A stretch of DNA of 64,000 bases from positions 4,742,979-4,806,978 of the forward strand of contig NC_087383.1 of assembly GCF_963675165.1 (NCBI RefSeq), given 5' to 3'. The notes under the pieces are model-generated. The model ran no database searches. It had not been told where the DNA came from and worked only from the letters and a program-made list of their open reading frames with translations. A program made the translations under genes and the position numbers. This document shows, one piece after another, positions 1 to 64,000 of the stretch (positions are counted from its first letter, which is position 1; every line of letters starts with the position of its first letter). Origin of the DNA: Halichondria panicea. Taxonomy: Eukaryota; Porifera; Demospongiae; Suberitida; Halichondriidae.

Positions 1-890
1 ATGTGTATCTTGATAACTTGATCCTACATCCGTCCATTACGTGCAGTTGCCGAAGAGATTGAAAGGGAGGTTATGGTAGGAAAAGTATTAGACAACACTG
101 CGTGTGTTACCTTCCCTACTTCTGGACTTGCGAGTGGCAGTGGATTCCTTTTGTCACTAGAGGATGATCAGGGGATGGTGCGCGACATTGCTAATGTCAC
201 CATTGTTTAGGTGAGTTTACACACAACTCTGTGTAAAAATCAAACTACTCTATTACTACTAGCTTACTATTAGTCGTGTTGCGACATCAAGTTAATGCTC
301 CACTAGTAGGTGTCAAAATCACTTGCAATGCTTCTATTGACTCATTACCGAGTTGGGTTGTTTTTTTAACACACTGTTTTATTCCCATGCACACGATATC
401 TTCTACAGTGATTTCTCAGCATAGGAAGATTTGACTTCCACTTTCAGTGTATGTATGCTTATAATTTTTGTCAAGTTCAATGCCAGTTTTTTTTTGTATA
501 TAGCTCTTGCTTTGGGCGTCATATACTCCTTTTAGACTTTGCGTATAACCGTACATATTTTTGTGTAAAGAATGTGATTAACTTAATTCTGTGTTGCACA
601 AGCTGTAGGTAATAGAATGAATATCGCATTTTACCTCAATTTCACATAATGCTATCTTGCAGACCATTCAGACAATGGTATGTACACTATTATAGTGCTT
701 GACAGTATCAATATTAATACAGACTTGTAGACATTGCACTGACTCTCTACTATAATTATATGCAAGATGAAAGCACCGCGGGTGCATGCTGATGCCTTGG
801 ATGTGTCAAAGCTACCTTGTTGCTAGCCCTTTTTCATCTGACTCCAAACTTTCCATTCAACCTTAAAACTCATACTTAGCCGAGATATTA
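1..890 (+). repeat. Segmental duplicate of 17086-17870 (3' end of the TSP/Ig gene)
   Basis: Bases 1 to about 600 match 17086 to about 17693 almost base for base, including the terminal coding exon, its acceptor and non-coding flank. Only a few indels are visible, for example about 9 extra bases in the downstream copy near 17355. Beyond about 600 the two copies still align but with many substitutions and indels. The offset is 17,085 bp, roughly the length of the gene between them, so this looks like a tandem gene duplication whose upstream member runs off the left edge. An assembly duplication is possible, but the divergent flank argues against a simple artefact. Confidence 0.9.
47..210 (+). 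CDS. Terminal exon of an upstream paralogue of the secreted TSP/Ig protein (partial)
   Basis: An acceptor (gtgcag) precedes an open frame encoding about 54 residues, which include AEEIEREVMVGK and end DIANVTIV before TAG at 208-210. It is the exact equivalent of exon 14 of the complete gene at 17132-17295: same length (164 bp) and same phase (1). The rest of this copy lies outside the window. The stop codon is followed directly by gtgagt, a consensus donor, so a 3'UTR intron may start here. Confidence 0.75.
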
Positions 891-2515
891 TTATGCTACA
901 AATCTGCCAAAATTACTACCCTAAAAACAGAGAAAAATCTGAAAACGCTAAAATTACTACCCGTCTATAATAATAACATTAAGGTACATAAACATAAAGC
1001 TACTACAGTATAGCTGTTGCTAATACCAAGACTAGAATTATAGGAAGAAGAAGAGTACAGTAGGCGTTCTGTCCAACCTACATCACAACCACAGGCTGTT
1101 GTATACCTATAACTTAAGGTAACATATTTTTTCGGGTATTGATTTCTGCAAATGAGAGTAAAATCGCAAAAATGTGTACTCGCAGATAATTAGAAAATGG
1201 TAATTAAAACCACTCGCGAGTAATTAGAAACGCTATTAATTTCACAACTTGAGTAGAATTTATATAGCAGAATTTACTGCTTGGAGATGAGCGGTATTTG
1301 CGGTAGAGGGCTGGGACTTGAATACAAACAAAATAAGCTATCGCAGACAAATCTAGAGGAGTATGCAACTCCCACGCACATTCCATTCTACATCTAGGAT
1401 TGAATACATCACTAACATAGCCTCCTTTGCAGGCCCTCCTTTTTCTGTTCTTTGTCACAAGAATTGGAGGGAAAGAAGGAAGCGACAAACAAAAAGGAGA
1501 GCTTGCCTTGCTAAGTCGCGTGATCCCCCACTGACGTACTGTAGTCAATTTTAATGAGCGCGTGGGCGAGAGTAAACCGCAATAACTCTCCTCCCACAAA
1601 GTACTTGGAGTGCATTTACCAGAAACATTATTTTTGAACAGCAGAGTCAGCCTTCGTCCTTTTAGTCAGTAGCTGTAATAATATATACCGTTCATCTAGG
1701 ATTTTAAGTTTGGGAGGGAAGCTTGAAAAAGAGCCACGCGCACTCAAACCTATATACCTTGTTGAAAACCAGAAAAAGACTTCCGACAGAAGCTTGAGAG
1801 CCTGGGCCTGTTCTGTATGGCTACATTTTAGTACTTGAGTCTGAGAGCATACACAGAGCTAAATTTACGGATTAACCGCAAAATGTGTCTGCTTTTTCCC
1901 AGTCCCTTAACCACGCGTAGATACAATCAATACTAGGCCGTCAAGAAAAATCGGCATGGGAACGAGGCTACAGTTGGTTAGGCCCACTTACAATAAAAGG
2001 TCCACACATCAATACTAGAGACAGAAGTCCGCAGTTAACATCCATCTGAGGAATAGAATGAAATGTCCACATAGTGAATGATAATTTAATGTAATTGAAC
2101 CTATAGGCCCACTTACGGCATTAAAAGGTCAGTCTCATTATAGGAATTAGTGATTAGAGATAGAAGTCCACGAGTTAAACACCATCCATCAGCATCATAG
2201 ATAAAAGAGCTACATAGATCTATGGTTCCAGCCTCCTATATATTCTTCCATCTGCATGAGGAACAGAAAGTGAGGCTAATGTAGTCTCACGAATCAGCCG
2301 CCTTCAATGCATAGATCTATTGACACTAGAAGAGAGATATACTCTGCAAGCATGCTAGCTAGGGTAAGCTGCTGTTTCCAGTGGAACGCTTTACCCTCAA
2401 ACATTGTAAGCTGCACTACCTTAATCTCATTTAAGTCAGCACTTAGTCTCGATCCCAGGCCGCATTTGTACCTCAAAGATTCCACATTTGTTGACTACTA
2501 CCGGTAAGTCGATCA

Positions 2516-2521
2516 CACGTA

Positions 2522-2565
<44 letters not shown>

Positions 2566-2570
2566 CACAC
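2516..2570. repeat. ACGC/AC microsatellite
   Basis: A run of acgc units passes into ac dinucleotides. This is plain simple-sequence DNA about 0.45 kb upstream of the TSP/Ig gene start. Confidence 0.95.
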
Positions 2571-2728
2571 TGCGAACCTCGGAGCTGAGAAGGGACGGGG
2601 TTACACATCTCTATGTATATACCCTGTCAGGCCGGTGAAGGAGGCTAGTCAGCACTTAGACGTCATCTTATATTTCTGTGTCTTTTTTGGGAGCACCTTG
2701 TAAAGCAATTTGGATATAATCTGATGAG

Positions 2729-2862
2729 GAGCAGCGGCTGATTCATGAGACGACCAATGCGCGGGGCCTGCGCACCCACCTCGAGAGGCTGTAAAGCAGA
2801 GCTGTAACAGAGCAGCGGCTGATTCATGAGGGGACCAATGGCAATGCGCGGGGCCTGCGCGC
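2729..2862. promoter_or_regulatory. GC-rich 50-bp direct repeat in the promoter-proximal region of the TSP/Ig gene
   Basis: A unit beginning gagcagcggctgattcatga and ending in gcggggcctgcgc occurs at about 2729-2774 and again at about 2810-2862. It is much more GC-rich than its surroundings and lies 125-260 bp upstream of the start codon at 2988. A duplicated regulatory block or a core-promoter feature is possible; no factor site is claimed. Confidence 0.5.
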
Positions 2863-2987
2863 GCACAACCCTCTTGCTCGCCTCAGATATTCATGTAAAT
2901 GATCTAATTATGCTTCTAACTTACATAGCAGGCGCTAGGTGCTTGTGTATGGTCAATGCTATATAGTGTGAGATCAAGAACAGAAAT

Positions 2988-5900
2988 ATGCAATCCTCTA
3001 CACTGTACGTGCTTGTTGCTGCGGTAAGTTGTGTCTAGATACAAACTTATATTGATAATATCACATCTTGATCTAGATTTAGGTCTAGGTACGTCTACTT
3101 GAGTACCTCCTGCATGTCTCGAATTAGCTTATTAGGCACTAATATAGATCTAGTCGTGTAAGGAATTATAACAGTCAGCACAGTGCTTCTCTTACAGCTG
3201 GTGATAGTGGGACAGCATGCTGCTCAGGGTCAAAATGAAGTGGTGAGTGCTTTGATATAATGTACTGGTAGCCATAATTAATTATGCCTGGTGCGGCGAC
3301 GAGGGATACGGATTAAAAGCTGACTGTGTAAGTATGGGGTGCTGTTTGTCTCAAAACTAATAAAGAGTCGATGTTTTACCTACCAGATCAATGTTTAGAG
3401 ACAAATCTATGCTTAACAGATGGATGTTTAGCAACCAGATATTTGCATACCAGATCGATGTTTAGCAATCAGATCGATGTTTTGAGACCAGATCGATGTT
3501 TAGCAACCAGATCGATGTTTACCTACCAGATCGACGTTTAGCAACCAGATCGATGTTTACCTACCAGATCGATGTTTAGAGACCAGATCGATGTTTAGCA
3601 ACCAGATTGATGTTTAGAGACCAGATCGATGTTTAGCAACCAGATCGATGTTTAGCAAAGCTACCAGATCGCACAAAGTGCAGATATGGTTTCTTGTGAT
3701 ACTTAATTATGCCTCGGTGCGCATGCGCAAGCGAGGTATACGGTAGTGTATTTGTGTGTGTGTGTGTGTCTGTGTGTGTGTCTCTGTGTGTGTGTGTGTC
3801 TGTGTGTGTGTAGACTGCGTAAGAGTTTCAATAGGCTTCTAGTCATGTTCACTTGGATTTTAATTCGTGGATTTGCAAAATAATGCTTCGTTCTCGAGTT
3901 ATGCCTAGTTTTGCTTACTTGGAATGCCATTGCAGCCTTTTCAGAAGAACACGTAGTCAAACTTGTTTACCGAGTGATGCTACTCTACTTAGTAGTTAGC
4001 TCTGCACTAGAACGCTAGGTATTGGTAATGTATAAAAAGCTATTAAAGTCTATTTGCGTTGAGTTCGACCCCGGAAGTTATGTGGTCAATTATGGCTTCA
4101 TTTATGCTTTATGTGGTGGACAAGTATGCTTGGGACTTACATAGAAAATGCTAACTTTTAGCTGGTTGGAGCTTATCAGCTCTACAGCATATAGATAGAA
4201 GCGCTTTTTAACAAGGAATCCAATGGTATATGAAACTTTGAATTTCAGTAAAGTATGACAAAGTTATGACAACTTTATGAAGGTCAAACTCAACACAAAT
4301 ATACTTTTATTATGTTATGTAGCTTTGGCACCTCCATCGAGGCATCAGCATCCACAGTGCTTTCATTTTTGAAGTTATAATTTATTGTTTCGGTTTGAGT
4401 GTTTATGCAGTTTTTGTTCTGACAAGGAAGGTTTGCACTGGATTATTTTCCAGAACAAATTGTTGCTTAGCCCTTGGCCATTGTCTGTGAGACACACTTT
4501 TCTGCTTTGCAACTCTAATGTAGGAGATGTTGGCCCGAATATTGGTTGGTGATTCTTATACGATTAGGTTTATTAAGAGTATAATTACTGAATCAAAGCT
4601 ATGCACAATTGATCTACAGTAGACTCTCGTTAATCCGGTCACCCTTGGCCGGAATAGCGAGGTGGCTGCAGCTCAGGAAATAGCCGCGGCTTAAAAACGA
4701 CCTTACCTCGAATCTAATGACTACTTTTGCGGTTCTTGTCTCGAGGATAATGTAGGATAATGAATCATTTTGTTCTCTATTTAAGTGTAATTCAATTTTA
4801 TTTGCTAAACCACACCCAAAACGTCATATCCGGCCGTAATACACATATAAAATTACATTGAAAACCCTGTTTGGGACAGCCAGTACTGGCCGGTAACCGG
4901 AATAGCGAGTGGCCGTACTTCAGGGTGAGTTTTGTGCAGTAAACATAATTATAGCTAGCATTCCGTGCCAAGCCAAATGGCCGGTATATCGAGGTGGCCG
5001 TACTTCAGGGAGCCGGAATAGCGAGAGTCTACTGTATTGTAGCGTACTGGATTATTACTTTACGTTCTTATGCTAAGCGCCAAACTGGAATTACTTTGTT
5101 GCGCCGCTGAAAAATCATTTTAATTTTTGGAGCGGCAGTATGTAAAATTAACCCGCGGTGCCACCGGAGTCTGTTTGTCTGTCTGTCTGTCAGTCTGTTA
5201 TTTTGTGTATTCTGAGTCTGCTCACCTCATTGAGAAAGCACTGTGTTTGTATCATCAACACAACAAGGTAGCCTCGGTCCCAGGCCGATTTTTCTTTAAT
5301 AGAACGAAGTTGAAAAATACGGCCTGGTATTGATTGTATCTGGGCGTGGCAGGAACCGGAAACAAAAGCAGAGATTCTTCACATTTTGTTTCCTGCTTTT
5401 TTTCTGTAATACTAAAGGTGTACGTAGAGGCATTTTACTCCCGTAAAAGTTACAGTAATGTAGCTCCGTGTTATGTTCTCAATTTATAGCTAGCTAGCTA
5501 TGGCATGCAACGCGTTGTCTTGTTTGAAGCAAGATGGCCTCACTCTCATGGCAGAACAGGCCCAGGCTCTCAAGCTCCTGTTTGAGGGAAGGGACGTGTT
5601 TATCTGGTTCCCAACGGGGTATGGCAAGTCTCTCTGCTATATCAGTTGCTACTTTTTAATAGACTACAAGCTAGGTAGGACCAAGGCTCCTCCTGTTGAC
5701 AAAAGTGTTGTTCTTGTTAATTGTCTCTCCCCTTGTATCTCTCATCATGAGACTCATGATTGACCAGGTTAGGAGTCTAAACAATAGCGGTGTTTTTGCT
5801 GCCATCCTCAGTAGCAATAAAGGAATCGACAAAAATTTGGTTGCCACTGCCAAAGAAGTGTCTTCTGGGAAGTATTTCCTGCTGTGTACTGCCCCAGAGG

Positions 5901-8900
5901 CTGTTGTTGAAGACCACTGTTGGAGGATTCATTTTTTGTTGTACCACAGAGTCAATTTGTTTTATGTATTAAAAAACCACGCCCAGATCACGCCCAAATA
6001 CAATCAATACCAGGCCTAGTAGGCGACCTAGCGTTCAATTGGAGACGGATCGGCCTGGGGTCGAGGCTACACAACAAGGTAGATGTTTAAATTTGGTAAA
6101 TTTTGATGAAGCTTCGTTGTCGAATAAAAGTGAGAAAAAAAGCTAAAACCTAAGAAAAGATCAAACCTGCACGTTAGCCTAGATGTACATGCAGCTTTGA
6201 CTCGAGGCTGTATAGACTTCACTAAACCCCAAATTAACGCCGAGGGTTTGCACTTCAGTGTTCTGTTGGATTTATCGAGCAAGGAATTGTTGCGTTCAAT
6301 GGCTATATAGATCTACCCGTATAGAGAGGCTGTAGTATGCTTTGTTAAGATTATTTGGAGAATAAACACTATTCGACAATGATGTACTAGAGAGACATTT
6401 GATACAGTGTCTCTCTACTAGAGGTTCCACTACATGTAGCTGTACTGTAAGTTGTATACGAAATAGATTGTTGCAATGAGTCAGTCATGCGTAAACTGTA
6501 ATTTTATCCGTTCTCCTCCTGCATGTCCTATGAAGGAACACATTGTGGCCAATTCAAAGAGGTCATAATTCATTGTATGTGGATGCTTATAAGTCTCTCT
6601 AAGCTAATGTGCAGGTTTGATCTTTTCTTAGCCTCTTCTCGCTTCATCAAAATCTGTCAAACTTAAACTTCTACCTTGTTGTGTTGAGGCTATCCAGTGG
6701 CAGCTAGCTGCCACGAACAGTCAACCTAGCTAGCCTAGGCTAACCTGAACACTCCTTTGGCAGTTGATACATCAAAACAACAGGTACGTACAATCATTGA
6801 ATCAAATTACAATAGCTACAAAAACTGATAAATACCTAGCTGGTGTCATTAAGCCTTCTAAAGTTAACTTCAAAAGGGGGGGTCAAGGGACCCCATGGAC
6901 CCTCCTCTGGATCCTCCACTGGATAGCCTCAACACAACAAGGTAGAAGTTTAAGTTTGACAGATTTTGATGAAGCGAGAAGAAGCTAAGAAAAGATCAGA
7001 CCTACACGTTAGCTTAGATGTACACACACCAGGATTTTGGGGAAGGGGGTGCTTTCATAAATAAAAGAGGCCGCGAAGCGCCGAAATGTTGTTGACCGGA
7101 AACCACACCTCTTATTAGTGACGTCATCGGCACCGTTGGACGTGGCCTAGCAGGAGTGAGAAGCCTACATACATACATACTTAAAAGCCTCCTAGATCCT
7201 TTGCAGGCTCCTTTGTCCATCTCAATTGATAATCTCAGGATAATATTATTGCATAAAACTTTTACAAAGAAACAAGGGGCTGCAGGAAGTATTGGCAAGT
7301 CTCTCGAGGCCCTTGGATGTCTGATGATGAGTGCAGTCCTCTATGCACTATACAAGGCAGCTAGCTAGCTCAGTCATAGATAAACGATGAACGTTAATTA
7401 TTATATTGAGCTCCACCCATGCATGCAGGAAATGAATAGCTGAACCCTATGTGACCTTCCATGCATTATCAATTATCTTTCGTAACGTGAGTCCAGCACA
7501 ATAGTCCAAGCTGCTACTAACTAAAAACTACTCTCTTAGGTGAATAGCTAGTTCAGTATGCAGCAAACAATCTAAATCTGGAGTGCTGAGCTCAACTGGA
7601 TCTTCAAGTATTATTAAAGCTTTAATTTACATGTAGAGTCAGGCAGGGGGGGTGCTCAAGCACCCAAAGCACCTCCCCTGCCTACGCCCCTGCACGCAGC
7701 TTTGATTCGAGGTTGTATAGACTTCACTAAACCCTAAATAACGCTGCTGATTTACTGCTATTGGATCTATTGAGCATAGAATTGTTGTGTTTAATGGCTA
7801 TATAGATCTACCCGTATAGAGAGGCTGTAGTATGCTTTGTTAAGATTATTTGGAATGAACACTATTTGACAACTAGTGTTCAAGCTGGCGCTGTGCTAAT
7901 GCCTCTCGCCATGTTTTTGCTTTCGCTCAAAAGTATTAGAGTGTTATCTATAATGAATTTTATATTAAAGTTAGCTTATCTATATAAAGTCACTGAGAAA
8001 AAAATACTTATTTACATGTATCTATTGTTGTTATTTATTGTATTATGTGGCTTACCAGGACCTCAAGAAAGAAGAAAATTGATTCTTCCAGGATCTGTAG
8101 TTCAGTGTATATAATATCTAAGAAGAAAAGACCTGTGTACATGCATATAATTGTTATCTATATTGTTATATGGTAGTGTTTTGTGGCTTACCAGGCCCTC
8201 AAGACAAAGATGATTCTGCCAGGAGGATCTGGATCTGGATCTTGGATATTATTTTCTCATGCACACGTACACATGGGGAATGAGCAAGCATGTGCATTAC
8301 ATCCACAGGAATAATTAAAGGGTGTGTCCAAAGATATCAATTTCACAAATGGCTACTATACTGCTAGCTAGCTAGCTGTTTTAACAGATATTTTCACGTA
8401 GCTAACAAAAAGCTAGCGCTTTAGTGCAAGGCTAACTCATATGTTGAATAGAAAGTTTGTGCGGACAGATGATGCTATGAAAGATTCTAAAGAGACTGCA
8501 ACAGCCTTCAATGTGAGTCAAACTAGCCATAACTCGAGAAAGAAGCTTTAGTTTGCTAATCCACGAATCAAAATCCAAGAGAAGGTGGCTAGAAGCCTAT
8601 AGAAGCTGTTAGTTTTCGTCGCATTGCAACCGTTGAGCAGTTATAGCTGGAATACACACACAGTCAGCTTTACCGTATCCCTCGTGCGGCTACGCCTCGA
8701 GGCATAATGATGTACTAGAGAGACATTTGATACAGTGTCTCTCTACTAGAGGTTCCACTACATGTAGCTGTACTGTAAGTTGTATACGAAATAGATTGTT
8801 GCAATGAGTCAGTCATGCGTAAACTGTAATTTTGTCTGTTCTCCTCCTGCATGTCCTACGAAGGAACACATGGTGGCCAATTCGAAGAGGTCATAATTCA

Positions 8901-11900
8901 TTGTATGCGGATGCTTATAAGTCTACTTTAGAAATTTTAGCTCGTGCAGTGGTAAAGTTGATGAAATTACGTACAGCCATCTGGTTTTCTTTTTGTGCTA
9001 CTGAATGACTTTTATAACTCCATAGGTATTTCAAACCATCAGTCTCAGCGCTAGTAGGGGGCCATCTGACGTATTTGCCCAATTATCGATCAACGGAGTA
9101 CCAAGTTTCTTCATCAATCGTCCAACAACAACACAACTCGATATCCCCGAAGGATCGAGTATATTTTACAATGGAAATAGTTTGGCCATAACTGGTGCCG
9201 ATCCAATTGTGCTGACAGCAAGTAGATTTCAGTATTTGTATCAAGATCCTGGGAGTTTCAGATTTCGAGATGTCACTGGACCAATCCCGGGTGCCGGTGG
9301 ACAACCTGGACCTGGAACTTTGTACTATGATGGAGATACAGCACTTTTTACAAATTCAGATTTATTTATTGGTACTTATGAAGGTCTTGCAGCTCAATTT
9401 CCTGTCCCACCTTCACAAGTGACAATCAGTACTCCACGAGTAAACAATGAACTAGCTCTCAACCTCCAATCCAGTCCTTCTGATCCTGTTACTGATGGAA
9501 ATGTCATTGAGCTCACAGGATCAGATGCGTTCATCCTAGGATCAGGCGAATCATTGACGTATGTATCAAACAGTCTACGATATCGAAGAGGATCTGTAAC
9601 TCAAAGGGTTTTTAATCCTATCACCAATTTTTATGTTCTTGAGGATATCACTGAGAATGGACAGCAAGGCAGAACCCTGAGGCGGTTTACTGGCGGCTCA
9701 AGCGAGGTTATCACAGGGCCTGGAATTCTTAGGGTGGGAACTTCTCCTAATGACGGTTCGAGGGTCGCTTTTTTCAGTCCATCTACTAGTGTCAATCAAG
9801 AAATAAATAGCGGCATTATTGATGGACAGCTTTCGTTTGATGCAGTCCAAAACAGTGCTCAAATCTCGGATATTTTTACAAATCCAGGGACTCCTGCACG
9901 TCTGATCGACTTGGGTGGTACATCAAAAACCTTTACATACCCTACAGCAAGCAGAGTTACCTTTGATGATACCTCTGGTAGAAGAGAGATTCGTGTTTTC
10001 GATAGATTTAACCAACAGCTTGGCGCCTTTTTCGATTCTGACTTGAGTTCCTTCCTCAACCACCAAGTCCAAACAACTAGTTCTGGAACTGCATCTTTTG
10101 ATATTCCTGATGGAGGTGTGACACTTATTAGCAATTCTAATGATGGGCAAATATTTATCTACCCGAGTAGAAATACACTCCTGACTGGTCGCATCAATGA
10201 AGCCCGCAGTTCAATTACTATTCCCCCGAATCCTTCCCCAACTTTCAGTATATCATCAAGTGGTGGCTCTTCCGTCTTGTCAATCAATGGTGATGAAACG
10301 GTCACAATATCAGACAGACCACCAATAATTGTTAACAGTGGACAATCTTGCAACTATAATGGTGCATCTGTTACGGTGTATAATAATGGAGCACCAGGTA
10401 CACCTGTTTCTGGTACCCCTATTACTGTAAATTCCTTGACAACGTTTGTGACACCTGGAAACTGTTTGAATACATTTACCAATACTGCACCCAGAGATTT
10501 ACCTGGACCTGGTGTCGCGTATTCTGACAATCAAAATCGAGCATTTTTCACTAATGAAGTACAAGTGATAAATCGTATCAATGGTTTCCTTAACAGCCGC
10601 CCCCATGTGAGAATTACAACCACTACTCGTACTGAAGGCGGCAGACGCTTTGTTGACATTGTGAATCCAGAAGGTATTCGTCTAGTCGAGGGGAGTACAT
10701 CAACCACTACCAATGTGGGATCACGGCAAGGCCTTATCTACACAGGGAACACCGTCCGTTCTGTCAATGGGTTTTCCGTTCCTTCATCATTTACTATTCG
10801 ATATGTTGTATCTACCACACCTGGTGTTGACGATACAGTTGAAGTTATAAATCCTGATGGAGATGTTTATTTCACCACAACTGCTTCCAGTAGCTTTAGG
10901 TATCGACAAGGAGGAGTGCTTCAACCTACACCTACAACTACTACCTCGTATTCTGGAGGTGGTGTTTTCTACTTCAATCCGAACACCGGTAATGTGGTTT
11001 ACAATGATGATACTACAACTTCAACAGGTTTGGTTACGGATCTGACAACTTCAGGAATTGTTTTCGATACAAACACCAGGAATATCACCACGTTGAATTT
11101 CTTTGATGGTCGTACAACTACACGGTACGATGGAAGCTCTACAAGCTTCTTATCTGGTCCTGGTACAATTTTCACATCCGGTAATGAAGGATTTTACTCC
11201 ACAGACAGCACGACCACCACCAGAGTAGTTACAGAAATAACAAACAATATACCGGTTGTAGTACGTGTGAACCAAACAACAGGAGGAGTAACAATATTTA
11301 ATCCTGGAACACAAACTACGATTTTCAATTTCACCACCGGTTCAGAGCGCACTACTGTAAGCACTGGAACAACGATAACGTACACCAATGGTGTCCTATT
11401 GCTACCCGGCCGCAACATTACAACTGATAGTTTCACCTACTTTAACGGTATTAGCACGCAAGTGTTTACTTCAGGAGATACTGTGACTTTTTCTGGACCA
11501 GGCCAAGTGATAGTTAACGAACAAACCACTGAAACGATTTTCATTGATAACCAAAATACGAACAATCGAATAAACAATGTCGTTAACAATGTTCCTGTGG
11601 TTCCACCAGTTCTAGTACGACCCACAACCACTTCATTCATCTCTAAAGTCGCGGACGTCTTCCCACTCTTTGGACAGGTATAATTATATAAATATGAGAT
11701 TATAGAACGTCTCACATTTATGTTTTTATTATTCAGAGAGTCACGGTGTATCAATCAGCTAATGTGAATCTACGCTGTGTGATTCTTCAAAGTGTTCCAA
11801 CATCATCTTTCATGTTCTTCAGAGATGGAGTTGCATTGGACGGCTCAGAGATAGGTTCTACCATTACCATGGTGAGTAGCCCTGTGTAACTGTATTTATT

Positions 11901-14900
11901 ATCCTTTTTACAATCGTGTGGTAAATTATATATTGCCCCGCACCTAACCATCTGCCAAATTAATTCGCATTTGAGGGATTACATTACAGAAACATTGATT
12001 TGGGCGTGCATAGTGTGCCACCCTGTAAGGATTTATGTTTTGCATGCTCATCAAAAATTCAATACACGTATAATAATATTTACAGGTGTCAGAGAATGAA
12101 CAAATTCTGACTGTCAACACCTTCAATGTCAGTGCTGCCGGTAGATATGAATGTCGCGTGAGTAATGGTCCTGGACGAGACAATCTGTTCGCAGATATTT
12201 TCATCAGACCTCCAGGTATATAAAGTTTCTATCTAACATTGCTACAAACAGACCAAGATAAATGTGTATAGTCACTCCTTGAGTGTAGTGTAAGTGCTTG
12301 TTCCTTAAAGTTTAATGTACGGAGCAAGCCATAATTAAGTTTGCTGACCACAAAGCAACCTGCCCCATTGAATTGAGTTGAACAAATGGATATTTTCTTT
12401 CAGTTGCACCGATGATTCAAAATAACTTCTTTCCCTCAATTCCGGAGCTTCCTGGACTGACAGTCACTGCTCGAGATATACAACCACAAAATCCAGTAAT
12501 GATCATCATTCGGGACAGAACACCTGGACAAACTCTAGAGCCTAATCCACTGCTTCTCACGAACACCGTCAACATTGCTTGCAAAGATGATGTGGGTCTT
12601 CCAAGACCTACAATCGTATGGACTGCAACGGACTCTAATGGAGCTGAGGTTCCGATCAACATGTCTAACATATTCGTGCCACGTGCGGGACGCAGTATCT
12701 ACACAATCAACACTGACAACACTGACCCTGACAACACTCTGTCCATCACCTACGAGTGCACAGCAAGTAATGAGGCTGGTGAGGCTACTGGACTGGTGAC
12801 CATTACACCAAGATGTGAGTAACGGACTAAGTGAAGTTGTGTATGACTGTGGACTTATGAGCATTTTAGGCTTATCCATTTCTAAATACAAAATTTAGAG
12901 GCACTCTAGATTGCTGGCTGGCTTTTTAAATGGTCAGTTTCCTGAATTTCGTGTAAAGCAATGATTATATGCACTCATGCAGCATACGTTTGTGAGGGTA
13001 ATGTCTTTGGACCCTGCTCTGTTACTTGCGGCTTTGGTAAGTTAGTCTTATTCCCTCATCTGTAACTACTCCCACTCTGTACATTGATTGTTGATGGTGG
13101 CATATGCCTGGCCATAGCGTATCCTGTGCTGTAAGAAACTTCCATTGATATGTAATTGTACCTGGGCAATGTTCTGCTCTATACAGGTATTCAGAGTTCT
13201 GCTCCAATTAACTGTCAAGTCAGGACCAATGAAAATATTGCGTCCATTGATGCTGCTGATTTACCTCAGGGACTATACCCAACGCAATTACAGATTTGTC
13301 AAAGCAGTGTCATGCCTTTCTGGTGAATAACTCAATTTGTTTGCATACAACGCATGCATGCATGCTTAAATATACACATTTTGGCTTTTTAGAAATCTGT
13401 ATTGGTATCACATTGACATTTTGTTTACTTGCATGGCATGCATTTTGAGTTTGGTGTTAATGCTGCCATGTGTGCTCTGTTTCTATAGCCCAGCGATAAC
13501 CTATGAATTTAACACTACCGCCTTCGGAGCTTGTTCACGTACCTGTGGTGGTGGAGTGCAAGAGAGAAATATAACCTGTTTTCGTTTGATTGGTGGAGTG
13601 AGAGATATGGCCGTGGATGATATAGATTGTATCGTCTTTGGACTGAAACGGCCTGCTGCTGCACAAGAGTGCTTTCCTCAGAAGTGTCCAAGATGGATGA
13701 TTCTCAGCGCCTACTCTCCAGTAAGATATTTAACTCTAATATAACTGCGTAGCTATAATTATGCTTACAAACCATGCTTGCCCGAATAAAAGCAAGACCC
13801 TATCAGTATCAAATCAAGCTTTGTTGGCTTCATGGATAATAATAGCAGTTCATGCAATTAAGTTGTGCTCTGCATGGAAATATTCTTTATTTTCCTCACT
13901 CGCACTGCATTACAGAATAATTGTTGTCACTTTGTAGCAAGTTACCCTACAATACAACCAGGTTAATTCAGCCCCAACACATATAATTATGTGTATAGGC
14001 CACCTCCTAATACAGCGTCTTCCCAAGGATGGCGTTAAATAGACAAGTTTCACTGTATAAGTACAACAGCTGCTTACCGACTACACACACCACACATACA
14101 CACAGTGCTCTAGTACCTGTGCTGGTGGAGTTCGCTCAAGAAATGTGTCCTGTGTGCAATTCATTGCCCAAATTAATGCAACGACGGGAGAGTTTGTCTG
14201 TGATGCTGACGGAAATCCGATTGGAGAGAGTATAGTACTGTCAGATGCAAGCTGCTTTGCTGGTAATATGCCGAGAAGAGTAGACGCCTGCAACACTCAG
14301 ATACCCTGCCCTCGTAGATGGTCCCCTGGGACATTTGCACCTGTAAGTCTGTTATCTTATCTACTTCGTTTTTTGTTACACCATAATTATTCATGTAGTA
14401 ACTATAGGGACTAAGTTCATGTAATACATTATTATGTATAGTTTGAAAAGCGTACTGATATTATAATTATGTTCATCGATTTTCTTCCATCCTGCAGTGT
14501 GATGCTAACTTCTGCCAAGAAAGGAGTCTTACGTGTACCGGATTTGATCCCAGTGATCCAGAGGAACAATGGTTGCTTGACGTTTCCGAGTGCGCGAATC
14601 TCCCTCTACTACACACAGTCCGCAGCTGTGGAGGGGGGACTTGTGATGCTGGAATATGGATGACAGAGAATTTGGTACGGTATTGATAGTGGTACGCAAA
14701 CAAAATGTGGTATGCCTTTTTATTCTGCTAGTTGTGTAGTTTGTTCTGCAAGTTAATCAATGGGTTGTGTCTCAATAAACCACTTCATTCAAACTACAGT
14801 AGATTCTCGTTAATCCGGTCACCCTTGAACAGTGCAGCTTGGCCGGAATAGCAGTTGGCTGTATTTCAGGAAATAGCCACGGCTTAAAAACGACCTTTCC

Positions 14901-17295
14901 TCGAATCTAATGACTAATTTTGCGGTTCTTGTCTCGGGGATCATTTTGCTCTCTATTTAATCTGCCAAACCACACCCAAATCGTTATATCCAGCCGCAAA
15001 AATTACCTAGTTTAGGGCAGCCAGCACTGGCGAGTATATTGAATAGCAAGTGGCCGTACTTCAGGGTGAGTTTTGTGCAATAAACATCTAGCTAGCAATC
15101 CGTGCCAAACCAAATGGCCGGTATATCGAGGTGACCGTATTTCAGAGAGCCGGAATAGCGAGAGTCTGCTGTACGTCTGTTTTAAGTGCATGCATGTACA
15201 TTATTATTATGCCTCGGTGTGCATGCGCAAGCGAGGTATGGTAGTGTGTGTGTCTATGTAGACTCCTACAGCTGCTCAATTAATGTAAGTGCAAGTATTA
15301 AAGTTTCTATAGGCTCCTAGACATGCTTTCTTGGATTTGTAAAACAATGCTTTAATCGTTCTCGAGTTATGCTTATAATTATAGCTTTGCTTTATAATAC
15401 TTGGAATGTTATTGCAGAAGAGTTCTATAGCAAAACTTGTCCATGGAGTGTTGCTACTCCAAAGTTCTACTGATGCAACAGCCATTAATTTTAGACTTTG
15501 TACTTATTGCCATTTGGGATCCTTTTAGCATCAATCATGGTCGATCATTTCCCACTCTTCTTTGAGATTACAGATTTAATAGCCTGCATGCAACAAAATT
15601 TCTGCGAATAGCTATAAAAAGACCTTCTGTGAATAATATTTCTGTGAATTAAACTTTGAACTGTTAAATTAGGCGTGGTTAATAAGCATTTGCGGATAAT
15701 ATATATCTGCGTTCATTCGCAAAATTTTTGGGCCACAGAAATTTCTAGCTATACGGTATGGTTTGTATTAGCAATAGCAAGTAGCTTTTTAATTAACTTT
15801 GACACACATCTATGATCCACTGAAGCATAGCACCCGTGGTGCTTTCAATTATTATTAACCACCAATATAAATGTAGCTACAGTTATAATGAAAACGCCCT
15901 ATAATGGCTACTAGCTTCTTAAGCAGCTCTTTTTGACTCTTGTATAGCTAACAAAAAGCTAGCGCTTTAGTGCAAGGCTAACTCATAACTTGAATATAGA
16001 AAGTTTGTGCAAACAAATGATGCTATAAAAAATTCTAAAGAGACTGCAACAGCCTTCAATGTGAGTCAAACTAGCCATAACTCGAGAAAGAAGCTTTAGT
16101 TAGCTAATCCATGAATCAAAATCCAAGAAAACGTGGTTAGAAGCCTATAGAAGCTGTTAGTTTTCGTCGCATTGTAGCAGTTGAGCAATTACAGCTGGAA
16201 CAGACACACACACACACACAGTCAGCTTTACTGTATCCCTCGTGCGGCTATGCCTCGAGGCATAATTATTATTCGACCTTTAGGTACGTAGTCAGTCAAA
16301 CAAATCGTTGGGACTATTTCCATCTAATTTTCTCATAATCACATGCAGGGTACTTGCACAGTGACCTGTGGGATCGGCAATCAAGAAAGGAATGTTTTCT
16401 GTGTGTCGCGTGCTGATGGTTCCCGAATCAATGAGGGATTCTGTAACATTAATGAACGACCACCGGTTTTCGAAACATGTATACTTTTTAATTGCCCAGG
16501 TAATTATAGCCTACATAATAGTAATACTGTATTTCCTGTCATCAAATCCACATTTCCAGCTGTACACTCGCACATATACATGCAGGACGTTGTGATTTCG
16601 AGCCCCCTGACTGTCGAGTATTTAGACTACTGAGGCGCTGTAAGGACCTGGCCGTCGGCATGCCCTGCTGTAAAAGCTGCCCCCTGCAATTTGTTGACAA
16701 TACTCCTACTCTGATTACTAGAGACAACCTTGTTCTGTCGTTGGATCAGAATAGGTACAATGTGGCTGCGGGAACAGATTTAAGGATCTGCTGTGTGGCC
16801 TCGTCCAGTACTCCAAATGCCTTCCTGCCTTTCCTCTTCAATTGCAACTTCTGTGAGTTGTGAATGACAACGTATACATTCATGCACTCCTGATACACTG
16901 CATACACATGTTACAAACTTCAGCAGTATATTATGTACCCCATGCATATGCATGCGCATAGATTCATGCAGGCACCATAGTTTAGTTGGGTGTGACCTGG
17001 GCTTCTAGAGCTTATGTGCATAACATGCTCAACTAGTTGTTAACTCCAAACGACTATTTACTGTGGTACATCTGCATGATTTTAAATGTGTATCTTGATA
17101 ACTTGATCCTACATCCGTCCATTACGTGCAGTTGCCGAAGAGATTGAAAGGGAGGTTATGGTAGGAAAAGTATTAGACAACACTGCGTGTGTTACCTTCC
17201 CTACTTCTGGACTTGCGAGTGGCAGTGGATTCCTTTTGTCACTAGAGGATGATCAGGGGATGGTGCGCGACATTGCTAATGTCACCATTGTTTAG
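2988..17295 (+). CDS. Secreted extracellular protein: novel beta-rich repeats, two Ig-like domains, thrombospondin type 1 repeats
   Basis: Exons by eye: 2988-3023, 3198-3242, 9026-11677, 11737-11871, 12086-12215, 12404-12814, 12983-13036, 13187-13322, 13489-13720, 14106-14342, 14498-14674, 16349-16499, 16586-16852, 17132-17295. All phases fit (4,827 nt, 1,608 aa). Exons 1-2 give a signal peptide starting MQSSTLYVLVAALVIVG. Exon 3 (aa 28-911) is a Thr/Asn/Ser/Gly-rich, almost cysteine-free region with repeated GPG motifs near aa 122, 257, 521, 738 and 850; I do not recognise this domain. Residues about 912-1000 and 1000-1136 are Ig-like (YECRVSN; YECTASNEAG). Exons 7-13 carry thrombospondin type 1 signatures (CSVTCGFG, CSRTCGGG, CSSTCAGG, CTVTCGIG), and exon 13 is cysteine-rich and PLAC-like. 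No membrane segment is seen, so a matrix or secreted role is inferred. A 5.8-kb second intron is packed with transposons. Confidence 0.85.
3384..3672. repeat. Tandem repeat of a roughly 20-bp unit (accagatcgatgtttagca)
   Basis: About fifteen imperfect copies of accagatcgatgtttagca lie head to tail inside intron 2 of the TSP/Ig gene, with variants such as accagatcgatgtttacct. The array is a minisatellite. Each unit contains the palindrome atcgat. Confidence 0.9.
3700..3960 (-). mobile_element. Repeat family X (gcctcg-ended), copy 1
   Basis: The segment starting near tatgcctcggtgcgcatg, followed by a GT microsatellite, is the reverse complement of sequence repeated at 8380-8706, 15945-16262 and 58040-58320. 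Shared blocks include the reverse complements of gtgagtcaaactagccataa and aatcaaaatccaagag. It is a dispersed non-coding repeat, probably a non-autonomous transposon with ends like gcctcgaggcata. Confidence 0.65.
4617..5034. mobile_element. Pogo/Tigger-like MITE, copy 1
   Basis: The termini are inverted: cagtagactctcgttaatcc at the left, and its complement ending gcgagagtctactg at the right. TA flanks both sides. Two further copies lie at 14797-15171 and 19548-19950. Terminal CAGT and a TA target site are typical of Tc1/mariner-pogo elements; no transposase is present, so this is a non-autonomous copy. Confidence 0.85.
5269..6069 (+). mobile_element. TAGCCTC hairpin transposon carrying a RecQ-like helicase fragment
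   Basis: The element begins tagcctcggtcccaggcc and ends ggcctggggtcgaggcta, and is flanked by a 10-bp direct repeat, cacaacaagg, at 5259-5268 and 6070-6079. A second, inner inverted pair lies inside the ends: ggcctggtattgattgtat near 5321, with its complement near 6000-6017. It shares termini with the elements at 23699-24437, 33170-33924 and 56458-57205, which have 9-bp duplications. A 9-10 bp target duplication points to the Mutator (MULE) superfamily by established knowledge. Between the ends lies a broken helicase fragment, so this resembles a Pack-MULE-type gene capture, or else a decayed autonomous element. Confidence 0.7.
5500..5935 (+). pseudogene. RecQ-like DNA helicase fragment, frameshifted
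   Basis: An open frame from 5500 to 5763 includes DVFIWFPTGYGKSLCY, a RecQ-type motif I (Walker A, GxGKS). The following motif Ia region (VSPLVSLI, then DQVRSLNNSGV) continues in a different frame from about 5710, so at least one frameshift separates them. Similarity fades near TAPEAVVEDHCWR, before the DEAH motif II and the whole second RecA lobe. No introns are needed. It is therefore a 5' fragment of a helicase gene, non-functional as a helicase, within a transposon inside intron 2 of the TSP/Ig gene. Confidence 0.75.
6180..6597. repeat. Dispersed repeat Y, uninterrupted copy
   Basis: This stretch, with tagatctacccgtatagaga and agagacatttgatacagtgt, is repeated at 7690-7872 plus 8707-8935. 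In the second copy it is split by about 834 bp of other DNA. It is therefore the empty-site version of the insertion locus downstream. Confidence 0.85.
6600..7020. repeat. Inverted pair of a second dispersed repeat (acaacaaggtag-ended)
   Basis: Sequence running from gcaggtttgatcttttctta to ctaccttgttgtgttgaggc (about 6611-6690) is repeated inverted at about 6929-7018. A related copy starts at 6071 and another is recognisable near 42725-42830. The arms enclose about 240 bp, consistent with a small foldback element. No coding function is seen. Confidence 0.6.
7873..8706 (+). mobile_element. Repeat family X, near-complete insertion splitting repeat Y
   Basis: The segment starts ctagtgttcaagctggcgct and ends cgtgcggctacgcctcgaggcata-like, interrupting repeat Y exactly where 6180-6597 is continuous. 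A similar full-length copy lies at about 57490-58320, and shorter copies at 3700-3960, 15208-15500 and 15945-16262. No transposase frame is visible, so it appears non-autonomous. Confidence 0.7.
14797..15171. mobile_element. Pogo/Tigger-like MITE, copy 2
   Basis: It opens with cagtagattctcgttaatcc after TA and closes with gcgagagtctgctg before TA. The internal sequence aligns with 4617-5034. It lies in the intron between exons 11 and 12 of the TSP/Ig gene. Confidence 0.85.
15208..15500 (-). mobile_element. Repeat family X, inverted partial copy
   Basis: It begins attatgcctcggtgtgcatg and continues with the reverse complement of family X blocks (ttctcgagttatgc, cttggaatg). It matches the copy at 3700-3960. 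Confidence 0.6.
15945..16265 (+). mobile_element. Repeat family X, partial copy
   Basis: It opens with agctaacaaaaagctagcgc and ends with cgtgcggctatgcctcgagg followed by cataattatt. It is very close to 8395-8710. The right end lies about 85 bp from exon 12 of the TSP/Ig gene. Confidence 0.7.
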
Positions 17296-17896
17296 GTGAG
17301 TTTACACACAACTCTGTGTAAAAATCAAACTACTCTATTACTACTAGCTTACTATTAATATAAGTAGTCGTGTTGCGACATCAAGTTAATGCTCCACTAG
17401 TAGGTGTCAAAATCACTTGCAATGCTTCTATTGACTCATTACCGAGTTGGGTTGTTTTTTTAACACACTGTTTTATTCCCATGCACACGATATCTTCTAC
17501 AGTGATTTCTCAGCATAGGAAGATTTGACTTCCACTTTCAGTGTATGTATGCTTATAATTTTTGTCAAGTTCAATGCCAGTTTTTTGTATATAGCTCTTG
17601 CTTTGGGCGTCATATACTCCTTTTAGACTTTGCGTATAACCGTACCATATTTTTGTGTAAAGAATGTGATTAACTTAATTCTGTGTTGCACAACCTGTAG
17701 GTACTGTATAAATAGAATGTATCCTACAGAATATCGGATTTTTACCTCAATTCTACGTAATGCTATCTTGCATACCAATCAGATGGTTGTCAATGACGTT
17801 ATGAGTGCATGACAGTAGCAATATTAATACAGGCATGTAGGTATTACACTGACTCTCGTAGCCTTTCAAGATAACACTAGATCTGTAGCTATAATA

Positions 17897-18164
17897 GGCC
17901 ACTCCAAGTGACACTCTGGTTTCTGGTCCTGAAGTTTTTCTAATTGCATGCGGGCAGACGACTTTTCTCATTATGTTATTATCAATTTCACCTTATGAAT
18001 CTCATTATTTTGCAAATGAATATTATTATCACACTATTTTGTACCACATGGTACCATTATGCGCATGCGTAGTAGAAATAATGAGATAGAAATTCAATTA
18101 ATGAGATAGAATAAAATCTGATGCAGGCGGTGGACCAGAAACCAGAGTATCACTTGGAGTGGCC
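17897..18164. mobile_element. MITE with 33-bp inverted termini
   Basis: The left arm, ggccactccaagtgacactc, is mirrored by the right arm ending tatcacttggagtggcc. The arms continue through a shared ggaccagaaaccagag block. The 270-bp element has no coding capacity. Confidence 0.8.
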
Positions 18165-18323
18165 ATACGTATATATCAATACCAGTGAAAAGCATGGTCG
18201 AACTATCAACAATCCATTGCAGCCACCACTTTTAGTTCAACACACATGCAAGCTCTACATTCACCTCCAAATTTAAACCTACTCTTTAACATGGCGTGTC
18301 ATTACCAAACAAGGAACCGGCAA

Positions 18324-18329
18324 TTTATT
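18324..18329 (-). promoter_or_regulatory. Candidate polyadenylation signal for KATNAL2
   Basis: tttatt on the plus strand reads AATAAA on the minus strand, about 250 bp past the KATNAL2 stop codon at 18579. Position and sequence fit, but the motif is short. Confidence 0.4.
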
Positions 18330-18578
18330 TTTGCAAAAAGTGATGGTGGCATGTATAGCTCAATTCGTTTTTTCATTGTCTAAGTTTCCATAGCTTTGTC
18401 TAATATAATGTATATACCGCATAACTTCTTCTGTTCTCGAAAAAATAGTATGAATTAGTACTAGTGTTACATTGTTGTTGTGAATGTTTTACAAAATGTA
18501 TTAGCAGACCAAAATTAACTGTGACAATTATCGATCCGTGATAGCAGCTATAATACATATACATGACTATGCAACCTA

Positions 18579-24820
<6,242 letters not shown>

Positions 24821-27114
24821 CTTGCAAAACAGTCCACTTGCACTGATTAACTGGAGTACAGTAAAGAGGTGTTGGGAAAAGGTGGTCAAAATAACAAGTG
24901 TTATTTCCAAAATTTAATCACCAAACTGTGGACTAAAGGGCGGCTTGTATTCGCGCATTTTGAGCTGTAAACAGACCACTCCTTGGGTACGGGTGTGGTC
25001 AATAAACAATTTGTGGCTAGCTACTGCTTTTTACTGAAATTCTGCAGTGCTCTACTAGACTATACTACTGATCACCAAGAAAGATACATCTTAGAGGTAT
25101 GTATTGTCTAGTTTGATGTAGTACCTTCTTGAATGGTTTTTCTCCTTGCTAACTTTGTTTTCAGTCAGCTACTTGTCTAGTCTAGTCTAGCTGTTGCATC
25201 ACAGTGCTAGCCAGCTAACTAATTGGCCAGACATATGAAAGCATGCTGTCTAGATGTACTATTATATGGCAGATTGATATCAAGAAAGCTATCAGCTAGA
25301 AGTGTACATAGTCGAGAGTACTATTCTGCTATTCTGTGCTGTATATGTTGGTTGTCAGAGTTGTACGTGTAAAGTGCCTCATTGATGCCTAGACAAAACA
25401 AAGCAAATTGCAGGCGTACGCACCATGTACCAGTATATGGTGTGAATGTACTGTAATCATGTAGCTACAAGTAGCCTGTTTAGAATCATTGTCCTCCACT
25501 TTTACTTGTTTAAAAATCCAATCAAGAATGCCAGTGAGGGTAGGTAGGTACTAGGTGACTGTTGACCCCACAAAATGCCCCAGGTTTGCAGCATGGCAGT
25601 GTACTGTGTACTGCCTGCTGTAGTATATCCAGTTGTCATGTGTTCATGTAAATGTGATTAGGCTGAGTGGTGTTGTAGTGGTCAGACTGATTGATGTGTT
25701 CATGTGTGACTGTGTGACTGTGTGACTGTGTGCATGTGTGACTGTAGTGACTGTAGTGCTGTGACTGACTGTATTGCCCACAGCATTGCTTGTGGCTTGT
25801 GTCTGTGTTGCTGTCCCTCCTCTTAGCCTTCGTCTCTGCATTATTAGCCTATCCTTGTAGGAATGTATTTTCTTCAACCAAATTTAATAATACGAATACA
25901 AATCATATTATCATGAAACAAAACTCCCTTACTGTACTTTATTAGCATGCATGCACATGAATGCACATGAATTATTTCATGTTGTATAATTATAGTCTGT
26001 ATTGCCTTATTGGGTGTGTATCACGTTGTCACTGCCAGTACTGGGCACAATGTTGTTAATGGGAGCTTAGTGTATAAGTGTATTGCCATGGCTACTACAC
26101 TCTTTGCCCAATCTTTTATTTAATGAATTCTAACAACTTAGCTGAAGTTTGAGTCTCAATGTAAGTTGCTAGTTCTGCATTACATGTATGTCGGTAATTG
26201 ATTGTAAGATCCTCACTATGGAAACACCAGACTGTGGCTTCTAATTTTCACAATTGAGTTCCTACTGTTAGTGTGACTACATGTATTGTTATTTATAATA
26301 TCCCATATATAGCTATGCTTTTTTTTCAGTAGAGCATGCTTGTATATTGATTTTTGTGGAAACTCCAAAATTACTCAGCTGCCAATAGGAGGCTGTGATA
26401 GCTTATTGCTTTTATGTAGGTACAATGTACACAGCTGTGCTGTCTTAGTACCCGTTAACACCTTTCCCTAATGCTTTTGTGCTTGTCTTTGTAGCATTAT
26501 AGCGTTGTTAATATTATTATAGCGCAGCTACTTCACTTATAAATAGAGCAATTTATTATGTCTCAGTAGCAAATGAATATAATTAGTATTTGATATTCAC
26601 AGTTTTAAAGTGGCGAATCACGTGTGTAAATCTTTACTGCCTTATTTGTTTGTTTACATGTCGCTTGTCATGGTAACTCGCTAAATAGATTTTCCGTACT
26701 TACAAATACTTCTGACACTAGATCCCTCCCCCTTCAATGGGAGATGTCAAACATAATTATGACTATTCGTACTTATTGTGTGACCTAAAGAGAGGCCTGT
26801 CAATGGTTGTGCATGGTTTCCTGTTTCTCTGTGTACTGAGCAAATTGAAGACAGGATGTGGTAGTGTGAGGTCAGGTTACCAAGACTATGAGTCACCAGT
26901 GGTGCATTGTTTTGAGCTTCTGTGGTGTGCCCCTCCTCTAAAGCCAAGCAACACGTAATTATGTTTGTTGGATTCATTCCTCTCATGCACAGTCGTACAT
27001 AATGGCTGTGTTGCTAATATGGCGTAAAATTGATGACGTTTTTGTATACTTACATTCATACAATGTTGGTGTTTATTTTGTTTTGACTAATTCGCCAACT
27101 AGTCAGTTATGTAG

Positions 27115-27146
<32 letters not shown>

Positions 27147-27156
27147 ACGCATGCAC

Positions 27157-27215
<59 letters not shown>

Positions 27216-27221
27216 GGCAGG
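24821..27221. other. Divergent intergenic region, KATNAL2 / Ras
   Basis: The two genes point away from each other across 2.4 kb. No open frame here resembles a gene. A bidirectional promoter near 24821-25150 is possible, and non-coding 5' exons of the Ras gene could be hidden here, since the coding start at 27222 is preceded by an AG (catag) suited to an acceptor. A GT/AC-rich stretch (25650-25760) is simple sequence. Confidence 0.5.
27112..27212. repeat. CA microsatellite directly before the Ras start codon
   Basis: About 100 bp of ca/cg dinucleotides end at catagaggcagg, ten bases before ATG. If the exon has an acceptor at catag, the microsatellite supplies the pyrimidine-containing tract. 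Confidence 0.95.
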
Positions 27222-30200
27222 ATGGTCAACTACAAGCTGGTAGTACTAGGAGAAGGAGGCGTAGGGAAATCAGGTGAGTATTAAATATTGAATCACACTT
27301 CTTGTTTATAAATCACTGTGGATTTATTGCTGTGGATTTTTAATTTGATTGCTCTAGGTAAGTTAATGTGTTGTGGAATGTACCTTTGTCCACCTCCACG
27401 TCCTTTGGTCTTTGTCTTAGAGTCAACAACTACCTATTTGGTGATATTTGCTACGTACAGTTGTGCATGTAATTTCCTGTATCTGCACTGTGGCCTCTGC
27501 TCGGACAGTTGTCTTCCCCTTTATTACTCTTCTTACAACACCCTTTAATATTTAATATTTCACTTCCATGCATAATGACATGGTACGCAGTGGCTTCTAT
27601 TTGCCCCCAACAATGAGACGGTTCGTGTCTTTCAGTCGCGGGTAGTTTCTCTGGTATGCGATACAGTTGAACCAATTACAACTACCACACACACAGGCCT
27701 CTGATACTAATTCTATAGTGATCTAAGTATTCATTCGGTGTTTGGGCGTGTAAACTACCTCAGTATATGGATGTTCACTTTCATGGCATGTAATTTGCCT
27801 TTATAAAGGAACTGACCACATGCATGTTGCTTCCTTGTTGAACTCTTGTAATTTTCGTGTATGCTTACAAGACTGTGTGTGTTCTACAACGTATAGCTTG
27901 TATGGCACACACATCAGCAATGATTCAATACAAATGTATCTAAACTGGTCAATTGTTTATAGATGTGCGATTTAGCAGTTATTTTTAGGTGTGATCAGTG
28001 TTTAGTGATTTGAAGCAACTGTGTAGACAGAAACACAGGTGTAGTGTAGTGTGTTGTAGGTATTCCGAGTGTTGCCTTGATGAGGTTGCAGTGCTGTCAG
28101 CTGTTGCTCCCACTGCACACCTGTACGCTCATCAGCCACAACATGTGTGCAAATACACACCATATCAGTGCTTCTATATATTACAGTACTTATATACTAC
28201 AGTACATAATTATAAGTACATGTATGTATACCTTCACAATTCAGCTTTGTTAACACCACTATACTAGAGCTCCTCGTCCTCACTTAAATAGTCTAGCTTA
28301 CAATGGAGGATTAATTTATAATAGTATGGAGCTTAGAATTTGTACCACTTTTGTAGAAGCGTTGCTTTTGCAAACTGACTTTTTATCTTGTGCGCATGCC
28401 CTTGTAAAATTTCCTTTTGCATATATGCCCCTGTGTTCAGTAATATACAGTGTACATGACTGTACATGTATGTGTGTGTACTGAACCAATACAGTGTTCT
28501 TTGGATTATGTAATGTTATTTATAGACTTATTTATTTTTAGTAGCCACCTCCTCATTGTGTATGAATGCCAACTCACTCTCCCTATCCTAACTCTCTTGT
28601 TTATGCACACACGCACAGCAATCACAATCCAGTTCACAAGTAGCGTGTTTGCTGCGGACTACGACCCAACTATTGGTAAGGCACTTCTTTGTCTTTGTTT
28701 GTTTATCTCTTTACAAAAACTGTTACCAGCTGTATAGTTTGGCTACAAAGGAGGTATTCTACGCTATATTGTACGGTGCATAGTAAATAGCTGCCGAGAT
28801 GGGGTAGGTATTATAGGGAGTTCCCCGGGATATTTGCCATTTTAGGCTAGGTACCTAATTGTGACGGTTAGATAGTGCCCTTTGACTGGCAAATAATAAT
28901 TCAATCATCCTATTATAGTTACAACCCGTATTAAGTTGAGTGCATTAACAGTGAGTGAGCCTATAGCTTGACATTTGTACATAATCACAATGTTTTCATT
29001 TTAGTGTGAAGTACTAGGATTGTCCTGTGTCTTATTTGGGCACAGATAATTAGGTGACCAAGCAAAGCAGTAATGTGCTTGATTGAACTCCCTTTACAAT
29101 AGTAACCAGATCATACCAACACTGCATACATTATTGATGAACACTGTAGCCTGGAATATTCCTTACCAGTGTGGGAGTTACTTGTGCATGTATGAAGTAG
29201 TCTATATGACTGCGTTTTATTAAGTAGCCTTTACTGGTAGCACAAACTGACATTTAGCCACTAGTGAGTAGCCAGTTTAGCTGGTCTCAAGGTGCCGAAG
29301 ATACATGACTATCCTGAGGGAGATTTTTCTAGCTTTCTTTCAGTGTGTGTGGTATACAATCTAATTATTAGTGTCAAGGGTTAATACATAATTGTACTGT
29401 ACTGTACATGTACATGTATGTGTGCCTGCCTGTATTGGAAGGTTTCATTGAAAGTGGTGTTAGACCACCTTAATTCCGTGGGAACACTAACTGTGGATAA
29501 AACCAGTACAAAGACGTATACAGGACTGCATGGTGCTAATTAATGATAGTTTCACATTTCCCGACAACTTCCCATGAGAAAGACCAAGCTAGTTGTCTTT
29601 CTCTGTTGAAATTGTATACCACTAATTATTATAATTAATTTTATTAAAGTGTACAAATTACTGAGATTTTCAGATTCCACCATCATTGTGGCAATGATTC
29701 CAACAGTAACACTCTGGGGTGCTTGTGTATTTAGAGTGCCGTAGTAATCATGGTTGTAGCTGTACTACTAAACAAGCACTTGTCACACTGTACACGTATG
29801 TGTCAGCATTACTCTGCATGTGTTTTGTTTGTTGTAATTATCTTAGAGAGACAATAAGGTAGTTACATGTAAGACAATTGCAGCATAGAGTGGATTCCTA
29901 TATTGCAGATGGTGTGTGTTGTATTGACACTTCATGTGCTATTGTACCTTTCCCCTACACAGAGGATGCGTACCGTATTGATGCGGAGATAGATAACGAG
30001 GTGGTAGGTCTGGACATTCTCGACACGGCCGGACAAGAGGTGTTCAGTGCAGTGAGGGACCGGTACATGAGGGACGGGGAAGGGTTCCTGCTCGTCTACT
30101 CGCTTATCGAGAGGACAACGTTCGTACCAATGTCCAAGATCAGTGAGCAGATCAAACGAGTGAAAGATACCGACAGACACGTCCCAGTCGTTCTAGTAGG

Positions 30201-30947
30201 AAACAAGGTGAGAATGGATAATTTATCTGATTTACGTATAATTATTGTAATTTTTAACATTGATTTTTGTGTAGTTTATACAAATATCATCATGTAAACA
30301 GTGTAAACAGTGTACATGTGCGGTTGCAGACAGTATAATAATGATGCCTATAATTATGTACAATGTACGTAGCTGTGCATGGCCAGGTGTTACAGCTAGT
30401 AGGTATACTGAAAGCAGTAGTAAATACCTTCAGTTGAGACACTTCCCAAAACAACTACGGTTATACATGTACAGGAATCTGTGTTTATAATTATGGTCAA
30501 GTTTGAAAACTTGAGTTTGTATACTCACATGTAATTACGCTCAAATTGTGATCTCTCCTAAAAGCATAGAAGATTATGTTATGTACATGTGGGATTGGTG
30601 TAAATTATTAAGAGGCCTGTTCGAAGCTTGCTCTGGAACTGACACATTGTCACTAATCAAGCACTGATGTACCTGTACTGTATTGGAACCAAAATGATAT
30701 TCCTCCCCCCCCCCCATACGCACACACCCAGTCTGACATGGCAGACAAGCGTGAGGTGTCACATGGAGAGGGAGAGCTGCTAGCAAGACAACTGCAGTGT
30801 CCGTTCTTCGAAACATCGGCCAAACTTCGGATATCCATCGACGAATGTTTCCATGAGCTCGTTAGAGAAATAAAGAAAGCTCAACAAGAAAAGAACAGAG
30901 AAGAAACAGAAAAGGACAAAAAGGGAGGGTGCTGCGTAGTGCTCTAG
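27222..30947 (+). CDS. Ras-family small GTPase
   Basis: Exons 27222-27273, 28619-28675, 29963-30207 and 30732-30947 join in phase to 570 nt, 189 aa. The GTPase boxes are all present: GEGGVGKSA (G1, P-loop), DYDPTIED (switch I/effector), DTAGQEVFSAVRDRYM (G3), NKSD formed across the last junction (G4) and ETSAK (G5). The end, KKGGCCVVL, has two cysteines plus a CaaX-type box with terminal Leu, predicting geranylgeranylation and possibly palmitoylation at the plasma membrane. Position 12 of the Ras numbering is Gly and the catalytic Gln of DTAGQ is kept, so it should cycle normally. The effector region and length fit the Ras/R-Ras/M-Ras group rather than Rho or Rab; the exact orthologue is not assigned. 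The acceptors of exons 2 and 4 are short and embedded in CA- or C-rich tracts. Confidence 0.92.
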
Positions 30948-31241
30948 AACAAAAACTTTTATGGTAAAGGTTATTTAACACTGATACCCCTATCCATCTA
31001 GCAATATTACTTTTATACATAATTGTGCATGTCACCAGGCTGTTTTTAAATTTCTGTTTCAGACAATGTTAAATTTATTATAAAGATGTGTGCATGTTAG
31101 CCTTGCACATATAATATAGTTTTAAATAGCTTTACATTTCATTTGTAGATCTTCTACGTTTTGTATGAATCTTTCCCTAATTATTCTGGAGTTGATTGAA
31201 GTGCCAGTTTTGTGTTTTCTCATTTATCCCAACCTTGTATC

Positions 31242-31247
31242 TTTATT
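31242..31247 (-). promoter_or_regulatory. Candidate polyadenylation signal for FAM227
   Basis: tttatt reads AATAAA on the minus strand, about 230 bp beyond the stop codon at 31476. It would place the FAM227 transcript end close to the convergent Ras 3' end. Confidence 0.35.
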
Positions 31248-31475
31248 CCGTTGTTCATCTAAACATCTTCAATTGCCATTAACAATTGTGAAAACATAAT
31301 AAGCCTGCAGTAAGTGAATGTGTGTGTACGATTGTACAGTTTACAGCCCTTATGGGAAAAATGTATGGCATGCCCATAGACATGTAATGGGAGTATCCTT
31401 ATTATGGCGCCACTGTGACTATAGATCCCCTGTTTTTTACAGCACATTGATGAAAATTCTACTGTACTATGCTAG

Positions 31476-34400
31476 CTAAGGATTAATTTGTTCTGCTTTC
31501 TTTTTTGATAGTATTTTCTCGGCCAGAATAGCCACCTCGTGACGGTGAGACAGTATTCTTTGGTTTTGTCTGCAGTGGGAAATAGGTAAAGATCATTAAC
31601 TAAACAACCCAAGAAATTAACTTACGTCTCTAGCTGTTTGCGCTCTGCGATGTGATGCTTCTGACAGCTGACAGATTCTTGTACACTCTTAGAAATATCT
31701 CTGTACAATAAAAGGTTCAAGTGTCGTTTCCAATAACATAACTAGCTGGTATATAATTATAAAGTTCTGCAAACTGTAATACTGTTAGTTAGAAATTTTT
31801 TTAAGTTGTGATATACAAACTAATTGCTATTTACAAGCAGCTACAATCTTGCATAATAATTAGCACAAAATGGATAATTAATTTGAGGCATAATAATTAT
31901 GATGATTACGTTGAATAAATCACACTTTCATAGCCTTAATAATTAGCTCAAAAAGACTCGCATTTGTATTTCTAGCACAATGGTACATTTATGAGCTGAA
32001 CATTATTATGCTGCCCAAAACAAACATCTGAATCATGCAGTGCATCACTCTCTCACCTCTTGTACTGCTCATATTTGTTATCAGACACCTCCTGTGATTT
32101 TCTCAAGAGATCCTTGTACCCGACACATGGGCGTGGCAATTCCTTCACCTGTCGTCTGCTGATGGTGGGGCCGGGAGGAGTGTCAAGGTCCACTAGGTTG
32201 TGCCGGATCATGAAGTGATGGAGGAGAGGACTTCGGCCCAGAATGCTGAACCGCACACACTCAAATATCGGGCCAGGACCAATGTGAGTGGGGGTGGACT
32301 GGGTCAGTTTTGAGTGATTAAAGTTATGGTGAGGATGCATACTAATAGGTGTAAGAACATTCCCTGGGTTGTTCCCTCAGGCAAGATTTAGCAAGCCCTT
32401 GATATTATACAAGTCATGCTAAAATCTTGCCTATAGGGGGAAAACCCAGAGATTATTCCCATTGTATCTGGAATACACTACCATCAGTCATACTACTAGG
32501 GACGAAAATCCTTTTGCAGCAGAACGAATGCTAGATAGGGCTGAAACCCGTCCCCCCATTTTTATGGCCGGGGACTGCTTGCGCATACTTGCGCATGCGC
32601 CAAATTATTGGATAATTTTCCCGTAATGTTTCCCATTAAACTAAATTTTTACCCGAATTATATCCTGAATAACATATACAGACAAAGAATACTCTTCATA
32701 AAGTCAGACACAGAGCTATATAGCTAGCTAGCTAGAGACAGAGCTGTATTAGTTACAGCAGCAATTTCTTTCTGATAGAGTCGACTTTCACCAAGGTTAG
32801 TGTCAGATGGGCGTGGCCTATCCATATAGGCTATTGTCCGCCTTCCCTCCGTTCAGAGGATTGTTATCCACACTGTTGCAGGCTGTGAGTCCTTTGTTAA
32901 CATAGTAGGCTAAGGGTAGCTATTAGAATGCTATCACACGGGCTAGAAACCTTCACAAATCACACTTCTATCCACTTTCTTCAATCCACTTCCGTTCGTT
33001 GTGACGTCATTGTTTTACTGAGCAAATACAATAGTATCCGAATTACCCACTTTCTGGGTAATAGGTGGCGCATGCGCAAACAATCGATACCAGGCCCTCT
33101 CTTCGAGGAAGAGCGGCCTGGGATCGAGGCTAATCAAAGTGTTGCTGAGAATCTTCATTTGTAGAATAGTAGCCTCTACACAGGCTCTCCTTTTTTTGTT
33201 CTTTATCACAATCGTTCAATAAGATAAAATACTGTATTAATCGTTCAATGAGATAAAATACGGTATTAATTGGAGGAATAAAGAAAAAAATAGACGTAGA
33301 GTTAGGAAAAAGGAGAGCCTGTATCGGGAAGTCGCGTGAGGGTAGAAGGGTGGTAGAAGGGTGAAAATGAGCGTGGGCATGCTAAGCTAGAGATGTTGGA
33401 CTGCCCACACAGAGATCTATGATGCCTGCAGCAAGCTGGACATGGACTTGGAACTGGAAGTTTGCAAGCACTATAATTATAGCTAGCTATACCTTAGGCT
33501 TAGCTAGATGATCTACTAGTCTAGATTGTGTGTTCAGATTCTATCACGTTGTGTCTTTCTACATGCTATAGTCTATATAGTATAGATCAAGAATAGCTTA
33601 GTCATCATTATCATATAGCAGGTAGCTACTGCCACCAGAGCTGGCCATGTTGGTTCTCTGATCTGACTTGCAGCACAGCTTGGTGGTTGTCTCAGTACAG
33701 TCTTATTAACTCTGAATGCATGGGAGAATACCTTACGTCATGATTGTGGGCTACATATCGCCCACGTTCATAAAAATCCTTGTGGATCACGCGATTTCCC
33801 AAACCAGGCCTTACTTTTTCTTAACTGTACGCCCATTTTTTCTTTGCTGCCTCACTATGTCTTTCATGGGATCTGGATGAACAGTGACAACAGCAAGAAA
33901 AAGTAAGGCCTGGGAACGAGGCTAGTAGAATAGTGCCACGCTGACTAGATCTACAACTTTATGGTTGACCACAGATAACCATATAAGGAACACTCAACGC
34001 AAAACGCTTTTTTGTGGATATTGCAAAGATTCTGCAAAGCCCTGTAAGGGTTTATCCCCTAGGCAAGATTTAGCATGACTTTATTGTACACATTAAATTT
34101 TGCCTGGGGGAATTCCCAGGGAATTTTTGCATGCCTGAACTTAGCACAATGGGGGCATTCCTAGGGAAACAACCACTCACCATTGGCCTATAAAAGTGTC
34201 AATATAGTATACCCCTTCACAAATTCTCTCTATACTATCAGTATCTACAGCTATGGGACAACTATGTTGCTACATTAAACCGGCACCCGACACTGAAACT
34301 GTTGATGGTCGTGCATCAGGACATGTACAGGTAAAATAATAACTTCGGTGTCAGGAATGTACAAACATGCCCTCTTTTTTACTGCAGCTACAAAATGAAG

Positions 34401-37400
34401 TATCTTTCGAAACGCTACTGCAAATAGCTCGCAGCAATGATGCTTTCCGATGTGGTTCTACGAACGACCCACACAGGAGGAAAAATGAGTACTCTTCACG
34501 TGAGGGCTATACTGGGACCATGTATTTTGCAAGAAGTAGTGATATGAAAGAAGATGAAGACACACTGTTGGGAATTAAGGACTGGCCTAAAAACAAACAA
34601 AAAAAAAGCAATAGCCAGGTCAATAAAGGATATGTGTATGTTATTAGATCTACGTAGCTAGTTACTTACTAACATTTATTTCTGTGGCGCAGCCCAAATA
34701 GTAGCGGCAAGCCCTCATCACAGTAAATTTTGTTCTGGTGCCTAGATAAATCATAACAGCCATGCAGATGCCAAAAAATGTGTATTTAAACGCTATGAAA
34801 AAAACGACAGTGGTGCATGGTTAATAGATTAGACATGCATTGGGACTAGGGTCAGCAAAACAAGTACAAATAATAATTGCACTGACATGCACTGGCCGCA
34901 GGAGTCTCAGACCGAAATCATGCACAGCAGTTGTCAAAAGAAAAGACTATTTATTATACAAATTTGTCACCTGACATGCACTGGGACTCTTCTCACAAAA
35001 CAATTAAGCGCCTTACTATGCAATAATATTGTACAATTAAGGAGGGATGCTTGGTGCGAATTCAGACCTGTGGTTTATGTTTATACATTTATAGGGCTCA
35101 ACATGGCTGTAGTGCACATGTACATGTGTAATAGCATGCCTCAAACTAAAGCCGTGTTTAGCTACTTAGCCATAGCCCTAGTCATAGCTAAAATTGGATA
35201 AACGGAGCTTTATTGTATGTAAATATAACTTGAGGCTATTCATGCTGTAAACTCAACGCTATGGTAGCCAGGTGAGCAGACATAGAATACACAGACAGAC
35301 AGACAGACAGACAACCAACAGACTACATAATCCTCGCCTTAACACAGTACACCAATTATGGCCGCCTACGCACCTCGGGTTAACAAATTAATACTCACCT
35401 CATTCTCTTGTGAGCCTGAGCCCCTCCACCTAGACAGAGGCTGAGCTCTAGCAGAACGAGAGGGGCTTTCCCTAGGATTAGACTCAGTACCACTCATCAG
35501 ACGTCTGAAACCAGTACTACTGCACATTGAGTTGATGACATTCGAGTAAACAGTAACTACATCTCAGAAGTTTAGCTATAATTATAGTACTGAAACAATG
35601 AAACAATGTTACACGTACAGAGACGACATACATGTACATGTATATAAATGCCCAGGAATTGTGACCTGGAATATCTGATTAATAATACGCACAAATGCGT
35701 TTACATGGCCAGCTAAGAGAGCTAGATGAACCAAGGCACTTTAGCTCAAATTTCGGACCAACAACTGCTGTTAATAGGTACTCCACACTATCACACATGT
35801 ACAATGTAACTACCTTGAATCTCTGCTATCATCTTTGGCTTGTTGAAATTGAACTCTTGAGCTCTGAGACTGATAGCCTGGTCGTGACTGTTGCCATGAC
35901 AAATTGTTAGGAGTCGTGGGCATGGAGAGGGACATAACTGGAAATTAATAATGCGTCCATGTTAAATTCATGTTTAAATATTATCGGCAAGCTAGATTTA
36001 TGTGTTTGCTCTAGAAGTACATGTTCTTTGCGGCCAATAGTTATAGGAGATAGAATTTACATTCATATTATAGTGAATGTACCACTGTGCCTACAATAGT
36101 TACATGTATTAGGAGTATCACTGTGTCTGTTGGTGTACATTAGACAAATTTCAACCCACCATCCTCTCGGTTCGGTGCCCTTGCACTAGAAAACGGTCTG
36201 CCCTTGCTGGAGGCGGTAGTGTGATAGGGATCCAACAGAAAACGCGGCCATCTCCTCCACACACCAGGACCGACCTTGATACCTGTGGAAAGTATGGATA
36301 ATACATTGAGTTCTGGGCAAGTATTTCTCTAAGGCAACGTTTACACAGAAACGGTTCCTGCTTTAAATTAAACGGTAAAATTCCAATGTGTATGCACTTT
36401 CCTATTTACACAAAAACACCAAAAAATAGTTAACAACATGCATAATTATGTATTCAGAGAGACAGATGTTTCTTCGTAAACGTAGCCTTAGAAGTGTAAC
36501 TTGCTGAAAGATAGACACGTATAAGCGAGACACTTCATTAAACTCTTGTCTACTATGAGCTTGAGACTCTGAGAGCTAGAAGTATTTAGTGGGTATATAA
36601 TGAGTGTTTGAGCGTTAATAAGTATGTGTATATAACAGCACCTGTGATCCATTCTGAGATCAGATTGGTGAGGTAGTCGAGGAATTTGTCAGAGTTAATG
36701 ACTTTGTTTGAGTCAGGAAAGGCTTGGCAGAATGCACTGTAGATAGCTTGACACAAACAGTCAGGGTAGTACTGAAAACACAAGATTATAACGTGCACAG
36801 TGCCTCAAGAGCTCACCATGAAAACAGGGTCCTTCTGTCCATCGTCAATACCAGTGAGGAGCACGACAAAGTTCTCACAGATGATATCAAAGAGAGCAGC
36901 TTGCAAAGATTGATCAGGCTGAATGGAAATTAGGTCAATGAACACCCAAGCATAATTATGAAATACCTTGAAGCAGTTCATCCATATCCACCAAAATGAA
37001 TTCTGTTTTGTGGAGCATAATAATAATCATGAATACTAGAATCAAGTGCTACACACTACATACAGTAAGGAGTGCTGTGGAGGCATCACTATAGAAGAAT
37101 TTCCTCCATGCTTTAGATAGGGCAGACTGTTGCTGTTGCAGGGTGGGAGAAAAACAATAAAAAAAGGATTGTGAACAAAAAAAGAACTGGGCTTGTCCGG
37201 GATTCGAACCCGGGACCTCTCGCACCCAAAGCGAGAATCATGCCCCTAGACCAACAAGCCGTGTTGATTATAGAGATAACAGACCCTTACTGGTATCTGA
37301 GCTTTGGTGACCAGGTCAAGAATAGAAAGTGCCTCCACTTTTGATGGCAGTGTTAGAGTATTACTAAATCCAGGGAAGTGAACGACCTACAATGTGGGCA

Positions 37401-38770
37401 TGAAGCAAGAGTTATTATTTTAGCAAAACTAACAGCGATGAACTTAACTTACATCAACTGTTTTTTCATCTTTTTTCCCACTCGGTACAACTCTATTCAT
37501 CAGTGATGGTATCTGTGGGGGAGATACTAAAACAAAAAATTGGTACGGTACTAAACCTTTTTCTCTTCCAATTCAGAAGTCAGCTTCCTTGAATTAATCA
37601 AGTCCATGTCACACAGTTCAGTCAAGAATGCTGTAACAATAAAAATTGAATGAGTTGCTGAAACATATAAAACGGTTCACCTCTATTGGTGATATTCTTG
37701 AGTCCCCCAGCCACGCTTTCAGAGTTGTTTCTTTCGATGGCCAGTGGATGGCCATCACAGATAAACCTGTTTGCATACCAGTCCAGTTTCTCTTCCACTT
37801 TCTGCAGACGCAGAGCGACAGAATCAAGGAATGAGGAGTCCCATGCTGTATGAAAAAGACCAAACAGTACTTTGGGAAATACAACAGTCTGCATACACGT
37901 ACAGAATTTTAATAGTTTCCCTATAGCTTGATCAGAGGCCGCTCTCAAACAGTAGCCTCCTTTGTCAACAAATTAATTTTAGTGAGCCGCTGTCAAATAG
38001 TAGCCTCAGTGAACTTGACTCTATCTGAGGCTGCATTTCTGCACGTGGCAGCTGTACTAGCAGCTTGTTATACTTTACAAACACTTTCTCATGGCAGAGT
38101 TCGAGTTTGTGCACGTGAAAATAACTTTTGAGGGTATTCTACCTAAAGGTGATTGAATGTGTTAGGCCTAAGTATTAAACACCTCTCTCGAACAGTGGCC
38201 TCTTTCTTTTCCAATAAATGAAACATTTAGTAGCCGCGGCCTCTGATCAAGCATATACTGTAGAGTTCATTAAGAAGAGTACGCCTCAACTCCAATAGAC
38301 GGTACAGAGGAAGCATTTTGTCTGACTTGCATAATTTATTATAGTTATTTATCCATACGAATGTGTGGAGTTCACTTTTTAGTTTTGAGCATGGGGCACT
38401 CTAGACAAAAGTTTAATACGGACAATGACTCGCATTGAGTTATCGTCGATCCTGTACAGCTACAGCACTTACAAGAGTGTTTCTCCAAATCCTCCCTGAT
38501 GGCCTCGAGTGATAACAATTTGTCACCATCACCATCAACTTTAAACAAGGTGGGACACTCTCCTTGGAGTGGACTGTCCAGCTGAGTCATACTGGTAGAA
38601 CAACACTCAATGGGCCACTGAGTTTGTTCATCTATAGTCAAACATTCCTGTCCGTGCAGCCATTCCTCAATATCTCTAGGAAGTGGCTTGGGGCGCTTGG
38701 AGAAAGAAAGCTCGAGGGGCCGGGGTTGCAAAGGTAGATCTACTTTGTTGAACATTGCTTCTTGTTTCAT
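31476..38770 (-). CDS. FAM227: FAM227 (FWWh domain) protein
   Basis: Exons on the minus strand: 38770-38473, 37845-37681, 37630-37557, 37512-37453, 37386-37291, 37126-37064, 37002-36967, 36918-36817, 36771-36642, 36282-36160, 35937-35814, 35504-35399, 32298-32057, 31685-31626, 31569-31476. All phases fit (1,773 nt, 590 aa). The signature is SKAWRKFFYSDASTALLT followed by SFWWIWMNCFK (aa about 253-264), the FWWh motif of FAM227A/B, then YYPDCLCQAIYSAFC. Near the end are FSILGRSPLLHHFMIRH and YKDLL, also family-like. The C-terminus is basic and helical. FAM227 proteins are poorly understood but testis- and cilium-associated in vertebrates. The gene hosts a tRNA and a nested opposite-strand gene, and shares its promoter region with Hv1. 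A second in-frame ATG six codons in is an alternative start. The join from exon 1 to exon 2 is the least certain. Confidence 0.87.
32360..32455. mobile_element. Small inverted-repeat element (ccctcaggcaagatttagca)
   Basis: Arms ccctcaggcaagatttagca and tgctaaaatcttgcctatag enclose about 30 bp. A related copy lies at about 34048-34125 with cccctaggcaagatttagca. Both are in the long FAM227 intron. Confidence 0.65.
33085..33134. mobile_element. Truncated end of a TAGCCTC hairpin transposon
   Basis: ataccaggccctctcttcga followed by ggcctgggatcgaggcta matches the right terminus of the family, especially the RecQ-bearing member. No left end is seen nearby. Confidence 0.6.
33170..33924 (-). mobile_element. 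TAGCCTC hairpin transposon (Mutator-like), copy M2
   Basis: This is the reverse-orientation counterpart of 23699-24437, 755 bp, from tagcctctacacaggctctc to ggcctgggaacgaggcta. A perfect 9-bp target duplication, gtagaatag, flanks it at 33161-33169 and 33925-33933. The same internal landmarks recur (tggtagaagggtgaaaatga, tgggcatgct, gctggacatggacttggaac). Both terminal hairpins are intact. It lies in the largest FAM227 intron. Confidence 0.87.
34189..34196 (+). promoter_or_regulatory. TATA box of the nested gene
   Basis: tataaaag lies 57 bp before the ATG at 34253, with cattggc (reverse CCAAT-type) immediately upstream at about 34181. Such a clear TATA element supports an independent plus-strand promoter inside the FAM227 intron. 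Confidence 0.6.
34253..34657 (+). CDS. Nested 115-aa protein with predicted lipidated N-terminus; family not recognised
   Basis: Two exons, 34253-34330 and 34388-34657, join in phase through a 57-bp intron (gtaaaa...ctgcag). The protein begins MGQLCCYIKP: Gly2 is a possible N-myristoylation site and Cys5/Cys6 possible palmitoylation sites. The core has CGSTNDPHRRKNEY, GYTGTMYFARS and a final GYVYVIRST. The block CGSTNDPHRR is reminiscent of the second half of GIY-YIG nuclease folds and GYVYVI of the first half, but the order is swapped and catalytic residues are not assured. I treat that as a resemblance only. It lies on the opposite strand within the largest FAM227 intron, with its own TATA box. 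Length, splicing and promoter favour a real gene, although expression is unknown. Confidence 0.65.
37189..37260 (-). tRNA. tRNA-Pro (anticodon TGG)
   Basis: Reading the minus strand, 72 nt fold as a standard cloverleaf. The acceptor stem GGCTTGT pairs with ACAAGCC, discriminator C. The anticodon arm is CTCGC-TTTGGGT-GCGAG with anticodon TGG, and the T arm contains GGTTCGAATCC. No intron and no encoded CCA are present, as expected for a eukaryotic tRNA. It sits in the 164-bp FAM227 intron between coding exons 37291-37386 and 37064-37126, in the same orientation. The internal A and B boxes would be recognised by Pol III. Confidence 0.95.
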
Positions 38771-38907
38771 ATGTTCATGTTATGTTGCTGGGAAACCGAG
38801 AAGATATTAGATAGCCCCTCCCTACAGGAAGCACCTCTGCTGATCCAGTTACTACAGTGCTAGTGGTGAGCTAGTGGTGGGTGAGTGTTGTGGTAGAATC
38901 CATTGGA
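38771..38907. promoter_or_regulatory. Bidirectional promoter between FAM227 and Hv1
   Basis: Only 137 bp separate the FAM227 start codon (minus strand, 38770) from the Hv1 exon 1 start codon (plus strand, 38908). Both 5'UTRs and core promoters must therefore lie in or overlap this interval, unless upstream exons exist. It contains a candidate RFX X-box at 38784-38796. No TATA box is seen. Confidence 0.6.
38784..38796. promoter_or_regulatory. Candidate RFX X-box
   Basis: gttgctgggaaac fits the X-box pattern RYYNYY-N(1-3)-RRNRAC with a one-base spacer. RFX factors control ciliary genes in animals. The site is 14 bp from the FAM227 ATG and about 111 bp from the Hv1 ATG. Confidence 0.5.
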
Positions 38908-41900
38908 ATGGCCAGTGCAGGTGTGAATGATGTACCCTCTGGCAATAGTGAGCTGCCAGATATAGAGGTGCAGATTGTGGATGACAGAGCCTCAAAAAGG
39001 TGAGCTAGCAGGTGCCTAATTATGCATACCATAAATAATATTAAAATTATATTCTTCTCGTTGCATTGGTGTACATAACTAAAGTTGTATTCGTATAGCT
39101 GCAGTAGTTAATTTTCGTATGATCCTCTACAATACGATAGTGTGTACTTTTATCTTTCTCACCTTTTAATAATTAATTGTTCTGTAGTCTATACTTTATG
39201 ATACTGACACCTGCACTAGTAAGTTTAGTATAGATCTAGCTACAGTCGTCTCAGGCAAGGTAAGATATATTCGGGTTGTATCAATCATCAATCCTTGTCT
39301 AGGTTGTAACATGTTGTAAGTAATTGTCTATACTATACTGGTAGGAGGCTGCCATGCACTCTCTGAGTCTAGCTGCTAGTTGCGGCTAGGTTGAGCTGCA
39401 TATTCAGCAAATGCCTTTGGTTATAAATTCCTCCTAATACATTTCACATAATGCTTATTATGTAGGTTGTAACGTGTTGATATACCATAGTGCTAGAAAT
39501 TTAAGCGTGATACAAACTATGAGAGCGCCTATCATATCGCATACATTTGTATCGCACAACTATATTGGCTTTATTCGAGGCCTGCACAATCCACATTGAC
39601 GTTTAATTAATTGCAAATAAAAATCGCATAATGTTTTCTTAGCCTTATGGCCAAAATGCAATATTTTATGCTCGCATATTATATTTCGGGCACTACAGTA
39701 GGTTATGTAGGCTGCATGCACTCTCTTATGCATATTCAGCGAAATGTCTTTGGTTTCCCTATGAATTCCTCCTGGAAGGGATAAATTGAAGCCATACGTA
39801 TTAAAATACCTTTTAAGGCGAGTATTCTACTATCGGTATATACCCTTATGGTGCGTACCCTAGCCCTGGCATGCAGTGGATAACTTGTACATAATCACAT
39901 TCGATATTCATAGTGGGTCATGGTAATTGTGACTCAACTATGGTGCTTCCTGTCACCCACACATGAATTTAATAAGGGCTGTTTCACTGTAAATAAATAG
40001 AAAAGAGTCTAGCTAACCAGCAAATAAAGTACTCTTTGCTGTCTTTTGCTGTCTACTATAGATTAGATTGCCTTGAGGAGAACGTGTGTAGCTGCTACGT
40101 TGGTATTAATTGCTACAAATCCCTTTGTTGTTGAAACACAAACCGATCAAGGAATCTGTGTACAGAGGAAACACACAATGGCTGATAGTGAAACCTTTAC
40201 CGCTGACACTGAGTATGCGAAAATGTCCTCACGCAGCCCTACACCAAATGGCAACTCGGACCCACCATCATACAAATCCCTAGTTCCCACTCGATACCAA
40301 AAGCGTGTCACTGAAGATGATCCTGAACGAGAGACAGCTCGGGAGGAGAGGCGGGCCAAAGCCAGAGAGACAAGAAGGACTCGACGTACTGTAAGGCTTC
40401 AGCAAGCAGAGCAGCAGGAAGAGAAGCCCCAAGTGAAACTGCAGCCCCGCAACAGTGAGACCCATCTCAAGTTGGAGGTGAGCAGTGAATCAGACGCCTC
40501 CAGTGTGGATGAGAACTATGACGTGGCCTCTCTGGCTGAGTCCATTGACGAGGAACTCACGTGAGTATATACATGTATAGGTATGTAGCAGCTCTATTTG
40601 TAATGTAAGAATTAAATTTTTATGACGTATGTACTCAATCGATAGTCAAAACGCTAGTTTGAGTACTCTGTAATGATATAAACATTTTCAGAATCAAATG
40701 TACACATAATAAGTAATCCTTGGTGTGCATGCACCAGGGGCATCGGTGATTATGATAGGTACAGTAGATTAACTATAGTACAAGTATTGCACAGTACATA
40801 CAGAGTCTTTTAATTAATGTATTGCTACAATGCACCTTTCACGTACAGGTGGCGCGGCCGTATGCAGTCAGTGCTGCACAACCACTGGCTCCACCTGGTC
40901 ATTATCATCCTAGTGGCTCTGGACGCCTTTATCGTCATCTTTGAACTATTGCTCGACATTGGAGCTTTTGGTGAGTACAATCGTACATGTACATAATTAT
41001 ACAGATTCATGCTGCATGTGACTTTTATATAGTAGACAGACTAGTAGTTGTGCAATTCCTCTTCATATGCATTGTTTGTGGTACCCAGTGTCTGTACGGT
41101 GACATTTGGTATGGATGGACACGGTAAATTAATTAACATGCTATAGTTGCTGTTATGATGTTTCCCTGAATCCATGTAAGGTTCTGCTACAGTAACTTTT
41201 GCCAGCAATCAGAGGAGGTCCAGACATGCGTGCACGAATCACTACAAGTACTAATGTATTGGCCTGGACGTTATCACATGACTGCAAATGACATAGCAAT
41301 AAACTTGTAGTGATTCGCGCACGCATGTCGGACCTCTTCTGATCAGCAATTACATGTATAGAAAGTTTTGAGGTGAAATAACGTCTCAAAGCTTTGTGCA
41401 TATGGAAAGTGTTGATTTGTGTGTGTATGTGTACCCCTACAGAAAATCGGCCATGCAGTGGAGAGGGTATCATTGGACAGGCCCAGAACTGCCACTACCA
41501 GATGCCTGCAGTGTGTCCACCCCATGCCAGGATGATTCTGGAGAGTATCAACATCAGTATGGCCACACATGTGGGGGCAGATAGTGAGCTTTGTCGCTGT
41601 GGCTTCAGTGAAGGGAGATACATTTGTCTTCTACGTACGTTCAGTTGGTGAACTGCTTGCCTAAAACTTCAAACATCTATAATTTGTTAGGCTAAGCCAT
41701 GGAACTTACATGTAGTTGAAAATTAAGGCGGCTCCTTTGCCTAACAGCATTCCGTCAATATTATAGCGCCTTGCAATACCGTTGTATACGTGCTAAATAT
41801 AGCTTATCTAGATGTACTTTGTACGACTCATTAAACTTTCTGAATCTATAAGGAAAATGTAGGTAGGCATGAGACTAACGTTTGGTCTTTTCTGCAGCGG

Positions 41901-44394
41901 GCATGATGAGTGGAGTAAACCCTGCCGTTGTTCTACATGTCTTCTCCATTCTCATCCTCACACTCTTCTTGTTTGAGGTGATTTTATTAATATCTCCATT
42001 AACATGTGCACATGCATAATGCATACATGTACGATGAGTGATTACTTGTCAGGGGGTGTGCACTACTCACAAATTAGGGTAGTATTTTCTTATAGAGCTT
42101 CAGTGCTTTGTCGATTATCACCTTCCTATTTTTGTACAGACCCCACTTTCATACATGAACACTTGTACCCATTACAGATTCTTTTAAAGATGGTTGCTTT
42201 TCGTCTCAAGTACTTCACTCACAAGTTTGAGGTGTTTGACGGAATGATCGTATGCATCTCGTGGACCCTGGACATTGCTTCAATGTGAGACTATGAGTGA
42301 TTGTAACCAGGAGGATATTAGCTACTAACGCCGTAGCTTCCATTCTATTCTAGCCGCAACATTTGCTCTAAGTGATGCCGGCCTTAGCTTCCTTAGCTTT
42401 TATTAATGCAACATTTTCTCCGCTAACTATAATTAGTGCAAATTAGGTGATTTGTTTGATATGGCATTCTTGCTGATTACAATTTGTACCCTTACATTGC
42501 AGTGTTCAAGAGGAAGCTTTTGAAGCAGCTGCTCTGCTTATTGTCCTCAGACTGTGGCGAGTTATCAGGATTGTTAATGGTAGGCATGACGTCGTGGACT
42601 TTGTTTGGTGTAATAGCTGTGGTAGATTTTTACCCGAGGCCGTGCCACGGCCAGCGGTGTTTGTTTGTGATGGGGTTTTCTACTCACCTGGATGCCATAG
42701 CGCTGCGTTTGCAGCATAGATAGCCTTCACACAACAATATCTTGATTTAAATAGTGGCAGATTTTGATGTTAAAGTTTCTTTGTCGAATAAAAGCGAGCA
42801 AAAGCTAAACTTGCCCGTTGGCAGCTGCTAACTACACGCGGCCTTTATTCGAGATACCCTATGTTACATTGTGATTTTTCCACATGGGTTACTTACAGCT
42901 GACGTGATCCTGTACCAGAAACAATGGAACAGGGTCACTAAAGTAGAAAGCTAGAATTACTACCTCTGCTGACTAGGTATTTGCAGCTGATTGATCCCGT
43001 AACATGAATAAGGGCCAAGAAAGTAGAATTGTGACTGGTTGTTGACTGACTCTGGATCCTATACTCTAGCCTGGAAGGAGCCATACTTCTCTTAGTCTAA
43101 GACTCAAGGCTTCTTTGCTGTGATCCCAGTCCACAGTGCATGTCTCATGTGACATACTCAATGTTTCAGCATCCCTACAGTCTGGTTTAGTTTTATTGCT
43201 CTTGAGTTGCTATGCTAGTCATACATGCTACATGCACTGCATTATCACTCTTCTGGTTTCTTTATTATCATGTCACCAGCCGAGGGTTTGCACTTTAGTG
43301 CTCTAGTTACTATGGAATTTATTTGCACAGCGGCTATGTGTGGTAGACGTTATTAATAGTACGTTCCTGTATCCTCCCTCCTCGTATCTAGACAAAGCGT
43401 GTAGCTCATGTAATTCCTGCGTGGTAGTAGTATACTACCACCTACCAGCTGTATACAGTGACTCTTATACCCCCATACACTAAGTACACACAGCCATGAC
43501 CACTACACCCTCCTGTCCCTCCAGGTGCTGTCTTGACAAGCAAGACCCAATCTGACACCCAGTTGGGGAAGGCTAAACGGGCGGCAAAGATGGTCGTCCA
43601 TGCCCTTCACAAGGCTCAGGACAAAATGGATGAATTTGAGGTGTGCTAAAGTGTGATCAGTAATCATGCAGGGCTGTATAGAGGGCCGGGGGGAGCATTC
43701 GCTCCCAGTATGTATTCCCCTCCCCCCCTAGAAATCAGGTAGATTAGGTAAACAGAGTGATTGTATACTGTATGTGTACAATTGCTAGCATTAAGATCAC
43801 TTGATACTCGGCTCATGACTAGCACAAGGTCGTTGATGATATCAGGAGTGTATATGCAATAGGTATCAAGCATTAAAAACAGGTAAGCAATTACGTACAC
43901 CACTCAGCAACACATTTGACACATTTGAGGAATTATCAGTCAGCTGATGAACAGAAATGATCTCAGGCCAAAATTAATGTTCTCCAGGGGCATGCGCGAC
44001 CCCCTAGTTAATGCATAAGCGGCGGGGTGGCTTTGCCCCCACCTACATATACGACATAGCCATAAATCCTGGATGCAGCCCTAGACTAATTATCGTATTC
44101 AGAAGTCATGATGCAGACTCCCCCACGTCACCTTTAGAGCCACTGTGTGCAGAGATTAGCTTCTTTCATGAATGTGATTATTGCTATTAATATTTCTTAC
44201 CGGTATAAAACTAGGTACAGCTTCTTCATTTCGTATAGCCGGCCATGGCTTTGCTCTTGTATATTCTGCAGGACGAGAACACACATCTAAAGAGTGAGAT
44301 TGGCATCCTGAAAGCAGCAGCTTCTGGTGGTGGAAAGTACAAAAAGATGAGGAGTAACAGTGATGAGAGTGGGGACGATGACACTCGACTCTAG
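38908..44394 (+). CDS. HVCN1: Voltage-gated proton channel Hv1
   Basis: Voltage-sensor-only channel conducting H+ out of the cell. Exons: 38908-38999, about 40168-40560, 40849-40970, 41443-41583, 41898-41977, 42178-42284, 42503-42579, 43525-43640, 44272-44394, in phase (about 416 aa). S1 has LVALDAFIVIFELLLDIG with the selectivity-filter Asp. S2 is VFSILILTLFLFE. S3 follows KFEVFDGMIVCISWTLDIAS. S4 is LLIVLRLWRVIRIVNG with the three signature Arg. The C-terminus (KAKRAAKMVVHALHKAQDK, then LKSEIGILKAAA) is a coiled coil for dimerisation. The S1-S2 loop is extended and has Cys residues. Exon 2 carries its own ATG (40178), and exons 1 and 2 both end in phase 2, so exon 1 could also splice straight to exon 3. 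The 5' structure is uncertain. In sperm and phagocytes Hv1 controls pH. Confidence 0.93.
39000..40167. other. First intron of Hv1
   Basis: No gene is seen. It has AT-rich sequence with low-level internal repetition (ggttgtaac and gctgcatgcactctct each recur). A non-coding upstream exon for the MADSET-starting isoform could lie near 40060, where two AG acceptors occur, but neither is in phase with exon 1. Confidence 0.4.
41210..41342. mobile_element. Palindromic MITE (cagaggaggt-ended), copy 2
   Basis: The ends tcagaggaggtccagacatg and catgtcggacctcttctga are inverted, with inner arms aatcactacaagt and acttgtagtgatt. It is homologous to 23290-23426, with a matching centre (ggcctggacgttatcac). 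It lies in an Hv1 intron. Confidence 0.85.
43655..44085. repeat. Degenerate inverted-repeat sequence in the last Hv1 intron
   Basis: gcagggctgtatagagg near 43670 and ggatgcagccctagac near 44070 resemble inverted ends, with GC-rich blocks (gggggagcattcgctccc; ggcggggtggctttgccccc) inside. It is probably an old transposon copy. Confidence 0.35.
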
Positions 44395-45528
44395 TTTTAA
44401 AGTGACTGACTTTGTGACTTACGTACATCATTCATATAATTTTTGTTTTTAGTGCCTTTAATTTAATTAAGAAATGGATATTGTTGGACGTACACTGTCA
44501 AATCACATCACATTTCTTCAGAGTATTGTGCGCACACTAGGCGTAGATAAAATATCACCCACACGGTCAGAGAAAGGACCTGTAGACTTTCATATAATTA
44601 TTATACCGCAATATTTGCCTAAATGCTATAGACATTGAAAGTTGCAGCACGAGTTTCAATTCTGTGATATGATAATAGTGACCGGGTATATGCTGTCAAG
44701 TCAGATGCATTTGTCTGTAAAAAATTATGCCGCCAGATATGTAGGTATCACTCAGAATTTGAAGAACAGATGTGATATAATTATGTAGTTGAGTGAACAG
44801 TCATGCCCACACACATTCTTTTAGTTCCCCTCTTCATTTCAGGGATTTCATGAAAATAAACGGCACGTATGCAGGGTTTCATCTAGGATTAAAAGATTGG
44901 GGGAAGGTTTACGCACGCCGCAAAATGTTTGGCCACTCCCACATTTGTTATACTCACACCCCCTATTACATGCTAGTGCATCACAGTAGATCTAGTTACA
45001 TATTGCACATCATAGACAGTAATAATGTGATGATGTCATTATTCTACAACAATTTTAAGGGGAAGGTTAACCCCAGCCCCCCCCCCCACTAAATGAAACC
45101 CTGGTATGGGTTCTCCTATTATACCTCTGCATGTTTATGCTACCCCACCCCCACCCATGACATTATAGCAACACAACAGGTGCATGTGCAATTAAGTATG
45201 TATGGTATTTGTGTAGTGTACCGGCAGTGCAATTAATTATTAATATTCACTGTTTACTGTGTGGCATTATACTCATACCTCTCCCCGTCACATTACTCTC
45301 TGGGAGGTGCTTTGAATTTATTCATGATTACATTCCTAATACTAGATCTAATACTTGCAGGTGATGATCAACACAATACCATAATAGTAATGTATGAATT
45401 TCAGACATAAAAAATGTTCCCCAGGTTATTTCCCAGATTAATACTAGATCTAGCAATCAAATTTATACCCCTTTATATATAGTTATATTATTGGCAGTCT
45501 ATAAATTTTAGCTAGTATTTATAAAGAG
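44395..45528. other. Intergenic region between Hv1 and the vWA-EGF gene
   Basis: Same-orientation genes are separated by 1.1 kb. A 235-bp inverted-repeat element (about 44871-45106) has ends atgcagggtttcatctag and ctaaatgaaaccctggtat. The rest is AT-rich with no gene seen. Sequence before 45529 is very AT-rich and holds tataaa near 45500, a possible TATA element. Confidence 0.5.
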
Positions 45529-48036
45529 ATGGCTACTCTCTCAGTAGAAGTTTTTATTACACTGCTATGCTTTGCTCATGTGAGCATTGCTGTAGATCTG
45601 ACTTTACAGGAAGGTGCCGTTGGTCCTTTTGTTGTTCAAGCTACTATTGCAAAGTTGGATAATGCTTTTCCTAACGGTGACAGTCAATTTTGGGATATTA
45701 CACAGAGCATCTTCATGCGTACCTTGGCATATGTGGAGTCTGAAGATGGTACATTGAGTGCTTCAGGAAATCAGCAACAATCCAGGATGGGGATTTGGAG
45801 AGTTGATATCAATAGGCTTATTTCAACAAAGAACATAATTCAAAGTCTTGACAGAGGAATTATAATCAGGAACGAGATTAATATGAGGGGAATTGCAGAT
45901 TGGGAAAGTATTTTTAATCGTGAAAACATGAATATCCCACTTTATTCTTGCATGGCTGCTCGTTTATTCTTATTGTTCACAAGTGATATTCGAACTTCAA
46001 CTACTGATGAATGCAGCCCTACACTTATTCCAAATTTAGCTTCAAGTGATATTGTTATTGAATCAGCAGCAAGCTATTGGTACTTTTGTTACAGACAGGA
46101 AGATTTTACCATAAGTCAGGATCATTTTGTAACACAGTATGAACAGCTACTCTTGAGGGCTGAGAATGGGATAGGTAAGTAAGTGTAAATTTACTATTAA
46201 GTACTTGTGTTATAATAATAATATACCCACCTATACATTCTTCATTCAGACTGCAATGTGAACACTGACTTAGCCTTTGTGTTGGACTCCTCAGGAAGCA
46301 TTGGCTTTGAGAATTGGGAGCTGGTAAGGCAATACGTTATGAATGTGGTGAATTTAGTCGGTGTTAGTGAAGGAGATAGAGTAGCTATCATCAGATATTC
46401 AACTAACAGTTTTGTGGACATTAGTTTGGATTCCAATCAAAATCTGCTGTTATCGGTGATAGCGAGTATGCAACATCTTGATCGAGGAACAAACACTGCT
46501 GAAGCTTTGCTAGAGCTTCCAGATCAACCATGGCGACAGAATGCCCTACGAATTGCGATTGTGATGACGGATGGGCTCTCTAACGATAAAAATGCTACCC
46601 TACACGCAGTCAAACAAGTACGTCGAGATATCCGAATGCCTTCCTTAATAACTTTTGTTGTTGGAGTTGCCGATTATGATCGCACAGAAGTACTTGCAAT
46701 TGCTTCATCGAACAGTACGGTCAGCGATCTTGACAGTTTCAACACAGAAGATCTAACGGATACTTTGGAACGACAAACTCACCAAATTTGCTACTCAGGT
46801 AAAATCAGGTCATTCACACATACACTAAATTTCTCTAATCCTTATCTGCAGCTTCATCAATGGTTGAGGTGGGTGATAATAACATCCTTAAGTACGGAGA
46901 ATTCTTGCAGTCTACCACTGTTCGACTTACATATCAACTTCCCGAAGGTGATGGCCTAACAATCAGATTGTGTGTCGAGGATGGACAAGCACGCCTTTAT
47001 GGCTCATTCTCGATACCAAATCCGAACAGAGCATTTTATGACTTTGTTTTGGATGCCATTACACATGGGCAAATGTGTGAGGACGTTTATATCGTTGCTC
47101 CTACTGCTGATGTCACTGGTGGTGGCAGAAAGAGACGGCAAGTGGCACCGGTGCGAATGGTATTTGTGGCAATTGAAGGAGTTGCTAACAATAGTACTTT
47201 TTCCCTGGAATCAGATTCTGGAAACACTGTTCAGTGTAAGTATAAATATATTTTTGTTGGTACATATTTTTGTATAAACTATCCAATATTCGTACAGCTC
47301 AGGTCGATGACGTTGAATCTATTGTGGTAGAAAAATTTTGTAGTTTTAATTTTCGTATGATGCTCTTCAATTTTACAAAATATACAAAAATTTCCACCGT
47401 ACGAAAAATAATCCGCTATTATACGGTATCAGTTTATTTGTGTGTCCATGCAGATTCGGTAACATGCGCACAGAATCCGTGTGGTAGAAATACAATCTGT
47501 ACAAATACGACAACAGGCAGGTACTCCTGTGATTGTGTGCCAGGATTCATCTTTGGACCCGATGCTACTAATTGTCAAGGTGAGCTACTTTAATGTTGTG
47601 CAGACAGTTATATCTATACATACATGCAGATATCAATGAGTGTGAGCTCCTGAGTTTGCCCTGTAATCCGTTTGCTTCCTGCTCCAACACGATTGGAAGT
47701 GTTGAATGCACGTGTCTACCTGGGTACTCAGGGAATGGTTTCAAGTGCATCATTGAGCGTAAGTAACTACATGTAATGTAAAGTGATTTTGAATAACACG
47801 ATTGTATTTTTCATGCAGAAAACACTGAGCTGCGACTGATAGTGTCGGTGGTGTCTAGTGTGGCAGGAGGGATTTTATTATTATTGGTAGTGGTAGCTGC
47901 CATCATCAGTATTTACTTGGTACTGGTTACCAACAAAAAGAGTAAAGTCCATAAAAGGGATGATCGTTGTCTCCCAGCAAATCCTAACTCAGGTGATAGT
48001 ACAACAGGCCTATCTTCTGTTGATACCCTTTATTAA
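45529..48036 (+). CDS. Single-pass membrane protein with vWA and two EGF domains
   Basis: Exons 45529-46174, 46250-46798, 46852-47235, 47454-47579, 47630-47758 and 47819-48036 join in phase (2,052 nt, 683 aa). A signal peptide (MATLSVEVFITLLCFAHVSIA) precedes about 190 aa of unrecognised ectodomain. A von Willebrand A domain follows from aa about 216: LAFVLDSSGSIGFENW gives the MIDAS DxSxS, with the partner Thr in DRGTNTAEAL and Asp in IVMTDGLSND, so metal-dependent ligand binding is plausible. A beta-rich region contains RKRR (aa about 490), a furin-type site. Exon 4 encodes an EGF domain (NPCGRNTICTN...YSCDCVPGF) and exon 5 a calcium-binding EGF (DINECELL). The last exon holds a TM helix (IVSVVSSVAGGILLLLVVVA) and a short tail. 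It resembles matrilin/integrin-like adhesion receptors in domain content; no orthologue is assigned. Confidence 0.88.
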
Positions 48037-48636
48037 ATATATATTTAATTATAGCACGTACACTGAACTATAGTGTATTATATAGGTACGTACCTTTAAT
48101 TTTATGTCATTAATTTTTTTGCCTTGCGGTTAAAAATGTTATTACAATCAGGAGTGCTATAAGTAGTGGCTAAAACCCTGCTTTTATACATTGTTCTATA
48201 TACATTGTTCTACATACACATATATTTCTGTACCATAGATAGAACAGTTCTATCCATGGTTCTACGTACTGCATGCTAGCTGCGTATAGCGAGTAATTTT
48301 CGTGGGGGTAAAAATGTTATTCAAATTGTCCGAGTACAAATTAGTGTACTACATAGTCTGCATTGCATGCGTTTCGGTATAACCACGCTTACGTTTTAAT
48401 TTTTTCATGGGTAACATTTCGTTGAGGTCAGCTTTCTCCAAATTTTTGCCCCACGAATTTACTGCTAGATAGTACGTAAAATTGAGCTAATTTGACGATA
48501 ATAAAATTATCAAATAATAATTATTATTAAACAATAAACAAATTACAGAAGGTACAAATTATACAAATTACACACATGGTGTTCTTATCTCATCAGCAAG
48601 TTTAAAAGTTCAGTTTTGTGATTCGGTCCATGCATC
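48037..48636. other. Convergent 3' intergenic region, vWA-EGF gene / adhesion GPCR
   Basis: The two genes face each other with 600 bp between stop codons. It holds AT-rich sequence, a possible diverged MITE (cgtatagcgagtaattttcg near 48284), and no gene. Confidence 0.5.
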
Positions 48637-51600
48637 CTATCGTGGTCCTTCATTTTGCACAGTTCGATAGCATTCATTGGCTGTCATAGCTATGTTTGGA
48701 ATTACCATTGGAGTTTCACCAGCCAATGAAACTTCTTCATATTGTGGGGGGTTACCAATGCCTGGTAATATCTCCTCATATTGTGGTCCTGGGTTCCTTG
48801 CAGCTTGCACAGTATGTAGCTGGTAGGATTTGTTACGTGTCATTGGCAAGCTAGTGGTGGTCCCTCCATTGCCTGGTAATATCTCCTCATATTGTGGTCC
48901 TGGGTCCTTTGCAGAGCCAATAGCTTGCACAGTTGGTTTGCTTTCATTATGTTTCATCCGTGATGGCTCTACATGCGGAATCAGATTTGAAAACATCTCA
49001 GAATCGGTCTTGAACACGGAGTCAGTAGGGCTCTGTACAATGCTACTACCCTCACTCACATATGTTACCGTGGAGCTTTGCCTTTTAGAGAGAAGATCTG
49101 TATTCTGAGTAATGGACGAATGATCACTGAGTGCTATCGATTCATTTCTGCTTCCATTCTTCATGGCAGGTTCGTTACTAAAAGTAATAGAATCTGTGCC
49201 ACTCCCACCTTTAAAACGCAGCGATTTTATTTGCCCTCGTTCGGAAGAAATCGTGTCCCTGGGGAGTTGCTTCCGTAGTCCAGGAACAAATCTGGCCCAA
49301 AACTCACGAAAGTCTTTGTTTCTGACACCGTGTAGAATGAAGATGAGGACTCCTTGGGAACCAACAAATACTCCAAAGATGATTTGAAGTGTGAATGTCA
49401 GCTCAACAACATTTGAGCTTGTAGCCACTAGTCCAAACACCCAGCCCAAACCAAGTACAACAGCAAGGGACAAAGCAATTATGAATTTGACTTTAAATTC
49501 CCGTACGTTTTCAGTTGATGTTTTCTCCTTCTCCTTCAAAACATTCATGTTTCGTTTGTGTCTGCAGATAGAGATCATAATGAGAACAAAGAAGATCCAG
49601 TTGAATACGTAGGCGACCAGAAATGGAAGTATGAACCCGAAGTAGAACGGCCATTCTGTTGGACGGCAACTGCACAAAATGGGGATGCTGTAAACAAACA
49701 AATAGCACAGTGCCATGCATATGGATACATGTCATTGTGCTAGATCTATATACATACAATCGTTGGAGAGCTTTAGAGAGCGAGTACATGCACATGTATT
49801 TAGTTATACTGATCATAGCGGCAGCACATTTTTCTATATTCTCAATCGTAAGAGATTGTCAGTATACTTACTAGTAGCGGCTGGTATAGAACTGATGTCC
49901 TGCTCCCCCACTCACTGCCACAATCAGCACTGGAATAACTGCATGTATTCATTTATAGTGCATGCAAGTCTTTGTTTTGTGTATGGGATATAGCAGTGCA
50001 CCATACAGTGACAGCACGTGTGGCATATAGGCAATGAATAGAGCTAATTTTATACATACATGTACGTAGCATGCCATTTTAAACTTCGACAGAATAGCTA
50101 GGTCCTAGTATATATAAATGGCTGTGGCTGCGCATATAGCACAGTGTCAGCGCAATGGCTTATATAATTATAGTGGTTCCGAAATGTATCCTAAGCTAAA
50201 TTAATGAAACATAATCATAATTTCTCTTACGCCACGCTGGTATAGCTGATTTGAGTGTGTATCTGAATGTGAAAGAATACGACTCCAGCACAGTCACCAA
50301 TTTGAGATAGAGAAAGATAGACTCTGCCATGGTCCACGCAAAAAACACCAGGAAGAAGTATTGCACAAGGGCGGACATAACCCCACACAAGCCAGGGACC
50401 CCAGTGGTGAAGCCAGCAATAAGGAACGTGACATAGAGACCCAACAGTGAAACGCTCATGTGGACCAGAACATGTCCGTGGGTATTCATGCGAAGTTTCC
50501 TGCATGAAGATGATCAGTAAGTACAGCTATTCTAAGAACAAGCTTGTGTTCCTTGAGAGTATTGTCATGCAGTGGAATGCCAATAATAATGATGGTTAGC
50601 TGATTTGACTGTATACAATAAGTCAAGACCCTAGCTAGCTGGCAATATTTTTGCATGCACATTAACTTACTTGCTGAGCAGGTAGGTGAGAAAAAAGACA
50701 ACAAGACATATTATTGACAGTCCCAGACCGACAAATGTGACGACACTCAGAATGACGGACAGGGCCTCTGGTAAAGAGGTTGGATTCAAGTCCTGCGTGT
50801 TAAGAAAATATGTACACACCACGTTAACTTAAAACTAGTATCGACATCTTACGAGTAAAATTCCAAAATGGCCCAAATGGGTGCATTTACACTCAAGAGT
50901 TCCATCCGATCTAGCCACCTCCCTACACCCATCAGTGTTCCAGGCGCCAAAACGATCTATAGTAAAATGTTCGTATAGTATATTGTTTATAATACAGATT
51001 GCTGATTTATACTCAGCAACACTTTTTATGCAATCAACCTACCTTCTGTTTTGTACACTGCACAACTGCTTTTAGCAACTCCATCCTGCATGCATGTATA
51101 ATTATATAGATGCATGTAATACTATATACATTGAGTACAATAAAATACTTAATACAACCATGATTACCGAAACTCGGAATGTCGACCTCACTGGTACAAT
51201 GAGCATTGTTTTGTTAGCTAGCTGGCATCTCAGTCGCACAGCAACTACAATCGAACCGACTTGATTCAAAGTTCTGTTCTCTGGGAGAAACAACACATCA
51301 CTCACAAACACAGAATAACTGAGTCTTTGACTAACAACTGATGATGAGTTAGTACTGCTTTCATTACTAACACAATTCTCAAATATTTCAGGAGTCAGTT
51401 GCAGTGAAGCCGTAGACCCATTTTGAGAAAGCTCAGTATTTGTACCACTGATGTCATTAGCAACACCATCGACTGTGAGTAGTGATTCTTGCTCAATAAC
51501 TCCAGAACTGTTCACAGCTTGTTCCACTGACCCCAAGTTAACAATAAAAGTCTGCCCATTGAAGCTGTCAGGGTCCACTTCTTGCACTTGTAGAGCATAC

Positions 51601-54600
51601 GTGCTGAAAGTGAATGTAGTCAAGTTACCGCTAGAGTTGACAGTGGTGATATCAAGGTTGTCTAAGAATGTTCCCAGACTGTCTAGAATCCTGTGAACAA
51701 GAAAACAAGAGTCGTGTCTGCCCCATTGTATATTCATGTCATTGTGTGCAGTGGAGAAAACCAGAGACACTGTTACATGTAAACAAATCTCGGTCCCCCC
51801 ATAACCAAGGGATAACCTCTCTACAAAGAACAAGCGGAATAATTTTTAATTCCCTATAGTGTACTTGCCTTAGTGTAGTATTCATCGTCACTTGGCTCTC
51901 AACTATTACATCTGCGTCAGCTTGCTGTATGTTGTCAATAGTGAGCAAGTAGTTGTCTCTCACCTGCACATACATGATCACAATACACACATTATACATG
52001 GGGTGTACTAGTACTCATATCACATGCTTTTCTTCTTTGAGAAGCGATATCAATCGCATAAACAGCCATAATTATACAGCTGTTACAAATCCCATAATTA
52101 TACCTCCGGATTTGTTGCTGCTTCTTCTGTCAATTGCTCCACAACTGATGTAGCTAGTGTCACATGACTGGTTGTCAAGTTTTGGGGCGAGGACGTGATA
52201 TTCAATACATCTCTTGATGCTTGAACACTCTGATTAGCTGAAACTTCCTACAAAACAAGCTTGAGAAATAAAACACTGCAACAGAAGATAAAATACATAT
52301 GTAGTTACCGAGGCAATGTCACACAGCTGTCGAGACACTTCAGACAAGGTTGTTTCACAGCTGACATCAAGCCCTTCCCTCCACTCTCCCCCACGAGAAA
52401 ATGTCCCTCCACAAAACCGCTTCACTTCACCTGCAGAGTCACCCAGGATCTCTGCACACGGACAGGCTGCTGTTGCCATAGTACCAAGGTGTGTCTCGGG
52501 CCAGGAATAGCCCATGTACTCTTCAGATGTGCACCCATCTGCACATAATTATGCAGTATTGAGTACTACAGTGTATACAGTCGCAGAGTTCTAATTAAAC
52601 AGCTTATTATACACTGTACATGTAATACCGTATAGCGGGTTATTTTCGAGGCACTAAATTTTTGCGGATTGCCCAAACAAATTATTTTCGAGGATAGCGG
52701 TTCAAATGACCACACCCCTACAGTAGAGAGGTTTCAATACCGGACGTAAACCAATTTTCGAGGCACTAAATGTTTATGTTTCTGGGTCAATCCTCGAAAA
52801 CATCGAAAATTCCGTGCCTCGAAAATAACCAGCTATACGGTAATACGTTAATAAAGAGGAACATCTCTATAACTTTGACCTTATAAGTAGTAATTGTGAG
52901 TGACACTTGAAAAAATGGAATGCAAACATTGGTGGATTAACCAAATTTTTCTATCGGTATTTACACTTACCAACTCTAATGAGATCATCAGCACTGAGAA
53001 TATATTGTGTTTGTCGCAATTCACTAGTTAGGCTCTCTCGTATTCGTGCTACTTGCTCGGAGCCAGGCTGATCTTGTGGAGTCACCAAAGAGACGTAAAC
53101 AGTTGCTTCAAATGAGTTCCCTACGCGAGTGATGTTTGATATGATGACAGAGAAGACGTCACTGTCAGTGTCTGCTAGCTCACTGCTGGCCAACACCAGA
53201 ATGGCCTGTGTAACAATTAATACGTTAGTTAATTGTGCGTTAAATTTTCTTTCAAGGACTCTTATAAAATCAGTGAAGTGATTAACTTACTTCACTGAGA
53301 AGGCTGGTGGAATTTGTTGACAATCTTACTTGAGTAGTGTATTGTAGCACTCCTGCATCAACGTAAAACATACAGTCATGCAGTACTGCAATGTGCATGT
53401 ACATTACTGAATAAAATCACAAGCTCCTCTAATGGACAGTGCTATGCTACAAACTGTTTTTCGAGTGGCTGCTAATTGAGAGTCCCCTTTAATCAGAAGT
53501 TCCGTGAAGTCTACTGACAGTAGTTATTACATGCATACCTACCTGGAACATTAACAGAGGCGGGATTGGAGACATCCTCTCCAACGTCATTGGTAGCCTT
53601 GCACGTGTAGTCTCCTCTGTCCTCAGGGTGTGCCTCTGATATGTATAGGAAAGACATAGTCTCTCCCAATACAAGCTCCCCATCTTTGTACCAACTGTAA
53701 CCAGGGGAAGGGGAGCCTGATGCCGAACAGGTGAGGTTTAGTGATGAAGCAAGGGCCACACTTGTGCTTGACGGATGTGATTCGATTACTGGCAGTGACG
53801 GCGGAAGTTGCGTAAGGTCTACAATCGAAAAAGATAAAGCTCTTTAAACGTATCGTTTGTATTCTTTCAGTACTTCTATTATTGCTCAAAATGACCCACA
53901 GCTGTTTTTTACATTAACTTAGTGCCCTGCATGGGGCTGTAGTTTTACTACCTTGTAGTTGGCAAGTTGTTCCTCTGAAGGTTGTTGGACAGACGCAAGA
54001 ATACCCACCAACTTTGTCCACACAGGTACCTCCATTTTGACAAGGCTGTCCATCAAGACAGTCATCCACACCTTTTAACAAATAAAATAGTCATAATGTC
54101 ACGCATTCATGTACGTACCGCGTATAGATATAATTATTTGGTGTATATTTTGACCCATAGTCAACACAATCATAGTGTAGCTCACTTATGATGCGAAGGT
54201 CCCACATCCCTGTTCCTGGTGACCCTATACCGTTGTCAGCCTCACAGACATACACTCCATTGTCAGCTGCTGTTACCTTGGCAATCTGCAATATGTTCGT
54301 AGCTTGATCATTCTCAATAATGGATATCCTTGGGCCACTTAGAATGCGAGCAGCTTCAGTTAATGATACTTTCACTAACAGCCAAGTGATCTCGGCTCTG
54401 GGATTGGCTCGTATAGAGCACTCAATGGAAATGTTGTCCAGCTCTGATGGAGACTCAGGACCAGTTATCACCACACTAGCGGTAACTGCATGTGGGTAAA
54501 ATAGAGTCATGACAGTTGCAGTCATACATTATATCCTGTATCAAAGTAGATCGAATGAGTACCATGCCGTAGAGCTACATCAGCAACTTAGAACTGTCGA

Positions 54601-57600
54601 AAACAGCAAAAAGACCCTTAAAATTAAAGATTGATGTGCATGAGCATTTCAGTGTTTTAACTGACAATTAGTCTATATTAATTATGCATAAAATAATCGT
54701 CAAATGCTACAATTAACCAGGTATAGGTGGTGGGGTTACAGTTGTTCCGACTGCAGGAAATTATGCATGTATTAACTTCAATTTTCTCATCCATACCTTG
54801 AGGGGTGTCTGTTGTTGGCTCTGTTGTACATGTGGTGATGACGTCAGAACAACAGCTACGAAACAGCTGGCAGTTTGTAGAGCAGGAGCATGTAGGGGGG
54901 TTCCCCATACAGGAGCCAGTGACACAGCACTCTGTGATACCAGCCGCAGCACATGTACCTATGGCAACAAGAGAGCAGGTATATATGCATATATGCACTA
55001 TTGAGCAAATGCTACAACAAACCAAGTGTAGGTAGCGGCGTTACAGTTGTTCCGACTGCAGGATTAAATGTCAAGCACATAATTATATGCCAGGCCAAGA
55101 GAATCATACTTACTTGTAAGACAAGTATGTCCATCAATGCTAAGCACGCACATCTCAGAGGTAGAACAGCCACCATTGTTATCAGCACAGGGATTACTAA
55201 CTGCATGTTTGAAGCAAAAAATTGCCATTAATTTATTAACACAGCCATTAATTATCGTTGGAAGTTGATTTTGCACCCATTAGTACCAGCTGTACCTAGT
55301 GGCTGCCTTGCATTGCTAATTACTTGAATGCTGTCTGCTAAGGTGCAGCCGACATTACTAAGAAGCCTTGGGTTTGAATCTGTTCTTGCTGCATATACAC
55401 CCACAAAGAACCCAACGAAATACAGAGTGTCCAAGTGAATAGTAAACGACATTGGATCACGAGCAGGCAAGCTGCTCTCACTGTAAGCCACACCCCTCGA
55501 CAGTCCATCGAACGTGGCACTCTCGATTCTGTTTAGCTGGGTGTCAGCCCAGACAACTTCTAGGCTGTTGTCAATTGTTAGTGAAGAGGGGAGACTAATA
55601 TTCATTGCTTGAAAAGTCACCCTGTTGCTGCCGTCCATTGAGGCCTTCTCAATCCTGGGGGTACTTCCCGAAACAGAGATATACATCTCCCTATAAATTA
55701 AGTATTTCATCAGCATAATTATATATTATCTGTCAGTTATGACTTCATGTGTTTTCACCACACTGTACACACATGTCACATGATTATTATACCTGTTGCC
55801 TGGATGGAGTGCAATATCTGTCACTGTCCCGTCAACAGTAAGTACGGTTGCATGACTTCCAGATGTCAAATCAAATATATTGATGGTGGAGTCTGTGCCA
55901 TTGACCCAATACAGCTTGTTTGTGACCCAATCAACCGCTATGTCAGCTGTGTAAAGATCAGAAAAGTTAATTACCAACAGACAACACAACGGGTAGCAAC
56001 AGATACTGCCCAGTGGGGGATTTAGGGGGGGATCCCAATGCAATGGAACCCTAGCTAGTTGATCGTTCGCAGCTCTACGGCTGGTGCTAGAGATGGGACT
56101 TTCCTTGACCATAAGTGGGTGTAACCCAACAAGTTCACACTGCACGGCAGCTTTCACTTTTCGCGCTCATACTCTTTGAACTCCCTTTCCTATTTCCTGG
56201 ATCCGCCACTGCTACCATGGTTTGAAAAAGGGAATTTTGCCTCTGTCATAGTCATGCACTGTAAAAATAAAGTGTGCTGAGCACACTAGGCCGCCAGGTA
56301 TTACAAATTTTAGTTAGCTCAGCACAATAAATTTTTTACAGTGTGGGCCCAAATATAATTATCTAGAGAGAAGGATTTTGATATGGCTTTCCCACAGCCA
56401 TATTTAAGCTGCATGCAGCTTAAATATGGTGGGTTAGTCAGCTCCTAGCTATAATTCTAGCCTCCTTCGCAGCCTCTCCTTTTTCTGTTCTTTGTCACTG
56501 TAGTTCAATAAGATAAAATACGGGACGAATTGGAGGAACAAAGAAAGAAAGAAGGAAGAGACTAAGAAAAAGGAGAGCCTGCCTTGCTAAGTCGCGTGAC
56601 GGTAGACGAGTGGTAGACGAGTGAAAATGAACGTGGGCAATCACTAGCTGGGCGGAGCCTGACAGAGCAAAAAGCTACAGCATGCCTACGCATTGCAAAC
56701 TCTAAATAAAAGCTGTTAGCATCGTAGATAGTAAGCCAGAATCAAGCGTGGAGACATCGTAGACAAGGGCTTACCTAGTAAAGTCTAAAGAGACTAAATA
56801 TCTAAATTTAGCTCAGTTTTTTTTCCTGAGTTCAGAACAGACCCACTTGATTACATTATTATTATTATTATACATTGATTACTTATTACAGCAGTATAGT
56901 CTACTCTACTCTAGTCTTTCATACTTCCTCTACTGACTAAAGGTCTTACGAAGGCTGACTCTACTGCACTGTACTGTACTGTTCATAACAGATTATGTTC
57001 CTGGTAAATGCGCTCCAAGTACTGTGTGGGAGGACAGTTATTGAGGTTTTCTCTCGCCCACGCTCGTTAAAATTTGTCTACGTCAGTAGGGGATCACGCG
57101 ACTTAGCAAGGCAGGCTCTCCTTTTTCTTAGTTGCTTCCTTCTTTCTTTCCAATTTTCTCTTCTGTGACAAAGAACAGAAAAAGGAGAGACTGCGAAGGA
57201 GGCTACTATAATTCTGCTTTTTAACCAGTTAAACAGAGCAATGCGTGCTTGCACTGTGCCTAACACTCACTGGCTGGTGAGGACCCTGTGTCCATTATCT
57301 TCACTGCTCCAGAGCCATCAAAGTTTGATCTCCACACTTCCATTTTGGTCACGTCACTCCAGTAAAGGTACCCATCCCTGCAAACACATAATTATGTCTA
57401 GATACATAATAGCAGCCAATAACCTTCACGATACGTATTTATGGTAGCATAATGCTCACGATACGTATTTATTTATGCTACCATAACGAGTGTTGCAAGC
57501 TGCGCTGGTGCTAATGCCTCTCATGTTTTGCTTTCACTCAAGAGTGTATATAGAAGAGATAATTAGTTTGCTTTGTATAATGCAATTATCGTTGACACTG

Positions 57601-60600
57601 AAACACACTGTCATTATAGAAGAGGAGCTTAATTAATGGAAACAGAAGTCTATACTGTATAGCCGGTAATTTTCAGGGGGACAAAACATTCTTGGTTCAG
57701 CAATATTTAGTCACTTCGTGGATAATATTTTCGTGGTTGCTGCTTGCACTGCAGGTAAAGGTAGGCAAGGTCGCTTCATTCGTGGGTAAAATATTCGTGG
57801 TCTGAGCTCCAACCACGAATATTTTGTCCCCCGGAAATTACCAGCTATACAGATCTGATGGCTTGATGAACGGACTTCAAGGATAGAAGCCAGAATATAT
57901 CTATACTATATATACGATGTAGAGGTTTATTGCGTATTTCCAAGAATTAAAACAAGGAGTGGATCTCCTATGAGGTCAGAGTTCACAAGGGCCGCTGGTA
58001 GTGTGAGTAGGTACATGCATGCAGATTGCAGAGCTCTTTGCAGCAAACAGCTATAGCGCTTTAGTGCAAGACTAACTTATAAGTTGGATAGAAAGTTTAT
58101 GCGAACAGATGATGCTTCTGAGGAAACTGCAACAGCCTTCACTGTGAGTCAAACTAGCCGTAACTTGAGATAGAAGCTTTAGTTTGCAAATTCACGAATC
58201 AAAATCCAAGAGAACGTGGCTAGAAGCCTATAGAAGCTGTTAGTTTTCGTCGCATTGCAACCGTTGAGCAGTTACAGCTAGAACACACACACACACAGAG
58301 TCAGTTTTACCATATCCTTTGTGAGATAAATACGCATCGTGAAGGTTATTGGCTGCTATTATCTTGATAGCCATACGTATACAAAGTTATGAGATGATGC
58401 ATTCTACTATCTGAAATGTACCTATAATGAAAATCAATGTCAGCTGCTCTCGACAAGCCAGACACGATTATTCTGGTTCTAACTTGAGTGTCTGTTGCAT
58501 TGACTGGCAGAGTCATCAGATGAATAAACGGCTCACTAGCGTATACCAAGTACGGGGTAGATCCTGTACGAGTAAACATTCAAGGTAGATGAAAACACAA
58601 ATGGCACACCTTAAGGGATTAAAATGATTGAACTCGATTGTTCGAAGTCAGATATCTCATCAATTACATATAGGATACGATGTAGTTGGGCGTGGCCCGG
58701 CATCCGTTCTGACGGGTGCCCGGGGGACACACTTATATAGGATTTGTACCCTCAGTGCAGCCCAATCAGATTGCAGAGATAACGATATTCATGACTCAAA
58801 TATCGATATTCATAACCAGATATGCAGTTTATAATTTTATTCATGATGCTTACACAGCAGTATTGCATAACACAGCAGTACAAATCCTATGTAAGCATGT
58901 CCCCCGGCCACCCGTCAGAACGGGTGCCGGGCTGCTACGCCCAGCTAGATACGATAGTAGATACAGTGCTTTACCTGCACTGATGCAGTCTGTGGGTACA
59001 TCCTGACAGCAATCACCAAACACGTGACAATTAGCGTCACAGTAACAAGAGAGGGGAGACCCCCCGCAGTCACCACCCACACAGCATGTAGAATGACCAG
59101 CTGCCATACAGGTGCCTACAGTAGGAGGCGAAACTAATTGCCTACCATATAATTATAGATAATTATGCTGACTTTTTTCAGTAAGATATATTTAAGATCT
59201 ATTACATACCCATGGTCAGTACGCTTACAATTATATGTGTTTGTAAGGTATGACTTTACCTAGTTCAGAAGAGCTGTAGTCTGTTACATTTCCTGCATGT
59301 CAAAGAACACATTAGATAATGGAAATCAATTTTGAAACTGCGCATGCGCAAACCACACCCACTCAGCTTGAAGTGAGTGTGGTACGCAAGTGTGCAGCTA
59401 TTGATCTCACCTGACAGGAAACAGTTTTGCTGGTTTGCTGCGAGGGAGTATCCGTCACGGCAACTGCAGGAGTAGCCCCGGGGGTCAATGGAGCTTAACA
59501 GGCAGAGTTGTGAGCAGCTGCTACCAGAGCATGTGTTGGTCACTAGGGAAAAACAGAAACACATAATACATGTCACATCGTCATGCAAATGAGAATTGAA
59601 CAACGAACGTACAGTTCACATACAATGTTGTTACAATGTTGTTACATAATAATATTATTGTTGAAAGTGATACACGAGGCTTCTAGAAGCTTGATAACAC
59701 TTTCTCAAAAATACTACCTCTAACAGCTATGGTTTTAGCACTCACGGTCACTTTGCCTGCTGTCACTCACAGCAACTAAACCGTATGGAACAGTGCAGGT
59801 GCCGTCAAACACAGTAGTCAAGGCACTGCCACTCATTGGTATACTCTGCAATCTGTTACCGTTCCAGTCAGTGAAAAACAAGATATCATTGATGAACGTA
59901 ATGCCAAAGGTATGAGATAGACCAGTAGCTTGATTGGCTAGAGTTATCCGGTTGCTGCCATCCACATTGGAGGACTGTAGCACATCCTCTGAAGCATCCA
60001 CCCAGTAAAGCACTTGTCTAGAGTAGTCCAACGTAATACCATTGGGCCACACCAGGCCAGTGTTGTGGAGCACTGTTCGATTCCTGCCATCCATAGAAGC
60101 TCTCTCAATCTTGGCTGGATTACCCCAGTCTGTCCAGTACACCCAGCTACAAAATACTCCGTTTATTATCCAATCAAGAAACAAATGAATGACGCTGAGC
60201 TAAGTACTTGAGACTTGTGGTAACCTAAGATGTTATGTTACCACAATATGGACTAAGAACTGTCTTATAGAACTAGATAGCTTCTGATTTATTGTAAACA
60301 GTAACTGTCACCCTCTGTGTTAGGGTTATTTTAGTTGCATATTCTTATTTAGTAGTGTTCTAGAAAATTCTCCTGTGGTTTTGTTGTTTTTGTATAAATG
60401 GCCTGTGTGTATTTTGTGCATCAGAGACTCAGAGTTCTTAATAATATTTCTAAGACATCACAAGACCCAACAGTTATTACAAACAGTTTTATTTATTATA
60501 CCGACAGTTATAATTATTACCAAACAGTTATTATTACCGACAGTTATATTACCAACAATATCCTACCACCTGATGAAGCTCGCAAACTACACTGAGCTAG

Positions 60601-63124
60601 CTATACAAGGTAATTGAGACCAACAGTTATTACTGATGAAGCTCTTACCGTGTAGAAGGATCCACTACTATTGCTCTTGGTTCAGTGGCGTTGGAATCTC
60701 CAAGCGTTGAAATGAGCACTTTGAAGAGGTTTGATTCCAAGTCAAACACCCCCACAATATCCAATACAGTGTCAGTGAAGTAGAGCTTGTTTGTAACCCA
60801 GTCCACTGAAAGTCCATCTAAATATGAAAGCCACACGTAAATTTAACAGTTCATGAACTAAAAACGTTCTGCAACCAATGCAGTGCAATATTCCAAGGTA
60901 TAATAACCATACTTATCACTACAATGTGTTTTGCGAGTGAAAAACCTTTGCGAATGAGCCAAATCAAAAAGAATTTTGACTTGTTACCTAACTTTTGCAA
61001 TCTGGTAAGAATAGCGTCAACAAGTACCGCATAGATTTTGCGATTCTTTTTTTGCGAAGCCATTAGCACTCGCACAAAAGTGCATAATAGTGTCTATTAT
61101 TGTTCTATTTAGAAATGAAACAACCACTCAAGAAGGATATCTGGCTACTTACGAACCTGGCTCCATGAGACCCTCCTCAATCACCGTGGAAACACCGCTC
61201 CCATCTAGGTTAGCTCTCATGATTTTTCCAGCCATGTTGTCAGTCCAGTACAAGAATCTCTGCCTGCATAATAAAAATGTTATTGCAGCTTGCATTGCCT
61301 CTCATATCACAAGCCTCTCATAATTATCACATAGCCTCTCATACTGCCAGTCTGCTTATAATAATTATATTAGTGACCTGTAATGATAGTCAATGTCCAG
61401 AATGTTGTCGTTGGATTGGTCGACCAGTACGGGTGTTTGTACTTGATTACCATCCAAGCTGATCTTATGGAGATAATCACCATTGGCCATGAGCAGGTAT
61501 GCTGAAGGGTCATCTGACGTCACTTTAAACAGGGGCACAAAGTAATGTTATAAATGTACAGCAAGCATGCCATATATGGAGTACCTCGTTTCCTCCGTAT
61601 ATGATTGTTAGACATAATATTATTATGCTGAGATATCATCTGCAGACAATATCTATTAATACAACAGTAACTGTTATTAAAGACACTCTTCTTACGGTAG
61701 ATGCCAGGCTGACCATCTGTGTGCCCTCATAGACTGCCATATTATCATCCACAAGGAGGTACCTACGTATATTATACACATTTCAATCTGGATGTCACAG
61801 CAAATTGACATAAACAACACCTTAATGAGACAGTGGTTGATTTAGAAACAAAGTCCACAGCAATAAAAGGTTTGGGAGCTGAAATCAATTGAATTACAGT
61901 ATCCTGCAGCAAAATTTCATTTTTATACTGTGAATTTCATACACCCGGTAGCTACAACGTACATCCAAATTAATGCAAGATACAATCTTCCATGATTCTT
62001 TTCCAGTGGAGGTAAACTTGTTAGTCTCATGGTCCGCATGGCTGCACACTTGCAGTACAAATGCAACAACTTGAGCCTCAGGGTCATTCCCGGACACCTC
62101 GACTACAATCAGATAAGAGCAAATAATTTGCCTTGTGCAACCAGATTGCAGGCATTGATGTCAAGTAAACTGAGATAGAAAGGTATAGACAGTATAGTCT
62201 CGAATACCCGCCTCAACCTAAAAGCTTGAGTCTGGTCAAACTCACATTGTGGTTTGGTTCAAGTGTGTCCAGGAATTTCTTGGACATTTAATTGACCGCA
62301 AGTGGGTGTGGAACATGAATAAAATTATAGTCTACATGAATATCATTATAGCTAACCGCCACGGCAGCATGGATTGCTACTAGTAGACAGAATTAGCCCC
62401 TGACAGAAGGCGACGTAGGAAAATTCATGGAGAGAGTTGTAAGGATATGATACTAGAACTCTCCAGACTAGCAATAGGACCTTTGGAACACCTTGTCGAA
62501 TCTATTAACAGCCTAAATGCTCATTTATGTGAATGTGACCGTCGACCATGGTTTCAAGGCCCTCTAGCTCTGTGCAATGATGGCTTCAAGCTCAGTGTTT
62601 TTCTCGTAGGCTTTCAACTCCTAGCCTTAATTGATACACTGTCTGATTGTTCTGTCCCTAACATGCGGTGGCTTGTGGCTTTATCACTATGCTTGTGGGC
62701 GTGTAGCCCACTTGACTTTGCTGACTGTGCAGAACAAAGTTCATATGTGAGTTGGACCAGACTCAAGCTTTTAGGTTGAGGCGGGTATTCGAGACTATAG
62801 ACAGTAACCCCAAACAAGGCTAAAGAACTCATTTTAATAATTATTATGATTCTAGAGAATTCTAGATCTAGCTAAACATTCGATTCACTCACCATGATAT
62901 TTGTGACTTCCAACAGGAGAGCTACGACGTAGTGACACACTAAAAGGGTTATGAACTTTCTTATGACTCTTTCTGAAGGATACCATATCAGCTATTAGAC
63001 TGTCCCTGCACAAAACAATGTCCTCAGCCAGGCAGCTAGAACCAGGAACACTTGCTGTCAATCCTACAAATGCTGGGGACAATGCCAGCAGCAACATCAA
63101 CCACATCATTGTAGCAGCTATCAT
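48637..63124 (-). CDS. Chimeric adhesion GPCR with LDLR-type propellers, SMB, Ig, EGF, HRM and GAIN domains
   Basis: Thirty-five phase-consistent exons (6,468 nt, 2,155 aa), minus strand: 63124-62893, 62102-61929, 61878-61821, 61762-61696, 61639-61585, 61522-61378, 61263-61157, 60817-60649, 60146-59746, 59542-59411, 59292-59260, 59115-58975, 58563-58422, 57377-57271, 55946-55793, 55690-55296, 55200-55114, 55055-55023, 54958-54797, 54750-54718, 54485-54186, 54071-53952, 53818-53543, 53352-53291, 53205-52971, 52538-52309, 52247-52104, 51963-51869, 51690-51168, 51085-51043, 50956-50853, 50792-50671, 50499-50231, 49938-49872, 49687-48637. Order by residue: signal peptide (MIAATMMWLMLLLALSPAFVG); propeller 1 (about 195-469, FLYWTDNMAGKI, WVYWTDWGNP); EGF (470-513); linker; somatomedin-B (524-571); propeller 2 (571-837, YLYWSDVTK); EGF; linker-SMB-linker (866-942); Ig, EGF, Ig (942-1174); SEA-like (1174-1273); HRM (1273-1350); GAIN/GPS (to 1653, ECKCTHLGHFG); 7TM; tail with three QYEE motifs. 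The first five exons are the weakest. Confidence 0.87.
52626..52842. mobile_element. MITE with taccgtatagc termini
   Basis: taccgtatagcgggttattt at the left and aataaccagctatacggta at the right are inverted, with gaggcactaaat blocks inside. It is related to 18973-19195. It lies in the intron before the HRM exon of the adhesion GPCR. Confidence 0.85.
54718..55055 (-). repeat. Exon-level duplication: 33-bp linker exons flanking the second somatomedin-B exon
   Basis: The exons at 55055-55023 and 54750-54718 are each 33 bp, phase 1-1, and nearly identical (both start tcggaacaactgtaac and encode GTTVTP followed by P/L-rich residues). Their acceptors (cctgcag) match as well. They bracket the SMB exon 54958-54797, giving a symmetrical, shuffle-ready cassette. 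Confidence 0.85.
56230..56344. mobile_element. Small MITE (gcactgtaaaaataaagtgt ends)
   Basis: cactgtaaaaataaagtgtg with ctgagca is mirrored by gctcagcacaataaattttttacagtg about 60 bp later. It lies in the intron between the second-propeller exons of the adhesion GPCR. Confidence 0.75.
56398..56429. repeat. Perfect 32-bp palindrome
   Basis: ccatatttaagctgca joins its own reverse complement, tgcagcttaaatatgg, with no spacer. It lies about 30 bp from the left end of the adjacent M3 transposon. Confidence 0.95.
56458..57205. mobile_element. TAGCCTC hairpin transposon (Mutator-like), copy M3
   Basis: It runs from tagcctccttcgcagcctct to agactgcgaaggaggcta, 748 bp, flanked by the perfect 9-bp duplication ctataattc (56449-56457 and 57206-57214). 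Terminal arms of tctcctttttctgttctttg type fold on themselves, as in M1/M2, and gcgtgggc/gcccacgc pairs recur inside. It is a diverged subfamily in an intron of the adhesion GPCR. Confidence 0.85.
57490..58335 (+). mobile_element. Repeat family X, long copy
   Basis: The left part (gctaatgcctctcatgtttt) and the right part (ctttagtgcaagactaactt, gtgagtcaaactagccgtaa, atcaaaatccaagagaacgt) match 7873-8706. The copy is itself interrupted by a MITE at 57653-57853. Confidence 0.65.
57653..57853. mobile_element. MITE with tactgtatagccggtaattt ends
   Basis: tactgtatagccggtaattt and aaattaccagctatacaga are inverted and enclose gggacaaaa/ttttgtccc. It is a diverged relative of the taccgtatagc elements, nested in repeat X. 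Confidence 0.75.
58686..58944. mobile_element. GC-rich-ended MITE
   Basis: The left end ttgggcgtggcccggcatcc with gttctgacgggtgcc is mirrored by ggcacccgtt-type sequence and a right end ggctgctacgcccagc. Inner arms ataggatttgta and tacaaatcctat also match. It lies 30 bp from the first SMB exon of the adhesion GPCR. Confidence 0.8.
62193..62799. mobile_element. Transposon with roughly 60-bp inverted termini
   Basis: The left arm starts tatagtctcgaatacccgcc and contains tcaacctaaaagcttgagtc; the right arm ends ggcgggtattcgagactata. A 5-bp gacag flanks both sides (62188-62192, 62800-62804). An open frame of 110 codons inside has no recognisable domain. It lies in intron 1 of the adhesion GPCR. 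Confidence 0.8.
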
Positions 63125-64000
63125 CCAACTAAGCTCTATGCATGCAGACTAACAGACTGTATAGACTAGCTAGTAGATCTACTCAGTATTAGCTATAAAC
63201 AACAGATTATATGGGGGTGGACAATTTCAATATTCATAGCATGCATGTGCACCCACATACCAGTCATTTCCTTAGCTGCAATATATAGTTGTTCTAGCTA
63301 CATTTATGTCAGAAAATGTGCACAAACAATCTAAATAGCTACCTGTGCAAACAGTGTGTGTAAAAACAATTGTTCATGCATAACAAACCATGCAATTTCA
63401 CTTTCTTCTGTGCTTGACATGCTTTGAACTCCCCCCCCCCCCCCCCTCACGACTTGAGTATACCTGCATTATTATAAGGTAAACCTTGACGCACTATTAT
63501 TTCAGCAATCACAAAAATAGAAAGCCATCACGTCACAGTAAATTGTTACCATATGAGAACACACAGTCTGTGTGTAGGGGTGTTGCCATCCCTTAGTTCA
63601 CATCCACTCGTTAGCAGATATTGAAGACAGTGGACCTGAGATCAAACACAACTAAAGCTTTCACACTCTGTCACGTGCAAGTTGCAACCTCACTAGCTAA
63701 CCATCACTATTGTCTTATAGAGTGATTAAGCTCGGAGGCTCCTTGTTGGGGAAATCACTTTTTCCTCCACCGCACAAACTTTATTGAATCATCAGCATTA
63801 TAACCAAGTGAGCACGGTTGTTCAGAATACATGTATGTGAGCTCTAATCTCCAGCTAGTGGATAGATTTGATAGTACAGTGAACCTGGGGGAAGGGAGAC
63901 ATATAGTCTATAGATTCTAACAAAATAATAACATTATTTTATGCATAGGTATAAGCATACACATATCACATATCTTATCATATGTAGTGCTGTAGTGCTA
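63125..64000. other. Upstream region of the adhesion GPCR
   Basis: No coding sequence is seen. It contains an 18-bp poly-C tract near 63431-63448. This 0.9 kb presumably includes the minus-strand promoter of the adhesion GPCR, but I find no convincing TATA or other core element. Confidence 0.4.

Follow-up and report, generated by a model that had tools for sequence, protein, structure and literature searches.

Organization of the locus

The window, a 64,000-nucleotide stretch of Halichondria panicea DNA within contig C7 of the assembly, contains on its minus strand, between positions 63124 and 48637, a gene model of 35 exons whose reading frame runs through without a stop. In this we reproduce the structure proposed in a preliminary description of the sequence; the 2,155-amino-acid product given there is obtained by using an alternative donor at 55287, which lengthens exon 16 by 9 nt, whereas our model encodes 2,152 residues. 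The introns are bounded by GT-AG in 33 of 34 cases and by GC-AG in the other, after exon 28. The features are, in order of transcription:

62893-63124, minus strand: exon 1, start codon and hydrophobic, signal-peptide-like N-terminus (best 10-residue hydrophobicity 2.56)
61585-62102, minus strand: exons 2-5, N-terminal region ending in RRKR (no Pfam family)
59746-61522, minus strand: exons 6-9, YWTD propeller 1 (Pfam, PDB sequence matches)
59411-59542, minus strand: exon 10, EGF after propeller 1 (under Pfam cut-off)
59260-59292, minus strand: exon 11, 33-nt linker exon (C5 relatives have 30-33 nt linkers at the equivalent place)
58975-59115, minus strand: exon 12, somatomedin-B (SMB)-like domain 1 (under Pfam cut-off)
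55296-58563, minus strand: exons 13-16, YWTD propeller 2, divergent (Pfam on isolated piece, tree)
55114-55200, minus strand: exon 17, EGF after propeller 2 (under Pfam cut-off)
55023-55055, minus strand: exon 18, 33-nt linker exon with weak donor (1.6; hand-set model)
54797-54958, minus strand: exon 19, SMB-like domain 2 (under Pfam cut-off)
54718-54750, minus strand: exon 20, 33-nt linker exon with weak donor (1.9), skipping possible (hand-set model)
54486-54796, minus strand: joint of the two halves, 311 bp, containing exon 20 (scanned for TM segments and poly(A) hexamers)
54186-54485, minus strand: exon 21, Ig domain (Pfam)
53952-54071, minus strand: exon 22, EGF (Pfam)
53543-53818, minus strand: exon 23, Ig domain (Pfam)
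52971-53352, minus strand: exons 24-25, segment without domain match (collinear with the C9 gene in a longer alignment)
52309-52538, minus strand: exon 26, HRM (HormR; slightly under Pfam cut-off)
51043-52247, minus strand: exons 27-30, GAIN domain, GC-AG intron after exon 28 (PDB sequence match, Pfam)
50853-50956, minus strand: exon 31, GPS, CKCTHLGHFGILL, without Ser/Thr nucleophile (Pfam, model translation)
49872-50792, minus strand: exons 32-34, first part of the 7TM (Pfam, PDB sequence match)
48637-49687, minus strand: exon 35, remaining 7TM and 217-residue tail (model translation, motif scan)

Exon borders were set by hand on the minus strand and joined by script, and so are not an independent prediction; automatic exon chaining, both in a first run and in penalty-tuned runs, inserted spurious short exons or missed short ones. 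Splice sites and phase agreement within the model thus hold by construction, phase agreement being in any case weak evidence because phase-1 exons join freely, and the independent evidence is homology. Judged by comparison of sequences, the anatomy of the model is more than chance would give, because each half is matched elsewhere in the genome by homologues of equal exon phases and similar exon lengths.

All but one of the six longest introns contain inverted-repeat insertions, MITE-like in appearance, at 56451-57212 and 57388-58380 (introns 14 and 13), 58695-58932 (intron 12), 62193-62799 (intron 1) and 52622-52846 (intron 25). A convergent neighbour is predicted on the plus strand at 45529-48036, with an N-terminal domain absent from Pfam, a VWA domain, two EGFs, one TM and a short tail; by eye, its N-terminal domain and VWA resemble the ectodomains of two of the GPCR loci on contig C5 described below (L010 and L013). 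Also on the plus strand, an open frame of 885 codons rich in Thr, Ser and Gly (9026-11683), of which the first 349 residues gave no NCBIfam match, is followed, to about 16.9 kb, by exons that by eye are Ig-like and thrombospondin-1-like.

Domains of the predicted protein

Pfam was run on the two halves of the protein and then on isolated pieces. YWTD propellers are known from LRPs and nidogen, and the two described at this locus were confirmed: Ldl_recept_b matched at 4.8e-36, over the Pfam cut-off, as did propeller 2 alone at 3.3e-8, its strong divergence being apparent from a tree branch of 2.47. The Ig-EGF-Ig array (Ig_3 in two stretches, 7.6e-29), the GAIN/GPS region (GPS at 3.3e-9 in the half and 1.9e-9 in the isolated piece, with an ADGRG6 alignment spanning GPS to 7TM) and the seven-TM adhesion GPCR (7tm_2, 5.8e-21, 75.3 bits against a cut-off of 20.6) also held; GAIN subdomain A alone scored 0.0045, under its cut-off. 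In searches of the PDB by sequence, LRP2, LRP4 and LRP6 ranked first for the propellers and ADGRG6, ADGRG2 and ADGRL3 for GAIN-7TM.

For other domains the support was partial. The EGF between the Ig domains passed the Pfam cut-off at 6.6e-6, but those on the propeller side fell under it (FXa_inhibition, 1.7e-5, 25.3 bits against 33.4). HRM was matched in the isolated piece at 4.1e-5 but, at 24.3 bits, under the cut-off of 26.2. Both SMB-like exons were likewise under cut-off (0.034 and 0.0038), but the label is likely to be right, since an SMB exon of a propeller gene on contig C5 (C5:3283649) passes. The description of exons 24-25 as a SEA-like segment found no backing: no Pfam family matched at E up to 10, and the segment alone showed no pairwise match to its counterpart in a gene on contig C9, with which it is collinear only within a longer alignment running from Ig to HRM. 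Nor were LDL-A repeats present, PF00057 being absent from both halves at E up to 0.1. Given one gene, the receptor has a large multidomain extracellular N-terminus, of which the Ig-EGF-Ig part stays even if there are two.

Relatives of the GPCR half

We searched the genome (131 Mb in 39 contigs) for relatives of each half. Eleven loci on C5 (L009-L019, 4.27-7.26 Mb) matched GAIN and 7TM, and all but L016 also HRM. Exon lengths of 43/104/122/269/67 recur exactly in at least L011, L018 and L019, and 144/95 in at least L010 and L019; GAIN exon 29 is single in the C7 gene as against two exons in the C5 predictions. The exon lists of the C5 and C9 paralogues and of the propeller gene ends come from a rough exon finder, so that they contain errors and some merged neighbours, as in L016, which takes in collagen-like and other exons.

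The ectodomains differ among the eight of these loci in which they could be read. By Pfam, L009 has Calx-beta and sushi, and L010 VWA and sushi; by eye, in the rough predictions, L013 has VWA, L015 and L019 have sushi-like arrays, and L014, L017 and L018 contain Calx-beta-like repeats. The C9 gene (L029+L020) encodes Ig domains and one LDL-A, then Ig-EGF-Ig, the segment mentioned above, HRM, GPS and 7TM, and is collinear with the C7 gene from Ig to HRM (408 aa, 31%, E 1e-46). Because the C5 and C9 relatives carry such different ectodomains, the GAIN-7TM part behaves, as far as these predictions indicate, as an exchangeable cassette, which is consistent with class 1-1 exon shuffling (treated in part of PMC8001218) and with a proposal of domain shuffling among adhesion GPCRs (in part of PMC12716839).

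A tree of the GPCR part had long branches and gave the C7 gene no firm place. Two of the C5 loci, L011 and L012, are nearly identical and lie about 370 kb apart, probably the outcome of a recent duplication. The bacterial and archaeal contigs scanned yielded no relatives, as expected.

Relatives of the propeller half

Matches to the propellers lay mainly on C5 (3.26-3.39 Mb), C6, C11 and C13. The C5 unit consists of four propeller exons with phases 1-2-1-2-1, an EGF, usually a linker exon of 30-33 nt, and SMB; the C7 modules carry the same propeller phases, followed likewise by EGF, linker and SMB. Exon lengths are 145/107/169/401 in module 1, 142/107/154/395 in module 2 and 127/110/160/395 in two of the C5 genes; another C5 gene has more introns in its propeller unit, and one also has NIDO and FN3. 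The three C5 propeller genes that were traced to the C-terminus end, in rough predictions, in a single TM and a tail. In two single-pass C5 propeller genes the predicted tails have PPxY-acidic motifs, PPRYHDI and PPLYDDV, resembling PPQYEEV in the tail of the C7 GPCR.

On C6 there are three propeller-EGF units, of which just the third is followed by a 51-nt linker and SMB, and on C13, at 1.14 Mb, four propeller-EGF units and a TM in a gene that we call LRP-like. The propeller-EGF-linker-SMB unit of the C7 gene is one that it has in common with the single-pass genes of this genome rather than with the LRP-like gene, from which a propeller tree separates the C7 modules weakly (68/92, the bootstrap not being settled).

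No second locus joining propeller and 7tm_2 was found among the 7tm_2 matches listed (150 of 227 candidates scored) on comparison with 57 LDL-B matches, except that two LDL-B matches under threshold (E about 1) lie 10-12 kb from 7tm_2 matches on C5, on the opposite strand; another split gene of this kind could be missed in such a comparison, since the C7 gene's own 7tm_2 exons are absent among the matches listed.

The joint between the two halves

That propeller genes without 7TM and GAIN-7TM genes without propellers both exist in this genome raises the question of whether the C7 locus is two tandem genes, one encoding a propeller-EGF-SMB protein that ends near exon 17 or 19, the other an adhesion GPCR that starts at 54525 or 55107, in the latter case beginning with the SMB 2 domain. 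The propeller half here, however, has no equivalent of the TM and tail in which the three traced C5 propeller genes end: the 311-bp joint contains no TM segment in any of three frames. It also contains neither AATAAA nor ATTAAA. The variant hexamers AATACA and AATATA are present in the joint; the 3' side of the gene itself has ATTAAA (at 48400), AATATA and TATAAA, and no AATAAA either. Intron 17 measures 58 bp and the joint 311 bp, which leaves little space for a 3' end and a promoter.

Possible starts give the two-gene reading something to work with. Ig exon 21 can be entered in frame from ATGs at 54525 and 54510, and a further in-frame ATG at 55107 (hydrophobicity 2.32) continues across linker exon 18 in the direction of SMB 2 and the Ig exons. 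An in-frame ATG nevertheless precedes the exon at 13 of the 34 introns, and that at 54525 (1.81) is less hydrophobic than four of the 12 others; we rejected it as a special start, being no better than those ahead of ordinary internal exons. The start at 55107 is matched by ATGs before undoubted internal GAIN and 7TM exons (2.54 before exon 28, 2.24 before exon 35), and a further hydrophobic start within the gene, at 51206, reaches 3.41. Within the 311 bp only one candidate first exon runs from an ATG to a donor, with a weak start (1.42) and a weak donor (0.9). The most hydrophobic start near the joint, 55206 (2.88, above the 2.56 of exon 1), runs through EGF exon 17 out of frame with the model and might be spliced onward; in control stretches of 2,815 bp a start of at least 2.88 occurred at 11 of 33 other acceptors, the stretches overlapping so that these represent three distinct starts, 55206 included. 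Finally, the predicted C9 relative has further Ig and LDL-A exons ahead of its equivalent Ig exon. We therefore regard two tandem genes as unlikely.

The frame past exon 19, which stays open for 39 codons, could serve as the end of a separate propeller gene, and equally of a soluble propeller ectodomain made from a single gene, by read-through, or through early polyadenylation downstream of exon 17 or 19, alongside the full receptor; a short receptor could similarly arise from an internal promoter, through the starts at 55107 or 55206, and the weak donors of linker exons 18 and 20 would also favour several products. But long read-through occurs at other introns as well (48 codons past exon 10 and 43 past exon 28), and the lack of AATAAA and ATTAAA in the gap tells against early polyadenylation, leaving several products rather unlikely, if somewhat less so than two genes. 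Misassembly of two loci side by side we consider very improbable: the model does rest on one assembly, but the window is situated millions of bases inside contig C7, and the joint measures only 311 bp.

Since the joint has no TM, no AATAAA or ATTAAA and no start better than those of ordinary introns, there is a strong likelihood that a single transcript spans the propeller and GPCR exons. A 58-bp stretch that includes the 33-nt linker exon flanks the SMB 2 exon on both sides (54701-54758 and 55006-55063, 88% identity), and this duplication of the exon 18 and exon 20 regions could be a mark left when the two halves were joined.

The GPS motif and the cytoplasmic tail

The canonical motif for GPS autoproteolysis is H-X-S/T (given in part of PMC13062082). 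The GPS of the C7 gene reads HLG, with Gly as third residue. Because this leaves it without a Ser or Thr nucleophile, self-cleavage should fail, and very probably the C7 receptor does not cleave itself at the GPS. A pattern scan of 29 loci matched 16, five with HLT (L005-L008 and L020) and 11 with QLG (L009-L019); L001-L004 gave no match to the pattern. Loss of the nucleophile is thus common to the C7 gene and the 11 C5 loci, which also lack the His, and L009-L019 would form an expanded group in which self-cleavage should be absent. Cleavage is common among adhesion GPCRs but not required, human ADGRB2 and ADGRB3 having been observed uncleaved (according to parts of PMC13062082 and of a 2026 adhesion GPCR review). 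The tethered agonist of the C7 receptor, GHFGILL, retains hydrophobic residues in its core, for comparison with a consensus of TxFAVLM (in part of PMC12716839).

The 217-residue tail contains YEEI twice, YEEV once (as PPQYEEV) and a single PPxY; no NPxY or acidic dileucine motif was found in it. The YEE[I/V] and PPxY motifs may be SH2 and WW sites, respectively. YEEI and YEEV also fit the YxxPhi sorting motif.

It is on this last point, and on the ranking of LRP2, LRP4 and LRP6 as best PDB matches of the propellers, that one could base the suggestion, made in the preliminary description, of a receptor coupling lipoprotein-receptor-like uptake or Wnt/LRP-type recognition to a G protein. The sequence did not sustain ligand uptake: LDL-A repeats, NPxY and acidic dileucine are all missing. 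Moreover, this genome carries an LRP-like gene of its own apart from the C7 locus, built of four propeller-EGF units, and the linker-SMB unit belongs to the single-pass genes. We consider the endocytic or Wnt/LRP-type reading quite improbable.

Discussion

Taken together, the C7 locus is probably one exon-shuffled adhesion GPCR gene with a propeller ectodomain. The earlier remark that no described family with this order was known stands, in that none was found among the titles and opening parts of abstracts listed in searches of the open-licence PMC literature; a search by terms in part of a 2026 adhesion GPCR review was also negative. The order of the ectodomain would accordingly be new within the literature searched, its parts being known ones from an exon-shuffled adhesion GPCR.

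With the adhesion GPCRs of class B2 (ADGRG6, ADGRG2, ADGRL3) the C7 gene has GAIN-GPS-7TM in common, and an HRM preceding GAIN has been described in this class (in part of PMC12716839); unlike these receptors it adds YWTD propellers, SMB and a tail with three YEE[I/V] motifs, and has no GPS nucleophile. Among sponges, the adhesion GPCRs of Amphimedon queenslandica have HRM, Ig, EGF, fn3 and SRCR domains, with GPS in 28 of 40 and HRM in at least eight (PMC4302439); neither LDL-B nor SMB appears in the legend to Figure 4 of that paper, and its main text has no match for LDL or somatomedin. The C7 gene has HRM, Ig and EGF in common with them. From the LDLR/LRP family (LRP2, LRP4, LRP6), with which it has propeller-EGF units in common, the C7 gene differs in having SMB and 7TM and no LDL-A repeats, single TM or NPxY. 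It agrees with the C5 propeller-EGF-linker-SMB genes in exon phases and linker exon and has exons of similar length, but these genes have a single TM and tail (in the three traced), in one case NIDO and FN3, and no GPCR part, where the C7 gene has 7TM. The C9 adhesion GPCR has the same Ig-EGF-Ig-segment-HRM, GPS and 7TM, but with further Ig domains and one LDL-A upstream, no propeller, and HLT at its GPS.

As a starting form we propose an HRM-GAIN-7TM receptor with an Ig-EGF-Ig stalk, the order that the C9 gene also has, which would have acquired two propeller-EGF-linker-SMB modules of single-pass-receptor type through phase-1 introns; the direction of exchange that we infer is a gain of propeller modules by the GPCR. 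As to how such a receptor might work, we can only speculate that propellers, SMB and Ig domains bind a partner in the matrix or on a cell surface, that load or a change of shape passes on to GAIN, and that the tethered agonist GHFGILL is thereby brought to act on the 7TM bundle and a G protein. The ectodomain should remain covalently attached, since the GPS has no Ser/Thr nucleophile, and signalling would consequently proceed by flexing or partial exposure rather than by shedding. The three YEE[I/V] tyrosines and one PPxY of the tail may, again speculatively, recruit SH2 or WW proteins.

A broader and more tentative possibility is that the C7 gene and the 11 C5 loci make up a lineage of permanently uncleaved adhesion GPCRs, with the GAIN-7TM cassette serving as a signalling end onto which different ectodomains can be plugged; the C7 member would be a tandem propeller sensor with a tyrosine-docking tail, feeding G-protein and tyrosine-kinase pathways without shedding. 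If there is one transcript, a YWTD propeller is here joined to a G-protein receptor, and ectodomains would have been exchanged within one genome, GAIN-7TM being joined through phase-1 introns to Calx-beta, VWA, sushi, Ig and propeller domains. The HLT, HLG and QLG states of the GPS would provide a natural series bearing on whether signalling by adhesion GPCRs needs cleavage and shedding.
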